NCBI RefSeq assembly: GCF_000306785.1
Contig: NC_017955.1
Coordinates: 1,674,001-1,738,000 of the forward strand
Direction: 5' to 3'
Length of the DNA: 64,000 bases
Source of the DNA: Modestobacter italicus
GTDB lineage: Bacteria; Actinomycetota; Actinomycetes; Mycobacteriales; Geodermatophilaceae
A program made the position numbers and the translations under genes. Below the pieces are notes generated by a model. The model was not told the DNA's origin and made no database searches. It saw only the letters and a list, made by a program, of their open reading frames with translations. This document shows positions 1 to 64,000 of this stretch, piece by piece (the stretch's first letter is position 1; each line of letters starts with the position of its first letter).

Positions 1-156
1 ACGGTGCGACGTGACCAAGGCATTCACCGGCATCCCAGACCTCAACTGCCGAGCGGCGTCGGCATGATCGAGTCCGCGGCTGCCGTCCCAGCCATCGCCT
101 TGCCGGCGTTCGCGTCTGTATGCGGGCCTGTCAGTCCGCACCTGTACAACTGCCCT

Positions 157-1527
157 ATGCGGCGCGCGAGCGGGGGCAAGCGGATCAGCAGCTCGCATGT
201 GATCGGTGAGGCCGGCATCGCACTCATCGCCCTGCGGACGGCGGAGATGGGTCATGTCTGGCATCAGCGCCAGACAGACGCGGGGATCGACGGCGAGATC
301 GAACTGCGCGACCGGGCAACCGGCGAGGTGCGCAATCTGGTCGTGATGGTTCAGAGCAAGGCCAGCGATCAGCCGTTCCCCGGAGAGACTGATGGGTCCT
401 TCCACTACATCGTGGATGCCCGTGACCTGGAGTACTGGCTCGGCGGCAATGCTCCAGTAATCCTGATTTGCTCCCATCCGCGCAGCCAGGAGGCGTGGTG
501 GGTACACATCAACGCCTGGTTCGATGATCCGGCACGCCAGAAGAGCCGACGGGTTGTCTTCGACAAGGGCGCTCAGGCTTACAACTCCGAAGCGGCCGAA
601 GCCATCGCTCGCTTGGCTGCGCCGGCCGGAAGCGGCATCTATCTAGGCTTAGCGCCTCGCGGCGAGACGATCATCAGCAACTTGCTACCTCTCGAAGCCA
701 CACCAGCACGGATCTTCAGTGTGCCGCTTAACGAGACACGTCTGGACCAGTTGGGGCCCGCCCTACGAAAGTCGGGAGTAAGGCGCTCTGACTGGATAGT
801 GCACGGTGGGCAATCGTATTCATTCGGCGACTTTGCCGAGCCGGGATGGGAGCCGTTTCTGTCAGGCGCGGCTGAAAGTCGGCCAGCGGAGGAGTGGCTG
901 GGTAATGAGGACAGCCAAGTTCAGCGCTTGTGTGCGCAGTTGTTGACGCGATCGCTGTTGGATGACCTACATCACGAGCTGGCCTGGCACGGCAAGAAGA
1001 AGCTCATCTACTTCAAGGCGACGCGCGACCTACGCCCCAGGACACTGCCAGGTAAGGCCCGCGAGAGGGTCGTGTTCAAGGGCTACCCCAATAAGAAGGA
1101 CCCGTCTCGCGTGGCGTACTACAGACATTCAGCGCTGCGGCTTGGCTACGTCCATGATGGTGACACCTGGTACGCGCAGCTCGATCCGACATACGTCTTC
1201 ACAAGCGATGGACGCCGCGACTCTCTGTACGCAGCCGACAATCTGGCCGGTATCCGCAGGCTCGAGAAAGCCGCTGCGGTTGAAGGCAGCGTTCGGATGT
1301 GGGCCTCCTACATAAGAGGGGACAAGCGGCGAATCGGGGACCCCGAGCGCACCCTCACCTTTGGTGACCTCCGCGAGTTCGAAGCGGAGTTCGGTATCGA
1401 CGACAGCGGCTGGAGGGGCCGGCCGCGTTCAAGTGCCGAGGTGTCTGAGGAAGCCGACGTCGAACCAGTCTGGGAGGCCGCAGACGGAAGTGGAGCAACG
1501 GACGACGGCGACTGGACGCTGTTGTGA
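157..1527 (+). CDS. DUF4365 nuclease-APAZ effector protein (DREN-APAZ) of a SPARDA-type short Argonaute system
   Basis: Probable effector nuclease of a short-pAgo defence system. Counted from the ATG at 157, residues about 15-190 match the DUF4365 PD-(D/E)XK fold. The visible signature is a GE-x-G segment (residues 17-20), GIDGEIEL with Asp45 and Glu47, and VQSK with Gln66 and Lys68, which is the D...(E/Q)xK nuclease core. The remaining 260 or so residues fit the place of an APAZ domain, which in this family replaces the N/PAZ half of Argonaute and binds the partner pAgo. Known SPARDA systems use such a protein to degrade DNA and RNA indiscriminately once the guide-loaded Argonaute senses invader DNA. 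The frame is open back to position 4, with other starts at 4 (GTG) and 64 (ATG); ATG 157 is chosen because the conserved domain begins just after it. The stop overlaps the next gene, which indicates translational coupling. Family assignment is by motif and context; APAZ itself is inferred. Confidence 0.78.
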   Translation: MRRASGGKRISSSHVIGEAGIALIALRTAEMGHVWHQRQTDAGIDGEIELRDRATGEVRNLVVMVQSKASDQPFPGETDGSFHYIVDARDLEYWLGGNAPVILICSHPRSQEAWWVHINAWFDDPARQKSRRVVFDKGAQAYNSEAAEAIARLAAPAGSGIYLGLAPRGETIISNLLPLEATPARIFSVPLNETRLDQLGPALRKSGVRRSDWIVHGGQSYSFGDFAEPGWEPFLSGAAESRPAEEWLGNEDSQVQRLCAQLLTRSLLDDLHHELAWHGKKKLIYFKATRDLRPRTLPGKARERVVFKGYPNKKDPSRVAYYRHSALRLGYVHDGDTWYAQLDPTYVFTSDGRRDSLYAADNLAGIRRLEKAAAVEGSVRMWASYIRGDKRRIGDPERTLTFGDLREFEAEFGIDDSGWRGRPRSSAEVSEEADVEPVWEAADGSGATDDGDWTLL

Positions 1528-2957
1528 TGAGGCTCCGCGTTCTTGCTGAGCCTGAGCTGGAATTTGGGGCCGGAGCCCGGCACATAGATCCTCGTTTCGG
1601 TATTGCCGCCTATGGACCTGCAGACAGACTCACCGCCGGCGCGCCGCAGGAGATCCGAGTAGGCGTCGTAGGGCTGCCAAGTGACACGGCGGGACTGCTT
1701 GCGTGGCTGGATCGATGTCGAACTTCGATCGACGCGCCATCCGGCAAAGCAGAACGAATGCTGAACTTGTTTCCCTCGTTCCCAGGCTTCTCCGAAGGTG
1801 CGGCGTTCTATAGCACGCTTTCCTTCCAGGATCGAGCCGTTAATCACATCCGATTGCGCGACCTGGAGCGACTGCAGGACCTGACTCCAGCGGACGCAGC
1901 GAGTCAAGCGGTTGAACTGTATCTCGAGCAGATCCATGCGCTGGTGGAGGATAATTGGTGCAACGTTATAATATGCTGTCGCCCTGACTTGCCGGAGCCG
2001 CCCGAGGGGCAGGTCCGGCAATCAGGCGAGGTGAACTTTCGCGATCTCCTCAAGGCGCGTGCCATGACTTTCGGACGGCCGATTCAGGTGATCAAGCGGA
2101 CTACGTGGGGCGACGCTTCCAAGTCGCCGATCACAGGCGCGAAGGCTGCGCACGGTGGGCGGAGTGTCCAAGACGAAGCCACGCGCGCCTGGAACCTTCA
2201 TACAGCGCTCTATTATAAGGCGGGCGGTGTGCCATGGCGACTGAGGCGGCAGTCGGCTGATTTGAGTACGTGTTTCGTTGGGGTCGGCTTCTTCCGGAAT
2301 ACTTCGGGAGACAACCTGGAGACCGCAGTCGCTCAGGTCTTCAACCAGCGTGGAGATGGCGTAGTCGTCCGCGGTGGGGTCGCAGCCCTGGGCAAGGACG
2401 ATCTGCAACCCCACCTGCGCTCTGAAGACGCCTCTGATCTTCTTCAGTCGGCGCTGCAGGCGTTCAGGAGGGAACATAAGACCTTGCCTGCCCGGTGCGT
2501 GCTACATAAGACCAGCAGCTTCGACCGCGCTGAAACCGAGGGATTCCGTGCCATTGCCGACCAGGTGTATCTTGATACCTTGGACTTGGTGTGGGTTAGT
2601 CGAAGTGAAAGCACCCGCCTCTTCCGCGCCGGAGCTAACAACCCACCACTTCGAGGAACACTTCTAGAGTTGAGCAGGGACCACGGGGTTCTCTACAGTG
2701 TGGGAACAGTCCCCTTCTATGGCGCGTATCCGGGTCCTTTCATCCCAGCGCCATTAGGCCTCCGAGTCGCCGACTCGGAACGTCCGCTCGAGGTCATCGG
2801 CGAGGAGATTCTTGCTCTGACCAAGATGAACTGGAACCGCACCCAACTAGACGCGCGTGATCCGATCACTCTCCGCACTAGCGCTCAAGTGGGGAACGTT
2901 CTTCGTTTTGTTGAGCCGGAGGCTCCGGTTATCGGCAGTTATGCCTATTACATGTGA
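1527..2957 (+). CDS. Short prokaryotic Argonaute (MID-PIWI), catalytically inactive
   Basis: About 476 residues, the size of short pAgos that keep only MID and PIWI. The stretch LHTALYYKAGGVPWRL (residues about 224-239) is the conserved Argonaute segment at the MID/PIWI border. PIWI then begins with FVGVGFF (about 250-256), where the first catalytic Asp of active Argonautes is absent. The C-terminal block around NWNRTQLDARDP is also typical of PIWI ends. The loss of the Asp implies guide-directed target sensing without slicing. It lies directly behind the DUF4365-APAZ gene and shares the TGATG overlap (GTG 1524 is an alternative start), so the two proteins are expected to form a heterodimer. 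Codons here contain noticeably more A/T than in the core genes to the right, consistent with horizontal acquisition. Confidence in short pAgo identity is high; the SPARDA subtype follows from the neighbour. Confidence 0.85.
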   Translation: MRLRVLAEPELEFGAGARHIDPRFGIAAYGPADRLTAGAPQEIRVGVVGLPSDTAGLLAWLDRCRTSIDAPSGKAERMLNLFPSFPGFSEGAAFYSTLSFQDRAVNHIRLRDLERLQDLTPADAASQAVELYLEQIHALVEDNWCNVIICCRPDLPEPPEGQVRQSGEVNFRDLLKARAMTFGRPIQVIKRTTWGDASKSPITGAKAAHGGRSVQDEATRAWNLHTALYYKAGGVPWRLRRQSADLSTCFVGVGFFRNTSGDNLETAVAQVFNQRGDGVVVRGGVAALGKDDLQPHLRSEDASDLLQSALQAFRREHKTLPARCVLHKTSSFDRAETEGFRAIADQVYLDTLDLVWVSRSESTRLFRAGANNPPLRGTLLELSRDHGVLYSVGTVPFYGAYPGPFIPAPLGLRVADSERPLEVIGEEILALTKMNWNRTQLDARDPITLRTSAQVGNVLRFVEPEAPVIGSYAYYM

Positions 2958-3384
2958 AGGCGCACCGTTCCGACCCGTGTTGGCCGTGGCGGGCCTCCGC
3001 GGCCGCCACCCGGCCTAGGTACAGTCAGGTAGCGACCAGGCACGTTCCCAGCGGCCCTACATCCGTGATGTAGGTCGGCGTGGAGGCCGAGGAGGCAGCG
3101 GGCTCCCGACCACCCATGCGGGTGCGCTTGTCTTCTTTTGGGGTATCAGATTGCGAGCCGCTGACCTGCGAATTCACCGTTCGGCGGACGGGACACGCCG
3201 GTCAGGCCCCCGGAGTTGTCCACATGGCATGTCAAGATTCACCCCGGAGATACGTCACACCCCGGTCCGTATGGCCGGGGGCCGCGAACCGGGGTGCGTC
3301 TACGTGGGGTAGATCGCCGAACGCTAGCAACATGTGTCGCTCTCCACCATGCCGGGGGTCACCCGGGCGAAGGAGAACACCCAT
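2958..3384. other. Intergenic region between pAgo and TIR genes
   Basis: No coding frame with convincing composition is seen. It holds a perfect short inverted repeat at 3056-3074 (CCTACATC, 3-nt loop, GATGTAGG), and a second possible stem at 3258-3266/3288-3296 (CACCCCGGT...ACCGGGGTG). Either could terminate the Argonaute operon or act as a protein-binding site. A Shine-Dalgarno AAGGAG lies at about 3370-3375, just before the TIR gene. Confidence 0.5.
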
Positions 3385-4083
3385 ATGGCTCAATGCACGG
3401 CTCCGCGTGAAGGGCACCGCACCGCGAGTGGGGCGGCGAACTGCCCAGCGTGTAGGGGTGGGAGGTCTTACCGCTCGTCCTACTCCACCTACTCTCGGCC
3501 GTCCTACTCGGCGTATCCGTCCTACGGCAGCTCGTCCGGCGTGTCGTCTGGTGGGGGCTCGCGTCGGACCAGGGCAGGCCGGATGGTCTCGTACACCCCC
3601 ACAGAGTGGCGAACGGTCGAGCCCTACGCCGAGAAGGCGGTGGAGCAGGCCCGGGTCAACCCGGACCGTCGTGACCTCTTCCTGTGCCACGCCTGGGACG
3701 ACCGGCAGGGCAGCGCCGCCGAGCTTCATGGCCTCCTGAAGACCAACGGTGCGACGGTGTGGTTCAGCGAGGAAGACCTCCCCCTCGGATCCCTGATGAT
3801 CCGCGAAATTGACAAGGGGCTCCGCAACTCCCGCATCGGAATCGTGTTGGTGACGCCTGCGCTTCTCAAGAGCATCGAGAAGGAGGGCATCGCCGAGAAG
3901 GAACTGGCCGTGCTCCTGAACAGCAAGCGCGTCATCCCGGTCACGCACGGGGTCACCTACGAGCAGCTCTTGGACATCAGCCCCATGCTCGCCTCGCACG
4001 CCGGTCTCAGCACCAAGGAGTCCTCGCTCGACGACGTCGCCGCCAAGCTCGCTGCGGCAGCCGCTGCCCTGCCCGCCCTCTGA
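3385..4083 (+). CDS. TIR-domain protein with N-terminal Cys (zinc-ribbon-like) motif
   Basis: 232 residues from ATG 3385, preceded by AAGGAG nine bases upstream. Residues 4-23 carry Cys4, Cys20 and Cys23 in a CTAP...HRTASGAANCPAC pattern that looks like a small metal-binding knuckle. Residues 28-60 are a Ser/Tyr/Gly-rich linker. Residues about 96-232 form a bacterial TIR domain: DLFLCHAWDD opens the first strand, VWFSEEDLPLGSLMIREIDKGL follows, and GIVLVTPALL and RVIPVTHGV are later strands. Glu141 in the REID segment is a candidate NAD-hydrolysing residue. TIR proteins in defence islands typically deplete NAD or make a nucleotide signal after infection; which applies here cannot be told. No partner sensor is adjacent except the Argonaute pair, which already has its own effector. 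A strong terminator follows at once. Confidence 0.85.
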   Translation: MAQCTAPREGHRTASGAANCPACRGGRSYRSSYSTYSRPSYSAYPSYGSSSGVSSGGGSRRTRAGRMVSYTPTEWRTVEPYAEKAVEQARVNPDRRDLFLCHAWDDRQGSAAELHGLLKTNGATVWFSEEDLPLGSLMIREIDKGLRNSRIGIVLVTPALLKSIEKEGIAEKELAVLLNSKRVIPVTHGVTYEQLLDISPMLASHAGLSTKESSLDDVAAKLAAAAAALPAL

Positions 4084-4110
4084 AGCACGCTGGCCCGCGC
4101 ACGCCCCAAG

Positions 4111-4156
4111 ACGCACCAGCCCCGCACCTGGCAACAGGGGTGCGGGGCTGGTGCGT
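4111..4156 (+). terminator. Strong hairpin terminator after the TIR gene
   Basis: An 18-bp perfect stem (4111-4128 with 4139-4156, core GCACCAGCCCCGCACC) encloses a 10-nt loop 27 bases after the stop codon. There is no U-tract, which is common in actinobacteria. Confidence 0.85.
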
Positions 4157-4704
4157 GTTGACCACTGCCCGGCGACCGGCGAGGTGACGGGCCAGCCTCG
4201 ACAGTGTCAGCGTCCGGGCGAACAGGGGCGTGAACTGACCGGGTCAACGCGGCATCAAGTACCACCTGCTCGTCGACCGCACCGGGCTGCCGCTCGACGT
4301 CGCGATCTCCGGCGCCGGCGTGGTTGCCGTTCTGGTTGCAGCTGGCGCAGTTCGTCGTCGGACGCAGACGTTTGTAGGAGTCCAGAGTTCCAAGCCAGGC
4401 GCCCACCGGACGGCGGCGAACCGCCACGAACGCGATCATCACGGCCTGGCAGTGTCGGGGTCGGGAGTTCGAGCCGGCAGCCCCTCTGATCAAGTCGCGG
4501 CCGTAGGCCGTCATCGAGCGCCGGCCGATCGCGGTAGACACGTCAAGTAGCCCAGCACCACGTGTTGCAGCGCCTCACATGACGGGTTGGACGAGGTGGT
4601 CGTCGACCGTAGGCCAACGCCGGTGGGCGGGGGGCCAGTCGATCTTGGGCCCTCCGAGGGGCGTCCGGGCGGGGCAACCCAGTCTCGACGCTCTGTCGGG
4701 CAAG
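4157..4704. other. Intergenic region with IS relic between TIR and restriction enzyme genes
   Basis: Apart from the transposase fragment, no gene is supported; the short open frames have no recognisable domain and atypical codon use. The stretch near 4455-4482 has a weak resemblance to a tRNA T-arm but cannot be folded convincingly. The upstream signals of the restriction enzyme must lie in its right end. Confidence 0.45.
4248..4319 (+). pseudogene. IS5-type transposase remnant
   Basis: One frame reads RGIKYHLLVDRTGLPLDVAI followed by SGAGV, which matches the core of IS5-group transposases (KYHLLVDR.GLPL..AISGAN). The similarity stops abruptly on both sides, with a stop codon four codons before the segment and unrelated sequence after it. 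Only about 24 codons survive, and no terminal inverted repeats can be recognised. It marks past insertion-sequence activity inside the island. Confidence 0.55.
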
Positions 4705-7700
4705 ATGCGAAGCGTGACGGGGACCATCCACACTGTCTTGGACCGGCTGCGCAGCGAATCGCTGGACGAGCGGGACAAGGGCAGCAAGTTCGAGCGGCTC
4801 ATCAGGGCCTACCTGACCTCCGACCCCGAGTGGAAGTCGCGGTTCTCCGACGTCTGGCTGTGGTCGGACTGGCCCGAGCGCGCCGGCCGGCCGGACACCG
4901 GCATCGACCTGGTTGCGGCGAACGCCGACGACGGCGGGCTCACCGCGATCCAGTGCAAGTTCTACGCACCGGGTCGCACGGTCGCCAAGGCCGACATCGA
5001 CTCGTTCGTCTCCGCCTCGGCCTCCTCGCAGTTCACCAGGCGGATTGTGTTCGATACCGCGGCCGGGTGGTCGGTCAACGCCGAGGAGACGCTGGCCGGG
5101 GGAGTGGCCCAGCGCGTCGACATCGGGTACCTCGCCGACGCCGCCATCGACTGGGACCAGTTCTCCTGGACGACGCCGGAGATTGTCGTTCCGACGGGCA
5201 AGAAGGCGCTGCGCCCGCACCAGCAGGAGGCGCTGGACGACGTCCGCGCCGGGCTCGCCGAGCGCGACCGGGGCCAGCTGGTGATGGCGTGCGGCACCGG
5301 GAAGACCTTCACCAGCCTGCGGATCGCGGAGGAGCTGGTCGGCGCCGGCGGGACGGTGCTGTTCCTGGTGCCGAGCATTCAGCTGCTTAGCCAGAGCCTG
5401 CGGGAGTGGATGGCCAATGCGGAGGTCGACATCCGTGCGCTCGCGGTCTGTTCCGACGTCCGAGTGGGGCGCCGAGCGCCGTCCGACGACGCCGACCAGC
5501 TGCCGATCGACCTGACTGAGCCTGCCTCGACCGACCCGCAGACACTGCTGAGCCGGTTCGAGGCGAGCGCGAACGGCGACGGGCGCATGCGGGTGGTGTT
5601 CTCGACCTACCAGTCGATCGACGTGGTCACCCGGGCACAGGAGCTCGGCCTGCCCGCCTTCGACCTGGTCGTCTGCGACGAGGCGCACCGCACCACCGGC
5701 GTCACCCTTGCGGACAAGGACGAGTCGGCGTTCGTCCGCATCCACGACGCCGACGCCCTGAAGGCAGCCAAGCGGCTGTACATGACCGCGACCCCGCGCG
5801 TGTTCGGCGAGGAGGTCAGGCGCAAGGCGACCGACGCCGACGCGGTCCTCGCCGACATGGGCGACGAAGGCGTCTTCGGCCCGGAGCTGCACCGGCTTGG
5901 CTTCGGCCAGGCGGTGGAGGCCGACCTGCTCACCGACTACAAGGTGCTGGTACTGGCTGTCGACGAGAAGTACGTCGCGGAGAACTTCCAACAGGCCATG
6001 GCCAACTCCGGCGAGATTCAGCTCGACCAGGCGGCGAAGCTGATCGGCTGCTGGAACGGCCTGGCGAAGCACTTCGGGCCGGTGGCTACCGATGGTGAGG
6101 CGCCGGCCGATAAAGTGCCAATGCGGACCGCCGTGGCCTTCGCACAGCACATCAAGGCGTCCAAGGCGGCGGCCGCGGCGTTCCCGGACCTGGCTGACCG
6201 GGCGCAGATCGATGCCCCAGAGGATCGGCCGAGGCTGCGCGTCCAGGCCGCCCACGTGGACGGCACGATGGGCGTACACGAGCGCAACGCCCATCTGGCC
6301 TGGCTGAAGGAGTCGCACACCACCGGGGTGTGCCGGGTGCTCACCAACGCCCGGTGCCTGTCCGAGGGCGTGGACGTACCGGCGCTGGATGCGGTCCTTT
6401 TCCTGACGCCGCGGGGCTCGCAGGTCGACGTCGTGCAGTCGGTCGGCCGGGTAATGCGTAAGGCGCCGGGCAAGGAGCTCGGCTACATCGTGCTGCCGGT
6501 GGTGGTGCCCAGCGGCATCGCCCCGGAGGAGGCGCTGCGGGACAACGAGCGATACAAGGTCGTCTGGCAGGTGCTGCAGGCGCTGCGCAGCCACGACGAC
6601 CGGTTCCACGCGATGGTGAACCAGATCGAGCTGAACAAGCACAAGCCGGACAAGATCGAGATCGTCACGATTACCGATCCCACGGACGGCGACGGCGTGA
6701 CAGTCCCCGATCCAGACCAGCCGACCCAGAAGTCCACCGAGCAGCTGCTCATGGAGTTCCCGGCCGACGAGTTCCGCGACGCGATGTACGCGCGGATCGT
6801 CGCCAAGGTCGGCGAGCGCAGGTATTGGGAGACCTGGGCGAAGGACATCGCCGATATCGCCGCTGCGCACGTCACCCGGATCAAGGGGCTGCTCGCCACG
6901 CCTGGGCCGGCGGCCGACGAGTTCGAGCACTTCGTCGCGGGCCTGCGCGGGAACCTGAACGATTCGATCACCGAGGACGCCGCGATCGACATGCTGGCCC
7001 AGCACCTCATCACCCGGCCGGTGTTCGAGGCGCTGTTCGCCCACTCCAGCTTCCTGGCCGGCAACCCGGTGGCTCGGACGATGGAGAACATGCTGGCGGT
7101 GCTCGATGCGCACGCTGTGGGCGCGGAGAACGAGACGCTCGAGGGTTTCTACGACACCGTACGCAAGCGGGTGGCCGGGGTGGACAACGCGACTGGCAAG
7201 CAGCGGGTGCTGGTTGAGCTCTACGACAAGTTCTTCGCCACCGCGTTCCCGAAGACGGTCGCGAAACTTGGCATCGTCTACACCCCGGTGGAGATCGTCG
7301 ACTTCATCCTGCGCTCGGCCGACGAGGTGCTGCGCGCGGAGTTCGGCGAGGGGCTGACCGACGAGGGCGTGCACGTGCTCGACCCGTTCACCGGCACCGG
7401 CACCTTCCTGGTCCGGCTGCTGCAGAGCGGGCTGATTGAGCCGCACGACCTGGCCCGCAAGTACGCCAACGAGCTGCACGCCAACGAGATCCTGCTGCTC
7501 GCCTACTACATCGCGGCGGCCAACATCGAGACGACGTACGAGGAGTTGGAGGGGACCCCGACTCCGTTCCCCGGCCTGGTCCTCACCGACAGCTTTCAGT
7601 CGTGGGAAGACGACGATCAGCAAGACATCGACGTCATGCCGGAGAACAACGAGCGGCTGGAGCGGCAGAAGCGGCTTCCCATTCAGGTCATCGTCGGGAA

Positions 7701-9483
7701 CCCGCCCTACTCGTCGGGTCAGGACAGCGCCAACGACGACAACGCCAACGAAAAGTACCCGACCCTGGATGCCGCCATCCGCGACACCTACGCCGCCCGG
7801 TCGACGGCCACTAACAAGAACTCGCTGTACGACTCGTACATCCGCGCCATCAAGTGGGCCACCCTCCGCATCCAGGATCGCGGCATCGTGGCTTTTGTAA
7901 CCAACGGCGGTTTTCTCGACTCGAACACCGCGGATGGGATGCGCAAGACGCTCGCCGAGGAGTTCTCCGCTATTTACGTGTTCAACCTGCGCGGCAATCA
8001 GCGCACCGCTGGGGAGCAGTCCCGTCGCGAGGGTGGAAAGGTCTTCGGCGGAGGGAGTCGAGCCACGGTGGCCATCACTGTGCTGGTCAAGAAGTCCAGA
8101 ACCACTGGCCCAGCCACTGTTCAGTACACCGACGTCGGCGACTACCTGACTCGCGAGGCGAAGCTGGCGCGGGTCGCGGAAGCGCGGACTTTCGCGGGCT
8201 TGTCGCACCTTGCAATCGTGCCGAACGACCACGGGGACTGGTTGAGCCAGCGCGCCGACGACTTCGGTGCGTTCCTACCGTTCTCCTCAGCGGCCGAGGC
8301 CTCGATATTTGGAACCTACGGCCCTGGTCTGCAGAGCAATCGAGATGCTTGGGTCTACAACTCGAGCCAGCAACGGCTGTCGCAACACATGCAGGTTGCG
8401 GCGGATACCTACGCTAAGGCGTTGGCCGGAGAACCGACGAATGACCTTCGCCTCATCAAATGGTCGTCATCCTTGTCGGCCCGTCTGCAGCGCAGGGAAT
8501 CAATCCTGTTCGACTCCGGCAAACCGGTGACCGCGCTGTACCGCCCTTTCGAGCGAACGTTTCGCTATCCGGACATTCGGTGGGCGCATCGACCTGGGAT
8601 CGTCCCGCGAACCTTTCCTACGTCCACCGCAGCGAACTTCGGTGTTGTGGTGACCGGTGTCTCTTCTCATGCTCCGTTCACACCGCTCATGGTTGACCTT
8701 GAGCCGAACCAGCACGTCGTCGACACCATGCAGTTCTTCGCGCGCTGGCGGTACGAGAAGGTCGACGACACGGGGATGTTCGACGTAAACGATGGAGAGG
8801 TGATCGACGGTTACCGGCGGATCGACAACATCACCGATGAGGCGCTGGCCACGTTCACCGCGGCCTACCCCGGGGAGTCGATCAGCAAGGACGACATCTT
8901 TCACTACGTCTACGGACTGCTGCACTCGCCGGAGTACCGGGAGACCTACGCCGCGGACCTGAAGAAGATGCTGCCGCGCGTCCCGTTCGCCAAGGACTTC
9001 CGTGCCTTCGCCGACGCAGGTAAGCAGCTGGCCGCGCTGCACCTGGGCTACGAGACCGTCGAGCCGCACCCGCTGGAGGGGCTTGACCTCTCCGGTCCCG
9101 GTGGCGAGGCGGACTACAGGTTCTTCGCCGTCGGAGACAAGAAGATGACCTTCGGCAAGCCGACCGCGGAGCAGAAGGCTGCGGGGCTGCGACACGACCG
9201 GTCGGTGATCCAGTTCAACGACCGGATCACCCTGCGCGGCATCCCGGAAGAGGCGTACCGGTACACGCTGGGCAGCCGCTCGGCCATCGAGTGGATCATT
9301 GACCGTTACTGGGTGAAGACCGACAAGGCGTCGGGCATCGTGAACGACCCCAACGACTGGTCCCGCGAAGTGGGCGATGCGCGCTACATCGTTGACCTGC
9401 TAGCACGCATCGTCAGGGTTTCCTTGGAGACGATCACGGTGGTGGACTCGCTGCCCCCGCTTGATGTCCGCCACGGCGGGTGA
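4705..9483 (+). CDS. Type ISP single-polypeptide restriction-modification enzyme (nuclease-helicase-methyltransferase)
   Basis: A 1592-residue multidomain enzyme whose size and domain order match LlaGI/LlaBIII-type ISP enzymes. From ATG 4705: an Mrr-like PD-(D/E)XK nuclease with GID Asp68 and QCK at 83-85; an SF2 helicase with Walker A ACGTGKT near 195-201, DEAH at 325-328, MTATPR near 360 and QSVGRVMRK near 577; an adenine-N6 methyltransferase with motif I DPFTGTGTF starting near 893 and NPPY near 999; and a C-terminal target recognition region of roughly 450 residues. Such enzymes methylate one strand of an asymmetric site and, on unmodified DNA, translocate until two converging enzymes cleave. 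GTG 4714 (TGTIHTVLDRL) is an equally likely start by family comparison. The long upstream in-frame extension to 4579 is not supported. The gene is self-contained, needing no separate S or M subunit. Confidence 0.92.
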   Translation: MRSVTGTIHTVLDRLRSESLDERDKGSKFERLIRAYLTSDPEWKSRFSDVWLWSDWPERAGRPDTGIDLVAANADDGGLTAIQCKFYAPGRTVAKADIDSFVSASASSQFTRRIVFDTAAGWSVNAEETLAGGVAQRVDIGYLADAAIDWDQFSWTTPEIVVPTGKKALRPHQQEALDDVRAGLAERDRGQLVMACGTGKTFTSLRIAEELVGAGGTVLFLVPSIQLLSQSLREWMANAEVDIRALAVCSDVRVGRRAPSDDADQLPIDLTEPASTDPQTLLSRFEASANGDGRMRVVFSTYQSIDVVTRAQELGLPAFDLVVCDEAHRTTGVTLADKDESAFVRIHDADALKAAKRLYMTATPRVFGEEVRRKATDADAVLADMGDEGVFGPELHRLGFGQAVEADLLTDYKVLVLAVDEKYVAENFQQAMANSGEIQLDQAAKLIGCWNGLAKHFGPVATDGEAPADKVPMRTAVAFAQHIKASKAAAAAFPDLADRAQIDAPEDRPRLRVQAAHVDGTMGVHERNAHLAWLKESHTTGVCRVLTNARCLSEGVDVPALDAVLFLTPRGSQVDVVQSVGRVMRKAPGKELGYIVLPVVVPSGIAPEEALRDNERYKVVWQVLQALRSHDDRFHAMVNQIELNKHKPDKIEIVTITDPTDGDGVTVPDPDQPTQKSTEQLLMEFPADEFRDAMYARIVAKVGERRYWETWAKDIADIAAAHVTRIKGLLATPGPAADEFEHFVAGLRGNLNDSITEDAAIDMLAQHLITRPVFEALFAHSSFLAGNPVARTMENMLAVLDAHAVGAENETLEGFYDTVRKRVAGVDNATGKQRVLVELYDKFFATAFPKTVAKLGIVYTPVEIVDFILRSADEVLRAEFGEGLTDEGVHVLDPFTGTGTFLVRLLQSGLIEPHDLARKYANELHANEILLLAYYIAAANIETTYEELEGTPTPFPGLVLTDSFQSWEDDDQQDIDVMPENNERLERQKRLPIQVIVGNPPYSSGQDSANDDNANEKYPTLDAAIRDTYAARSTATNKNSLYDSYIRAIKWATLRIQDRGIVAFVTNGGFLDSNTADGMRKTLAEEFSAIYVFNLRGNQRTAGEQSRREGGKVFGGGSRATVAITVLVKKSRTTGPATVQYTDVGDYLTREAKLARVAEARTFAGLSHLAIVPNDHGDWLSQRADDFGAFLPFSSAAEASIFGTYGPGLQSNRDAWVYNSSQQRLSQHMQVAADTYAKALAGEPTNDLRLIKWSSSLSARLQRRESILFDSGKPVTALYRPFERTFRYPDIRWAHRPGIVPRTFPTSTAANFGVVVTGVSSHAPFTPLMVDLEPNQHVVDTMQFFARWRYEKVDDTGMFDVNDGEVIDGYRRIDNITDEALATFTAAYPGESISKDDIFHYVYGLLHSPEYRETYAADLKKMLPRVPFAKDFRAFADAGKQLAALHLGYETVEPHPLEGLDLSGPGGEADYRFFAVGDKKMTFGKPTAEQKAAGLRHDRSVIQFNDRITLRGIPEEAYRYTLGSRSAIEWIIDRYWVKTDKASGIVNDPNDWSREVGDARYIVDLLARIVRVSLETITVVDSLPPLDVRHGG

Positions 9484-9792
9484 ACGACACGGGACGGCCA
9501 GGCCGCGACCGCGGTGCGCCGGTCGCTCCCGATGCGGGCACAGGCCAGCCACGAGATGACACCTGGCCGCCCGTACCCGTCGTCGCTGTTGGGCCGGCGG
9601 CCCGTGCCCGGAAGCTGCACGATGTCGAGGTCATCCGCGGCCGGGCCGTGCCTTCGGCGTGCCTTTCGCGTGCCTTAAGCACCGGCCAAAGCCGGTCGTC
9701 AGGGGGCAGCAGGGGTCAGCACCCATAAGGCACGGGAGCGGCCCCAACGCCGCGCTGAGCTGCACAGACGAGCAAATCTGCTGGTCAGTGCG
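9484..9792. other. Intergenic region between restriction enzyme and tRNA-Gly; probable island boundary
   Basis: No supported gene. It contains a short hairpin at 9681-9696 (ACCGGC, loop CAAA, GCCGGT) and a cluster of CGTGCCTT repeats described separately. It lies directly at the 3' end of the tRNA-Gly gene, where integrative elements usually insert. Confidence 0.5.
9647..9734 (+). repeat. Three 11-bp-phased CGTGCCTT direct repeats plus one inverted copy
   Basis: CGTGCCTT occurs at 9647-9654, 9658-9665 and 9669-9676, exactly 11 bp apart, so all three lie on the same helical face. The reverse complement AAGGCACG is at 9727-9734. The spacing suggests a protein-binding array or recombinase arm sites; function is unknown. 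Confidence 0.6.
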
Positions 9793-9866
9793 TGGAGCGG
9801 GTGACCGGGATCGAACCGGCATGGCCAGCTTGGAAGGCTGGGGCTCTACCATTGAGCTACACCCGC
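9793..9866 (-). tRNA. tRNA-Gly (anticodon TCC)
   Basis: On the minus strand the sequence folds as a standard cloverleaf: acceptor GCGGGTG/CACCCGC, D-arm with AGCTCAATGGTAGAGC, anticodon arm CAGCCTTCCAAGCTG with TCC at the centre, and T-arm GCCGGTTCGATCCCGGT. The 3' CCA is encoded (TGG at 9793-9795 on the plus strand). Its 3' end faces the defence island. Confidence 0.97.
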
Positions 9867-9989
9867 GGAGGGACGCACGCGTCCTGCTCCCGGGCAGCCT
9901 AACCGGTCGCCTCCCGCTGCCGCCGGCACCGGTCGACGCCGCGGGCGCAACCCCTCCACGCCGGAGCGGCCCGTGCCAGGCTGCGCCCC

Positions 9990-11411
9990 ATGGGTGCCGC
10001 GGCCGACGCGTACGACGAGGCGCTGCGGGCCGCGGCCGAGCACGCCCGGTCCTGGCTGCACGAGCTGCCCGACCGGCGGGTGCCCCCGGCCGCGACCGCG
10101 GACGAGGTCCGGGCCCGCGCCCTCGAGCTGCTGAGCCAGCCGCCGGCCGGCGCGGCCCAGGTCGTCGACGAGCTCGCCGCCCTCGCCGAGCCGGGGCTGA
10201 TGGCGATCAACTCCGGCCGGTTCTTCGGCTGGGTCATGGGCGGGGTGCTCCCGGCGTCGCTGGGCGCGGACTGGCTGGTCAGCAGCTGGGACCAGAACAC
10301 CGGCATGCGCGCGGCCACCCCAGGCGTCGCCGGCGTCGAGGAGGCCGCGGGGGAGTGGCTGGTGCACCTGCTCGGCCTGCCGGCCGGCAGCGCGGTCGGC
10401 TTCTCCACCGGTGCGACGACGGCGAACACGTCGTGCCTGGCCGCCGGCCGGCACGCGGTGCTGACCGGCGCCGGGTGGGCCGTGGAGGAGGAGGGGCTGG
10501 CCGGCGGCCCGCGGGTCCGGGTGCTCGTCGGTGCGGACAGCCACGTCTCGGTGGACCTGGCGCTGCGCTACCTGGGGCTGGGCCGGCCGGAGCAGGTCGC
10601 CGTCGACGACCAGGGGCGGCTGCGGACCGACGCCCTGGCCCGCGCCCTCGACGGCGCGCCCGCCGGCACCCCCACGATCGTCTGCCTGCAGGCGGGCAAC
10701 CTGCACTCGGGTGCGTTCGACCCGCTCGGGGACGCCGCCGACCTCGCGCACCGGCACGGCGCCTGGGTGCACGTCGACGGGGCGTTCGGCCTGTGGGCCG
10801 CGGCCTCACCCGCGCTGGCGCACCTCGTCGGCGGGCTGGACCGGGCCGACTCGTGGGCCACCGACGCGCACAAGACGCTCAACGTGCCCTACGACTGCGG
10901 CGTCGCCGTCGTGCGCGACCCGGCGCTGATGCGCGCCGCGCTGGGCGTCCGGACCAGCTACCTGCTGAGCAGCGACGTCACCGACCCGGTCGACGTGACG
11001 GTGGAGATGTCCCGGCGGGCCCGGGGCGTGCCGGTCTGGGCGGCGCTGCGGTCGCTGGGTCAGGCGGGCGTGGCCGCGCTCGTCGACCGGCTGGTCGAGC
11101 ACGCGCAGGCGCTGGCCCGGGGCCTGGCCGGCCTGGACGGCGCGGCGGTCCTCAACGACGTCGTCTACACCCAGGTCTGCGTCAGCTTCGGCAGCGACGA
11201 GCGCACCGCGGCGGTCACCGCTGCGGTGATCTCCGACGGGACGGTGTGGATGTCGGGCTCCCGGTGGGCCGGCCGGGCCGTGCTCCGGGTCTCGGTGAGC
11301 AACTGGTCGACCGACGCGGCCGACGTCGAGGCGTCCGTCGACGCGGTGCGCCGGGCCGTGGCCGCGGTCGACGGCCGACGTCGCGGCACGGGGACGCCGC
11401 CCGCCCCCTAG
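9990..11411 (+). CDS. Pyridoxal-dependent decarboxylase family protein (group II amino-acid decarboxylase fold)
   Basis: 473 residues of the fold-type I PLP decarboxylase family (glutamate/aromatic amino-acid decarboxylase-like). Visible landmarks are the substrate-proximal segment SGRFFGWVMGGVLP near 70-85, the small-residue cofactor loop GFSTGATTANTSCLAAGR, the catalytic-base segment HVDGAFGLW, and the Schiff-base lysine Lys295 in ATDAHKTLNVPYDCG. Many actinobacterial members act on aromatic or small amino acids, but the substrate cannot be read from the sequence. ATG 9990 is the natural start, since the N-terminal helix DAYDEALRAAAEHA follows it. It is a single-gene unit between two tRNA genes and ends with TAG just before the tRNA-Pro promoter. 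Confidence 0.88.
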   Translation: MGAAADAYDEALRAAAEHARSWLHELPDRRVPPAATADEVRARALELLSQPPAGAAQVVDELAALAEPGLMAINSGRFFGWVMGGVLPASLGADWLVSSWDQNTGMRAATPGVAGVEEAAGEWLVHLLGLPAGSAVGFSTGATTANTSCLAAGRHAVLTGAGWAVEEEGLAGGPRVRVLVGADSHVSVDLALRYLGLGRPEQVAVDDQGRLRTDALARALDGAPAGTPTIVCLQAGNLHSGAFDPLGDAADLAHRHGAWVHVDGAFGLWAAASPALAHLVGGLDRADSWATDAHKTLNVPYDCGVAVVRDPALMRAALGVRTSYLLSSDVTDPVDVTVEMSRRARGVPVWAALRSLGQAGVAALVDRLVEHAQALARGLAGLDGAAVLNDVVYTQVCVSFGSDERTAAVTAAVISDGTVWMSGSRWAGRAVLRVSVSNWSTDAADVEASVDAVRRAVAAVDGRRRGTGTPPAP

Positions 11412-11425
11412 ACTCGCAGCGGCCA

Positions 11426-11499
11426 CGGGGTGTGGCGCAGCTTGGTAGCGCACCCGCTTTGGGAGCGGGGGGCCGTGGGTTCAAATCCCGCCACCCCGA
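11426..11499 (+). tRNA. tRNA-Pro (anticodon TGG)
   Basis: Folds with acceptor CGGGGTG/CACCCCG, D-arm GGCGCAGCTTGGTAGCGC, anticodon arm CCCGCTTTGGGAGCGGG with TGG in the loop, and T-arm GTGGGTTCAAATCCCGC. CCA is not encoded. A -10-like TAGACT lies at 11408-11413. Confidence 0.97.
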
Positions 11500-11590
11500 C
11501 ACACGACCGACATCTCTAGACTCGTGGCGAGCTGCGATGCCGTGTGCGTCGCGCCCGTCGTCCGTCCCCCTTCCAGAGGAGCGCTGCACA

Positions 11591-13075
11591 GTGAAGAGCA
11601 CCATCGAGAACCTGGGCCCGACCCGGGTCCGGCTCGCGATCGAGGTGCCGTGGAGCGACCTGGACCACGCCTTCGGTGAGGTCTACAAGGAGCTGGGCAA
11701 GCAGGTCCGCGTCCCCGGCTTCCGCCCCGGCAAGGTCCCCAACCGCGTCCTCGACCAGCGCATCGGCCGCCCCGTCGTCCTCGAGCAGGTCGTCCAGCAC
11801 GCCGTCCCCGAGGTCTACTCCGAGGCGATCCGGGAGAACCAGGTCCGGGTGATCAGCCAGCCCGAGGTCGAGGTGACCCGGATCGACGACGGCGAGGCCC
11901 TCGCCTTCACCGCCGAGGTCGACGTCGCCCCCACCCTCGAGCTGCCCCCGCTGGACTCCCTCGCGGTCACCGTCGACGACGTCGAGGTCACCGACGAGGA
12001 GATCGACGCGCAGGTGTCGGTCATGCGCGAGCGCTTCGCCACCCTGACCGGGGTCGAGCGCGCCGCCGCCGAGGGCGACTACGTCTCCATCGACCTGGAG
12101 GCCACGCTCAACGGCGAGGTCCTCGAGGACGGCAGCACCACCGGCATGTCCTACGAGGTCGGCTCGGGCGGCCTGATGGCCGGCCTCGACGAGGCCGTCA
12201 CCGGTCTGTCCGCCGACGAGAGCGCCACCTTCCAGACCGCGCTGCTGTCCGGTGACGACGCCGGCGAGCTGGCCGACGTCACCGTCACCGTGCGCTCGGT
12301 CAAGGCCAAGGAGCTCCCCGAGCTGGACGACGAGTTCGCCTCCATCGCCAGCGAGTTCGACACGCTGGCCGAGCTGCGCGAGGACGTCCGCACCCGGCTG
12401 TCCCGCACCAAGGTGCTGCAGCAGGGCGCCGAGGCCCGCGACAAGCTGGTCGAGCACCTCATCGAGGTCATCGAGGTGCCGGTGCCGGAGAACATGGTCG
12501 AGCAGGAGCTCGCCTGGCGCGGTCAGGCCATGGAGCGCGAGCTCCAGCAGGCCGGCATGGACTGGGACGCCTACTTCACCGCCGCCGGGATCGAGGGCGG
12601 CCGCGAGGCCTACGACGCCGAGCTGCGGGAGAACGTCGAGAAGGCGGTCAAGACCCAGTTCATCCTCGACTCGATCGCCGACGCCCGTGAGGTGACCGTC
12701 GACAACGAGGACCTCTCCGCGCAGATCATGGCGCAGGCCCAGCGCAACCGGGTCAGCCCCGAGCAGTACGCGCAGCAGCTGCAGCAGGGCAACAACATCG
12801 CCGACTTCGTCGCCGACGTCCGCCGCACCAAGGCCCTCGCGCAGCTGCTCGACGAGACCACGATCACCGACGCGTCGGGCAACGTCGTCGACCTGGAGGC
12901 GCTGCGCCCGCGCACCGTCGCCGCGGCCGGCGACGACGTCCCGGAGGAGGTCGCCGGCGGTGACGTCGCCGACGACGACGCCGACAACGAGGCCGAGGGT
13001 GGTGCCACCGACACCGTCGTGACCGACGCCGAGGCCGCCGTCGACGACGCCGAGGGCAGCACCGCCAAGGCCTGA
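11591..13075 (+). CDS. tig: Trigger factor, ribosome-associated chaperone and prolyl isomerase
   Basis: 494 residues. The GTG start at 11591 is fixed by AGAGGAG nine bases upstream and by alignment of VKSTIENLGPTRVRL with trigger-factor N termini. Residues 1-120 are the ribosome-binding domain with the signature GFRPGKVPNRVLDQRIG near 41-57. About 150-240 is the FKBP-like peptidyl-prolyl isomerase domain (GDYVSIDLEATLNG...). About 250-440 is the helical chaperone arm region. The last 50 residues are a strongly acidic, disordered tail that is longer than in enterobacterial proteins. It binds L23 at the exit tunnel and shields nascent chains. Placement directly ahead of clpP1-clpP2-clpX is the usual actinobacterial order. 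A possible -10 element TAGACT lies near 11515-11520, giving a short leader. The long in-frame extension upstream of 11591 is not coding. Confidence 0.97.
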   Translation: MKSTIENLGPTRVRLAIEVPWSDLDHAFGEVYKELGKQVRVPGFRPGKVPNRVLDQRIGRPVVLEQVVQHAVPEVYSEAIRENQVRVISQPEVEVTRIDDGEALAFTAEVDVAPTLELPPLDSLAVTVDDVEVTDEEIDAQVSVMRERFATLTGVERAAAEGDYVSIDLEATLNGEVLEDGSTTGMSYEVGSGGLMAGLDEAVTGLSADESATFQTALLSGDDAGELADVTVTVRSVKAKELPELDDEFASIASEFDTLAELREDVRTRLSRTKVLQQGAEARDKLVEHLIEVIEVPVPENMVEQELAWRGQAMERELQQAGMDWDAYFTAAGIEGGREAYDAELRENVEKAVKTQFILDSIADAREVTVDNEDLSAQIMAQAQRNRVSPEQYAQQLQQGNNIADFVADVRRTKALAQLLDETTITDASGNVVDLEALRPRTVAAAGDDVPEEVAGGDVADDDADNEAEGGATDTVVTDAEAAVDDAEGSTAKA

Positions 13076-13093
13076 CGGCCCCGAGGCACCACC

Positions 13094-13129
13094 GCGCCGC
13101 CCGTACCCCTGCTGGGGTGCGGGCGGCGC
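13094..13129 (+). terminator. Hairpin terminator downstream of tig
   Basis: A 16-bp stem (13094-13109 with 13114-13129, one G-T wobble) closes a TGCT tetraloop 19 bases after the tig stop. It separates tig from the clpP operon. Confidence 0.9.
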
Positions 13130-13360
13130 TGTCGTCCCCGGGGTCCGCGCCGCTGCGCCCACGGCGAACACCGGCCCCGACCGGGAGGAAGCCGTCGGGG
13201 GTGCGCGTTAGGGTCGACGTGACGACGAAGCGATCCCCGAGGCCGCACTGACGACCAGCAGCCAGAGGCCGTCCGCGGCGTCGGCACACACCCCCCGACC
13301 ACCGGCCAACCCGTTCCACGAGACCGACTGCACCGCAGTCCTACGGAGGTCACCGCACCC

Positions 13361-14008
13361 GTGAGCACCCCACTGATCACCCCCGGCGCGCCGATGATGC
13401 GCGGCGGCGGCTCGATGATGAACCTCAACGACTCGGTCTACGAGCGGCTCCTGCGTGAGCGGATCATCTTCCTCGGCAGCCAGGTCGACGACGTGATCGC
13501 CAACCAGCTGGCCGCGCAGATGCTGCTGCTGTCCGCCGAGGACCCCAAGCGCGACATCCACCTGTACATCAACTCGCCCGGTGGCTCGGTCACCGCGGGC
13601 ATGGCGATCTACGACACGATGCAGTTCATCGACTGCGACGTCGCCACCTACGCGATGGGCCTGGCCGCCTCGATGGGCCAGTTCCTGCTCACCGCGGGCA
13701 CCAAGGGCAAGCGGTACTCGCTGCCGCACACGCGGATCCTGATGCACCAGCCCTCGGCCGGCGTCGGCGGCACCGCCTCCGACATCGCGATCCAGGCCGA
13801 GCTGTTCCGCAGCACCAAGCAGGAGCTCAACCGCCTCCAGGCGCTGCACACCGGGCAGACCGCGGAGCGGATCAACGAGGACTCCGACCGCGACCGCTGG
13901 TTCACCGCGCAGGAGGCCCTCGAGTACGGCTTCGTCGACCACGTCGTGACCCGCGCCGACACCATGACCGAGACCGACAACCCGGTCACCGACGGACCGG
14001 AGAAGTGA
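13361..14008 (+). CDS. clpP1: ATP-dependent Clp protease proteolytic subunit 1
   Basis: 215 residues. The catalytic triad of ClpP is visible: Ser104 in GLAASMGQ, His129 in [10 protein letters not shown] and Asp174 in [10 protein letters not shown], with the oxyanion glycines in [10 protein letters not shown]. Start GTG 13361 has GGAGGT ten bases upstream. The unusual Met- and Gly-rich N terminus (residues 8-20) resembles the processed propeptides of actinobacterial ClpP1. In actinobacteria ClpP1 and ClpP2 form a mixed tetradecamer that works with ClpX or ClpC. The gene is cotranscribed with clpP2, whose start is two bases after this stop. A -10-like TAGGGT lies near 13209-13214. Confidence 0.97.
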
Positions 14009-14010
14009 CC

Positions 14011-14643
14011 ATGAGCGACTTCCAGATGCCCTCCAGCCGCTACATCCTGCCCTCCTTCGTGGAGCGCACGAGCTACGGCATGAAGGAGTCCAACCCGTAC
14101 AACAAGCTCTTCGAGGAGCGCATCATCTTCCTCGGGGTGCAGGTCGACGACGCGTCGGCCAACGACGTGATGGCGCAGCTCATCACGCTGGAGTCCAACG
14201 ACCCCGACCGCGACATCACCATGTACATCAACTCGCCCGGTGGCTCGTTCACCGCGCTCACGGCGATCTACGACACGATGATGTTCGTCCGTCCCGACAT
14301 CCAGACCGTCTGCATGGGCCAGGCCGCCTCCGCGGCCGCCGTCCTGCTCGCGGCCGGGACCCCGGGCAAGCGGCTCGCGCTGCCCTACTCCCGGGTGCTC
14401 ATCCACCAGCCCTCCGGTGAGGCGGGTGGCCAGGTCACCGACCTGGAGATCCACGCCCGGGAGATCGAGCGGGTGCGCACGCTGATGGAGGCCATCCTGG
14501 CCCGGCACACCGGCCAGACCCAGGAGCAGGTCCGCAAGGACATCGACCGGGACAAGATCCTCACGGCCCAGGAGGCCAAGGACTACGGGATCGTCGACCA
14601 GGTCATCGCCAGCCGGAAGCTCAACGCGCTCCCGGCTGCCTGA
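14011..14643 (+). CDS. clpP2: ATP-dependent Clp protease proteolytic subunit 2
   Basis: 210 residues from ATG 14011, which has GGAG eight bases upstream; GTG 14005 would overlap the clpP1 stop and is less likely. The triad is Ser107 in [11 protein letters not shown], His132 in [10 protein letters not shown] and Asp177 in VRKDIDRDK. It differs from ClpP1 in the handle and pocket regions, as expected for a heteromeric two-ring protease. It ends in a short hydrophobic/Ala tail. Together with ClpP1 and the downstream clpX it supplies the essential Clp protease of the cell. Confidence 0.97.
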
Positions 14644-14657
14644 TGCAGTGACGGTGC

Positions 14658-14686
14658 GGCCGGGGGCGCATTCCGGGCCCCCGGCC
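14658..14686 (+). terminator. Hairpin terminator between clpP2 and clpX
   Basis: A 10-bp GC stem (GGCCGGGGGC at 14658-14667 with its complement at 14677-14686) with a 9-nt loop. The remaining bases 14687-14957 are the clpX leader; they hold a -10-like TACCGT at 14689-14694 and no supported gene. Confidence 0.65.
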
Positions 14687-14957
14687 CGTACCGTTCTCCC
14701 AACCCGTCCGGCGGTCGGCGCGAGCCTCCGCCGGGTCACGGGGGAGGTGCGAGGCAGGTGTTGCGAGCCGGGCGAACCGGGTGCGTCAGTTCCCGGGAAC
14801 GTCGGTCCGGCCGGGTAGGTTCGGAGGACGCCCGACTCCCCGGTCAGACCGCAGGGACGCAGGGGACGCCGGGTCCGAGGGCGTCGACGAGGGCAACGAC
14901 AAGGCACGTACCAGGGGCAACGGCTCAGCCGTCCCACTCGAGGTGGAGGTCAGCCAG

Positions 14958-16232
14958 GTGGCACGTATCGGTGAGAGCGGCGACCTGCTCAAGTGCTCGT
15001 TCTGCGGCAAGAGCCAGAAGCAGGTCAAGAAGCTCATCGCGGGCCCTGGGGTGTACATCTGCGATGAGTGCATCGACCTCTGCAACGAGATCATCGAGGA
15101 GGAGCTCTCGGAGTCGTCGGACCTCAAGTTCGACGAGCTGCCGAAGCCCAAGGAGATCCACGACTTCCTCGAGCAGTACGTCATCGGCCAGGACCAGGCC
15201 AAGCGCACCCTCGCGGTCGCGGTCTACAACCACTACAAGCGGATCCAGGCCGGCGGTGAGCGCGGCAGCCGGGACGAGGGTGTCGAGCTCGCCAAGTCCA
15301 ACATCCTGCTGATGGGCCCGACCGGGTGCGGCAAGACGCACCTGGCCCAGACCCTCGCCCGGATGCTGAACGTGCCCTTCGCCATCGCCGACGCCACCGC
15401 GCTGACCGAGGCCGGGTACGTCGGTGAGGACGTCGAGAACATCCTGCTGAAGCTGATCCAGGCCGCGGACTACGACGTCAAGCGCGCCGAGACCGGGATC
15501 ATCTACATCGACGAGGTCGACAAGATCGCCCGCAAGAGCGAGAACCCGTCGATCACCCGGGACGTCTCCGGCGAGGGCGTGCAGCAGGCGCTGCTGAAGA
15601 TCCTCGAGGGGACGACGGCCTCGGTGCCGCCGCAGGGCGGTCGCAAGCACCCGCACCAGGAGTTCATCCAGATCGACACCACCAACGTGCTGTTCATCGT
15701 GGGTGGCGCCTTCGCCGGCCTGGACCAGGTGATCGAGGCCCGCACCGGCAAGCAGGGCATCGGCTTCGGCGCCGAGGTCCGCGGCAAGGCCGAGATCGAG
15801 GAGGCCAACGCCTTCGCCCAGGTCATGCCCGAGGACCTGCTGAAGTTCGGGATGATCCCCGAGTTCATCGGCCGGCTGCCGGTGATCACCAGCGTGCAGA
15901 AGCTGGACCGCGAGGCACTGATCAACATCCTCACCGAGCCGAAGAACGCCCTGGTGCGCCAGTACCGCCGGCTGTTCGAGCTCGACGGGGTGGAGCTCGA
16001 GTTCACCGACGACGCGCTGGAGTCGATCGCCGACCAGGCCATCCTGCGCGGCACCGGTGCCCGCGGGCTCCGGGCGATCATGGAGGAGGTCCTGCAGTCG
16101 GTCATGTACGACATCCCCAGCCGCGAGGACGTCGCCACCGTGGTCATCACCCAGGACGTCGTCCTGCAGCACGTGAACCCGACGATCGTCCCGCGCAAGC
16201 CCGCCCGCGCCCCCCGCGAGAAGTCGGCGTGA
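14958..16232 (+). CDS. clpX: Clp protease ATP-binding subunit ClpX (AAA+ unfoldase)
   Basis: 424 residues. Start GTG 14958 has GGAGGT seven bases upstream, and the reading [17 protein letters not shown] matches ClpX N termini; the open frame back to 14781 is leader. The C4 zinc-binding domain uses Cys13, Cys16, Cys35 and Cys38. Walker A GPTGCGKT is at 120-127 and Walker [10 protein letters not shown] at 181-189. The ClpP-docking IGF loop appears as QGIGFGAEV. It unfolds tagged substrates and feeds them into ClpP1P2. The gene has its own leader and probably its own promoter, because a hairpin sits behind clpP2. Confidence 0.98.
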
Positions 16233-17211
16233 TCGGCTGACCTTCGTACGCCAGTGGCCCGGAACCCTCGAGGTTCCGGGCCACTGGCGTTCGGCGGTCC
16301 AGACGACCGCGGACCACGGCCTCGATCTCGCGTCGGCACGCTGACGGCTCACCGGTCAGCCGGCGGTAGCTGTAGCGCAGCGAGATCCACCCGAGCGTGG
16401 CCAGCGCGGTGTCCTTGCGCATGTCCCGCTCCCGGTCCTCCCGGCTGCTGTGGTACCGGTGCCCGTCCAGCTCGACGCCGACCCTCGCGCCGACGTAGGC
16501 GGCGTCGAGGTCGACGTACCGGCCGTCGGGCAGGAACACGCGGTGCTGCTGCACGGGCGCGGGGATGCCGGGGATGTGCAGCACGTGGGTGACCCCGAAG
16601 ATCTCCAGTTCGCTCTGGCAGCCTGCCTCGACCAGGTCGAGCAGGGCACCCAACGCGGCCCGGCCCGCGTGCACCGGCTGCCCGTCCGACTGCTCCCGCA
16701 CCTGCGGCACGGAGACGTCACGCCGGCGAACGGCGTCGATCACCAGCTGCCGGACCAGCGGTCGCTCGGCACCGGCACGGGGGTTCGTCCGCGGGGCGTG
16801 GGCCCAGCCCCAGGCGTCCACCAGGCTCCGGGCCACGGGCAGCCGCGGGGTGGAGGTCCCCTCCGTGCGCCCGATCGGCCGGGTGGTGCGGTGGGCGACG
16901 ACGCCGGCTGCCCCGCGCGGCCACCGGTCGGCCGGCACGGTCACGTGCACCGGACCAGGCGGTGCCGCCGTCAGGAGGCCGGCGGCGGTGAGCGCGGACA
17001 GGTGGCTGAGCGGCGCTCGCGTCCAGAGGGTGGCTGCGCTGGCCCGCACCTGCCAGTCGTCGATCCGGTCGGGCAGGGCCACCACGCCGGGGTGCACCAG
17101 CACGAGCGCACCGGAGCTGAGCCACCGGTTGACGCTGGTCGAGCTGGTCGCCAGGGCCAGGTCGTCCCGACGGCCGACACCGGCGGGCAGCAGAGGAGGG
17201 AGGGCGTGCAC
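16147..17211 (-). CDS. DUF559 endonuclease-like protein with AbiEi-type N-terminal region
   Basis: Residues 1-110 resemble the winged-helix/AbiEi antitoxin-like N terminus common in actinobacterial DUF559 proteins ([21 protein letters not shown]). Residues about 200-310 are the DUF559/Vsr-like PD-(D/E)XK region: [26 protein letters not shown] followed by [13 protein letters not shown]. The start is GTG 17211. The frame has no stop before 16147, so the last 45 or so residues run through the clpX terminator and the final 86 bases of clpX on the opposite strand. That tail is low-complexity (Arg/Gly-rich) and is probably not part of the ancestral protein. Function is unproven; family members are scattered, often lineage-specific, and may be relics of mobile or defence genes. 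Confidence 0.7.
16248..16290. terminator. Bidirectional hairpin terminator after clpX
   Basis: A 19-bp perfect stem (16248-16266 with 16272-16290, core CCAGTGGCCCGGAACC) and a 5-nt loop CTCGA. It terminates clpX and could act on the convergent DUF559 gene, whose open frame nevertheless reads through it. Confidence 0.9.
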
Positions 17212-17278
17212 GACGGCAGGCTGCCGGATCGGCGGCCTCCGCCGCTGGCCCCCTGTGGACGGCTGGAGTTGTGGACCT

Positions 17279-17313
17279 CAGCGGCCCAGAACCGGTGGGG
17301 TTCTGGGCCGCTG
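17279..17313 (-). terminator. Hairpin terminator of valS
   Basis: A 15-bp perfect stem (17279-17293 with 17299-17313, CAGCGGCCCAGAACC) and 5-nt loop, 11 bases past the valS stop. Its arm is closely similar to that of the clpX terminator at 16248-16290. Confidence 0.88.
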
Positions 17314-17324
17314 GGGTCCGACGG

Positions 17325-19910
17325 TCAGGCGTCGGGGGTCTCGGCGAGGACGACGTCGACGGTCAGCGGGCCGTCGCCGGCGACCACGGTGAGCGACTCG
17401 ATCCGGCCGGCCGCGGTGAGGTCGCGGCGGGCGGCCTCGACCAGCGCCACCTGCGCCTCCGGGGCGGTCACCACGGCCGAGGCGACGTCGGCCCGCATCG
17501 ACTGCTTGGCCTCGGACTTGGCCTTGCGGACCGCGGCCAGCGCCTCGGCGGCCACCGCGGGCACCGCCCGGTCACCACCGGTCGGCAGCTCGGTCGCGGT
17601 CGGCCACAGCGCCCGGTGCACCGAGCCGCTCTGCCACCACGACCAGACCTCCTCGGTGACGAACGGCAGCACCGGCGCGAGCAGCCGCAGCTGCACCGAC
17701 AGCGCCAGCGCCAGCGTCGCCTGGGCCGAGCGGGCCCCGTCGTCGGAGGCGTAGGCGCGGGTCTTCACCAGCTCCACGTAGTCGTCGCAGAACGACCAGA
17801 AGAACGCCTCGGTGACCTCGAGGGCCCGGGTGTAGTTGTAGGCGTCCATCGCGGCGGTCGCCTCGTCGACGACGGCCGCCAGGGAGCTGAGCAGCCCGGC
17901 GTCGATCGGCTCGGTGACCGCGTCGGCCGTCAGCGCGGCCGAGGCGCCCAGGCCCAGCACGAACTTGCCGACGTTGAGCAGCTTGATGGCCAGCCGGCGG
18001 CCGACCTTCATCTGCGCCTCGTCGAAGGGGGAGTCCGCCCCCGGTCGGGCGCCGGCCGCCCGCCAGCGCACCGCGTCGGTGCCGTAGCGCTCCAGCACGT
18101 CGATCGGCGTGGTCGCGTTGCCCTTGGACTTGCTCATCTTCTTGCGGTCGGGGTCGACCACGAAGCCGGAGATGGTGGCGTGGGTCCAGGGCACGGTGCC
18201 GTGCTCGAAGTGCGCCCGGACGACGGTGGAGAACAGCCAGGTCCGGATGATGTCGTGCGCCTGGGGCCGCTGGTCCATCGGGAAGACGTGCGCGAACAGC
18301 TCGGGGTCGGTGTCCCAGCCCGAGGCCACCTGCGGCGACAGCGAGGAGGTGGCCCAGGTGTCCATGACGTCGGGGTCGGCGATGAACCCGCCGGGCACGC
18401 CGCGCTGGGACTCCTCGAAGCCCTCCGGGACGTCGGAGGACGGGTCGACCGGCAGCGCCGACTCCGGCGCCAGCAGCGGCGCGGAGTAGTCCGGCTCGCC
18501 CTCGGCGTCCAGGCGGTACCAGACCGGGAAGGGGACGCCGAAGAACCGCTGGCGGCTGACCAGCCAGTCGCCGTTGAGGCCCTCGACCCAGTTCTCGTAG
18601 CGGTGCCGCATGTGCTCGGGCACCCACTGGATCTCCCGGCCGCGCTCGACGAGCGCCGCGCGCAGGTCGGCGTCCCGGCCGCCGTTGCGGATGTACCACT
18701 GCCGGGTGGTGACGATCTCCAGCGGGCGCTCGCCCTTCTCGAAGAACTTCACCGGGTGGGTGATCGGCTTGGGGTCGCCGACCAGGTCGCCGGACTCGCG
18801 CAGCAGCTCCACGATGCGGGCCTGCGCGCTGAAGGAGGTCTTGCCGGCCAGCTCGGCGTAGACGTCGGCGGGCACGTCGGCCGGCGGCTCGGCGACGAAG
18901 CGGCCGTCCCAGCCGATGACGGCGCGGGTCGGCAGCTGCAGCTCCCGCCACCAGGTGACGTCGTTGAGGTCGCCGAAGGTGCAGATCATCGCGATGCCCG
19001 AGCCCTTGTCCGGCTCGGCCAGCCGGTGCGCGACCACGGGGACCTCGACGCCGAACAGCGGCGTCCGGACGGTCTTCCCGAACAGCGGCTGGTACCGCTC
19101 GTCGTCGGGGTGCGCGACCAGGGCGACGCAGGCCGGCAGCAGCTCCGGCCGGGTGGTCTCGATGAACACCGGGCCCTCGGGGCCGGCGAAGGCGATCCGG
19201 TGGTAGGCCCCGGGGCGCTCCCGGTCCTCCAGCTCGGCCTGGGCGACCGCCGTGCGGAAGGTGACGTCCCAGAGGGTCGGCGCCTCCTGGGCGTAGGCCT
19301 CGCCGCGGGCCAGGTTGTGCAGGAACATCCGCTGCGCGGTGGCGCGGGAGGTCTCCGAGATCGTCCGGTAGACCCCCGACCAGTCGACCGAGAGGCCGAC
19401 CCGGCGCCAGAGCTTCTCGAACTCCGCCTCGTCGACGGCGGTCAGCCGCTCGCACAGCTCGACGAAGTTGCGCCGGGAGATCGGCAGCTGGTCCTTGCCC
19501 GGCTTCTCCGGGGGCTGGAAGCCCTCGTCGTAGGGGAGCGAGGGGTCGCAGCGGACGCCGTAGAAGTTCTGCACCCGGCGCTCGGTCGGCAGGCCGTTGT
19601 CGTCCCAGCCCATCGGGTAGAAGACGTGCTTGCCGCGCATCCGCTGGTAGCGGGCGACGATGTCGGTGTGGGTGTAGCTGAACACGTGGCCGACGTGCAG
19701 CGACCCGCTCGCCGTGGGCGGCGGGGTGTCGATCGCGTAGGTCTCCGAGCGCGGGGCGGCGAGCGCGGCGGCCCGGTCGAAGGCGTAGGTGTCGCCCTCG
19801 GCCCAGCGGGTGACCCACTTGTCCTCGAGGCCGTCGAGGGTGGGCTTCTCGGGTACGACGGCCCCGACTCCCGGGGCCGTGCTCTCCAGGGCTGAGGTGT
19901 CGGCTGCCAT
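17325..19910 (-). CDS. valS: Valyl-tRNA synthetase
   Basis: 861 residues, normal for the actinobacterial enzyme. The class I signature HVGH is at 72-75 (PPTASGSLHVGHVFSYT) and KMSKS begins near Lys591 (RKKMSKSKGN). The editing domain lies between them and an anticodon-binding helical domain follows. The start is the ATG at 19910: a -10-like TAGGAT on the minus strand sits seven bases upstream (plus strand 19918-19923), predicting a leaderless message; ATG 19919 would fall inside that element. It charges tRNA-Val and edits misacylated Thr. In many actinobacteria valS precedes folC on the same strand; here it is divergent from folC, so this segment appears inverted. Confidence 0.97.
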   Translation of the reverse strand: MAADTSALESTAPGVGAVVPEKPTLDGLEDKWVTRWAEGDTYAFDRAAALAAPRSETYAIDTPPPTASGSLHVGHVFSYTHTDIVARYQRMRGKHVFYPMGWDDNGLPTERRVQNFYGVRCDPSLPYDEGFQPPEKPGKDQLPISRRNFVELCERLTAVDEAEFEKLWRRVGLSVDWSGVYRTISETSRATAQRMFLHNLARGEAYAQEAPTLWDVTFRTAVAQAELEDRERPGAYHRIAFAGPEGPVFIETTRPELLPACVALVAHPDDERYQPLFGKTVRTPLFGVEVPVVAHRLAEPDKGSGIAMICTFGDLNDVTWWRELQLPTRAVIGWDGRFVAEPPADVPADVYAELAGKTSFSAQARIVELLRESGDLVGDPKPITHPVKFFEKGERPLEIVTTRQWYIRNGGRDADLRAALVERGREIQWVPEHMRHRYENWVEGLNGDWLVSRQRFFGVPFPVWYRLDAEGEPDYSAPLLAPESALPVDPSSDVPEGFEESQRGVPGGFIADPDVMDTWATSSLSPQVASGWDTDPELFAHVFPMDQRPQAHDIIRTWLFSTVVRAHFEHGTVPWTHATISGFVVDPDRKKMSKSKGNATTPIDVLERYGTDAVRWRAAGARPGADSPFDEAQMKVGRRLAIKLLNVGKFVLGLGASAALTADAVTEPIDAGLLSSLAAVVDEATAAMDAYNYTRALEVTEAFFWSFCDDYVELVKTRAYASDDGARSAQATLALALSVQLRLLAPVLPFVTEEVWSWWQSGSVHRALWPTATELPTGGDRAVPAVAAEALAAVRKAKSEAKQSMRADVASAVVTAPEAQVALVEAARRDLTAAGRIESLTVVAGDGPLTVDVVLAETPDA

Positions 19911-21318
19911 GACTGGCATCCTAGGAGCGGTGAGCACCTCCCTTTCCCGTGACCTGGCCAGGGTCGAGCAGGCGCTCCTGTCGCGGTGGCCGGAGAACCG
20001 GCTGGAACCGTCCCTGACCCGCATCTCCGCGCTCGTCGACCTGCTCGGCTCGCCGCAGCGCGCGTTCCCCGTCGTCCAGGTGACCGGCACCAACGGCAAG
20101 ACGACGACGGCGCGGATGATCGACGAGCTGCTGCGCGGCTTCGGCCTGCGCGTCGGCCGCTTCACCAGCCCGCACCTGGAGGAGCTGCGCGAGCGGATCG
20201 TGCTCGACGGCGAGCCGCTGCCGGCCGACCGGTTCGTCGAGGTCTTCGACGACGTCGCGCCCTACGTGCAGCTGGTCGACGCCGGCAGCGACGTGCCGAT
20301 GTCGTTCTTCGAGGTGATGGTGACGATGGCCTACGCCGCCTTCGCCGAGGCCCCGGTCGACGTCGCGGTCATCGAGGTCGGCATGGGCGGCACCTGGGAC
20401 GCGACCAACGTCGCCGACGCCCGGGTCGCCGTGGTCACCCCGGTGTCGCTGGACCACGCCGAGTACCTCGGCCCCGACGTCGCCAGCATCGCCACCGAGA
20501 AGTCCGGGATCATCAAGCCCGCGCCGCCGACCGAGGAGGGCCTGCCCGGCGTCGACGTCGTCGCGGTGCTCGCCCACCAGCCGCCCGGCGCGCTGGAGGC
20601 GCTGGTGCGCCGGGCCATCGAGGTCGACGCGACGGTGGCCCGCGAGGGCACCGAGTTCGGCGTGCTGGAGCGCCGGGTCGCCGTCGGCGGCCAGCAGGTC
20701 CGGCTGCAGGGGCTGGGCGGGGAGTACGACGAGGTGTTCCTGCCGTTGTTCGGCGCCCACCAGGCGCAGAACGCGGCGGTGGCGCTGGCCGCGGTGGAGG
20801 CGTTCCTGGGGGCGGGGTCGGCCACCGGGCCGGTCGCGCAGGACGTCGTCCGGGAGTCCTTCGCCGCCGTGCGCTCGCCGGGGCGGCTGGAGCGGGTGCG
20901 CAGCTCGCCGGCGGTGCTCGTCGACGCCGCGCACAACCCGGCCGGCATGGCCGTGACGGTGGCGGCGGTGCGCGAGTCCTTCGACTTCACCCGGCTCGTC
21001 GGCGTCGTGGCCTGCGTGCAGGGCAAGGACGTCAGCGGGATGCTCGCCGAGCTCGAGGGGCTGTGCGCCGAGCTGGTGGTCACCCAGAACAGCTCGCCGC
21101 GGTCGATCCCGGCCGACGAGCTCGGCGCCCTGGCGGTCGACGTCTTCGGTGCCGACCGGGTCAGCGTCCACCCGCGGCTCTCCGACGCCGTCGAGGCGGC
21201 CATCGAGCTGGCCGAGGCCGGCCCGGACGACGCCCTGGGCGGGTCCGGCGTGCTGGTCACCGGCAGCGTGATCACCGCGGGGGAGGCCCGGACCCTGCTG
21301 TCCGGCACCCGCTCGTGA
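19909..21318 (+). CDS. folC: Bifunctional folylpolyglutamate/dihydrofolate synthase
   Basis: 469 residues from ATG 19909, which has GAGGTG nine bases upstream; GTG 19930 (462 residues) is an alternative and would leave 19 bases to the valS start. It is a Mur-ligase family enzyme: the ATP loop VTGTNGKTTTARM, the folate-site segment RFTSPHLEELRERI, EVGMGGTWDATN, SLDHAEYLG and the C-terminal VLVDAAHNPAGM are all present. It adds glutamate to dihydropteroate and to folates, retaining them in the cell. The stop overlaps the start of the DUF4233 gene (GTGA), so the two are coupled. Its order with the DUF4233 gene and ndk is the standard actinobacterial one. Confidence 0.95.
   Translation: MTGILGAVSTSLSRDLARVEQALLSRWPENRLEPSLTRISALVDLLGSPQRAFPVVQVTGTNGKTTTARMIDELLRGFGLRVGRFTSPHLEELRERIVLDGEPLPADRFVEVFDDVAPYVQLVDAGSDVPMSFFEVMVTMAYAAFAEAPVDVAVIEVGMGGTWDATNVADARVAVVTPVSLDHAEYLGPDVASIATEKSGIIKPAPPTEEGLPGVDVVAVLAHQPPGALEALVRRAIEVDATVAREGTEFGVLERRVAVGGQQVRLQGLGGEYDEVFLPLFGAHQAQNAAVALAAVEAFLGAGSATGPVAQDVVRESFAAVRSPGRLERVRSSPAVLVDAAHNPAGMAVTVAAVRESFDFTRLVGVVACVQGKDVSGMLAELEGLCAELVVTQNSSPRSIPADELGALAVDVFGADRVSVHPRLSDAVEAAIELAEAGPDDALGGSGVLVTGSVITAGEARTLLSGTRS
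19917..19923 (-). promoter_or_regulatory. Leaderless -10 element of valS, inside the folC 5' region
   Basis: TAGGAT on the minus strand (plus 19918-19923) lies seven bases before the valS ATG. The start codons of valS (19910) and folC (19909 or 19930) are so close that each promoter must overlap the other gene. Confidence 0.5.
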
Positions 21319-21692
21319 CGGCACCGGACCCGGTCCGGGCCGGGCGGGCGCTGGGCGGCGCGGCGGCGGCGATCCTGCTGCTGGAGGGGATCGCCGTGCT
21401 GTTCGTGCCGCGCGGCATCGCGCAGAGCGGCGACGGGCTGACCGGCTTCCGGCTGACCGTGCTCATCGTGCTGGCCGTGCTGCTCATCCTGGCCAGCGGT
21501 GTGCAGCGCCGCCCGCAGGGGCTGGTGGTCGGCACCGTGCTGCAGGTGCCGCTGCTGCTCACCGGCTTCCTCGGCTCGGCGATGTGGCTGGTCGGCGGGG
21601 TCTTCGTGCTGATCTGGGCCTACCTGCTGCAGGTCCGTAAGGACCTGCTGGGCAGCCCGTTCGGCCCGCCGCCGGCGCCGCCCGCCGGCTGA
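21315..21692 (+). CDS. DUF4233 family membrane protein
   Basis: 125 residues from GTG 21315, overlapping the folC stop by four bases. Four hydrophobic segments are visible: AAAAILLLEGIAVLFV, LTVLIVLAVLLILAS, LVVGTVLQVPLLLTGFL and WLVGGVFVLIWAYLL. The C terminus is a Pro-rich cytoplasmic tail. The family is confined to actinobacteria and is found almost always between folC and ndk; the position here supports the assignment. Its biochemical role is unknown. Confidence 0.88.
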   Translation: MTAPDPVRAGRALGGAAAAILLLEGIAVLFVPRGIAQSGDGLTGFRLTVLIVLAVLLILASGVQRRPQGLVVGTVLQVPLLLTGFLGSAMWLVGGVFVLIWAYLLQVRKDLLGSPFGPPPAPPAG

Positions 21693-21751
21693 GCCCCAGG
21701 TTCACCCGCACGGGGGGCGCGGCGGGGGCGGCCTCGGTGCACCCTGAGCCC

Positions 21752-21764
21752 CACACGTTGTGTG
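21752..21764 (+). promoter_or_regulatory. Small inverted repeat upstream of the 89-residue gene
   Basis: CACAC-GTT-GTGTG, a perfect 5-bp inverted repeat 43 bases before the next start codon. It could be an operator, but there is no independent support. Confidence 0.3.
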
Positions 21765-21806
21765 ACTCGCCTGTGGCAGGCAGTCACCGGAGGCAGGGGG
21801 AGCACC

Positions 21807-22076
21807 ATGGCCGACCACAGCCGTTGCTGCGCGCGGAAGCACGAGCCCGCCAGGAGGGCCGGCGGCGCCGTCGCGGCCGACGAGAAGGTCGGGTCGATCG
21901 GCTACACGATCGCCGAGTACGCCCACCGGGTCCGCTACCAGCTCCACGACGACCTGGTCGAGCGGCACGCCCGCGAGCTGCACCAGCGCAGCAGCTACGA
22001 CTGCTGGAACGGCCTCAGCGACCGCGACCAGGAGCTGTGGCGGCACATGGCGCGGCTGGACCTGTCCCACCGCTAG
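21807..22076 (+). CDS. Hypothetical 89-residue protein
   Basis: Start ATG 21807 with a GGGGGAG purine run eight bases upstream. The protein is soluble and charged (MADHSRCCARKHEPARRAGG... then a helical C-terminal half with HRVRYQLHDDLVERHARELHQ), with two adjacent N-terminal cysteines and one more at about 69. I do not recognise a family. Codon use matches the surrounding core genes. Its TAG stop overlaps the TAG stop of the convergent Clp-N gene. Confidence 0.6.
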   Translation: MADHSRCCARKHEPARRAGGAVAADEKVGSIGYTIAEYAHRVRYQLHDDLVERHARELHQRSSYDCWNGLSDRDQELWRHMARLDLSHR

Positions 22077-22600
22077 GCCACCTCGGGCTCCCCGCCGGCC
22101 CGTTCCTGCAGCGAGCCGGCGTCGGTGCCCAGTTGGGCGAGGACCCGGGTGACCGTCGGGTCGCCCACCGCCAGGACGCCGAGCAGCACGTGCCCGCTGT
22201 CCAGTCGGCGCTCCTTGCGCCGCAGGGCCGCCCGCAGCGACTCCTGCAGCGCCCGCTTGCTGCCGTCGGCGAAGGGGAGGTGCCCGCCGGTCGGCCGGCG
22301 GCCCCGGTCGAGGGCGCCGGCGCCGAAGACCGCCTCGGCCGAGGCGCGCACCTGGGCCAGGTCGACCCCGAGGGCGGCGAGGGCGGCGGGGTCCAGCGGG
22401 TCGCCGACCGCGGCCGCCACGGGCGCGAGCCGGTCGTGGTCGACCCCGGCCGCCCGCAGCGCCGTCCCGCCCCGGCTGGGGTCGCGGGTCAGCGCCAGCA
22501 GCAGGTGGACCGGGTCGACCCGCTCGGCCCGGAGCTCCCGGGCCTCCTCCTGGGCGAGGACGACGGCGCGGCGTGCCTCGTCGGTGAAGCGCTCGAACAC
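22073..22600 (-). CDS. Clp N-terminal (repeat) domain protein without AAA+ module
   Basis: 175 residues starting at GTG 22600. Two Clp-N-like repeats are visible: FERFTDEARRAVVLAQEEARELRAERVDPVHLLLAL near the start, and a second around SKRALQESLRAALRRKERRLDSGHVLLGVLAVGDPTVTRVLAQLG (about 115-160). No Walker motifs follow, so it cannot hydrolyse ATP itself. Similar stand-alone Clp-N proteins occur in actinobacteria next to a small HTH gene, as here. It may act as an adaptor or decoy for ClpC/ClpX substrates or be a stress protein; this is inference. It is transcribed after the HTH gene with one base between them. Confidence 0.8.
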   Translation of the reverse strand: MFERFTDEARRAVVLAQEEARELRAERVDPVHLLLALTRDPSRGGTALRAAGVDHDRLAPVAAAVGDPLDPAALAALGVDLAQVRASAEAVFGAGALDRGRRPTGGHLPFADGSKRALQESLRAALRRKERRLDSGHVLLGVLAVGDPTVTRVLAQLGTDAGSLQERAGGEPEVA

Positions 22601-22601
22601 G

Positions 22602-22823
22602 TCAGCGGTCCCTTCTCGAGGTGGCGTGCTTCTTGTGGACGGCCTGCTTGCTCACGCCGAGCGCGTCGGCGATCTGCTGCCAGGACCAGCCGCGGCCCCG
22701 GGCGTTGGACACCTGGAGCACCTCGAGCCGGTCGGCCAGGTCGCGCAGCGCCCGGATGGCGCGCAGCCCGGTGTCCGGGTCGTCGGCCGCGGCGGCGGTG
22801 GTGACGTCGGTGGGGGATGCCAT
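22602..22823 (-). CDS. Small helix-turn-helix regulator, probable autorepressor of the Clp-N operon
   Basis: 73 residues. The C-terminal part GRGWSWQQIADALGVSKQAVHKKHA (about 44-68) is a clean HTH of the MarR/sigma-like Trp-x-x-Ile type; the N-terminal half is a predicted helix (ALRDLADRLEVLQVSNA). The ATG at 22823 follows a near-perfect promoter by six bases, so the message is probably leaderless. Two identical palindromes overlap this promoter, pointing to self-repression. The downstream Clp-N gene is in the same operon. Confidence 0.85.
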   Translation of the reverse strand: MASPTDVTTAAAADDPDTGLRAIRALRDLADRLEVLQVSNARGRGWSWQQIADALGVSKQAVHKKHATSRRDR

Positions 22824-22826
22824 GCC

Positions 22827-22869
22827 GTCAACGTAGGTTGACGCCGTCCTCCTGTCAACTCATGTTGAC
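22827..22869 (-). promoter_or_regulatory. Promoter with two overlapping GTCAAC-N4-GTTGAC operators (HTH/Clp-N operon, divergent ndk)
   Basis: Two perfect palindromes GTCAAC-N4-GTTGAC lie at 22827-22842 and 22854-22869, 27 bp centre to centre. On the minus strand a -35 TTGACA (plus 22853-22858) and -10 TACGTT (plus 22830-22835) are spaced exactly 17 bp, and each falls inside one operator. Six bases separate the -10 from the HTH ATG. The right operator also approaches the ndk -10 TACGCT at 22883-22888. Confidence 0.85.
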
Positions 22870-22895
22870 GACGGGGGTCCCGTACGCTCCCCGCC

Positions 22896-23318
22896 GTGTC
22901 TGCACCCACCGCTGAACGCTCCCTCGTCCTGGTCAAGCCCGACGGCGTCGCCCGCGGCCTCGTCGGCCAGGTCGTCGCCCGGCTCGAGGCCAAGGGCCTC
23001 CGCCTGGTCGCCGCCGAGCTGCGCACCCTGACCGTCGAGGTCGCCGAGGAGCACTACGGCGAGCACCGCGAGCGCCCGTTCTTCGGCTCGCTGGTCGAGT
23101 TCATCACCAGCGGCCCGCTGCTCGCCCTGGTCGTCGAGGGCCCGCGCGCCATCGAGGCGTTCCGCGCGCTGGCCGGCGCCACCGACCCGGTGAAGGCCGC
23201 CCCCGGCACCATCCGCGGCGACTTCGCCCTCGAGGTGCAGAACAACATCGTGCACGGCTCGGACTCGCCCGAGTCCGCCGCCCGCGAGATCGCGCTCTTC
23301 TTCCCCGGCCTCGGCTAG
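22896..23318 (+). CDS. ndk: Nucleoside diphosphate kinase
   Basis: 140 residues. The phospho-accepting His120 is in the invariant NIVHGSDS loop; [15 protein letters not shown] begins the fold and [16 protein letters not shown] is the nucleotide-binding helix-turn. It equilibrates nucleoside di- and triphosphates. The GTG start at 22896 is seven bases behind a -10-like TACGCT, suggesting leaderless translation. The gene is divergent from the HTH/Clp-N operon and may share its control region. It ends in TAG. Confidence 0.97.
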
Positions 23319-23321
23319 TCC

Positions 23322-23354
23322 GACGGCGGGGCCCTGCACCGGGGTCCCGCCGTC
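23322..23354 (+). terminator. Hairpin terminator after ndk
   Basis: A 13-bp stem (GACGGCGGGGCC arm at 23322-23333 with 23343-23354, plus one further pair, one wobble) follows the ndk stop by three bases. The -10 of the next gene (TACCCT, 23355-23360) starts directly at its base. Confidence 0.8.
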
Positions 23355-23369
23355 TACCCTGGACCGGTC

Positions 23370-25295
23370 ATGACTGTGGACTCGCTCTACCCCCAGCTCG
23401 AGCCGTTGCTCGCCCAGGTGCAGAAGCCCATCCAGTACGTGGGCGGTGAGCTCAACGCCCAGGTGAAGCCGTGGGACGACGTCCCCGTGCACTGGGCGCT
23501 GATGTACCCCGACGCCTACGAGGTGGGCCTGCCCAACCAGGGCCTCATGATCCTCTACGAGGTGCTCAACGAGCGCCCGGACGCCCTGGCCGAGCGCACC
23601 TACGCCGTCTGGCCCGACCTCGCCGGGCTGATGCGTGAGCACGGTGTCGGCCAGTTCACCGTCGACGCGCACCGCCCGGTGCGCGCGTTCGACCTGCTGG
23701 GCGTCAGCTTCGCCACCGAGCTCGGCTACACCAACCTGCTCGAGGCCCTCGACCTCGCCGGCGTCCCGCTGCACGCGGTCGACCGCGACGAGACCCACCC
23801 GGTCGTGGTGGCCGGTGGGCACGCCGCGTTCAACCCCGAGCCGGTCGCCGACTTCGTCGACTGCGCCGTCCTCGGTGACGGCGAGCAGGTCGTCGGTGAC
23901 ATCACCGACGTCGTCGCCGCGTGGAAGGCCGAGGGCCGCCCCGGCGGGCGGGTCGAGCTGCTCGCCCGGCTGGCCCGGGTCGACGGCGTCTACGTCCCGC
24001 GCTTCTACGCCGTCAGCTACGCCGCCGACGGGACGATCGCCGAGGTGCTGCGCACCCGGGACGACGTCCCGGCGCGGGTCGGCAAGCGCACGGTGATGGA
24101 CCTGGACGAGTGGCCCTACCCCAAGCAGCCGCTGGTACCGCTCGCGGAGAGCGTGCACGAGCGGATGAGCGTGGAGATCTTCCGCGGCTGCACCCGCGGC
24201 TGCCGGTTCTGCCAGGCCGGGATGATCACCCGCCCGGTGCGCGAGCGGACCATCACCGGCATCGGCTCCATGGTCGACGCCGGCCTCAAGGCGACCGGCT
24301 ACGAAGAGGTCGGGCTGCTGTCGCTGTCCAGCGCCGACCACTCCGAGATCGGCCAGCTGGCCAAGGAGCTGGCCGACCGGTACGAGGGCACGAACACCGG
24401 GCTGAGCCTGCCCAGCACCCGGGTCGACGCCTTCAACGTCACGCTGGCCAACGAGCTGTCCCGCAACGGCCGCCGCTCCGGGCTGACCTTCGCCCCCGAG
24501 GGCGGCAGCGAGCGCATCCGGCGGGTGATCAACAAGACCGTGTCCAAGGAGGACCTGGTCCGCACGGTCACCACCGCCTACGCCAACGGCTGGCGGCAGG
24601 TGAAGCTCTACTTCATGTGCGGTCTGCCCACCGAGACCGACGCGGACGTGCTGGAGATCGCCGAGCTGGCGGTCGAGGTCATCCGGGCCGGCCGGGAGGC
24701 CAGCGGCACCAAGGACATCCGCTGCACCGTCTCCATCGGTGGCTTCGTGCCCAAGCCGCACACCCCGTTCCAGTGGGCCGCGCAGGCCAGCGCCGAGACG
24801 ATCGACCACCGGCTGCGGATCCTGCGCGAGGCGATCAACAGCGACCGGCGGATCGGCCGCTCCATCGGGCTGCGCTACCACGACGGCAAGCCCGGCGTGA
24901 TCGAGGGCCTGCTCTCCCGCGGCGACCGCCGCGTCGGGAAGGTCATCGAGCGGGTGTGGCGCGACGGCGGCCACTTCGACGGCTGGAGCGAGCACTTCTC
25001 CTACGACCGGTGGCGGACCGCCGCGACCGAGGAGCTCGGCGCCTTCGGGCTGGACCTGGACTGGTACACCACCCGGGAGCGGACCGAGCACGAGGTGCTG
25101 CCCTGGGACCACCTGGACTCCGGGCTGGACAAGGAATGGCTCTGGGAGGACTGGCAGGACGCGATCTCCGAGGACGAGGTCGGGGACTGCCGGTGGACCG
25201 GCTGCTACGACTGCGGCGTCTGCCCGACCATGGGCACCGAGATCCAGATCGGCCCCACCGGCCGGAGCCTTCTCCCGCTCATCGTGGTCCGCTGA
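23370..25295 (+). CDS. TIGR03960 family B12-binding-like radical SAM protein
   Basis: 641 residues. The [4Fe-4S] cluster motif is Cys274-x3-Cys278-x2-Cys281 in FRGCTRGCRFCQAG. The N-terminal 250 residues carry a Rossmann-like cobalamin-binding-type domain (VHWALMYPDAYEVGLPNQGLMILYEVLN, FDLLGVSFATELGYTNLLEAL). Near the end, CRWTGCYDCGVCP adds a Cys-rich patch that may hold another cluster. The substrate is unknown. It is always paired with the TIGR03936 protein, here overlapping by one base, and in many actinobacteria stands just before rne. ATG 23370 is preceded by a -10-like TACCCT nine bases upstream. Confidence 0.93.
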   Translation: MTVDSLYPQLEPLLAQVQKPIQYVGGELNAQVKPWDDVPVHWALMYPDAYEVGLPNQGLMILYEVLNERPDALAERTYAVWPDLAGLMREHGVGQFTVDAHRPVRAFDLLGVSFATELGYTNLLEALDLAGVPLHAVDRDETHPVVVAGGHAAFNPEPVADFVDCAVLGDGEQVVGDITDVVAAWKAEGRPGGRVELLARLARVDGVYVPRFYAVSYAADGTIAEVLRTRDDVPARVGKRTVMDLDEWPYPKQPLVPLAESVHERMSVEIFRGCTRGCRFCQAGMITRPVRERTITGIGSMVDAGLKATGYEEVGLLSLSSADHSEIGQLAKELADRYEGTNTGLSLPSTRVDAFNVTLANELSRNGRRSGLTFAPEGGSERIRRVINKTVSKEDLVRTVTTAYANGWRQVKLYFMCGLPTETDADVLEIAELAVEVIRAGREASGTKDIRCTVSIGGFVPKPHTPFQWAAQASAETIDHRLRILREAINSDRRIGRSIGLRYHDGKPGVIEGLLSRGDRRVGKVIERVWRDGGHFDGWSEHFSYDRWRTAATEELGAFGLDLDWYTTRERTEHEVLPWDHLDSGLDKEWLWEDWQDAISEDEVGDCRWTGCYDCGVCPTMGTEIQIGPTGRSLLPLIVVR

Positions 25296-26062
25296 TGGCC
25301 CGGCAGCCCGACGGGCCCCCGCCGCCGCCGACCGTGCAGAAGCTGCGGCTGCGCTACACCAAGCGCGGCCCGCTGCGGTTCGCCTCGCACCGCGACCTGG
25401 CCCGGGCCCTGGAGCGCGCGCTGCGCCGGGCCCAGGTGCCGATGGCCTTCTCCGCCGGTTTCAGCCCGCACCCGAAGATCTCCTACATGGGGGCGGCGCC
25501 GACCGGCGCGGCCTCGGAGGCGGAGTACTTCGAGATCGGGCTGTCCGCCCGGCGCGACCCCGAGCAGGTGCGCGCCGCGCTGGACGCCTCGCTGCCGCCG
25601 GGGATCGACGTCCTGGAGTGCGTCGAGGCGGTCGAGGGCAGCGGGTCGCTGGCCGACCGGCTGGACGCCACCCGCTGGCGGATCGACCTGCCCGGGGTGG
25701 ACGCCGACGAGCTGTCGGCCGCCGTCCGGGAGCTGCTTTCACGCGAGGCGGTGATGGTCACCAAGCGCACCAAGAACGGCACCCGGGACGTCGATGCGCG
25801 GGCCGCCGTCGTCCGCGCGGCGGTGGCCGTGGAGGCAGGTTGTGCCATACTGCACGTGGTCGTACGGCAGCTCACGCCGACCGTCCGACCGGATGACGTG
25901 ATGGCCGCTCTGGCTGCCGTCGCCGACCTGCGCCCGCCGTTGCCCATCCGGGCCGTGCGTGAGGCGCAGGGCCGGCTCGACGACAGCGGTGAGGTCGCCG
26001 ATCCGCTGGGACCCGATCGTGCGGTGCGCTCCTGCTGCCAGGAGGAGCGCGCGCAGGTCTGA
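25295..26062 (+). CDS. TIGR03936 family radical SAM-associated protein
   Basis: 255 residues, starting in the TGATG overlap with the preceding gene. The conserved opening QKLRLRYTKRGPLRFASHRDLARALERALRRAQVPMAFSAGFSPHPKISYM is characteristic of DUF2344/TIGR03936. It has no Cys cluster of its own, except a CC pair near the C terminus. In some bacteria the two proteins are fused, which implies a common complex. Its codon use tends toward more A/T in the last 70 codons. It ends 270 bases before rne, and no gene is seen in that gap. Confidence 0.9.
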   Translation: MARQPDGPPPPPTVQKLRLRYTKRGPLRFASHRDLARALERALRRAQVPMAFSAGFSPHPKISYMGAAPTGAASEAEYFEIGLSARRDPEQVRAALDASLPPGIDVLECVEAVEGSGSLADRLDATRWRIDLPGVDADELSAAVRELLSREAVMVTKRTKNGTRDVDARAAVVRAAVAVEAGCAILHVVVRQLTPTVRPDDVMAALAAVADLRPPLPIRAVREAQGRLDDSGEVADPLGPDRAVRSCCQEERAQV

Positions 26063-26331
26063 ACCGGCGGAGCCGGACGCCGGGCGTCGTCCGCGACACG
26101 TCTGCCAGCCGTGACGCGCCGTACCACCCCGATCTTGCCCGCCCCGCACCACCCGCGTTCCGCACGCTGCACCACCGGGCCCCAGCCGCACCGGCCGGGG
26201 CGCGGACCCAGACTTCGCGAGAAGGGCGCCGTCGCACCTCGCGGCCCGCCCGACCCGCCTGACCCGCGTCCCTGCGCGGCCGCCTGTCGGAGACGACCGG
26301 CGCCCGGGGACGCACAGGAGGCGAGCCCTCA

Positions 26332-29190
26332 GTGGCCGACCGCACCGACGACGACACCCCCGCGACCGACGGGGCCCCGGCTCCCGAGCAGTCGCCCGCA
26401 CCCGAGACCGGCGGGCTCGAGCAGACCCCCGCCGACCCGCCCGCCGAACCCACCGGCGCCGTGCTGCCCGAGGACGACGAGGAGGAGACCGACGGCGCCG
26501 CCGAGGCCGCCGCCGCGCTCCTCGCTGCCGGGGGCCCGCTCGTGCCGGAGCGCAACCCGGTCGACGACCGCACCCCGGCGCCCGAGTCGGAGCCGGGGCT
26601 GCCCCGCTTCGGCGCCCAGTTCAGCTCCCCGGAGCCGACCACCGTCACCGCCCGGCCCCGCCGCCGGGCCACCCGGCCGTCGCTGTCGGCCGACCCGGAC
26701 CCGGTGGAGCCGGCTCCGGCCCCGGTCGCCCCGCCGGCCCCCGCGTTCATCACCTTCGTGGCCCCCGAGCCCGACGCCGCGCCCCCGCCGCGCCGGCGCA
26801 GCCGTCGCCCCGCGGAGTCCCCGGCCGAGCCGGAGGAGCCCGCCGAGGCCACCGCCGAGGTCGACGACCGCGAGACCGAGCCGGCCCGGCCGCGCGGCCG
26901 CGGCCGCAGCCGCCGCCGTCCCGCCGAGGAGGCCGTGGCCGAGCCGGTCGAGGACGCCGACGTGGCCGACGTCGCCGATGTGGCCGAGGTCGACGACCGC
27001 GACCTCACCGACGCCGACGACACCGACGACCGCGACGACGAGGACGGCGGCAGCTCCGGCAGCCGCCGCCGCCGCCGCGGGCGCCGCGGCCGCGGCCGGG
27101 GCCGCAGCGAGGACTCCGGCGACGCCGGGGACGACACCGACGAGGACACCGAGGCGCCGGTCGCCGGCACCGCGGACACCGACGAGGAGTCCGAGGACGG
27201 CTCCGACGCCGACAGCGACGAGGACAGCGACGACGAGGGCGCCGAGGCCGGTCAGGGCTCCAGCACCCGCCGCCGCCGGCGTCGCCGCCGCCGCGGCAGC
27301 AGCGGCGAGAGCGCCGCGGACGAGACCACCGACGACGACGACCGCCCGGAGCGCGCCGGCCGCAACGGCCGGACCTCCAGCGACGACGACGTCCGCGGGG
27401 TCGCCGGGTCCACCCGGCTGGAGGCCAAGCGCCAGCGGCGCCGCGAGGGCCGGGACGGTGGCCGCCGCCGCGCCCCGATCCTGTCCGAGTCGGAGTTCCT
27501 GGCCCGCCGCGAGGCCGTCGACCGCGCCATGGTCATCCGCCAGCAGGGCGAGCGCACCCAGATCGCCGTCCTCGAGGACGACGTGCTGGTCGAGCACTAC
27601 GTGACCCAGACGCAGGCGACCTCGTTCGCCGGCAACGTCTACCTCGGCCGGGTGCAGAACGTGCTGCCCAGCATGGAGGCCGCCTTCGTCGACATCGGCA
27701 AGGGCCGCAACGCCGTCCTCTACGCCGGTGAGGTCAACTGGGACGCCGCCGGCCTGTCCGGCAAGCAGCGCTCGATCGAGACCGCGCTGAAGAGCGGGGA
27801 CAAGGTCCTGGTCCAGGTGACCAAGGACCCGATCGGGCACAAGGGCGCCCGGCTCACCCAGCAGGTCAACCTGCCCGGCCGCTTCCTGGTCTACGTGCCC
27901 GGCGGCTCGATGACCGGCATCAGCCGCAAGCTCCCGGACAAGGAGCGCACCCGGCTCAAGGACATCCTCAAGAAGATCGTCCCGGACGACGCCGGTGTGA
28001 TCATCCGGACCGCCGCGGAGGGCGCCTCGGAGGAGGAGCTCACCCGCGACGTGGCCCGGCTGCAGGCGCAGTGGGAGGTCATCCAGACCAAGGCCGCCTC
28101 CACCAGCAACGCTCCCACGCTGCTCTACGGCGAGCCCGACCTGGCGATCCGGGTGATCCGCGACGTCTTCAACGAGGACTTCAAGCGGCTCGTCGTCCAG
28201 GGCGACGACGCCTGGGACACCGTTGAGGCCTACGTCGCGCACGTCTCCCCGGAGCTGTCCGAGCGGCTGCAGCGCTACGCCGGCACCGGCGACGTCTTCC
28301 GCGACCTGCGGATCGACGAGCAGCTGATGAAGGCCCTGGACCGCAAGGTCTGGCTGCCCTCCGGTGGCTCGCTGGTGATCGACCGCACCGAGGCGATGAC
28401 CGTCGTCGACGTCAACACCGGCAAGTTCGTCGGCTCCGGGGGCAACCTCGAGCAGACCGTCACCCGCAACAACATCGAGGCCGCCGAGGAGATCGTCCGC
28501 CAGCTCCGGCTGCGCGACATCGGCGGGATCATCGTCATCGACTTCATCGACATGGTCCTGGAGAGCAACCGCGACCTCGTGCTGCGGCGGCTCACCGAGT
28601 GTCTGGGCCGGGACCGGACCAAGCACCAGGTCGCCGAGGTCACCTCGCTGGGCCTGGTGCAGATGACCCGCAAGCGGGTCGGCCAGGGCCTGCTCGAGGT
28701 CTTCTCCGAGCCCTGCGAGCACTGCCGCGGTCGCGGCGTGCTGGTGCACCTGGACCCGGTCGAGGACAAGAAGCGCTCCGGCGGCAACGGGAACGGCGGG
28801 CACCCCGGCGGCGGCCGCAACCGCGACCAGGGCCCGGCCAAGGACTCCGGTGGGCGCGGCGACCAGCCGCGCCACGAGGTCGCGGAGACCGTCGAGACCC
28901 CGGCCGAGCAGCCGGTGGACGCCGAGGCGGCCGAGCCCGCCGAGCAGGGCACCGGCGAGGGCCGCGGTGGCCGGCGCAGCCGGGACGCCGCGGTCGCGGC
29001 CAGTCCGGTGAGGCCCGCGCGGCCGAGGACGCCGCCGTGCTCGCCGCGGCGGGCGACACCGAGGACACCGACCAGGCTCCCGTCGCGGAGGCCCCTGTCG
29101 ACGAGGCTCCTGCCGAGGAGGCTCCCGTCGAGGAGACCGCCGACGAGGTCGTCGCGGCGGAGCCGGTCGAGGTGCCGGACGTCGAGGTGA
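26332..29190 (+). CDS. rne: Ribonuclease E/G family protein (C-terminal frame disrupted)
   Basis: Start GTG 26332 with AGGAGG about ten bases upstream. Residues 1-390 are low complexity, alternating Pro/Ala-, Arg- and Asp/Glu-rich blocks, as in actinobacterial RNase E. The catalytic core follows: an S1 domain (ERTQIAVLEDDVLVEHYV... NVYLGRVQNVLPSMEAAFVDIG) near 400-470, the magnesium-binding Asp693 in VVDVNTGKFVG and Asp737 in VIDFIDM, and the zinc-link Cys795-x2-Cys798 in CEHCRGRG. It starts mRNA decay and processes rRNA. Around 28990 the reading turns into an Arg/Pro-rich tail typical of a wrong frame, while the Ala/Glu-rich tail expected for this family continues in the -1 frame to 29444. 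A one-base indel (real or from assembly) is therefore likely; the intact gene would span 26332-29444. Confidence 0.93.
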   Translation: MADRTDDDTPATDGAPAPEQSPAPETGGLEQTPADPPAEPTGAVLPEDDEEETDGAAEAAAALLAAGGPLVPERNPVDDRTPAPESEPGLPRFGAQFSSPEPTTVTARPRRRATRPSLSADPDPVEPAPAPVAPPAPAFITFVAPEPDAAPPPRRRSRRPAESPAEPEEPAEATAEVDDRETEPARPRGRGRSRRRPAEEAVAEPVEDADVADVADVAEVDDRDLTDADDTDDRDDEDGGSSGSRRRRRGRRGRGRGRSEDSGDAGDDTDEDTEAPVAGTADTDEESEDGSDADSDEDSDDEGAEAGQGSSTRRRRRRRRRGSSGESAADETTDDDDRPERAGRNGRTSSDDDVRGVAGSTRLEAKRQRRREGRDGGRRRAPILSESEFLARREAVDRAMVIRQQGERTQIAVLEDDVLVEHYVTQTQATSFAGNVYLGRVQNVLPSMEAAFVDIGKGRNAVLYAGEVNWDAAGLSGKQRSIETALKSGDKVLVQVTKDPIGHKGARLTQQVNLPGRFLVYVPGGSMTGISRKLPDKERTRLKDILKKIVPDDAGVIIRTAAEGASEEELTRDVARLQAQWEVIQTKAASTSNAPTLLYGEPDLAIRVIRDVFNEDFKRLVVQGDDAWDTVEAYVAHVSPELSERLQRYAGTGDVFRDLRIDEQLMKALDRKVWLPSGGSLVIDRTEAMTVVDVNTGKFVGSGGNLEQTVTRNNIEAAEEIVRQLRLRDIGGIIVIDFIDMVLESNRDLVLRRLTECLGRDRTKHQVAEVTSLGLVQMTRKRVGQGLLEVFSEPCEHCRGRGVLVHLDPVEDKKRSGGNGNGGHPGGGRNRDQGPAKDSGGRGDQPRHEVAETVETPAEQPVDAEAAEPAEQGTGEGRGGRRSRDAAVAASPVRPARPRTPPCSPRRATPRTPTRLPSRRPLSTRLLPRRLPSRRPPTRSSRRSRSRCRTSR

Positions 29191-29444
29191 CGGACGTCGA
29201 GTCGCCGGTGGTCGCGGAGGAGCCGACGCCCGACACGGTGCTCGCCGCGGCGCTCACCGGCGCCCCGGAGAGCCCTGCCGCCGCCCCGGTCGAGGAGACC
29301 ACGGCGGAGCCGGTGGCCGAGGCCCCGCCGGCGGTGGTGGTCGCGCCGCAGGCGGTCGCCGAGCCGGTGGCCGAGGACGCCCCGCCGGTGGCCCGACCGC
29401 GCCGCCGCCGGGCGGCGTCCCGCCCTGCCGGCCCCCCTACCTGA
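28992..29444 (+). pseudogene. Displaced C-terminal tail of rne in the -1 frame
   Basis: From about 29000 the -1 frame reads GQSGEARAAEDAAVLAAAGD and on through repeated APVEEA/PVAEAP units to ARPRRRRAASRPAGPPT and a stop at 29442-29444. Third positions are almost all G or C in this frame, as expected for coding sequence, whereas the frame continuous with the catalytic core gives Pro/Arg-rich nonsense. No homopolymer longer than five is present at the junction. Confidence 0.65.
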
Positions 29445-29622
29445 GGGGTCCCGCCCACGTTCGACCCGGCGTCCCCGGCTCGGGTACGCTGGTCGGGTTG
29501 CCGCGGGACGACAGGCCGCCTCAAGGTGGATCCGTCGGCCGGCAGCCCGTCCAGCACTCGGCCCGCCCGGTGCGCGCAGGACACAGTGCTGGACCTGAAG
29601 AGAACCGATCGAGGAGTCAGTG

Positions 29623-29934
29623 GTGTACGCAGTCGTCAAGGCCGGTGGAACGCAGCACAAGGTGGGTGTCGGTGACACGTTCACCGTCAACCGCTTGAGC
29701 GGGGTGGCCGGTGACACCGTCACCCTCCCTGCCATCCTGCTGGTCGACGGCGACACCGTCACGACCGATGCGCAGGCGCTCGCGGGCGTGACCGTGACCG
29801 GCGAGATCGTCGAGCACGGCAAGGGCCCGAAGATCCACATCCACAAGTTCAAGAACAAGACGGGCTACCACAAGCGGCAGGGGCACCGTCAGCCCCTGAC
29901 CAGCGTCGTGGTCCGCGACATCACGAAGGGCTGA
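29623..29934 (+). CDS. rplU: 50S ribosomal protein L21
   Basis: 103 residues. [25 protein letters not shown] and the C-terminal [26 protein letters not shown] are the L21 signatures; the latter contacts 23S rRNA. GTG 29623 is preferred to GTG 29620 because GGAG at 29613-29616 is six bases away. About 180 bases of untranslated leader follow the end of rne and hold no gene. Followed seven bases later by rpmA. Confidence 0.98.
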
Positions 29935-29941
29935 CGACGAC

Positions 29942-30217
29942 ATGGCACACAAGAAGGGCGCATCGTCGTCCCGCAACGGCCGCGACTCGAACGCCCAGCG
30001 CCTCGGCGTGAAGCGCTTCGGTGGCCAGGTCGTCAAGGCCGGCGAGATCATCGTCCGCCAGCGCGGCACCCACTTCCACCCCGGCCTGGGTGTCGGCCGC
30101 GGCAAGGACGACACGCTGTTCGCGCTGGTCCCGGGTGCGGTGACCTTCGGGTTCCGCCGTGGGCGCCGCGAGGTCACCATCGCCGCCGTCCCGGCGCGCG
30201 AGACCGTCTCCGCGTAG
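29942..30217 (+). CDS. rpmA: 50S ribosomal protein L27
   Basis: 91 residues. [29 protein letters not shown] is the conserved N terminus that reaches the peptidyl-transferase centre; [10 protein letters not shown]-type sequence [14 protein letters not shown] follows. No N-terminal cleavage extension of the Firmicute type is present. Cotranscribed with rplU; a strong terminator lies 17 bases after its TAG stop. Confidence 0.98.
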
Positions 30218-30234
30218 CACCACCAGCAGTTCTC

Positions 30235-30273
30235 ACGGGGTGGCGGCGCCGATCTGGCGCCGCCACCCCGTTT
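30235..30273 (+). terminator. Intrinsic terminator after rplU-rpmA
   Basis: A perfect 16-bp stem (30235-30250 with 30256-30271, ACGGGGTGGCGGCGCC) with loop GATCT, followed by a short T run. The most canonical terminator in the window. Confidence 0.93.
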
Positions 30274-30314
30274 CCATTCACCCAGTCCGGCCGTAGTGCA
30301 GAGAGGCGGCGACC

Positions 30315-31805
30315 ATGGCCGCTTTCGTCGACCGTGTGACGGTCCACGTGGCCGCAGGGAACGGGGCCCACGGGGTCAGTTCCGTCCACCGCGAGAAGTT
30401 CAAGCCGCTCGGCGGCCCCGACGGGGGCAACGGCGGGGACGGCGGGGACGTCGTCCTCGAGGTCGACCCGAACGTCCACACGCTGCTGGACTTCCACCAC
30501 TCGCCGCACCAGAAGGCCGCCAACGGCAAGCAGGCCGCCGGCGACTACAAGAACGGCGGGCGCGGTGAGGACCGCGTGCTCCGGGTCCCGCCGGGCACCG
30601 TGGTCACCATCGACGGCGAGCAGGTCGCCGACCTGATGGGCGCCGGCACCCGGGTGGTCATCGCGCACGGCGGCAAGGGCGGGCTCGGCAACGCCGCGCT
30701 GGCCAACTCCCGGCGCAAGGCCCCCGGCTTCGCGCTGCTGGGCGAGCCCGGCGAGGCCGTCGACGTCGTCCTGGAGCTCAAGAGCATCGCCGACGTCGGC
30801 CTGGTCGGGTACCCGTCGGCCGGCAAGTCCTCGCTGGTCGCGGCGATGTCCGCGGCCCGGCCGAAGATCGCCGACTACCCCTTCACCACCCTGGTGCCGC
30901 AGCTGGGCGTGGTCCGCGCCGGCGACGTCACCTACACGATGGCCGACGTCCCCGGGCTCATCCCCGGCGCCTCCACCGGCAAGGGACTGGGCCTGCAGTT
31001 CCTCCGGCACGTCGAGCGCTGCGCCGTCCTGGTGCACGTGGTCGACATGGCCACCATGGAGCCCGGGCGCGACCCGGAGAGCGACATCGACGCGCTCGAG
31101 CACGAGCTGCGCGAGTACGGCGGCGACGAGCTCGACCTGGTCGGCCGGCTGAAGATCGCCGTGCTGAACAAGATCGACGTCCCGGACGCCCGCGAGCTGG
31201 TCGACCTGGTCCGCACCACGCTGGAGCAGCGCGGCCTGCAGGTCTTCCCGATCAGCGTCGCCACCCACGAGGGCCTCGACGCCCTGGGCTTCGCGCTGGC
31301 CCGCGAGGTCGAGCAGTACCGGGCCTCGCTGCCCGAGGTCGAGCCGGTGCGGATCACCCTGACCCCGCGCGCCGTCGACGACGGCGGCTTCACCGTCGAG
31401 CCCGACCCGCGCACCGACGGCTGGCTGGTCCGCGGCAAGCGGCCCGAGCGCTGGATCCGGCAGACCGACTTCTCCAACGACGAGGCCGTCGGCTACCTCG
31501 CCGACCGGCTCAACCGGCTCGGCGTGGAGGAGGGGCTGGCCAAGGCCGGCGCCGTCCCCGGCGACGCGATCACCGTCGGCGACGTCACCTTCGACTGGGA
31601 GCCGACGCTGCCGGCCGGCACGCTCACCGTCGAGGAGACCGCGGGCCTGGGCGGCCGCGGCACCGACGTGCGGCTGGAGACCAACACCCGGCCCCGCGCC
31701 GAGGACCGGCTGGCGGCCAAGAAGGCCCGCCGGCTGCCGCACGAGCTGGCCGACGAGGACGGCTGGATCGACACCCGGCTGCTCGAGGACGACGCCGACC
31801 GGTGA
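30315..31805 (+). CDS. obgE: GTPase ObgE/CgtA
   Basis: 496 residues. The N-terminal glycine-rich Obg fold (residues 1-158) shows [31 protein letters not shown] and [15 protein letters not shown]. The G domain has G1 GYPSAGKSS near 165-173, G3 DVPGL and G4 NKID near 285. A C-terminal OCT domain (about 350-425) and a basic tail follow, the actinobacterial arrangement. It acts in 50S assembly and the stringent response. It has its own leader after the rpmA terminator. Its stop overlaps the original proB start (GTGA at 31802-31805). Confidence 0.97.
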
Positions 31806-31836
31806 GCACGCGGGCAGACGTCGCCGCCGCCCCCGG

Positions 31837-32922
31837 GTGGTGGTCAAGGTGGGCTCCTCGTCGCTGACGACGCTGCCCGGCGGGCTGGACGTCGACCGGC
31901 TGCGCGCGCTGGTCGACGTCCTCGGCGCGCTGCGGGCCGCCGGCCGGCAGGTCGTGCTGGTCAGCTCCGGTGCGATCGCCGCCGGCCTGGCGCCGCTGTC
32001 GCTGACCGGCCGGCCCCGGGACCTCGCCACCGCGCAGGCCGCGGCCAGCGTCGGGCAGCTGCGGCTGGTGCAGACCTACGCCGACGCCTTCGCCGCGCAC
32101 GGGGTCACCGTCGGGCAGGTGCTGCTGACCGCCGACGACCTGACCCGGCGCAGCCACTACCGCAACGCCTCGCAGACCATCGAGCGGCTGCTGGCGCTGG
32201 GCGTGCTGCCGATCGTCAACGAGAACGACACGGTCGCCACCGAGGAGATCCGGTTCGGCGACAACGACCGGCTGGCCGCGCTGGTGGCCCACGTGGCCGT
32301 GGCCGACGCCCTGGTCCTGCTCTCCGACGTCGACGGCGTCTACGACGGCGACCCGCGCACCGGCCCGGCGCAGCTGATCGACACCGTCCGCGGCCCCGAG
32401 GACCTCGCCGCGGTCGCGCTCGGCTCGGCCAGCCGCAACGGCGTCGGCACCGGCGGCATGGCCACCAAGGTCGAGGCGGCGCTGATCGCGTCCGGCGCCG
32501 GGGTGCCCGTGGTCGTCGCCTCCACCCCGCAGGCGGCGGCCGCGCTGGCCGGCGAGCGGGTGGGCACGCTGTTCGCCGCCCGCGGACGCCGTCCCTCCGC
32601 CCGGCAGTTCTGGCTGCGCTACGCCAGCCGCCCGCGCGGCCGGGTGCTGCTCGACGAGGGCGCGGTCCGTGCGGTGCGCGAGCGGCACGCCTCGCTGCTG
32701 GCCGCCGGCGTCACCGGCTCGACCGGGGACTTCCTCGCCGACGACCCGGTGGAGCTGGTCGGCCCGGACGGCGTGGTCGTCGCCCGCGGCCTGGTCGCCT
32801 ACGACGCCCGGGAGCTGCCGGCCCTGCTCGGCCGCAAGACCGCGGACCTGGACCCCGAGCACCGGCGCGAGGTCGTGCACCGCGACGAGATGGTGCTGGT
32901 CAGCCGCCGTTTCGCGGGCTGA
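31837..32922 (+). CDS. proB: Glutamate 5-kinase (N terminus apparently frameshifted)
   Basis: 361 residues as readable from GTG 31837. The amino-acid kinase fold begins at once with VVKVGSSSLTT, continues with VLVSSGAIAAG and NENDTVATEEIRFGDNDRLAALVA, and ends with a PUA domain (about 270-361). It makes glutamyl 5-phosphate, the first step of proline synthesis, with proA 1.2 kb downstream. The expected start is GTG 31802, which overlaps the obgE stop and reads STRADVAAA, but that frame is shifted by one base from the kinase frame near 31827-31834 (a CCCCC run). Restoring one base would give ...AARRVVVKVGSSS, as in relatives. Either an assembly indel or a true truncation explains this. Confidence 0.92.
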   Translation: MVVKVGSSSLTTLPGGLDVDRLRALVDVLGALRAAGRQVVLVSSGAIAAGLAPLSLTGRPRDLATAQAAASVGQLRLVQTYADAFAAHGVTVGQVLLTADDLTRRSHYRNASQTIERLLALGVLPIVNENDTVATEEIRFGDNDRLAALVAHVAVADALVLLSDVDGVYDGDPRTGPAQLIDTVRGPEDLAAVALGSASRNGVGTGGMATKVEAALIASGAGVPVVVASTPQAAAALAGERVGTLFAARGRRPSARQFWLRYASRPRGRVLLDEGAVRAVRERHASLLAAGVTGSTGDFLADDPVELVGPDGVVVARGLVAYDARELPALLGRKTADLDPEHRREVVHRDEMVLVSRRFAG

Positions 32923-32934
32923 GAGACTGGACCC

Positions 32935-33414
32935 GTGACTGTTCGTCCGATCCGCGAACTCGGTGACCCCGTCCTGCGCACCCCGGCCGACCCGGTCCGG
33001 GAGTTCGGCAAGGACCTGGCCGCCCTGGTGCGCGACCTCGAGGAGACCGTCGACCACCCCGGCCGGGCCGGGCTCGCCGCGACGCAGATCGGGGTCGGCC
33101 TGCGGGTCTTCTCCTACAACGTCGACGGCGTCATCGGGCACCTGGTGAACCCGGTGATCACCGAGCGCTCCGAGGAGACCCAGGACGACGACGAGGGCTG
33201 CCTGTCCATCCCCGGCCTCTACGCGCCGACCGTGCGGGCGATGCACTGCGCCGCCGAGGGCCTCGACGTCCACGGCGAGCCGCTGCGGATCGAGGGCAGC
33301 GGGCTGCTGGCGCGCTGCCTGCAGCACGAGGTCGACCACCTGGACGGCAAGCTGTTCGTCGACCGGCTGACCGGCGAGACCCGCAAGCGGGTGCTCCGCG
33401 CCCTGCGCGCCTGA
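32935..33414 (+). CDS. def: Peptide deformylase
   Basis: 159 residues from GTG 32935. All three motifs are present: GLAATQIG at 46-53, EGCLSIP at 87-93 with metal ligand Cys89, and QHEVDHLDG at 130-138 with His131 and His135 as ligands and Glu132 as catalyst. It removes the formyl group from nascent proteins. It lies 12 bases after proB and its TGATG stop overlaps the acetyltransferase start, so the three genes look cotranscribed. Confidence 0.97.
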   Translation: MTVRPIRELGDPVLRTPADPVREFGKDLAALVRDLEETVDHPGRAGLAATQIGVGLRVFSYNVDGVIGHLVNPVITERSEETQDDDEGCLSIPGLYAPTVRAMHCAAEGLDVHGEPLRIEGSGLLARCLQHEVDHLDGKLFVDRLTGETRKRVLRALRA

Positions 33415-34007
33415 TGGCGTTCGAGCCGGTCACGCTGGCCGGGGACGTCGTCACGCTGGAGCCGCTGCGCCGCGAGCACGTGAGCGCCCTGGCCACCGCC
33501 GCCGCCGACGGCCGGCTCTGGGAGCTCTGGTACACCTCCGTGCCCACCCGCGAGGGCATGGCCGCCGACGTCGACGCGCGGCTCGCCCTGCAGGACGCCG
33601 GCGCGATGCTGCCGTTCACCGTGCGCCGCAACGACACCGGCGCCGTGGTCGGGGCGACCACCTACTGCAACGTCGACGTCGAGACCCCGCGGCTGGAGAT
33701 CGGCTACACCTGGACGGCGGCCTCGGCCCAGCGCAGCGGGGTCAACACCGAGAGCAAGCTGCTGCTGCTCGGGCACGCCTTCGAGGTGCTCGGCTGCCTG
33801 GCGGTCGAGTTCCGCACCCACTGGCACAACACCCAGTCGCGCACGGCGATCGCCGCGCTCGGCGCCAAGCAGGACGGCGTGCTGCGCAACCACCGACGCC
33901 AGCCCGACGGCTCGCTGCGGGACACCGTCGTCTTCTCGATCACCGACGCGGAGTGGCCCGCCGTCCGCAACCGGCTGCGCCACCGCCTCGCCCGCCACCA
34001 GGCATAG
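33414..34007 (+). CDS. GNAT family N-acetyltransferase (RimJ/RimL-like)
   Basis: 197 residues. The fold is that of RimJ-type GNAT enzymes: VTLEPLRREHVSALATAA at the start, GATTYCNVDVETPRLEIGYTW in the central sheet, and VEFRTHWHNTQSRTAIAALGAKQDGVLRNHRRQPDGSLRDTVVFSI, the helix-loop found in enzymes acting on protein N termini or amino acids. Substrate unknown; the coupling to def invites a role at protein N termini, which is inference only. Its TAG stop lies within the left arm of the inverted repeat at 34000. Confidence 0.88.
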   Translation: MAFEPVTLAGDVVTLEPLRREHVSALATAAADGRLWELWYTSVPTREGMAADVDARLALQDAGAMLPFTVRRNDTGAVVGATTYCNVDVETPRLEIGYTWTAASAQRSGVNTESKLLLLGHAFEVLGCLAVEFRTHWHNTQSRTAIAALGAKQDGVLRNHRRQPDGSLRDTVVFSITDAEWPAVRNRLRHRLARHQA

Positions 34008-34060
34008 GTACCAATACCTGCGTTCCCGGCGCCAGGACGCCGGTATTGGTACCTATGCCT
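34000..34060. repeat. 19-bp perfect inverted repeat with 23-nt loop
   Basis: AGGCATAGGTACCAATACC at 34000-34018 is matched exactly by its reverse complement at 34042-34060. The arms are much richer in A/T than the neighbourhood and each contains GGTACC. It lies between the acetyltransferase and proA. It may be a terminator or a dispersed repeat unit; no U-tract follows. Confidence 0.85.
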
Positions 34061-34075
34061 AGGCCGGCGCCCGCG

Positions 34076-34081
34076 TAACCT
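34076..34081 (+). promoter_or_regulatory. Leaderless -10 element of proA
   Basis: TAACCT lies six bases before the GTG start of proA, the spacing expected when transcription starts at the first base of the start codon. No Shine-Dalgarno is present. Confidence 0.6.
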
Positions 34082-34087
34082 CGGGGC

Positions 34088-35338
34088 GTGTCCGCCGACG
34101 ACTTCCCGCTGATCGGGGCCGCCGCCGCGCGCGCCCGCGAGGCCGCCCGCGTGCTGCGCACCCTGCCCACCGAGACCAAGGACGCCGCGCTCGTGGCGAT
34201 GGCGGAGGCGCTGCTCGAACGAGCCGACGAGGTGCTGGCCGCCAACGCCGCCGACGTCGAGGCGGCTGCCGCCGACGGGACGCCGGAGTCGGTGCTCGAC
34301 CGGCTGCGGCTGACCCCGGCGCGGGTGTCCGGGGTCGCCGACGCGCTGCGCCAGCTGGTCGCCCTGCCCGACCCGGTGGGCGACGTCGTCCGCGGGTCGA
34401 CGCTGGCCAACGGCCTGCAGCTGCGCCAGGTCCGGGTGCCGCTGGGCGTCGTGGGCATCGTCTACGAGGCCCGGCCGAACGTGACCGTGGACGCGGCGGG
34501 GCTGTGCCTCAAGAGCGGCAACGCGGCGCTGCTGCGCGGGTCGGCCTCCGCGCACCGCACGAACACCGCCCTGGTCGCCGTCCTCACCGAGGCCGCGGAG
34601 AAGGCCGGGCTGCCGGCCGGGTCGGTCGCGCTGCTGCCGGCCGACCGGGCGTCGGTGGGGGAGCTGCTGAACGCCCGCGGCCTGGTCGACGTGGTCATCC
34701 CGCGCGGCGGCGCCTCGCTGATCCAGCGGGTGGTCACCGAGTCGCGGGTGCCGGTGATCGAGACCGGCGTCGGCAACTGCCACGTCTACGTCGACGCCTC
34801 GGCCGACCCGGCGATGGCCGAGGCGATCGTCCTGAACTCCAAGACCCACCGGGTGAGCGTCTGCAACTCCGCCGAGACGCTGCTCGTGCACCGCGACGTC
34901 GCGTTCCTGCCGCGGCTGCTCACCGCGCTCGCCGAGGCCGGCGTGACGTTGCACGGCGACGACGCCGCCCGCGCCGCCCACGACGGGGTGCTGCCGGCGA
35001 CGGACGAGGACTGGGCGACCGAGTACCTGTCGCTGGACATGGCGGTGCGGGTGGTCGACGACCTCCCCGGCGCGCTGGACCACATCAGCCGGTGGGGCAG
35101 CGGGCACTCCGAGGCCATCGTCGCCGACTCCGCCCGCGCGATCGCCGACTTCACCGCCGGGGTCGACGCCGCCGCCGTGCTGGTCAACGCCTCCACCCGG
35201 TTCACCGACGGCGGCGAGTTCGGCTTCGGTGCCGAGATCGGCATCTCCACCCAGAAGCTGCACGCCCGGGGGCCGCTCGGGCTGCCGGAGCTCACCTCCA
35301 CCACCTACGTCGTCACCGGCAGCGGCCACACCCGCTGA
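34088..35338 (+). CDS. proA: Gamma-glutamyl phosphate reductase
   Basis: 416 residues of the aldehyde dehydrogenase superfamily. The catalytic Cys259 is in [43 protein letters not shown] and the C-terminal [15 protein letters not shown] are diagnostic. It reduces glutamyl 5-phosphate to glutamate semialdehyde, the step after proB. It has its own leaderless-type promoter behind the inverted repeat. Start GTG 34088. Confidence 0.97.
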
Positions 35339-35367
35339 CGCCGGCCGCCGTCCCCCGAAGGAGCCGC

Positions 35368-36252
35368 ATGTCCCGCACGCCCACCCACGCCGCCCAGTTC
35401 GCCGACGTGGCGGACGTGACGACGCGGCTGTCGGCCGCGGGGTACCTGCCCGACCACCAGATCGCGACGACGGTCTTCCTCGCCGACCGGCTGGGCAAGC
35501 CGCTGCTCGTCGAGGGCCCGGCCGGGGTGGGCAAGACCGAGCTGGCCAAGGCGATGGCCACGGCCACCGGCGCGGAGCTGATCCGGCTGCAGTGCTACGA
35601 GGGGCTGGACGAGGCCCGGGCGCTGTACGAGTGGAACTACAAGAAGCAGCTGCTGCGGATCTCCGCGGCCGGTTCCGGGGGCGCGGACTGGGACACCGTC
35701 CACGACGACGTCTTCGGTGAGGAGTTCCTGCTCGCCCGGCCGCTGCTGACCGCCATCCGGCGCACCGAGCCGACCGTGCTGCTCATCGACGAGACCGACA
35801 AGGCCGACGTCGAGGTCGAGGGGCTGCTGCTGGAGGTGCTCAGCGACTTCCAGGTGACCATCCCGGAGCTGGGCACGATCACCGCCGTCCGCCGGCCGAT
35901 GGTGGTGCTGACCTCCAACGCCACCCGCGAGCTGTCCGAGGCGCTCAAGCGGCGCTGCCTGTACCTGGCGCTGGACTACCCGAGTGCGGAGCGGGAGCGG
36001 GAGATCGTGCTGTCCCGGGTGCCCGAGCTCGCGCCGGCGCTGGCCGACCAGCTGGTGCGGACCGTGCGGGCGCTGCGGGCGCTGGAGCTGAAGAAGGCGC
36101 CGTCGATCTCCGAGACGCTGGACTGGGCGCAGACGCTGCTGGCGCTCGGGCTGGACACGCTGGACGAGTCGGCGATGCGCTCGACGCTCGGCGTCGTGCT
36201 CAAGCACGCCAGCGACCAGGTGCGGGCCGCCGCCGAGCTCCGGCTGAACTGA
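35368..36252 (+). CDS. MoxR family AAA+ ATPase
   Basis: 294 residues from ATG 35368, with GAAGGAG a few bases upstream; the frame is open further upstream but that part overlaps proA. Walker A GPAGVGKT is at 50-57 and Walker B VLLIDETDKAD near 137-147 (Asp141, Glu142); TSNATRELSEALKRRCLYLALDYPSAERE is the sensor/arginine-finger region. MoxR ATPases work with a VWA-domain partner to activate or insert cofactors into enzymes; the partner is the next gene, coupled by an ATGA overlap. Its closest kind is the CoxD-like subgroup. Confidence 0.93.
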   Translation: MSRTPTHAAQFADVADVTTRLSAAGYLPDHQIATTVFLADRLGKPLLVEGPAGVGKTELAKAMATATGAELIRLQCYEGLDEARALYEWNYKKQLLRISAAGSGGADWDTVHDDVFGEEFLLARPLLTAIRRTEPTVLLIDETDKADVEVEGLLLEVLSDFQVTIPELGTITAVRRPMVVLTSNATRELSEALKRRCLYLALDYPSAEREREIVLSRVPELAPALADQLVRTVRALRALELKKAPSISETLDWAQTLLALGLDTLDESAMRSTLGVVLKHASDQVRAAAELRLN

Positions 36253-37691
36253 TGTCCGCGCCGGTACCGCCCACCGCGGTGGAGCCCGGGGGGCTCGCCG
36301 GGCACCTGGACGGCTTCGTCCGCGCGGTCCGCGAGGCCGGGGTCCCGGTCGGGATCAGCCAGGCGGTGGACGCCGCCGAGGTGCTCACCGTCGTCGACCT
36401 GCTCGACCGGGAGCAGCTGCGGCACGGCCTGGCCGCGGTGCTGCTCCGGCGGGCCGCGCAGCGGCCGGCCTTCGACGTGCTGTTCGACCTGTGGTGGCCG
36501 CTGACCGACCGGCCGCTGCCCGAGGGCGACGAGGCGTCCGACGACCAGGCCGAGGACGGCGACGCCGCGGACGGCCCGCTGCCGGTGGGCGACCCGGGCG
36601 CGCTGACCGAGGCGATGCGCGCCGAGCTGCTGCGGCTGCTCACCGAGGGCGACCCGGAGGCGCTGCGCCGGTTCGCCCGGCTCGCCGTGGACCAGCTGGG
36701 CGCCGGGGCGCCCTCGCCGTCGGGGCAGTCGTTCTTCAGCTACCGCGTGCTGCGGGCGCTGTCGCCGGACACCCTGGTCGCCCAGCTGCTGGCCGGGCTG
36801 CTCGGCGACGCCGACCGCGGTGGGCTGGCCGAGCAGGTGGCCCGGCAGACCGCGAGGGAGCGGATCGCCGCGTTCCGGACCGCGGTCGAGGCCGAGGTGC
36901 GCCGCCGGACCGCCGCGGAGAAGGGGCGGGACAAGGTCGCCCGCAACGCCGTCCGGCCGCTGGCCGACCAGGTCGACTTCCTCCGCGCCCAGCAGTCCGA
37001 CCTCGCCGAGCTGCGCCGGACCGTCGCGCCGCTGGCCCGCCGGCTGGCGGCCAAGCTCTCCGCCCGCCGGCGGCTGGGCCGGGAGGGGCGGCTGGACTTC
37101 CGGCGGACCGTGCGGGCCTCGCTGGCCACCGGTGGCATGCCGCTGGTGACCCACCACCGGCCCCGGGTGGTGCACAAGCCGGAGCTGGTCGTGCTGTGCG
37201 ACGTCAGCGGCTCGGTCGCCGGGTTCAGCCACTTCACGCTGATGCTCGCCCAGGCGTTGCGGGAGCACTTCAGCGGCGTGCGGGCGTTCGCGTTCGTCGA
37301 CTCGACCGACGAGGTCACCCGGTTCTTCACCCCGGGCGCCGACGTCGTCGACGCGATCGCCCGGATCGGCCGGGAGGCCGACGTCGTCGGCTTCGACGGG
37401 CACAGCGACTACGGCAACGCCCTAGAGGTCTTCGCGGAGCGGTGGCCCGGGGCCGTCGGACCGAAGACGTCGCTGCTGGTGCTCGGCGACGGGCGCACCA
37501 ACTACCGCCAGCCCGGCCTGCCCACCCTGGCCGACCTGGTCCGGCGGTCGCGGTCGGCGCACTGGCTCAACCCCGAGCCGCGACGGCTGTGGGGGAGCGG
37601 CGACTCCGCCGCCGACCGCTACCGCGAGGTCATCCCGATGGTCGAGGTGCGCACCGCCGCCCAGCTCGCGGACTTCGTCACCACCCTCTGA
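36252..37691 (+). CDS. VWA domain-containing CoxE-like protein
   Basis: 479 residues. The C-terminal von Willebrand A domain has its metal site Asp317-x-Ser319-x-Ser321 in VVLCDVSGSVAG and GHSDYGNALEVF further on. The N-terminal 300 residues are helical with an acidic insert near 95-115 (EGDEASDDQAEDGDAADG). CoxE-type proteins pair with MoxR ATPases. No molybdenum hydroxylase lies nearby, so the target in this organism is open. Its gene ends 305 bases before nadD. Confidence 0.92.
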   Translation: MSAPVPPTAVEPGGLAGHLDGFVRAVREAGVPVGISQAVDAAEVLTVVDLLDREQLRHGLAAVLLRRAAQRPAFDVLFDLWWPLTDRPLPEGDEASDDQAEDGDAADGPLPVGDPGALTEAMRAELLRLLTEGDPEALRRFARLAVDQLGAGAPSPSGQSFFSYRVLRALSPDTLVAQLLAGLLGDADRGGLAEQVARQTARERIAAFRTAVEAEVRRRTAAEKGRDKVARNAVRPLADQVDFLRAQQSDLAELRRTVAPLARRLAAKLSARRRLGREGRLDFRRTVRASLATGGMPLVTHHRPRVVHKPELVVLCDVSGSVAGFSHFTLMLAQALREHFSGVRAFAFVDSTDEVTRFFTPGADVVDAIARIGREADVVGFDGHSDYGNALEVFAERWPGAVGPKTSLLVLGDGRTNYRQPGLPTLADLVRRSRSAHWLNPEPRRLWGSGDSAADRYREVIPMVEVRTAAQLADFVTTL

Positions 37692-37996
37692 CCCCGGCAA
37701 CGACCGGCGTGCCCAGGGCGACACGCCGATGGGATCGATGCCACCGTAGATCCTCCCGGCGGACCCGTGACCGGGACGGCATCGTCCCGTTGTCCCGGGC
37801 GGGACGGCAGCGCACCGACCCGCGGCGCCGGCCCCGGGTCGGCCCGCGGGGTGCTGCCGGCGACCGGCTGCACGGGGGAGCCGGTCGCCGGACGGACGCC
37901 GCTGCGGCCGCCCGGCACCCTGCCCCGGGTGCCCGGCCCGCTGGAGCCGATCGGTCCGCCGACCGGCTCCAGCGGCAACCGGGCTAGGCTCGACCG
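37692..37996. other. Intergenic region before nadD with a strong hairpin
   Basis: No supported gene; the 84-codon frame here is Pro/Gly-rich and looks accidental. A 12-bp perfect stem CCGCTGGAGCCG (37938-37949 with 37964-37975) with a 14-nt loop can fold, and may terminate the MoxR/VWA operon. A -10-like TAGGCT is at 37985-37990, six bases before nadD. Confidence 0.6.
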
Positions 37997-38764
37997 GTGG
38001 CAGGACGTCGGCTCGGGGTGATGGGTGGCACGTTCGACCCCGTCCACCACGGTCACCTGGTGGCGGCGAGCGAGGTCGCCGGGCTGTTCGGGCTCGACGA
38101 GGTGGTGTTCGTCCCGACCGGCGCACCGTGGCAGAAGTCCGACCGCGGGGTGAGCCCGGCCGAGGACCGCTACCTGATGACCGTGATCGCGACCGCCTCC
38201 AACCCGCGGTTCTCGGTGAGCCGGGTCGACGTCGACCGCGGCGGCCCGACGTACACCATCGACACGCTCACCGACCTCCAGCGGCAGCACCCCGACGCCG
38301 AGCTGTTCTTCATCACCGGCGCCGACGCGCTCGCCCAGATCGTGAGCTGGCGGGAGACCGACAAGCTGTTCCAGCTCGCCCACTTCGTCGGCGTCACCCG
38401 GCCGGGCTACCAGCTCGCCGACGGCGACCTCCCGCCCGGTGCGGTCAGCCTCGTCGAGGTGCCGGCGCTGGCGATCAGCTCCACCGACTGCCGGGACCGG
38501 GTCCGCCGCGGGATGCCCGTCTGGTACCTGGTCCCCGACGGCGTGGTGCAGTACATCGAGAAGCGCGGGCTCTACCGCGGCGGGCCGTCCCGCCCCGGTG
38601 AGGTGCTCCCCGGCACCGGCCTCCGGTTGCTCGGCGCCCCCCGCGCCACCGGCGCCTCCGCCGCCGAGGACTCCGCGACCCCCGCCCCGACCCGGCCGTC
38701 GCTGCCCGACGACCCAGCCCCCGGGGACACCACGTCCCCCGACCTGCAGGAGATCCCCCGATGA
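37997..38764 (+). CDS. nadD: Nicotinate-nucleotide adenylyltransferase
   Basis: 255 residues. [15 protein letters not shown] at 7-21 is the nucleotidyltransferase H-x-G-H motif, and [19 protein letters not shown] is the C-terminal S/T-x-x-x-R region. It adenylates nicotinate mononucleotide in NAD synthesis. The last 55 residues are a Pro/Ala-rich extension typical of high-GC relatives. GTG 37997 is six bases behind a -10-like TAGGCT, so translation may be leaderless. It overlaps rsfS by four bases (ATGA). Confidence 0.96.
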
Positions 38765-39228
38765 CCGCCTCGGCCGAGGCACGTGAGACCGCGCTGATCG
38801 CAGCGCAGGCCGCAGCCGACAAGCTCGCCACCGACGTCTCGATCCTCGACGTCAGCGACCGACTGGCGATCACCGACGCCTTCGTGCTGACCTCGGCGCC
38901 GAACGAGCGCCAGGTCCAGTCCATCGTCGACGCCGTCGAGGAGAGCCTCCGCGAGCACGGCGTCAAGCCGGTGCGCCGCGAGGGCGTCGCCGAGGGGCGC
39001 TGGGTGCTGCTGGACTTCGTCGACGTCGTGGTGCACGTCCAGCACACCGAGGAGCGCGCCTACTACGCCCTCGAGCGGTTGTGGAAGGACTGCCCGGTCA
39101 TCCCGTTCACCGACCGGGACGCACCGCCCGCCGCCTCCGCTCCCGCCCCGAGCTCCGACGACGCGTCCGACGACGACCGCACCGCCGACGCCGCGGTGGA
39201 CGCGGGACCGGGCGAGACCGACCGGTGA
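38761..39228 (+). CDS. rsfS: Ribosomal silencing factor RsfS
   Basis: 155 residues. The RsfS/YbeB core covers residues 10-115: [42 protein letters not shown] and [35 protein letters not shown]. The C-terminal 35 residues are acidic and disordered. It binds L14 and blocks subunit joining under starvation. nadD, rsfS and the phosphatase gene are linked by 4-bp overlaps. Confidence 0.96.
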
Positions 39229-40004
39229 CCGCGGGCCCCCTGGCCCCGCCGGTCCGCCGGCTCCTCGTGTGGCGGCACGGGCGCACCGAGTGGAACGCCC
39301 ACGGGCGCTTCCAGGGGCAGCTCGACCCGCCGCTGGACGACGAGGGCCGGGCGCAGGCGGCGCGGACCGCCCCGCACCTGGCCGCCGTGCTGCACGACCA
39401 GGACGTCGTGCTGGTCTCCAGCGACCTGCAGCGGGCGGTCGACACCGCCGGCGCGCTGGCGCCGCTGCTCGGTGTGCCGGTGCACGTCGACGAGCGGCTG
39501 CGGGAGCACGGCCTGGGCAGCTGGGAGGGCCTGACCCGCGACGAGGTCGCCGAGCGCCACCCCGGGCAGTACGAGGACTGGCTGGCCGGGCGCCCGGTGC
39601 CCGGACGCGGCGGCGAGGCGCAGGCCGAGGTGGCCGCGCGGGCGCTGGCCGCCGTCGCGGACCTGCCGAGGGCGGCCACGGCGGTGCTGGTGACCCACGG
39701 TGGCACGGCCGGCCGGCTGGTCGAGGCGCTGCTCGGGCTCGGGCTGGAGCACAAGCGGATCTTCGGGCCGCTGGGGAACTGCCACTGGAGCGAGCTGGCG
39801 TTCCAGGCCTCCGGGTGGCGGCTGATGCGGCACAACCTGTACGTGCCCGCCGCCGGGCAGCTGGAGGGCGGCCGCCGCCCGGCGAGCGACCGCGGCTCGT
39901 TCCCGGGACCGTCGGCCACCGACGTGCCCGACGCACCCCGGTCCGGTGCCACGCCGGAGGAGGCGCCGCCGGCCCCGGTCGAGGACGCCGATGCCGCCGG
40001 CTGA
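39225..40004 (+). CDS. Histidine phosphatase family protein (phosphoglycerate mutase-like)
   Basis: 259 residues from GTG 39225, overlapping the rsfS stop. The phospho-acceptor His18 is in VWRHGRTEWN, the second catalytic His158 in VLVTHGGTAG, and LREHGLGSWEGLTRDEVA is typical of the branch that includes glucosyl-3-phosphoglycerate phosphatase, which sits in the same position in mycobacteria. The exact substrate is not certain. A disordered tail of about 45 residues follows, and the end overlaps degV by 14 bases. Confidence 0.9.
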   Translation: MTAGPLAPPVRRLLVWRHGRTEWNAHGRFQGQLDPPLDDEGRAQAARTAPHLAAVLHDQDVVLVSSDLQRAVDTAGALAPLLGVPVHVDERLREHGLGSWEGLTRDEVAERHPGQYEDWLAGRPVPGRGGEAQAEVAARALAAVADLPRAATAVLVTHGGTAGRLVEALLGLGLEHKRIFGPLGNCHWSELAFQASGWRLMRHNLYVPAAGQLEGGRRPASDRGSFPGPSATDVPDAPRSGATPEEAPPAPVEDADAAG

Positions 40005-40920
40005 CCCGGCGCACCCGGCCGTCGCGGTCGTCACCGACTCCACCGCCTACCTCCCGGCGGACGTGGTGGACCGCTACCGCATCGAGGTCGTGCCGCTCTA
40101 CGTCGTCCTCGCCGGCCGGTCCGGGCGGGAGGGCAGCGAGGTCAGCTCGGCGGAGGTGGCGCGGTCGCTGGGCACCCGGGGCGGGCACGTCTCGACCTCC
40201 CGGCCGACGCCCGGTGACTTCGTCGCCGTCTACCGCCGGCTGCTCGACCGCGGCGCCACCCGGATCGTCTCGGTGCACCTGTCCAAGGAGCTCTCCGGCA
40301 CCTGGGACGCCGCCCGCGTGGCGGCCGGCCAGGTGGGGGAGCACCTGGTCACGGTGCTGGACTCCCGCTCGGCGGCGATGGGGACCGGCTTCGCGGTGCT
40401 CGCCGCCGCTCGCGCCGCAACCGCCGGGAGCACCGCGGAGGAGGCCGCCGACGCCGCCCGGGACACCGCGGCCGCCACCCGCACGTTCTTCGTCGTCGAC
40501 ACCCTTGAGCACCTGCGCCGGGGCGGCCGGATCGGCGCGGCCGCGGCCCTGCTGGGCAGCGCCCTGGCCGTGAAGCCGGTGCTGCACGTCGTCGACGGCC
40601 AGGTGGTGCCGCTCGAGCGGGTGCGGACGTCGGGTCGGGCGCTGAACCGGCTCGTGCAGCGGGCCGTCGACGTGGCCGGTGACCGGCCGGTCTCCGCGGC
40701 GGTGCACCACCTCGCCGCCGCGGACCGCGCGCAGCGGCTCGCCGAGCAGCTCACCGCCCGGCTGCCCGGGCTGCGGGAGCTGCACGTCAGCGAGCTCGGC
40801 GCTGCCGTGGGTGCGCACGTCGGGCCGGGCGCGGTCGGGGTGGTCATCGACCCCACGCCCCGGGCGGAGCCGGCCCCGCCGCCGCCCGACGACGCCGGAC
40901 GCGGACCCGGCGAGGACTGA
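39991..40920 (+). CDS. DegV family fatty-acid-binding protein
   Basis: 309 residues from ATG 39991. The first DegV domain opens with VAVVTDSTAYLPADVVDRYRIEVVPLYV; HVSTSRPTPGDF and SVHLSKELSGTWDAARVAAGQV supply the fatty-acid carboxylate site, and VDTLEHLRRGGRIGAAAALLGSALAVKPVLHVVDGQV the second domain. Related FakB proteins deliver fatty acids to the FakA kinase, but no fakA is seen nearby. It ends with a Pro/Glu-rich tail. Conserved order phosphatase-DegV-comEA supports the call. Confidence 0.93.
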   Translation: MPPADPAHPAVAVVTDSTAYLPADVVDRYRIEVVPLYVVLAGRSGREGSEVSSAEVARSLGTRGGHVSTSRPTPGDFVAVYRRLLDRGATRIVSVHLSKELSGTWDAARVAAGQVGEHLVTVLDSRSAAMGTGFAVLAAARAATAGSTAEEAADAARDTAAATRTFFVVDTLEHLRRGGRIGAAAALLGSALAVKPVLHVVDGQVVPLERVRTSGRALNRLVQRAVDVAGDRPVSAAVHHLAAADRAQRLAEQLTARLPGLRELHVSELGAAVGAHVGPGAVGVVIDPTPRAEPAPPPPDDAGRGPGED

Positions 40921-41045
40921 GGCGGGAGGGGCGGCCATGCCGTCACCCTGACCCCGGACCCACCGCGGCGGCTGCCGGTCGTCCACAGCCGGTGCCGTCG
41001 TCCACAACCCCGCCGGGAGCCTGGCCGACCGGCCCGCGGCGCTCC

Positions 41046-41051
41046 TAACGT
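41046..41051 (+). promoter_or_regulatory. Leaderless -10 element of comEA
   Basis: TAACGT lies seven bases before the GTG start of comEA, with no Shine-Dalgarno. Confidence 0.5.
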
Positions 41052-41058
41052 CCGCCGG

Positions 41059-41958
41059 GTGCTGAACCGGGCCCGCAGTCGTGACGACGGTGACGTGATC
41101 CGTGCGAGGTTGCGTGCGCTGCTGGCGGAGGGCGAGCGGACCCGGGGCTGGGTGCCCGACGACGACCTGACCGGCGGGCCGCCGCCGGCCGACGAGGAGC
41201 CGGACGACGACCCGGACGACGACCCGGACGACGACCCGGATGACGCCGACGAGCCCGACGTCGCGCTGCCGGCCTCGCTGGGCCGGCACCGCGCTCCCGG
41301 TCGGACCGCCCGGCTGGACCCCGGCCGGCCGGGCGCGTGGGCGCTGTGGGCCGCCGCCGTCCTCGCCGCGCTCGCCGTCCTCGGCTGGACGTGGCTCGAC
41401 CGGCCGGTGGTGGACCAGGTCCCGGCCGCCTCGACGGCAGCGGCGACGGCGACGGCGACGGCGGCGCCGACGACCGCCCCGGCACCGGCGTCGGACACCC
41501 CGGAGCCCTCCGGGACGCAGGCCGCCGTCGTCGTCTCCGTGGTCGGGCAGGTCGGCTCTCCCGGGCTGGTGACACTGCCGGCGGGGGCGCGGGTGGCCGA
41601 CGCCCTGGCCGCTGCCGGTGGGCTGCTGCCCGGGGCCGACCCGGCGGCGGTCAACGCGGCGGCCGTGCTGGGTGACGGCCAGCAGATCGCGGTCGGGGTC
41701 CCCGGAGCCGCAGCCCCGGCCGGGGGAGCACCGGGCGCCACCGTGCCCGGCGCGGCCACCGTCGGCGCGCGGCTGGACCTCAACTCCGCCACGGCGGCCG
41801 ACCTGGACGCCCTGCCCGGCATCGGCCCCGTCCTCGCCCAGCGGATCGTCGACCACCGCAGCACCAACGGTCCCTTCACCAGCGTCGACCAGCTGGACGA
41901 CGTCAGCGGCATCGGGCCGGCGGTCCTCGCCGACCTCACCGACCGGGTGCGGGTCTGA
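41059..41958 (+). CDS. comEA: ComEA family DNA-binding protein
   Basis: 299 residues. A cytoplasmic N terminus with an acidic repeat (DEEPDDDPDDDPDDDP near 50-65, encoded by 12-nt tandem units at about 41205-41245) precedes one membrane segment (WALWAAAVLAALAVLGWTWL near 92-111). An Ala/Thr-rich linker, a SLBB-like domain (VVSVVGQVGSPGLVTLPAGARVADALAAAGG) and a C-terminal helix-hairpin-helix pair (LDLNSATAADLDALPGIGPVLAQRIVDHR and GIGPAVLADL) follow. It binds DNA outside the membrane and hands it to ComEC. comEC begins two bases after its stop. Confidence 0.95.
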   Translation: MLNRARSRDDGDVIRARLRALLAEGERTRGWVPDDDLTGGPPPADEEPDDDPDDDPDDDPDDADEPDVALPASLGRHRAPGRTARLDPGRPGAWALWAAAVLAALAVLGWTWLDRPVVDQVPAASTAAATATATAAPTTAPAPASDTPEPSGTQAAVVVSVVGQVGSPGLVTLPAGARVADALAAAGGLLPGADPAAVNAAAVLGDGQQIAVGVPGAAAPAGGAPGATVPGAATVGARLDLNSATAADLDALPGIGPVLAQRIVDHRSTNGPFTSVDQLDDVSGIGPAVLADLTDRVRV

Positions 41959-41959
41959 G

Positions 41960-44596
41960 GTGACCGCCCCGCGGTCCGGGCCCCCGGTGCGGCGGGTCCG
42001 GAGCCGGGAGCGGTGGTCCTGGGTCGACCTGCGGCTGGTGCCCCCGGCGGGGACGGTGTGGGCAGGCACGCTCGCGGCGCGCGGGCTGCCGGCCGGGCCG
42101 TCGCTCGCCGTCGCGGCCGGCGCCGCCGTGGCGGCAGGTCTCCTCCTGCTCCGGACGGCCCGGGGCCGGTCCGGACCTGCCGGTGCCGTGGCCGTCGGCT
42201 GCCTGGCGGCGCTCACCGTGGTCGGCGCGGTCGCCGCCGTCCGGGCCGAGGCGCGCACCGCCTCACCGCTGCCGGGGCTCGCGGCCCGGGCGGCGGTCGT
42301 GCCGGTCGTCGTCGAGCTGGACGACGACCCCCGGCCGCTCACCGGGGCAGGGGAGCCCCGGGTGCTGGTCCCGGCCACCGCCACCGAGGTCGACGGCCAC
42401 CGGACCGGCGGCGACCCGGTGCTCGTCTTCGGGCCGGCGGACCAGTGGACCGGGCTGCTGCCCGGCCAGTCGGTGCGGCTGCGGGTCGCCGTCCGCGCGG
42501 CCGAGCCGGGGGACGACGTGCTGGCCGTCCTGTCGGCGCGGTCGGCGCCGAGCCGCCTCGCCGGCCCCGGCGCGGTGCAGACCGCCGCGGGTGCCCTGCG
42601 GGCCGGCCTCGCCCGGTCGGCCGAGCGCACCCTGCCGGGACGCCCGGCGGGGCTGCTGCCCGGGCTGGTCGTCGGCGACACCAGCGGCATGGACCCGGCG
42701 TTGACCGCCGAGTTCCGGCGGGCCGGGCTGTCCCACCTGACCGCGGTCTCCGGGGCCAACGTCGCGATCGTCGTCGCCCTGGTGCTGTGGCCGCTGCGGG
42801 CGCGCGGGGCCGACCGGCGGGTCCAGGCCGCCGTCGGTGTGCTCGCCGTCGTCGGGTTCGTGGTGCTCGCCCGGCCGGGTGCCAGCGTGCTGCGCGCCGC
42901 GGTGATGGGCGGGGTCGCGCTGCTCGCGCTGGCCTCGGGACGCCCCCGGGCGGCGGTGCCGGCGCTGGCCGCCTCGGTGGTGCTGCTGCTCCTGGTGGAG
43001 CCGGCGCTGGCCACCGACGCCGGCTTCGCGCTGTCCGTGGCCGCCACCGCCGGCATCGTGCTGCTGGCGCCGTCCTGGTCGCGGGCGCTGCGCGGGCACC
43101 GGTTCCCGCGCCCGGTCGCCGACGCCGTGGCGGTCAGCGCCGCCGCCGGGCTGGTCACCGCACCCCTGGTCGCGGCACTGTCCGGGGTGGTGAGCGTCGT
43201 CTCGCTGCCGGCCAACCTGCTGGCCGCGCCGGCGGTGGCACCGGCGACCGTGCTCGGCCTGCTGGCGGCGCTGGTGTCGCCGGTCCTCCCCGCGGGTGCG
43301 GACGCGCTCAGCTGGCTCGCCGGCTGGCCGGTGCGCTGGCTGGTGCTCGTCGCCGAGCAGGCCGCCGCGGTGCCCGACGGCGCCACCGGCTGGGCTGGCG
43401 GTGCCCCGGGGGCCGTGCTGCTCGCCGCGCTGATCGGCGGCGCCGCGTGGGCCCTGCTGCGCTGGCCGCGGCTGCGGTGGGTGGCGCTGGCCGCGCTGGT
43501 CGGCGCGCTGCTGCTGGGCTGGCCGCTGCGCCAGGTGAACCGGGGCTGGCCGCTGGCGGACACCGTGGTCGTCGCCTGCGACGTGGGGCAGGGAGACGCG
43601 CTGGTGGTGCCGACCGGGCCGGGGGAGGCGGTGCTCGTCGACGCCGGACCGGACGGCGCCCTCGTCGCCGGCTGCCTGGACCGGCTCGGGGTGCAGCGGT
43701 TGCCGCTGGTGCTGCTCTCGCACCTGGACGCCGACCACGTCGCCGGGCTGGCCGGGGCGCTGGCCGGCCGGCAGGTCGACGAGGTGGCGACCGGCGCGCT
43801 GACCCCGACCGACGAGCGGGTGCCGGCGCTCGAGCGGGTGGTCGCGGCCGCCGGTGCCCGGCACGTCGTGCTGGCCCCCGGGGAGCGGCGGACCGTGGGC
43901 GCGGCCGCGGTCGAGGTGCTGGCCCCCGACCCGGCCCGGGCGGTCGCCGGTGCGGAGCCGAACGACCTGAGCATGGTGGCGCGGGTGACCGTGCGCGGCC
44001 TGCGGGTGCTGCTCACCGGAGACCTGGGAGCCGAGGCGGAGGCGCGCCTGGTGACCGCCGGCACCGACCTGTCGGCCGACGTGCTGAAGGTGCCGCACCA
44101 CGGCAGTGCCGACGCCGACCCGGGTTTCCTCGCCGCCAGCGGGGCGGTGGTCGCGCTGGTGTCGGTCGGTGCGGACAACAGCTACGGCCACCCCGCCGAC
44201 CGGTTGCTGGACCTGCTGGCCGCCGACGGCATGCGCACCTACCGCACCGACCGGGACGGCGACGTCGCGGTGGTCGGCCGGGCCGGGGAGTGGGGCGTCG
44301 CGGTCCGGGGTCCGGACGTGGTCCAGCGGGCGACCGCGGCCGGTGCGCCCGGCGTTCCCGCGGGAACGCCGGCCGGTCCCGCGGCGGCCCGGTCCCGTCG
44401 GCACCGCGTGGCAGCATGGCCCCGTGGCACCCAGCGCAGCAGCACCGCCCGCACCGACGTCGCGGCTGCGCATCGTGGCCGGCGAGGAGGAGCTGCTCCG
44501 GGCCCGCGCCGTGTCCGCGGTCCGGGCCGCGGTGCGCGAGCAGCACGCCGACAGCGAGGAGCACGAGCTGGCCGCGGCCGGCCTCCCGATCGGTGA
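41960..44596 (+). CDS. comEC: ComEC/Rec2 family DNA uptake channel with metallo-beta-lactamase domain
   Basis: 878 residues as read from GTG 41960. An N-terminal membrane and OB-like part is followed by the competence domain with LVVGDTSGMDPALTAEFRRAGLSHLTAVSGANVAIV near 235-270 and about ten membrane helices to residue 530. The C-terminal metallo-beta-lactamase-like domain has VVACDVGQGDALVV, LLSHLDADHVAGL near 585-597 and VPHHGSADADPGF near 711-723. It transports single strands across the membrane. The last 80 or so residues (after GEWGVAVRG) are Arg/Ala-rich, contain a palindrome at 44349-44372, and overlap holA by 173 bases; they are probably a read-on tail rather than a conserved part. 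Confidence 0.94.
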   Translation: MTAPRSGPPVRRVRSRERWSWVDLRLVPPAGTVWAGTLAARGLPAGPSLAVAAGAAVAAGLLLLRTARGRSGPAGAVAVGCLAALTVVGAVAAVRAEARTASPLPGLAARAAVVPVVVELDDDPRPLTGAGEPRVLVPATATEVDGHRTGGDPVLVFGPADQWTGLLPGQSVRLRVAVRAAEPGDDVLAVLSARSAPSRLAGPGAVQTAAGALRAGLARSAERTLPGRPAGLLPGLVVGDTSGMDPALTAEFRRAGLSHLTAVSGANVAIVVALVLWPLRARGADRRVQAAVGVLAVVGFVVLARPGASVLRAAVMGGVALLALASGRPRAAVPALAASVVLLLLVEPALATDAGFALSVAATAGIVLLAPSWSRALRGHRFPRPVADAVAVSAAAGLVTAPLVAALSGVVSVVSLPANLLAAPAVAPATVLGLLAALVSPVLPAGADALSWLAGWPVRWLVLVAEQAAAVPDGATGWAGGAPGAVLLAALIGGAAWALLRWPRLRWVALAALVGALLLGWPLRQVNRGWPLADTVVVACDVGQGDALVVPTGPGEAVLVDAGPDGALVAGCLDRLGVQRLPLVLLSHLDADHVAGLAGALAGRQVDEVATGALTPTDERVPALERVVAAAGARHVVLAPGERRTVGAAAVEVLAPDPARAVAGAEPNDLSMVARVTVRGLRVLLTGDLGAEAEARLVTAGTDLSADVLKVPHHGSADADPGFLAASGAVVALVSVGADNSYGHPADRLLDLLAADGMRTYRTDRDGDVAVVGRAGEWGVAVRGPDVVQRATAAGAPGVPAGTPAGPAAARSRRHRVAAWPRGTQRSSTARTDVAAAHRGRRGGAAPGPRRVRGPGRGARAARRQRGARAGRGRPPDR
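44349..44372. repeat. 24-bp perfect palindrome near the comEC 3' end
   Basis: CCGGCGTTCCCG is followed immediately by its reverse complement. It lies where comEC would be expected to end and may be the remains of a transcription terminator that the long comEC frame now reads through. Confidence 0.6.
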
Positions 44597-45443
44597 CCTG
44601 GCCGAGGTGCTCGCACCCTCGCTGTTCGGCGGCCACCGGCTGGTCGTCGTCACCGGGGTGCACGAGGCCGCCGGCGCCCTGGCCGACCAGCTCATCAGCT
44701 ACACCAAGGACCCCGACCCGGAGCTCACGCTGGTCGTCGTGCACAACGGCGGCAAGCGCAACGAGGCGCTGCTCAAGGCGTTCCGGGCGGCCGGGGCGGC
44801 GGTCGACGACTGCCCCAAGATCAGCTCGGCGGGGGAGCGGATCGCCTTCGTGCGCAACGAGGTCCGGCACGCCGGCGGCCGGATCACCCCGGATGCGGCC
44901 ACCGCGCTGCTCGAGGCGGTCGGCAACGACCTGCGCAACCTCTCCGCGGCGGCGAGTCAGCTGGTCTCGGACTTCGGCGGGGTCGTCGACGCCGACGCGG
45001 TCGCCCGGTTCCACCGCGGGCAGGCCGAGGTCACCGGCTTCACCGTCGCCGAGCGGGTGCTGGTCGGGGACTCGGCCGGGTCGATCGAGATGCTGCGCTG
45101 GGCGCTGGACCGCGGGGTCGCGCACGTGCTCATCGCCGATGCGCTCGCCGACGGGGTGCGCACCGCGGCCCGGGTCGCCTCGCTCAACACCACCAACACC
45201 GGCGACCTCGCCCGCCAGCTCAAGCTGCCGCCGTGGAAGGTCAAGAAGGCGCAGAGCCAGGCGCGCGGCTGGACCATCGACGCCCTGCAGCAGGCGATCG
45301 GGGTGGCCGCCGAGCTCAACGCCGACGTCAAGGGCGCCGCCGCCAGCGCGGACTACGCGCTGGAACGGGCCGTCCGCCGGATCGTGGCGATCCGCGCCGC
45401 CGGCGCGGCCGGTCGCGGGGAACGGCTCCGCTCGGGTCGCTGA
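44424..45443 (+). CDS. holA: DNA polymerase III subunit delta
   Basis: 339 residues from GTG 44424 (APSAAAPPAPTSRLRIVAGEEELLRARAVSAV). The clamp-loader delta fold is recognised by LRIVAGEEELLRARA, LAEVLAPSLFGGHRLVVVTGVHEA, LELRNL-type DLRNLSAAASQLVSDF and the C-terminal LKLPPWKVKKAQSQARGW. Delta opens the beta clamp. A CAGCAT hexamer six bases upstream has the same layout as other leaderless starts here. It overlaps the 3' end of comEC, and the open frame upstream of 44424 is not coding. Confidence 0.95.
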   Translation: MAPSAAAPPAPTSRLRIVAGEEELLRARAVSAVRAAVREQHADSEEHELAAAGLPIGDLAEVLAPSLFGGHRLVVVTGVHEAAGALADQLISYTKDPDPELTLVVVHNGGKRNEALLKAFRAAGAAVDDCPKISSAGERIAFVRNEVRHAGGRITPDAATALLEAVGNDLRNLSAAASQLVSDFGGVVDADAVARFHRGQAEVTGFTVAERVLVGDSAGSIEMLRWALDRGVAHVLIADALADGVRTAARVASLNTTNTGDLARQLKLPPWKVKKAQSQARGWTIDALQQAIGVAAELNADVKGAAASADYALERAVRRIVAIRAAGAAGRGERLRSGR

Positions 45444-45453
45444 CCGGGCCGGC

Positions 45454-46047
45454 TCAGCTCCGCGGCGTCAGCCGGGTCGCCGGGTCCCGGCACCAGGCCT
45501 CCACAGCGGGCCACCGCCCGTAGCCGGCGTCCAGGTCGAGGTGGGCGGCGCCGGGCAGCACGTCGGTGTCCAGCCCGAGCGCGGCGAAGGCGGCGGCCGC
45601 GCCGCCGGGGCAGTACGGGTCGTCGTCGGCCGCGGCCAGCCGGGTGCTGCCCGCCGCCCGGGCCAGCGCGTGCCGGTCCTGCGGCACGAGGGCGAACTCC
45701 GCGACCTCGGGGTACCCGGTCAGCACCTCCGCCGACGGCGGGGCGACCAGCAGCACCCGGTCGACGCGCTCCTCCGGGGTCAGGCTGCCGGCCACCGCGA
45801 GCCACAGCCAGCACCCGAGCGAGTGCGCGACCACGACCCGCTCACCGCCGCCGAGCTGGGCCAGCTCGGCCCGCAGCAGCTCGGTCCACGAGGCCAGCGA
45901 CGGCTGGTCGGGTGCGGGGAACTGCGGGTAGAGCGCGGTCTCCCCATCGGCACGCAGCGCCTCGGTCAGCTGCCACTGCCAGTGCCCGACCGGGCGCCGG
46001 TTCTGCCAGCCGTGCAGCACCAGGAAGCGGCGGTCGGGAGTCGGCAC
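45454..46047 (-). CDS. RBBP9/YdeN family alpha/beta hydrolase
   Basis: 197 residues from GTG 46047. FLVLHGWQNRRPVGHWQWQL opens the fold, the nucleophile Ser76 sits in VVAHSLGCW, and DDDPYCP and GAAHLDLDAGYGRWP hold the likely catalytic Asp and His. The family are small serine hydrolases of unclear natural substrate. It is convergent with holA (10 bases between stops) and lies downstream of rpsT on the same strand, separated by a terminator. Confidence 0.9.
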   Translation of the reverse strand: MPTPDRRFLVLHGWQNRRPVGHWQWQLTEALRADGETALYPQFPAPDQPSLASWTELLRAELAQLGGGERVVVAHSLGCWLWLAVAGSLTPEERVDRVLLVAPPSAEVLTGYPEVAEFALVPQDRHALARAAGSTRLAAADDDPYCPGGAAAAFAALGLDTDVLPGAAHLDLDAGYGRWPAVEAWCRDPATRLTPRS

Positions 46048-46080
46048 GGGTCCTCCTGGAACACGCGGGGGCCGGGACAG

Positions 46081-46119
46081 CGACGAGCCCCCCTCCCGGG
46101 ACGGGAGAGGGGCTCGTCG
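46081..46119 (-). terminator. Hairpin terminator of rpsT
   Basis: A 17-bp stem with one mismatch (46081-46097 with 46103-46119) and loop GGGAC, 19 bases past the rpsT stop on the minus strand. Confidence 0.82.
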
Positions 46120-46137
46120 ACGAGCGGGGGCTCGGCC

Positions 46138-46398
46138 TCAGAGGCCGGCGACCTTCTTGGCCAGCGCCGACTTGCGGTTCGCCGCCTGGTTCTTGTGGAT
46201 GACGCCCTTGCTGGCGGCCTTGTCCAGCGCCTTGCTGGCGACCTGGAGCGCGGTCGTGGCCGCCTCCTTGTCCCCGGCGTCGGCGGCCGTGCGGAAACGC
46301 CGGACCGACGTCTTCAGGGCGGACTTGACCGCGACGTTGCGCTGGCGCGCGATCTCGTTGGTCTTGATCCGCTTGATCTGGGACTTGATGTTCGCCAC
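46138..46398 (-). CDS. rpsT: 30S ribosomal protein S20
   Basis: 86 residues from GTG 46398. The very basic helical reading [20 protein letters not shown] ... [22 protein letters not shown] is unmistakable S20. It binds 16S rRNA helix 44. A -10-like TATCTT on the minus strand (plus 46478-46483) would give a leader of about 70 bases. It is divergent from lepA, as in other actinobacteria. Confidence 0.98.
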
Positions 46399-46592
46399 GC
46401 GTGAGCCTCGAGTGTTCGGAGGAGGATGTCTGACAGTGCGTCCACGGCACAGCGAGGCGCCTGCGGACCGGTCTCACAAGATACCAGCACCGCGCCGACG
46501 GCCCAACCGCGCGCTGGGCGGACCCGGGCAGCGGCGCCGCGTCCCGGCCGATCGCTGGACGCGGGCCCGCGGCGTGGGACGATGGCGGCACT

Positions 46593-48418
<1,826 letters not shown>

Positions 48419-48422
<4 letters not shown>

Positions 48423-49072
48423 GGGGCCGGCTCGAGGCGGTCTGCGTCTCCGGCAGCGACCTGCTTCCGCTGCCGGACAAGCGGCCGAACCGGTCGGGCA
48501 TTCGCAAGTTGCCGGTCACCGGCCGGGTCGCGGTCGAGCCGCTCGGCCTCGACGGCGACGTCCAGGTCAACAAGAAGCACCACGGCGGTGAGGGCCAGGC
48601 GGTCTACGCCTACGCCCAGGAGGACGCCGACTGGTGGGCCGCCGAGCTGGACCGGGAGCTGCCGCCGGGCCGGTTCGGGGAGAACCTCCGCACCAGCGGC
48701 CTGGACCTGCGCACCGCCGTCCTCGGCGAGCGCTGGCTGGTCGGGTCGGCGCTGCTGGAGGTCACCGCCTGGCGCACCCCGTGCGCCAACTTCGCCCGGT
48801 TCTGGGGCGTCCCGGACCTGGTCAAGCGGTTCGCCGCGCACGGCGCCACCGGTGCCTACCTGCGGGTGCTGGAGACCGGCGACGTCGGTGCCGGCGACGA
48901 CGTCGACGTCGTCTCCCGCCCCGACCACGGGATCACCGTCGAGACGGCGTTCCGGATCGCCATGACCGAGCGGTCCCGGCTGCCCGAGCTCGCCCCCGCG
49001 CTGCACTTCCTGCCGGTCAAGGACCAGCCGAAGATCGCCGCGAGGATCGAGCGGCTGGCCACCCCGGCCTGA
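48419..49072 (+). CDS. MOSC domain-containing protein (YiiM-like)
   Basis: 217 residues from GTG 48419. The MOSC fold shows [71 protein letters not shown] and [13 protein letters not shown], whose Cys is the conserved candidate for molybdenum-cofactor or sulfur chemistry. YiiM-type members reduce N-hydroxylated compounds in some bacteria. It is coupled to lepA by overlap and convergent with the monooxygenase-like gene. Confidence 0.92.
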
Positions 49073-49084
49073 GCTCAGGCCGGG
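49063..49084. terminator. 22-bp perfect palindrome containing both convergent stop codons
   Basis: The palindrome is centred on GAGCTC between the MOSC stop (49070-49072) and the stop of the convergent gene (49075-49077). Lacking a loop, it would fold with a few central bases open; it could serve as a bidirectional terminator. Confidence 0.5.
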
Positions 49085-49383
49085 TCGTGCACCTCGTAGT
49101 GGGTGACGGTGGACTCCCGGTCGACGAGCCAGCGGTCGTCCTCGGGGTAGTAGACGGCGGCCGTGACGTCGTCCCCGGCGAAGGCGCGCACGGCGTCCTC
49201 CGACGTCCAGAGGCTGAAGGTCAGCACCTCGGTGCGGCCGTCGGGCAGGTCGTGGGTCAGCAGGTGCGCGGCGAGGTTGCCGGGCGTGCGGCGGTAGTGC
49301 GCCATGCCCGTCTCCTCGACGTAGCGGACGTAGTCGGCCGTGTCGGCGCTGCGCACCCACCCCCGCCAGGTCCTGGCGATCAC
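49075..49383 (-). CDS. Antibiotic biosynthesis monooxygenase (ABM)-like small protein
   Basis: 102 residues: MIARTWRGWVRSADTADYVRYVEETGMAHYRRTPGNLAAHLL, then EVLTFSLWTSEDAVRAFAGDDVTAAVYYPEDDRWLVD. This is the dimeric alpha-beta barrel pattern of ABM-type proteins, with the Trp-Thr-Ser-x-x-Ala helix start. Family members range from quinol oxygenases to stress proteins without known activity. It is the last gene of a minus-strand pair with the oxidoreductase 16 bases upstream. Confidence 0.82.
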   Translation of the reverse strand: MIARTWRGWVRSADTADYVRYVEETGMAHYRRTPGNLAAHLLTHDLPDGRTEVLTFSLWTSEDAVRAFAGDDVTAAVYYPEDDRWLVDRESTVTHYEVHDPA

Positions 49384-49399
49384 CTCGGCACCTCCCGCG

Positions 49400-50365
49400 T
49401 CAGAGCGTGAACACGATCTTCCCGGCCGTGCGGCCCTCGAGCATCCGCTCGAAGCCCTCCCGGGCTTCGGCCAGCGGCACCTCGACGTCGATCTGCGGGC
49501 GGACGCCGGTGATCCGGCACATCCGGATGAGGTCGTCGAGCTCCTCGCGGGTGCCCATCGTCGAACCGATCACCGACAGCTGGGTGAAGAAGACCCGGTT
49601 GAGCTCCGCGCCGGGGTTGAAGCCGGTCGTCGCGCCGCAGGTGACGACGACGCCGCCGGGCTTCAGCGACTTGATGCTGTGGCTCCAGGTGGCCTCACCG
49701 ACGGTCTCCATGACGCCGTCGACCCGCTCGGGCAGCCGGGCACCGGTCTCGAAGACCTGGTCGGCGCCGAGCGCGAGCGCCGCGGTGCGCTTCTCCTCGC
49801 TGCGGCCGGTCACCCAGACCCGGTAGCCCGCCACGCTGCCGAGCCGGATCAGCGCGGTCGCCACCCCGCCGCTGGCGCCCTGCACCAGGATCGTCGACCC
49901 GGGCCGCAGCCCGGACCGGACGAAGAGCATCCGGTAGGCGGTCAGCCACGCGGTGGGCAGGCAGGCGGCCTCGGCGAAGGAGAGCTCGGCCGGCTTGGGC
50001 AGCAGGTTCCGGCGGGGGACGGCGACCTGCTCGGCCATCGTGCCCTGGTGCAGCTCGGAGAACAGCGAGCGCTTCGGGTCCAGCGTCTCGTCACCGGTCC
50101 AGCCCGGGGTGGAGACGACGCCGTGCACCACGACCTCGTTGCCGTCCTCGTCCAGCCCGGCGGCGTCGGTGCCCAGCACCATCGGCATCCGCTCGGCCGG
50201 CAGCCCGATCCCCTGCAGGCTGAACAGGTCGTGGTGGTTCAGCGAGACGGCCTTGACCTGCACCGTCGTCCAGCCATCGGGCACCTCGGGCCCGGGCCGG
50301 TCGCCCACCTCCAGGGCGGAGAGCGGGTCCTTCGGGGCGGGCGCGGAGACGAAGGCGGCGAGCAC
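49400..50365 (-). CDS. Zinc-binding dehydrogenase / quinone oxidoreductase family protein
   Basis: 321 residues of the medium-chain dehydrogenase superfamily. VQVKAVSLNHHDLFSLQGIG and MVLGTDAAGLDEDGNEV are the catalytic-domain landmarks; ILVQGASGGVATALIRLGSVAGYRVWVTGRS is the NADP-binding Rossmann motif. No structural-zinc Cys cluster is visible, so it is the zinc-independent quinone-oxidoreductase type. The GTG start at 50365 is six bases behind a -10-like TAGCTT (plus 50372-50377), a leaderless layout. Confidence 0.92.
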   Translation of the reverse strand: MLAAFVSAPAPKDPLSALEVGDRPGPEVPDGWTTVQVKAVSLNHHDLFSLQGIGLPAERMPMVLGTDAAGLDEDGNEVVVHGVVSTPGWTGDETLDPKRSLFSELHQGTMAEQVAVPRRNLLPKPAELSFAEAACLPTAWLTAYRMLFVRSGLRPGSTILVQGASGGVATALIRLGSVAGYRVWVTGRSEEKRTAALALGADQVFETGARLPERVDGVMETVGEATWSHSIKSLKPGGVVVTCGATTGFNPGAELNRVFFTQLSVIGSTMGTREELDDLIRMCRITGVRPQIDVEVPLAEAREGFERMLEGRTAGKIVFTL

Positions 50366-50412
50366 CCCTGCAAGCTAACGGAGCCGGCGGCCGGGTGCGA
50401 CGCCGGTCACCC

Positions 50413-51420
50413 TCACCGGACGACGACGGCGAACTCCTGCTCGGCGACGAACTCACCGATCACCGGCGCGCCGGGCACCTCCCCGCCGAGCAGCAGCCCG
50501 CCGGAGGTCTGCGCGTCGGCCAGCAGCAGCGCCTCGACCTCGTCGACCGCGGACAGGTCGGTGAACGGCGTGACCCAGGCCAGGTTCCGCCGGGTGCCAC
50601 CGGACACGTAGCCGTCGGTGACCGACTGCCGGGCGCCCGCCAGGTAGGGCACCGCAGCGGCCTCGACGACCGCGGTCACCCCGCTGGCCCGGGCCATCTT
50701 GTACAGGTGCCCGAGCAGGCCGAACCCGGTGACGTCGGTCCCGGCCCCCACGCCCGCGGCGACGGCGGCGACCGAGGCGGCCGCGTTCAGCCGGCTCATC
50801 GAGTCCACGGCCTCGGCCGACACCTCGCCGGTGGCCTTCATCCGGTTGTTCAGCGTGCCGACGCCGAGCGCCTTGGTCAGCGAGATCGGGGTCCCGGCGG
50901 TCGCCGCGTCGTTGCGGATCAGCCGCTCGGGGTCGACCAGCCCGGTGACGGCCATCCCGTAGGTGGGCTCCGGGGAGTCGATGGAGTGCCCACCGCCGAC
51001 GTGGCAGCCGGCGGACTGGGCCACCTCGAGCCCGCCGCGGAGCACCTCGGCGGCCAGCTCCATCGGCAGCACGTCGCGCGGCCAGCCGAGCAGGTTCACC
51101 GCCACGACCGGGGTGCCGCCCATGGCGTAGACGTCGGACAGCGCGTTCGCCGCGGCGATCCGGCCGAACGTGTACGCGTCGTCGACCACGGGGGTGAAGA
51201 AGTCGGTGGTGAGCACCAGCCCCTGACCGCCGGCCAGCCGCACCACGGCCGCGTCGTCCCCGTCGTCCAGCCCGACGACGAGCTCGGCCGCCGGGTCGGT
51301 CGGTCCGGTGTGGGTCAGGCCGGCCACGACGGCCTCCAGCTCACCGGGCGGGATCTTGCAGGCGCACCCGCCGCCGTGGGCGAACTGGGTGAGCCGGACG
51401 GGGGAGGCGAGGGCGGTCAC
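50413..51420 (-). CDS. selD: Selenide, water dikinase (selenophosphate synthetase)
   Basis: 335 residues. The active-site loop reads GGGCACKIPP with Cys19, Cys21 and Lys22; the first Cys stands where some relatives carry selenocysteine, so this SelD is a Cys form. LDDGDDAAVVRL holds the ATP/metal aspartates, TTDFFTPVVDDAYTFGRIAAANALSDVYAMGG the conserved core, and LLADAQTSGGLL the C-terminal signature. It makes selenophosphate for SelA. The GTG start 51420 follows -10-like TAGATT (plus 51427-51432) by six bases. It is divergent from selC-selA-selB. Confidence 0.97.
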   Translation of the reverse strand: MTALASPVRLTQFAHGGGCACKIPPGELEAVVAGLTHTGPTDPAAELVVGLDDGDDAAVVRLAGGQGLVLTTDFFTPVVDDAYTFGRIAAANALSDVYAMGGTPVVAVNLLGWPRDVLPMELAAEVLRGGLEVAQSAGCHVGGGHSIDSPEPTYGMAVTGLVDPERLIRNDAATAGTPISLTKALGVGTLNNRMKATGEVSAEAVDSMSRLNAAASVAAVAAGVGAGTDVTGFGLLGHLYKMARASGVTAVVEAAAVPYLAGARQSVTDGYVSGGTRRNLAWVTPFTDLSAVDEVEALLLADAQTSGGLLLGGEVPGAPVIGEFVAEQEFAVVVR

Positions 51421-51426
51421 GCACCG

Positions 51427-51432
51427 AATCTA
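51427..51432 (-). promoter_or_regulatory. Leaderless -10 element of selD
   Basis: TAGATT on the minus strand, six bases before the selD GTG. Confidence 0.5.
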
Positions 51433-51479
51433 AGCCGCCCGCGCAGCGGCCGCCGGGGGCCGGCCCTAGGCTCGGCGGC

Positions 51480-51572
51480 GGAGGCGTCAGGGTGTCTGGT
51501 GGCCCCCGCGGCCTCTAAAGCCGACGTGACCGAGCACCTCGGTCAGGCGGGTTCGATTCCCGTCCGCCTCCG
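51480..51572 (+). tRNA. selC: tRNA-Sec with anticodon CTA (UAG-decoding)
   Basis: A 93-nt tRNA lying between selD and selA. Acceptor strands are GGAGGCG and CGCCTCC with G as discriminator; CCA is not encoded. The long variable arm pairs TGACCGA with TCGGTCA around GCACC, a tRNA-Sec hallmark. The T-arm is GCGGG-TTCGATT-CCCGT. The anticodon stem CGGC/GCCG encloses the 7-base loop CTCTAAA, in which the conserved T33 is followed by CTA, so the anticodon is CUA rather than the usual UCA. It would therefore read UAG. Such tRNA-Sec species are known from Geodermatophilus and Blastococcus. One mismatch (T with C) at the inner end of the acceptor is noted. Confidence 0.93.
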
Positions 51573-51622
51573 CTCCGGCCGGTGCGGGGCCCGCCCCTGG
51601 GGTCGGCTCCGCACCGGCGACC

Positions 51623-51628
51623 TACGCT
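51623..51628 (+). promoter_or_regulatory. -10 element of selA
   Basis: TACGCT nine bases before the selA ATG. The spacer GGCCCGGTC is nearly identical to that before the TIGR03960 gene (TACCCT-GGACCGGTC-ATG at 23355-23372). Confidence 0.45.
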
Positions 51629-51637
51629 GGCCCGGTC

Positions 51638-52948
51638 ATGACCGGAGACCCCCGCCGCTCGGTTCCGCGCACCGACGCCGTGCTGGCCGAGCCGCCGGTG
51701 GCCGCGGCGGTGGCACGGCTGGGCCGCGACCTGGTGAAGACCGCCGTGCAGGCCGCCCAGCAGCGGGTCCGGGACGGCGGGCTGGCCGCCGCCGACGTGG
51801 TGCCGGCGGTGCTGGCCGCGCTGCCCGGCACGGCGAGCAGCCTGCGCCCGGTGCTCAACGCCACCGGCGTGCTGGTGCACACCAACCTGGGCCGGGCGCC
51901 GCTGTCGGCCGCCGCCGTGGACGCGGTGGTCGCCGCCAGCGGCACCACCGACGTGGAGCTGGACCTGGGCACCGGACGCCGCGGCCTCCGCGGCGAGGGT
52001 GCGCTGACCGCGCTGCTGGACGCCGTTCCGGCGGCCGGGGCGGCCCTGGTGGTCAACAACTGCGCCGCCGCGCTGGCGCTGGTGGCCACCGCGCTGGGCG
52101 GGGAGCTGGTCATCGCGCGCGGCGAGCTGGTCGAGATCGGCGACGGGTTCCGGATCCCCGACCTGCTCGCCAGCACCGGCGCGCGGCTGCGCGAGGTGGG
52201 GACGACGAACCGGGTCTCCGTCGCCGACTACACCGACGCCCTCGGCCCGGACACCGGCGCGGTGCTCAAGGTGCACCCCTCGAACTTCGTCGTCCGCGGC
52301 TTCACCCGGGCCGCCGAGGTCGCCGAGCTCGCTCCGGCGCTGGCCGGGACGGGGGTGCCGCTGGTCGCCGACGTGGGCAGCGGCCTGCTCCGCCCGCACC
52401 CGCTGCTGCCCGACGAGCCGGACCTGCAGACCACCCTGGCCGCCGGCGCGGACCTGGCGCTGTGCAGCGGGGACAAGCTGCTCGGCGGGCCGCAGGCCGG
52501 GATCGTGCTGGGCCGGGCCGACCTGGTCCAGCGGCTCCGGCGGCACCCGCTGTACCGGGCGCTGCGGGTGGACAAGACGACCCTGGCCGCGCTCGAGGCG
52601 ACGCTGCGCGGGCCGCTGCCCCCGGTCCGGCGGATGCTCGACGCCGACCCGGCGGAGCTGCGGGCCCGGGCCGGGCAGGTCGCGGCCGCCCTGCAGGCGG
52701 CTGGCGTCCCGGCCACGGTGGTCGACTCGACCGCGCGGGTCGGTGGCGGTGGGGCGCCGGAGTTCGAGCTGCCCAGCGTCGCCGTGGCGCTCGACGTCCG
52801 CTTCGCCGAGCCGCTGCGGCTGGGGGCCCGGCCGGTGGTCGGGTACGTCGACGACGACCGGACGCTGCTCGACCTGCGCAGCCTCGCGCCCGCCGACGAC
52901 GCCGACCTGGTGCGCGCCGTCGAGGAGGTGGCCCGCCGGTGGACGTGA
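51638..52948 (+). CDS. selA: L-seryl-tRNA(Sec) selenium transferase (selenocysteine synthase)
   Basis: 436 residues. VLNATGVLVHTNLGRAPLS is the SelA signature; the PLP lysine is Lys280 in LALCSGDKLLGGPQAGIVLG. It converts Ser-tRNA(Sec) to Sec-tRNA(Sec) with selenophosphate. The enzyme recognises the tRNA body rather than the anticodon, so a CUA anticodon need not affect charging. The gene follows selC by 65 bases and overlaps selB by ten bases. Confidence 0.97.
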   Translation: MTGDPRRSVPRTDAVLAEPPVAAAVARLGRDLVKTAVQAAQQRVRDGGLAAADVVPAVLAALPGTASSLRPVLNATGVLVHTNLGRAPLSAAAVDAVVAASGTTDVELDLGTGRRGLRGEGALTALLDAVPAAGAALVVNNCAAALALVATALGGELVIARGELVEIGDGFRIPDLLASTGARLREVGTTNRVSVADYTDALGPDTGAVLKVHPSNFVVRGFTRAAEVAELAPALAGTGVPLVADVGSGLLRPHPLLPDEPDLQTTLAAGADLALCSGDKLLGGPQAGIVLGRADLVQRLRRHPLYRALRVDKTTLAALEATLRGPLPPVRRMLDADPAELRARAGQVAAALQAAGVPATVVDSTARVGGGGAPEFELPSVAVALDVRFAEPLRLGARPVVGYVDDDRTLLDLRSLAPADDADLVRAVEEVARRWT

Positions 52949-54684
52949 TCGCGACGGCGGGGCACGTCGACCACGGCAAGTCCGCGCTGGTGCGGGCGCT
53001 CACCGGGATGGAGCCCGACCGGTGGGAGGAGGAGCGCCGCCGCGGCCTCACCATCGACCTCGGGTTCGCCTGGACGACGCTGCCCTCGGGCCGACGGGTC
53101 GCCGTCGTCGACGTCCCCGGTCACGAGCGGTTCATCGGCAACATGCTGGCCGGCGTCGGCTCGGTGCCGACCGCGCTGGTCGTCGTCGCGGCCGACGACG
53201 GCTGGTCGGCGCAGACCGCCGAGCACGTCGCCGTGCTCGACGCCCTCGGCGTCCGGGCCGGGCTGCTCGCCGTGACCAAGGCCGACCTCGCCGACCCTGC
53301 CCCGGTGCTCGCCGACGCCCGGGAGCGGCTGGCCGGCACCTCGCTGGGGCGGCTGCCCGCCGTCGCGGTGAGCGCCCGGACGGGCGCCGGGCTGCCCGAG
53401 CTGACCGCGGCACTGGAGCGGGTGCTGGCCGGGCTGCCGGCACCCGACCCGGCCGCGCCGGTGCGGCTGTGGGTCGACAGGGCGTTCACGATCCGCGGCG
53501 CCGGGACCGTGGTCACCGGCACCCTCGCCGCCGGCACCCTGACGGCGGGGGACCGGCTGGACCTGGGCGGCCGGACCGTGACCGTCCGCGGGCTGCAGTC
53601 GCTCGGGGCGCCGGTGGAGACGGCGGTGGCCACCGCCCGGGTGGCGCTGAACCTGCGCGGCGTCGCGGTCGAGGAGATCTCCCGCGGCGACGCGCTGCTG
53701 ACCCCGGACGCGTTCCGCCGCACCGCCGACCTCGACGTCACCCTCGTCGCGCCGGTCGAGGGGACGCTGCCCGCCGAGGCGGTGGTGCACATCGGCTCGG
53801 CGACGGTGGCGGCCCGGGTGCGGCCGCTGGACGGGACGGCGGTGCGGCTCCGGCTGGCGCACGAGCTGCCGCTGCGGGTCGGCGACCGGCTGCTGCTGCG
53901 CGACCCGGGCGTGCGCCGGGTGCTGGGCGCGGACGTGCGGGACGTCGACCCGCCGGAGCTGCGCCGGCGGGGGGCGGCCCGGTCGCGGGCCGCCGAGCTC
54001 GCCGAGCAGCCCGCCGGCGCCGAGGGCGCGGCCGCCGACCTGGCCCGGCGCCGGTTCGTCCGGCGCGCCGACTTCGTGGCCATGGGCTGGCCGGTGCCCG
54101 CCGGGACGACGACGGTCGGGCCCTGGCTCGTCGCCCCGGGTCTCGCCGACGAGCTGGCGGCCCGGGTGCCGCAGGTGGTGGCCCGCTACCGGCAGCTGCG
54201 TCCGCTCGAGCCCGGTCCGCCGCTGGCGGTGCTGCGCTCGGCGCTGGAGCTGCCCGACGTCGAGCTGGTGCCCGCCGTCGTCCGGGCGCCGCTGGAGCTG
54301 CGCGAGGGGCGGGTGGTCGCCGCCGACCCCGGGCTGCCGGCGGCGGTGCAGCGCGCCGTGGACGGGATCCGGGCCCGCCTCGCCGCCGAGCCGTTCGCCG
54401 CGCCGGAGGCGGGTGACCTCGTCGCCGCCGGGCTCGGGACGCGCGAGCTGGCCGCCGCGGTGCGCGCGGAGCAGCTGGTGCGGATCGCCGACGGCGTCTA
54501 CCTGGCGCCCGGGGTGGCCGAGGTGGCGCGTGCCCGGCTGGCCGGGCTGCCCTCGCCGTTCACGCTGAGCGAGGCCCGGCAGGCGTGGGGGACCACCCGC
54601 CGGGTCGCCGTCCCGCTGGCCGAGTGGCTCGACGCGCGCGGCATCACCGTCCGGCTGCCGGACAACACCCGCCGGCTGCGCTGA
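52939..54684 (+). CDS. selB: Selenocysteine-specific elongation factor SelB
   Basis: 581 residues from GTG 52939 (GTG 52945 is an alternative). The EF-Tu-like G domain has AGHVDHGKSALVRALTG at 7-23, RRGLTIDLGFAWT, DVPGHERFIGNM and TKADLAD. Domains II and III run to about 370, and the C-terminal winged helices that bind the SECIS RNA fill about 380-581 (ending GVYLAPGVAEVARARLAGLPSPFTLSEARQAWGTTRRVAVPLAEWLDARGITVRLPDNTRRLR-type helix-wing). With the CUA tRNA-Sec it must deliver Sec at UAG near a SECIS element. The frame upstream of 52939 is not coding. Confidence 0.96.
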   Translation: MDVIATAGHVDHGKSALVRALTGMEPDRWEEERRRGLTIDLGFAWTTLPSGRRVAVVDVPGHERFIGNMLAGVGSVPTALVVVAADDGWSAQTAEHVAVLDALGVRAGLLAVTKADLADPAPVLADARERLAGTSLGRLPAVAVSARTGAGLPELTAALERVLAGLPAPDPAAPVRLWVDRAFTIRGAGTVVTGTLAAGTLTAGDRLDLGGRTVTVRGLQSLGAPVETAVATARVALNLRGVAVEEISRGDALLTPDAFRRTADLDVTLVAPVEGTLPAEAVVHIGSATVAARVRPLDGTAVRLRLAHELPLRVGDRLLLRDPGVRRVLGADVRDVDPPELRRRGAARSRAAELAEQPAGAEGAAADLARRRFVRRADFVAMGWPVPAGTTTVGPWLVAPGLADELAARVPQVVARYRQLRPLEPGPPLAVLRSALELPDVELVPAVVRAPLELREGRVVAADPGLPAAVQRAVDGIRARLAAEPFAAPEAGDLVAAGLGTRELAAAVRAEQLVRIADGVYLAPGVAEVARARLAGLPSPFTLSEARQAWGTTRRVAVPLAEWLDARGITVRLPDNTRRLR

Positions 54685-54687
54685 CCC

Positions 54688-54852
54688 CTAGACCGGTCCA
54701 CCGCCGGCGGCCAGCTGCCGCCGCTCACCGTCCGCCGGCGTCTCGACGACCAGCGGCGGATCGGCGGGCCGGGTCTCCACCAGGTCCTCCGGCCGCACCG
54801 GATCGGGCAGCTCCCGGAACCGGGCCCGCGGGTCCTGCTCGACCTCGCTCAT
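54688..54852 (-). CDS. Small 54-residue protein of unknown function
   Basis: ATG 54852 to TAG 54688 reads MSEVEQDPRARFRELPDPVR then an acidic, Pro-rich stretch ending ERRQLAAGGGPV. Codon third positions are nearly all G or C and the frame fits the gap behind selB, on the opposite strand, without overlap. No recognised domain and no clear Shine-Dalgarno. A real small gene is plausible but unproven. Confidence 0.45.
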   Translation of the reverse strand: MSEVEQDPRARFRELPDPVRPEDLVETRPADPPLVVETPADGERRQLAAGGGPV

Positions 54853-54902
54853 GGGCCCGAGGATGACCGCCGGTACCGGAGACCGACAAGTACCCCGGCG
54901 GT

Positions 54903-54941
54903 GCTCGTGCTCTGCTGCCTGGGAGGCAGCAGAGCACGAGC
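54903..54941 (-). terminator. Hairpin terminator of the enoyl-CoA hydratase gene
   Basis: A 17-bp perfect stem (54903-54919 with 54925-54941) with loop TGGGA, five bases past the stop on the minus strand. Confidence 0.9.
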
Positions 54942-54945
54942 GTCG

Positions 54946-55731
54946 TCAGGTCCCCGTCGGGACCCAGCGGGCCGGGCGCTTCTCGCGGAACGCCGCGATG
55001 CCCTCCTGGCCCTCCTCGCTGGCGAAGAACCGGGCCGACAGGTCGAGCAGCGCGGGGAACTGGCCGCCCAGGTCGGTGCCCGAGCGCAGCAGCCGCTTGG
55101 TCTCGGCCAGGGCGGCCGGCGCCCCGGCCGCTAGCGCGGTCACCTGGGCGGTGACGGTGGCGTCGACCTCGTCGTCGGCGACGGCCAGGTCGACCAGCCC
55201 GCCGGCCGCCGCGGTGCCGGCGTCGAAGACCTCGCCGGTGAGCATCAGCCGGTGCACGACGTGCGGCAGCATCCGCGGCCGGCAGACCGCCGAGATGACG
55301 GCCGGGACGACGCCGATCCGGACCTCGGTGAAGGCGAACGTGGCGCTCGCGCCGGCCACCACGACGTCGCACGCGGCGGCCAGGCCGACGCCGCCGGCGC
55401 GGGCCGGCCCGCGCACCGCGGCGAGCACCGGCTTCGGCGCCGACCACACCAGCTGCAGCAGTTCGGGCAGCTCGTTGACCCCCTGGTCGGCGGCGCCCCC
55501 GCCGGTGGCCTCGGAGAGGTCCATGCCGGAGCAGAAGACCCGCCCGGTGTGGTCGAGCACCACCACCCGGACGTCGTCGTCGGCGAAGGCGTCGGTCAGC
55601 GCCTGCCGGAGCTGCGCGCGCATCGCCCGGGACAGCGCGTTGCGGTTCGCGGGGGAGTCCAGGGTCAGCCGGGCCACCCCCGCCGACACCTCGACGTGCA
55701 GGACGCGGTCACCGGTGGTCGCGGAGGTCAC
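54946..55731 (-). CDS. Enoyl-CoA hydratase/isomerase family protein
   Basis: 261 residues of the crotonase fold. LTLDSPANRNALSRAMRAQL, GRVFCSGMDLSE (oxyanion loop), VLAAVRGPARAGGVGLAAACDVVVAG and FTEVRIGVVPAVISAVCRPR are visible. The second catalytic glutamate of true hydratases (in the VRIGVVPA segment) is not obvious, so the reaction is uncertain. Monocistronic, with its own terminator. Start GTG 55731. Confidence 0.9.
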   Translation of the reverse strand: MTSATTGDRVLHVEVSAGVARLTLDSPANRNALSRAMRAQLRQALTDAFADDDVRVVVLDHTGRVFCSGMDLSEATGGGAADQGVNELPELLQLVWSAPKPVLAAVRGPARAGGVGLAAACDVVVAGASATFAFTEVRIGVVPAVISAVCRPRMLPHVVHRLMLTGEVFDAGTAAAGGLVDLAVADDEVDATVTAQVTALAAGAPAALAETKRLLRSGTDLGGQFPALLDLSARFFASEEGQEGIAAFREKRPARWVPTGT

Positions 55732-55781
55732 CCCGACATGGTGCCGGTCGGTTGCCGGGGGCGGTCACACTGGGAGCAGCG

Positions 55782-57026
55782 ATGACAGCCACGACGCCCC
55801 AGACCCTGCCACTCCTCGGCCAGACCCCTGCGCTCCCGGCCGACCCCTCGATGCTGCCGGCGGCAGCCCGGGACGGTCTGCGGACGACGCCCTTCGGCCT
55901 GTACGTGCACGTGCCGTTCTGCGCCACCCGCTGCGGCTACTGCGACTTCAACACCTACACCTCCGACGAGCTGGGCCCGGGCGCCAACCGCAGCGAGTAC
56001 GCCGGCACCGCGATCGCCGAGCTGCGGCTGGCCGCCGAGGTGCTCGGACCGGACCGGCCGGCGGTGCAGACGGTGTTCGTCGGCGGCGGGACCCCGACCC
56101 TGCTCCCGGCGCACGACCTGGTGGCCGTGCTGGACGCCGTCCGCGAGCTGTTCCCGGTCGCGCCCGACGTCGAGGTGACCACGGAGGCCAACCCGGAGTC
56201 GGTGACCCCGGAGTCGCTGGCCGTGCTGCGGGCCGGCGGGTTCACCCGGATCAGCCTGGGCATGCAGTCCGCCGCCGAGCACGTGCTCGCCGTGCTGGAC
56301 CGCCGGCACACCCCCGGCCGCGCGGTGCAGGCCGCCGCCGAGGCCCGCGCCGCCGGCTTCGAGCACGTCAACCTGGACCTGATCTACGGCGCCCCGGGGG
56401 AGACCGACGCCGACTGGCAGGCCTCGCTGGACGCCGTGCTGGCAGCCCCGGTCGACCACGTCAGCGCCTACGCGCTGATCGTCGAGCAGGGCACCCGGCT
56501 GGCCCGCCGGGTTGCCCGCGGCGAGCTCCCGATGCCGGACGACGACGTGCTGGCCGACCGCTACGAGATGGCCGACCGGGCGTTCGGGAGCGCCGGGCTG
56601 GGCTGGTACGAGGTGTCCAACTGGGCCCGCGACCGGGCCGCCCGCTGCCGGCACAACGAGCTGTACTGGGCCAACGCCAACTGGTGGGGCATCGGGCCGG
56701 GCGCGCACTCGCACGTCGGCGGGCTGCGCTGGTGGAACGTCAAGCACCCCGCCGCCTACGCCGACCGGCTCGCCGCCGGGCTGCACCCGGCCGCCGACAC
56801 CGAGCTGCTGAGCGCCGACGACCGGGCGCTCGAGCGGGTGATGCTCGGCCTGCGGCTGCGCGACGGGCTGCCGCTGACCGCGCTGTCGGCGGCGGGGCGG
56901 GCGCGGGCCGCGGAGTCCGTCGTGCGGGGGCTGCTGGAGGCCGGTCCGCACGAGGCCGGGCTCGCCGTCCTCACCGACCGCGGCCGGCTGCTCGCCGACG
57001 CCGTCGTCCGCGACCTCACGGACTAG
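55782..57026 (+). CDS. hemW: Radical SAM heme chaperone HemW
   Basis: 414 residues from ATG 55782. The cluster motif is Cys47-x3-Cys51-x2-Cys54 in HVPFCATRCGYCDFNTY; VGGGTPTLL, EANPESV and RISLGMQSAAEHVL follow in the HemW order, and RHNELYWANANWWGIGPGAHSHVGGLRWWN is the heme-chaperone-specific C-terminal part. It inserts heme into respiratory proteins. It was long annotated as an oxygen-independent coproporphyrinogen oxidase, from which it differs. It is convergent with recQ and ends in TAG. Confidence 0.95.
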   Translation: MTATTPQTLPLLGQTPALPADPSMLPAAARDGLRTTPFGLYVHVPFCATRCGYCDFNTYTSDELGPGANRSEYAGTAIAELRLAAEVLGPDRPAVQTVFVGGGTPTLLPAHDLVAVLDAVRELFPVAPDVEVTTEANPESVTPESLAVLRAGGFTRISLGMQSAAEHVLAVLDRRHTPGRAVQAAAEARAAGFEHVNLDLIYGAPGETDADWQASLDAVLAAPVDHVSAYALIVEQGTRLARRVARGELPMPDDDVLADRYEMADRAFGSAGLGWYEVSNWARDRAARCRHNELYWANANWWGIGPGAHSHVGGLRWWNVKHPAAYADRLAAGLHPAADTELLSADDRALERVMLGLRLRDGLPLTALSAAGRARAAESVVRGLLEAGPHEAGLAVLTDRGRLLADAVVRDLTD

Positions 57027-57029
57027 CGC

Positions 57030-58868
57030 TCAGGCGTGCAGGGCCGCCAGCAGTGACTCGCCGTAGCGCTCCAGCTTGGCCGCGCCGACGCCGCTGACGG
57101 TGCCCAGGGCCGCCAGGGTGGCCGGCTCCTCGGTGGCGATCTGCCGCAACGTCGCGTCGTGGAAGACCACGTAGGCCGGGACGCCCTGCTCCTTGGCGGT
57201 CGCGGCACGCCAGGCCCGCAGCCGCTCGAAGGCACCGGCGGCCGCGGCGGGCAGCTCGGGTGCGGCGGTCGCCCGGTCCTTGCGCGCCGACCGGCCGGAG
57301 CGCGCCGGGCGGTCGGGGTCGCGGCGCATCAGCACCGTCTGCTCCCGGCGCAGCACCGGGCCGCTGGCCTCGCTGAGCGCCAGCGTGGCGTACTCGCCCT
57401 GCACCGCGAGCAGCCCCTGGGCCAGCAGCTGCCGGGCGACGCCGCGCCACTGCCCCTCGGTCAGGTCGGTGCCGATGCCGAAGACGGTCAGCTCGTCGTG
57501 GGAGTGCTGGGCGACCTTCTCGGTGCGCCTGCCCAGCAGGATGTCGATCGACTGGCCGGCCCCGAAGGACTGCCCGCGCTCCCGCTGCAGCCGCAGCACC
57601 GTCGACAGCAGCTTCTGCGCCGGGATGGTCGCGTCCCAGGACTCCGGCGGGGTCAGGCAGGTGTCGCAGTTGCCGCAGGGCGAGCTCTCCTGCCCGAAGT
57701 GGGCCAGCAGCCGTACCCGCCGGCAGTCGACGGTCTCGCACAGCGCCAGCATCGCGTCGAGCTGCGCCGACAGCACCCGGCGGTGCGCGGCGTCGCCGTC
57801 CGAGGTCTGGATCATCTTGCGCTGCTGGACGACGTCGGCGAGCCCGTAGGCCAGCCACGCGGTGGCGGGCTGGCCGTCGCGGCCGGCCCGGCCGGTCTCC
57901 TGGTAGTAGCCCTCCACCGACTTCGGCAGGTCCAGGTGGGCGACGAAGCGGACGTCGGGCTTGTCGATGCCCATGCCGAACGCGATGGTCGCCACCATCA
58001 CCAGGCCGTCCTCGCGCAGGAACCGGGCCTGGTTCCGCGCGCGGACCTGCTGGTCCAGCCCCGCGTGGTACGGCAGCGCGGGGATGCCCTGGCCGACCAG
58101 GAACTCCGCCGTCTTCTCCACCGAGGCCCGGGACAGGCAGTACACGATGCCGGCGTCGCCGGGGTGCTCGGTGCGGAGCAGGTCCAGCAGCTGCTTCTGC
58201 GGGGAGTCCTTCGGCGCGATCCGGTACTGGATGTTCGGCCGGTCGAAGCCGGCGACCACGTGCAGGGCGTCGTCGAGCTGCAGCCGGGTGCTGATCTCGG
58301 TGTGCGTCGCCCGGGTGGCGGTCGCGGTCAGCGCGATCCGCGGCACGTCGGGCCAGCGCTCGTGCAGCATCGACAGCGCCAGGTAGTCGGGCCGGAAGTC
58401 GTGCCCCCACTGCGCGACGCAGTGCGCCTCGTCGATGGCGAACAGCGCGATCCGGCCGCGCTCCAGCAGCCGCGCGGTGGGCGAGGAGCCCCCGCCCAGC
58501 GACTCCGGAGCGACGTAGAGCAGGTCCAGCTCCCCGGCCAGGAACGCCTCCTCGACCGCCCGGCGCTCCTCGCGGGCCTGGCTGGAGTTGAGGAACCCGG
58601 CCCGCACGCCCAGGTTCCGCAGCGCGTCGACCTGGTCCTGCATCAGCGCGATCAGCGGGGAGACGACGACCCCCACGCCCTCGCGCAGCAGCGCCGGTAC
58701 CTGGTAGCACAGCGACTTGCCACCACCGGTGGGCATCAGCACCAGGGCGTCCCCGCCGGCGACGACGTGGTCGACCACCTCGCGCTGCGGGCCGCGGAAG
58801 GCGTCGTAGCCGAACACCCGCTCCAGCACCTCGAGCGCGGGGTCCACGGGGGCCTCGGTGACGTCCAC
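57030..58868 (-). CDS. recQ: ATP-dependent DNA helicase RecQ
   Basis: 612 residues from GTG 58868, chosen because a -10-like TACCCT (plus 58875-58880) lies six bases upstream; the frame is open to 58907. Walker A MPTGGGKS is at 45-52, [18 protein letters not shown] is the DEAH box and aromatic-rich loop, and [12 protein letters not shown] is motif VI. The zinc site (CETVDCRR ... CGNCDTC), RQC winged helix and C-terminal HRDC domain are all present, so it is full length. It unwinds recombination intermediates. Confidence 0.97.
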
Positions 58869-58973
58869 ACCGCGAGGGTAGGCGGGCAGGGGCCGCCCGT
58901 CTGACATCCGTCAGGTGCTGTGGACGACGTCCCGCACTACCGCCCGGCAGGCCCGGCTCGGCAGGGTGGCCGC

Positions 58974-59876
58974 ATGCCCGACACCCCCGCCCTCGACGTC
59001 GCGGGACTGACCGTCCGCTACGGCGGCACCCTCGCCGTCGACGCCCTCGACCTGCGCATCCCGGCCGGTCAGACCGTCGCCCTGCTCGGCTCCAACGGCG
59101 CCGGGAAGTCCTCCGTCGTCAACGCCGCGCTCGGGCTGTTCCGGCCCGCCGCCGGTCAGGTGCGGCTGCTGGGGCGGGCACCGGCCGACGCCGTCCGCGC
59201 CGGCGGGGTCGGGGCGATGCTGCAGCACGGCGGCCTGCCCGGCGAGAGCCGGGTCGGGGAGGTGCTGACCCTGGTCCGCGGCCGCTACGCCGACCCCTGG
59301 CCGCTGGCGGACCTGCTGGCCACCGCCGGCATCGAGGGGCTGCTGGGCCGCGAGGTCGACGCCCTCTCCGGCGGTCAACGGCAGCGGGTGCTGCTCGCCC
59401 TCGCCCTGGCCGGGGCGCCGCCGCTGCTCGTGCTCGACGAGCCCACCCCGGCCATGGACGTCGAGGGACGCCAGGCGTTCTGGACGACGATGCGCGGGCT
59501 GGCCGACCGGGGCCACACCGTCGTCTTCGCCACCCACCACCTCGACGAGGCCGACGCGGTCGCCGACCGGGTCGTGGTGATCGATGGCGGGCGGGTGCTC
59601 GCCGACGGGTCGGCCGCGGCGGTCAAGTCGCGGATCGCCGGGCGCACCGTGCGCTTCCGCTGTCCCGGTCCGCGGGACGGGCTCGCCGACCTGCCCGGCG
59701 TGACCTCCGTGGCCGGGGTCGGTGAGCTCGTCGAGCTGGCCACCTCCGACGCCGAGGCCACGCTGCGCGCCCTGCTCGCCGACCGGGACGCCCTGCCCGG
59801 GCTCGAGGTCCGCGGCGCCACCCTCGAGCAGGCGTTCCTGCACCTCACCACCGCACCGGACGGAGCCCACCGATGA
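58974..59876 (+). CDS. ABC transporter ATP-binding protein (exporter type)
   Basis: 300 residues from ATG 58974. Walker A LLGSNGAGKSS, the Q-loop QHGGLPGE, signature LSGGQRQR, Walker B LLVLDEPTPAMD and the switch His in ATHHLDEAD are complete. The 80-residue C-terminal domain is that of DrrA/CcmA-like exporters. It is the first gene of a four-gene set with a permease, a sensor kinase and a response regulator, the layout of DesK/LiaSR-type regulated drug or lipid exporters. Confidence 0.94.
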   Translation: MPDTPALDVAGLTVRYGGTLAVDALDLRIPAGQTVALLGSNGAGKSSVVNAALGLFRPAAGQVRLLGRAPADAVRAGGVGAMLQHGGLPGESRVGEVLTLVRGRYADPWPLADLLATAGIEGLLGREVDALSGGQRQRVLLALALAGAPPLLVLDEPTPAMDVEGRQAFWTTMRGLADRGHTVVFATHHLDEADAVADRVVVIDGGRVLADGSAAAVKSRIAGRTVRFRCPGPRDGLADLPGVTSVAGVGELVELATSDAEATLRALLADRDALPGLEVRGATLEQAFLHLTTAPDGAHR

Positions 59877-60619
59877 CCGACCTGCTGCTGTTCCAGCTCC
59901 GCCGGGTGGGCCGCAACCGGCAGTACGTCTTCTTCACCATCGTGCTGCCGGCGCTGTTCACGATCCTGTTCACCCAGGTCTTCGGCGCCCAGGCCACCGC
60001 CGACGGCGGCCAGGCCGACTACGGGCAGCTCTACATGGTCTCGATGATGGCCTACGGGGCCATCGGCGCGGCCCTGGGCGCGACCATCCGGCTGGCCTTC
60101 GACCGCTCCACCGGTTGGCTGCGCCAGCTGCGCGTCCTCCCGGTCCCGCCGGGCACCGCCCTCGCCGTCGACGTGGTCGTGGGCGCCCTGCTCGTGCTGC
60201 CCAGCCTGGTGGTCGTCGCCCTGGTCGGCCGGTTCGTCAACGGCGTCGAGCTGCCGCTGGGCAGCTGGCTGGCCCTCGTCGGCGTCCTGTGGGCTGGCTC
60301 GGTCGTCTTCGTGGCGCTCGGCATCGGGCTCGGCGTGGCGCTGGACTCCCAGGCGGCGGGCGCGGCCATCGGCATCCTCGGGACGGCGCTGGCGGCGCTC
60401 GGCGGCCTCTGGTGGCCGGTCGAGATCCTGCCCGGCGGGCTGGTCGCGCTGGCGCACGCGATGCCCTCGTACTGGTACGCGCAGCTGGGCCGGGACGTCG
60501 TCGGGGGCAGCGCGCCCTCGGCGCAGGCGGTGCTGGTGCTGGTGGCCTTCGCCGCCGTCTTCTCCGCCGCCGCGGTGGGGGTCGCCCGGCGGCGCCCGCT
60601 GCACGCGGTCGCCGGCTGA
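59873..60619 (+). CDS. ABC-2 type transporter permease
   Basis: 248 residues, ATGA overlap with the ATPase gene. Six hydrophobic segments are visible, beginning with FFTIVLPALFTILFTQVFG and ending with VLVLVAFAAVFSAAAVGVA. RLAFDRSTGWLRQLRVLPVPPG is the typical ABC-2 cytoplasmic coupling segment. Substrate unknown. Confidence 0.92.
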   Translation: MTDLLLFQLRRVGRNRQYVFFTIVLPALFTILFTQVFGAQATADGGQADYGQLYMVSMMAYGAIGAALGATIRLAFDRSTGWLRQLRVLPVPPGTALAVDVVVGALLVLPSLVVVALVGRFVNGVELPLGSWLALVGVLWAGSVVFVALGIGLGVALDSQAAGAAIGILGTALAALGGLWWPVEILPGGLVALAHAMPSYWYAQLGRDVVGGSAPSAQAVLVLVAFAAVFSAAAVGVARRRPLHAVAG

Positions 60620-60689
60620 TGGAGGACCCCACCGCCCCCCACCAGTCGCAGGCTCGCGGCGGGCTCCATGCAGCGGGGCCGAAGGGCGC

Positions 60690-60695
60690 TAGCGT
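60690..60695 (+). promoter_or_regulatory. Leaderless -10 element of the sensor kinase gene
   Basis: TAGCGT seven bases before GTG 60703. This suggests that the two-component pair has its own promoter as well as readthrough from the ABC genes. Confidence 0.5.
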
Positions 60696-60702
60696 CCGGC
60701 AG

Positions 60703-61809
60703 GTGGACCGGTCGAGCTGGTGGGGGCAGGCGATCTGGGCGCTGCCGTGGCTGCTGTTCCAGTACTTCCCGATCAGCGACCTGGTCACCACCGACCGGCC
60801 GGCGGCGGCCCGGTGGGTGGGTGCGGTCGGGCTGCTCGCCTTCACCCTGGTCTACCTGCGGGCGATCGGGCAGCTGGGCCGGCCGCGGGCGCTGCGGGCG
60901 GACTTCGTGGTGATGGTCGGGCTCGCCGCCGCCCTCGCCGTCGGCTTCGGCGCCGACTGGTCGGGCCTGATGATCTACGTCTCCGCCGCGGCCGCCGCCG
61001 CCCTGCCGTGGCGGTGGGTGTGGCCCGCGGTGGTCGCCGCGGCCCTGCTCTGCCTGGTCGTCATCCTCGCCGACGAGGACTCCGGCCTGCTGTTCCTGCC
61101 GCCCATCTGCCTGCTCACCGCCTTCGGCATCAGCGGCACCGGCTACCTGATGACGGTCAACCGGGAGCTGCAGGAGGCCCGCGAGGAGCTCGCCCGCAGC
61201 GCGGTCGCGGAGGAGCGGATGCGCTTCGCCCGCGACCTGCACGACCTGCTGGGCCACTCGCTGTCGCTGATCGCGCTGAAGAGCGAGCTGGCCCGCCGGC
61301 TGGCCGAGGTCGACCCGCCGCGGGCGCGGCAGGAGATGGCCGACGTGGAGGAGGCCGCCCGCCGGGCGCTGGCCGAGGTGCGGGACGCGGTGAGCGGGTA
61401 CCGGCAGGTCAGCTGCGCGCAGGCGCTCGCCGAGGCCCGCGCCGCGCTCACCGGGGCCGGGGTCGCCGTCCGGCTGCCCGACGTGGTGCCGGTGCTCCCC
61501 GGCGGGGTCGACGCCGCGCTGGGCTGGGTGGTGCGGGAGGCGACGACGAACGTGCTGCGGCACAGCGGCGCCGCCCGGGTGACCGTCGAGCTCACCGAGG
61601 ACGGCGTCCGGGCGGTGCTCACCGTCACCGACGACGGAGCCGGCACCGGGGAGCGGCTCACCGTGCTGGGCGGCTCCGGGGCGGGGCTCGCCGGGCTGCG
61701 GGAGCGGGTGGCCGCCCTGGGCGGGGAGCTGGCGGCCGGGCCCGTGGACGGCGGCGGCTACCGGGTGCGCGCCGAGGTGCCGCTGCTGCCCGCGGCGGTG
61801 ACCGCGTGA
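60703..61809 (+). CDS. NarL-type sensor histidine kinase (HisKA_3)
   Basis: 368 residues from GTG 60703. ATG 60619, coupled to the permease stop, would add 28 residues with poorer codon bias and no hydrophobic segment. Four to five membrane helices fill residues 5-150. The phospho-acceptor His180 is in RMRFARDLHDLLGHSLS; REATTNVLRHSGA and DDGAGTGE...GGSGAGLAGLRERV are the N and G boxes of the ATPase domain. There is no large extracellular sensor, as in DesK-like kinases that sense the membrane. It is coupled to the regulator by GTGA. Confidence 0.93.
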   Translation: MDRSSWWGQAIWALPWLLFQYFPISDLVTTDRPAAARWVGAVGLLAFTLVYLRAIGQLGRPRALRADFVVMVGLAAALAVGFGADWSGLMIYVSAAAAAALPWRWVWPAVVAAALLCLVVILADEDSGLLFLPPICLLTAFGISGTGYLMTVNRELQEAREELARSAVAEERMRFARDLHDLLGHSLSLIALKSELARRLAEVDPPRARQEMADVEEAARRALAEVRDAVSGYRQVSCAQALAEARAALTGAGVAVRLPDVVPVLPGGVDAALGWVVREATTNVLRHSGAARVTVELTEDGVRAVLTVTDDGAGTGERLTVLGGSGAGLAGLRERVAALGGELAAGPVDGGGYRVRAEVPLLPAAVTA

Positions 61810-62414
61810 CCATCCGGGTGCTCCTGGCCGAGGACCAGACGCTGGTGCGCGGGGCGCTGCGGGCGCTGCTGGACCTCGAGGACGACATCGAGGTGGTGGC
61901 CGAGGTGGGCCGGGGCGACCTGGTGCTGGCCGCCGCCCGCGAGCACCGGCCGGACGTCGCGCTGCTGGACATCGAGATGCCCGGTAAGGACGGGCTGGAG
62001 GCGGCCCGCGAGCTCGCCGCCGAGCTGCCCGGCGTCCGGGCCGTCGTGCTGACCACCTTCGGCCGGCCGGGGTTCCTCCGCCGGGCGATGGAGGTGGGCG
62101 CGGCGGGCTTCCTGGTCAAGGACTCCCCGGTGGCCGAGCTGGCCCGGGCCATCCGGGCGGTGGTGGCCGGCGAGCGGGTGATCGACCGGGACCTGGCCGC
62201 GGCGGCGCTGGCGCTGGGCGCGACGCCGCTGTCGGCGCGCGAGGCCGACGTGCTGCGGGCGGCGGCGGACGGGGCCACCGTCGCCGACATCGCCGGCCGG
62301 CTGTTCCTGTCGGAGGGGACGGTGCGGAACTACCTGTCCTCGGCGATCGGCAAGACCGGGGCGCGCACCCGGGTCGAGGCAGCACGGGTGGCCCAGGACA
62401 AGGGCTGGCTGTGA
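61806..62414 (+). CDS. LuxR/NarL family response regulator
   Basis: 202 residues from GTG 61806. The receiver domain has Glu9-Asp10, phospho-acceptor Asp55 in VALLDIEMPG and Lys105 or so in FLVKDSP. The C-terminal LuxR HTH reads LSAREADVLRAAADGATVADIAGRLFLSEGTVRNYLSSAIGKTGARTR. It likely controls the adjacent ABC exporter. A 7-bp hairpin (62419-62435, GCGATCC-TCC-GGATCGC) follows the stop and may terminate the operon. Confidence 0.95.
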   Translation: MTIRVLLAEDQTLVRGALRALLDLEDDIEVVAEVGRGDLVLAAAREHRPDVALLDIEMPGKDGLEAARELAAELPGVRAVVLTTFGRPGFLRRAMEVGAAGFLVKDSPVAELARAIRAVVAGERVIDRDLAAAALALGATPLSAREADVLRAAADGATVADIAGRLFLSEGTVRNYLSSAIGKTGARTRVEAARVAQDKGWL

Positions 62415-62418
62415 CATC

Positions 62419-62435
62419 GCGATCCTCCGGATCGC
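62419..62435 (+). terminator. Short hairpin after the response regulator gene
   Basis: GCGATCC and GGATCGC pair over a TCC loop, four bases past the stop. The stem is short, so termination strength is uncertain. Confidence 0.5.
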
Positions 62436-62512
62436 ACCGCGGCCAGGAGTCGTCCCCGACTCGCGATGAGCCGCTTCGTCGCTCGGTCGCGGGACCCTCC
62501 GGGCCCCACTCC

Positions 62513-62950
62513 TCACGACCGCGTCGGTCGAGTGTGTAAGCCGGCGTTGTGCGGGGCCTGGGCGGTGCCGGCGCCGTCCGGCATGAGCGCGTCGAGGTCG
62601 AGCACCCGCACGTGGATGACGTTGCGCTGCTGCAGCGCGGCCCGCAGCGCCCGGTGCACGCCGTCCTCGAGGTAGGTCTCGCCGTGCCACTGCACCGCGT
62701 GCGGGAAGAGGTCGCCGTAGAAGGTCGAGTCGTCGGCCAGCAGCGCGTCCAGGGCCAGCTCGCGCTTGGTGGTGGTGAGGGTGTCCAGCCGGATCTGCCG
62801 GGGCGGGATCATCGCCCAGTCGCGGGTGGAGAAGCCGTGGTCGGGGTACGGCCGGCCGTCCCGCACCGCCTTGAAGATCAGGGCTGGTCCTCCCGGCTCA
62901 CCGGCCCCCGGCTGCCCGGGGCCCGTCGACTCGAACCACCCTAGTGTCAT
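62513..62950 (-). CDS. Conserved actinobacterial protein, possible ParB-like fold
   Basis: 145 residues from ATG 62950. The core [72 protein letters not shown] resembles the small ParB/sulfiredoxin-like domain (an aspartate-lined ligand site and DGVHRALRA helix). A homologue-sized gene lies beside hrcA in mycobacteria in the same divergent orientation, which supports a real conserved gene. Function unknown. The C-terminal 20 residues look disordered. Confidence 0.75.
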
Positions 62951-63042
62951 TCCTCGACGGCCTGCGACGGCGGGGAGCCCGGGATCGATCCCATCCGCGC
63001 GCCCCGTCCCGCGAGCCGGAGGACGGCCGGAGCCGCCGGTCG

Positions 63043-63073
63043 TATGCTGGCACTCGGTCCACCTGAGTGCCAG
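63043..63073 (+). promoter_or_regulatory. hrcA promoter -10 and CIRCE operator
   Basis: CTGGCACTC (63047-63055), nine bases, GAGTGCCAG (63065-63073): the CIRCE arms TTAGCACTC/GAGTGCTAA with the outer A/T positions changed to G/C but full symmetry kept. A -10-like TATGCT at 63043-63048 overlaps the left arm, so HrcA binding would block transcription of its own operon. Confidence 0.9.
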
Positions 63074-63110
63074 GAACGGGCTCGTCGAACCGGTACGGGA
63101 GGTGTCAGCC

Positions 63111-64000
63111 GTGGCGCACGACGACCGGCGCCTGCGGGTGCTGCGGGCGATCGTCCAGGACTACGTCTCCACCAACGACCCGGTGGGGAGCAAGGCGCTG
63201 GCGGCCCGCTACGACCTGGGGGTCTCTCCGGCCACGATCCGCAACGACATGGCGGTGCTGGAGGAGGAGGGGTACATCACCCAGCCGCACACCAGCGCCG
63301 GCCGGGTGCCCACCGACAAGGGCTACCGCTTCTTCGTCGACCGGCTGTCGGCGGTCAAGCCGCTGTCGGTCGCCGAGCGCAAGGCCATCGAGCGCTTCCT
63401 CGACGGCGCGGTCGACCTGCACGACGTGCTGGGCCGCAGCGTCCGGCTGCTCGCGCAGCTGACCCGCCAGGTCGCCGTCGTCCAGTACCCGACGCTGTCG
63501 CGCAGCGCCGTCCGGCACCTGGAGCTGGTGCCGCTGGCGCCGCACCGGCTGCTGATGGTGCTGATCACCGACACCGGCCGGGTCGAGCAGCGGGTCGTCG
63601 AGGTCCCGGTCGAGACCGACGCGGAGACCGTGGCCGAGCTGCGCTCGCTGCTCAACGCCGCCTTCGCCGGCGCGAAGCTCGGCGAGGCCAGCGACACCGT
63701 CGGCGACCTGGTCGACAACGCGCCGCCGCACCTGCGCGCGCTGGTCGCCGGGGTCAGCGCCACCCTGCTGGAGACCCTGGTCGAGCCCTCGGAGGACCGG
63801 CTGGTCATCGGCGGGACGGCGAACCTCGCCCGCGGCAGCGCGCTGGACTTCCCGCAGACCGTCCGGCCGTTGCTCGAGGCGTTGGAAGAACAGGTCGTGG
63901 TCCTGCGGTTGATGGCCGAGGTGGGACCGAGCACGGTGACCGTGAGCATCGGCGAGGAGAACGAGCACGAGGCGCTCACCGGTGCCTCGTTCGTCTCCGT
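63111..64000 (+). CDS. hrcA: Heat-inducible transcriptional repressor HrcA (3' end beyond window)
   Basis: At least 296 codons from GTG 63111, with GGAGG eight bases upstream, still open at the right edge; full HrcA is about 340 residues. The N-terminal winged helix reads [70 protein letters not shown], followed by the GAF-like core. It represses heat-shock genes (groE, and dnaJ typically lies downstream of it in actinobacteria) by binding CIRCE, found directly upstream here. Confidence 0.96.

Follow-up and report, generated by a model that had tools for sequence, protein, structure and literature searches.

The gene at positions 51480-51572 (+ strand) of the window, by which we mean the whole 64,000-nucleotide stretch of DNA analyzed here from the soil actinobacterium Modestobacter italicus (bases 1674001-1738000, on one contig of 5.58 Mb), most probably encodes the selenocysteine tRNA (tRNA-Sec) of this genome and would read UAG as selenocysteine (Sec). 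We assign the full explanation a probability of about 96%. The case for this strain is built from sequence: the tRNA itself, its neighbors, two target genes with an in-frame TAG, the hairpin that follows these codons, the TAG codons in formate dehydrogenase (FDH) genes of the family Geodermatophilaceae, and a tree of SelA proteins. UAG-encoded Sec in Geodermatophilaceae is already published, and the window is another case of it. What we add are counts over 112 genomes, an apparent single origin, a linked change in base pair 31:39 of the tRNA, genera of the family with TCA, and a lead in the sister species Geodermatophilus marinus, which appears to carry genes for both Sec codons and is the new point.

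A tRNA-Sec gene with a CTA anticodon among the sel genes

The gene, selC, is identified as tRNA-Sec by covariance model. RF01852 (Rfam tRNA-Sec, gathering cut-off 47 bits) covers 51480-51571 at 65.8 bits and an E-value of 3.5e-11, from model position 1 to 91 and thus over its full length, and the base that follows the acceptor stem, the last of the gene, is the discriminator G (51572). In the model alignment the variable arm is long, and one non-standard pair is marked in the D stem. The 7-base anticodon loop, CTCTAAA, was read at 51513-51519 (+ strand), with the anticodon CTA (positions 34-36), which reads UAG, at 51515-51517. Aligned to the covariance model, the loop retains CTA and has no TCA; the usual, non-defining tRNA-Sec anticodon UCA is absent from this gene. 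The loop is closed by C31 (51512) and G39 (51520), a C-G pair compared to the U-A pair of the UCA tRNA-Sec genes read. The CTA anticodon is not a chance or sequencing oddity, because the identical anticodon arm is found in 102 tRNAs from 101 genomes of the family, which are all of the CTA tRNA-Sec genes read there.

selC is located between selD and selA, with selB after selA. The selD gene (50413..51420, - strand) is an open reading frame for a selenide water dikinase of the Cys form (GGGCACK) that matches TIGR00476 at 377 bits. The selA gene (51638..52948, + strand), also an open reading frame, encodes the enzyme that converts Ser-tRNA-Sec to Sec-tRNA-Sec (TIGR00474, 413 bits), and selB (about 52939..54684, + strand) encodes the Sec-specific elongation factor (TIGR00475, 280 bits) with the SelB winged helix PF09107. 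The putative start codon of selB is a GTG, and the gene overlaps the end of selA. The initial annotation described a selenocysteine tRNA with a CUA anticodon inside an intact sel cluster, naming the loop, the long variable arm, the discriminator G and the position between selD and selA, and every one of these features is found in the window.

ARAGORN places the gene at 51480-51573 with anticodon cta and labels it tRNA-Pyl, a label that would make UAG a pyrrolysine codon. The CUA anticodon is indeed common to tRNA-Pyl and the window tRNA. We nevertheless consider the probability of this reading to be close to nil. The variable arm of tRNA-Pyl consists of three nucleotides, according to the accessible part of PMC7609411, whereas that of the window tRNA is long and the gene scores well above the cut-off of RF01852. 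The window tRNA is also flanked by selD, selA and selB, and the in-frame TAGs occur at known Sec or Cys positions.

The route to Sec would follow established bacterial biology. SerRS would charge tRNA-Sec(CUA) with serine, and SelA, using selenophosphate from SelD, would turn the serine into Sec on the tRNA. SelB would then bring the Sec-tRNA to a ribosome halted at a UAG with the tip of a hairpin (SECIS) 18 nt further on, where the Sec-tRNA would compete with release factor 1. Sec would be expected to enter FDH and the UGSC protein in this way, while a UAG without the hairpin would still terminate translation. That SerRS would charge this tRNA with serine first is, together with the non-standard D-stem pair, what speaks for a plain amber suppressor derived from tRNA-Sec, on which SelA is inactive and which delivers serine at UAG. 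Such a suppressor is very unlikely, given that selA, selB and selD are retained beside selC, that SelA is found in 35 of the examined loci of genomes with a CTA tRNA-Sec, and that both targets belong to classic Sec enzymes and have a hairpin.

UAG codons and hairpins in target genes

Two genes of the same genome combine an in-frame TAG at the Sec position with a SECIS-like hairpin after it, in agreement with the earlier proposal that UAG is the Sec codon of this organism. Searched for the molybdopterin oxidoreductase family, the genome has five matches, including two pieces of one gene, and one of the five contains one TAG. This is the FDH frame L064:5862-9221, which is 1119 residues long when TAG is read as Sec, has NQARI-U-HSSTVPGLG at the site and scores 1906 bits with the NCBIfam model NF041513. 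The UGSC family has three matches in the genome. One contains one TAG and reads VGD-U-GSC; the other two are free of stops and have TGC at the motif position, i.e. CGSC. An AhpC selenoprotein with TAG, as in Blastococcus saxobsidens, was not found, as none of the 11 AhpC-TSA matches has an internal stop. An in-frame TGA is absent from the matches of these three families, which cover less than the whole selenoproteome.

The same pattern extends across the family. The FDH search used a 272-residue query in which residue 141 is the Sec position, and resulted in 125 matches in 101 of the 112 genomes. Exactly one stop, a TAG, is found in 118 of them; these are all of the matches that span residue 141, and no other stop lies within the match. 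For 71 of the 118 we also read the codon at the Sec position, which is TAG without exception. The seven other matches (four in genome G164, one each in G225, G274 and G272) do not cover residue 141; six are stop-free and one of those in G164 has two TGA. At this cut-off no FDH is found in the nine genomes of the three TCA genera described below or in two others. In G164 (loci L393 and L394), both FDH copies lack the bases surrounding the Sec codon; their gaps differ and the frame is shifted, either through loss or through an assembly fault at a repeated hairpin. Across the family, 12 genomes have UGSC matches, 32 in total, of which 13 contain one TAG and 19 are free of stops. Reading the motif in 12 of the former showed TAG each time, and in 15 of the latter TGC each time. 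Of the matches left unread, three loci missed the motif filter and one had no locus. The genome of the window is a member of the Geodermatophilaceae with both a TAG FDH and a TAG UGSC protein.

The 30 FDH sites first read all present GGTCT as the tip of a hairpin 18 nt after the TAG. At the UGSC sites the hairpin keeps this register, with another stem and the tip AGTNT. We aligned 20 sites, 13 from FDH and 7 from UGSC genes (17 distinct rows). The stem is paired in 90.4% of cells compared to 32-52% when slid by 1 to 3 columns, a percentage that is favored by picking the stem from these same sequences. The two outermost stem pairs are not formed in the UGSC rows. The covariation score of the stem is 0.427, against 0.04-0.12 for the slid versions and a mean of 0.193 for shuffled alignments, none of which (0 of 500) scores as high. 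Three of the five pair-count measures lie above all 500 shuffles. The other two show no excess: two pairs are changed on both sides, a number reached in 376 of 500 shuffles, and the number of further pair types is reached in 114 of 500. Taken at the level of sequence, a SECIS hairpin appears to follow the TAG in both the FDH and the UGSC genes.

These data also bear on the suggestion that these TAGs truly end translation and that the FDH and UGSC genes are pseudogenes, for which the two G164 copies, broken around the Sec site with different gaps, could be taken as support. This is hardly credible when all 118 spanning FDH matches have one TAG and no other stop inside the match, and when the covariation score of the hairpin exceeds all 500 shuffles and all slid versions.

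A SECIS model built from the 20 aligned sites was scanned over the genome for further UAG genes and gave 17 hits. The two strong hits are the FDH and UGSC sites, both of which belong to the training set, and the third has an E-value of 0.05. Among the 15 weaker hits nine were read, and one starts with TAG, without the conserved loop. The scan therefore yields no independent third UAG target; others may exist. TAG is still used at gene ends. By the counts of a crude gene picker, in which the genes are not independent, TAG terminates 32 of the 233 genes picked near sel loci with CTA, and within the genome of the window 5 of 30 genes in the window itself and 2 of 29 from stretches elsewhere. In the family's TCA loci it terminates 5 of 18 genes, and in the outgroup loci 9 of 30.

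The codon change across the family and beyond

A tRNA-Sec match at an E-value of 1e-10 or better is present in 108 of the 112 genomes of the family and absent at that level from four. The tRNAs of all 108 were read and comprise 110 genes, 102 with CTA (in 101 genomes) and eight with TCA. Seven of the TCA genes are the only tRNA-Sec gene of their genome, in genera here called g61, g62 and g63; the eighth accompanies a CTA gene in G. marinus. Genome G228 has two different CTA tRNA-Sec genes on contigs C25 and C168; this assembly is 88% complete in 320 contigs and is likely to be mixed. All 102 CTA tRNAs of the family have C-G as pair 31:39. Its eight TCA tRNAs have U-A there, as do 29 further TCA tRNAs from the order, the latter being the best-scoring loci and not a random sample. 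In every tRNA read, the change from UCA to CUA goes with a change of pair 31:39 from U-A to C-G, and this linkage can be tested in vivo.

The SelA tree includes 60 proteins: 34 from CTA loci, four from TCA loci of the family and 22 from TCA loci outside it. Six short rows of the 66 matching loci, one of them CTA, were left out. The CTA rows form one clade with a support of 100/100, and the only change of label lies among TCA rows. The root is by midpoint only, and several outside rows are on long branches. Because SelA of the 34 CTA loci forms a single, fully supported clade, one switch of codon, kept since, looks like the simplest reading. The few reported cases of UAG-encoded Sec would then become a family-wide codon change with one apparent origin and clean lineages before and after it. 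A practical consequence is that a search for in-frame TGA misses selenoprotein genes across most of Geodermatophilaceae.

Canonical UGA systems provide a view of the state before the change. The sel clusters on the Arthrobacter plasmid pYA7-1a and on a Tsukamurella plasmid resemble that of the window in comprising selA, selB, selD and tRNA-Sec, and in having a homologous FDH with a like SECIS hairpin. They differ in that the anticodon is UCA (TCA in the gene), pair 31:39 is U-A, and the FDHs adjoining the tRNA have TGA at the same site. These two are the only FDH sites among 40 scanned loci of TCA tRNA-Sec carriers. Compared to the plasmid FDHs, the lineage of the window seems to have exchanged TGA for TAG and kept the surrounding signal. 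Loci L245 (NZ_CP110115.1) and L246 (NZ_LR134459.1) are actinobacterial plasmids with selA, selB, selD, tRNA-Sec and FDH, and one of them is typed as conjugative. Mukai and colleagues (2016) are said to have confirmed UAG-encoded Sec by 75Se labelling or mass spectrometry.

The text that could be consulted of PMC5330540, which cites Mukai et al. 2016, describes three Geodermatophilaceae genomes with a CUA tRNA-Sec and FDH and UGSC selenoproteins, with an AhpC selenoprotein additionally in B. saxobsidens. As far as that text goes, the systems of Geodermatophilus and Blastococcus share with the window the CUA anticodon, the family, and TAG in FDH and UGSC genes, and we found no difference in the window. 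The initial annotation was thus right to present the locus as an example of a reported recoding and not as a new principle. That UAG serves for Sec in some species is also stated in the accessible passages of PMC10778597 and PMC8124441, and in E. coli, with a SECIS, tRNA-Sec(CUA) and UAG made TrxR1 about as well as UCA and UGA, according to the portion of PMC3834832 at hand.

Outside the family, an exact pattern of the CTA loop with a T arm at the tRNA-Sec distance, which misses variant loops or T arms, matches two of 396 sampled genomes of the phylum. One of the two is the genome of the window itself and the other match is a stretch without an ARAGORN tRNA. Viral contigs contain 55 stretches that match the CTA-loop pattern (L338-L392), with many long-arm tRNA-like genes. 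ARAGORN reports a cta tRNA at many of these stretches; by eye none resembles the tRNA-Sec of the family, and we rejected them as such. They are probably amber suppressors of phages.

Candidate genes for a second Sec codon in Geodermatophilus marinus

The genome with both anticodons (G085) is that of Geodermatophilus sp. LHW52908, which the part of PMC12453565 (2024) open to us lists as type strain of Geodermatophilus marinus. On its contig C11, selD, selA and selB accompany a CTA tRNA-Sec, and the genome has a TAG FDH. Contig C17 (NZ_QVQH01000024.1, 69,133 bases) also has a TCA tRNA-Sec of 81.8 bits, which lies between two transposase genes (L036:3-515 and L036:6089-6865). The G+C content of C17 is 0.64 in the first 5 kb and 0.70-0.79 in the rest. 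About 315 bases from this tRNA, a reading frame stays open only when a single TGA is taken as Sec (L036:1173-2157 holds both the tRNA and the frame). It corresponds to an AhpD-like CFY-U protein (TIGR01926, 112.6 bits with a cut-off of 81.8), and the AhpD-like family is listed among known CxxU selenoproteins in the consulted section of PMC13188914. selA, selB and selD have no match on C17. SelA, SelB and SelD are all present in the genome, with one full-length SelB, the second-best match sharing 36% identity across 257 residues.

The AhpD-like gene was collected at 67 loci from named genomes, by title mostly Acidobacteriota, and also Planctomycetota, Gemmatimonadota and others. The Sec position is TGA in 63 of them (G. 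marinus included), TGC in one, and uncovered in three. Of the 67 loci, 58 contain CACGCAGAGTTTCTGCG, which follows the TGA where its place is visible in the loci read. The stretch after the UGA of G. marinus folds with no unusual energy (z -0.09), so the case for a hairpin there is made from its conservation in relatives and not from energy. Within Geodermatophilaceae, a TGA-type AhpD-like gene is found only in G. marinus at an E-value of 1e-20, and five weaker matches elsewhere in the family have TGC. No linkage of the gene to a tRNA-Sec is seen in the remaining 66 loci, whose flanks extend no more than 6 kb on each side.

We lean towards the view that G. marinus took up a mobile cassette with its own UCA tRNA-Sec and a UGA-type AhpD-like gene, and reads both UAG and UGA as Sec via one SelB. 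The tRNA would have had to travel with the gene because the host tRNA-Sec no longer reads UGA. More broadly, a change of the Sec codon throughout a lineage would keep out foreign selenoprotein genes unless they arrive on a cassette with a tRNA of its own. The CUA tRNA-Sec of G. marinus may read the UGA of the island too, as a synthetic Sec tRNA with CUA also read UGA in the excerpted results of PMC11116698. The island may also be a false join or contamination, considering that it lies at a contig end among IS elements; against this, about 2.1 kb within bases 37001-40000 of C17 matches two other genomes from its genus at 83-84%. If the cassette is real, G. marinus would be a natural cell with two Sec codons and would offer a direct test of whether a codon change limits gene transfer. 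In the literature covered, in which subscription journals are thinly represented, we recognized no report of one organism that uses both UAG and UGA for Sec. At L036:2916-5320, the island also contains frames of 526 and 275 amino acids beside a JAB-domain protein; neither frame matches a family in Pfam or NCBIfam or any other AhpD locus.
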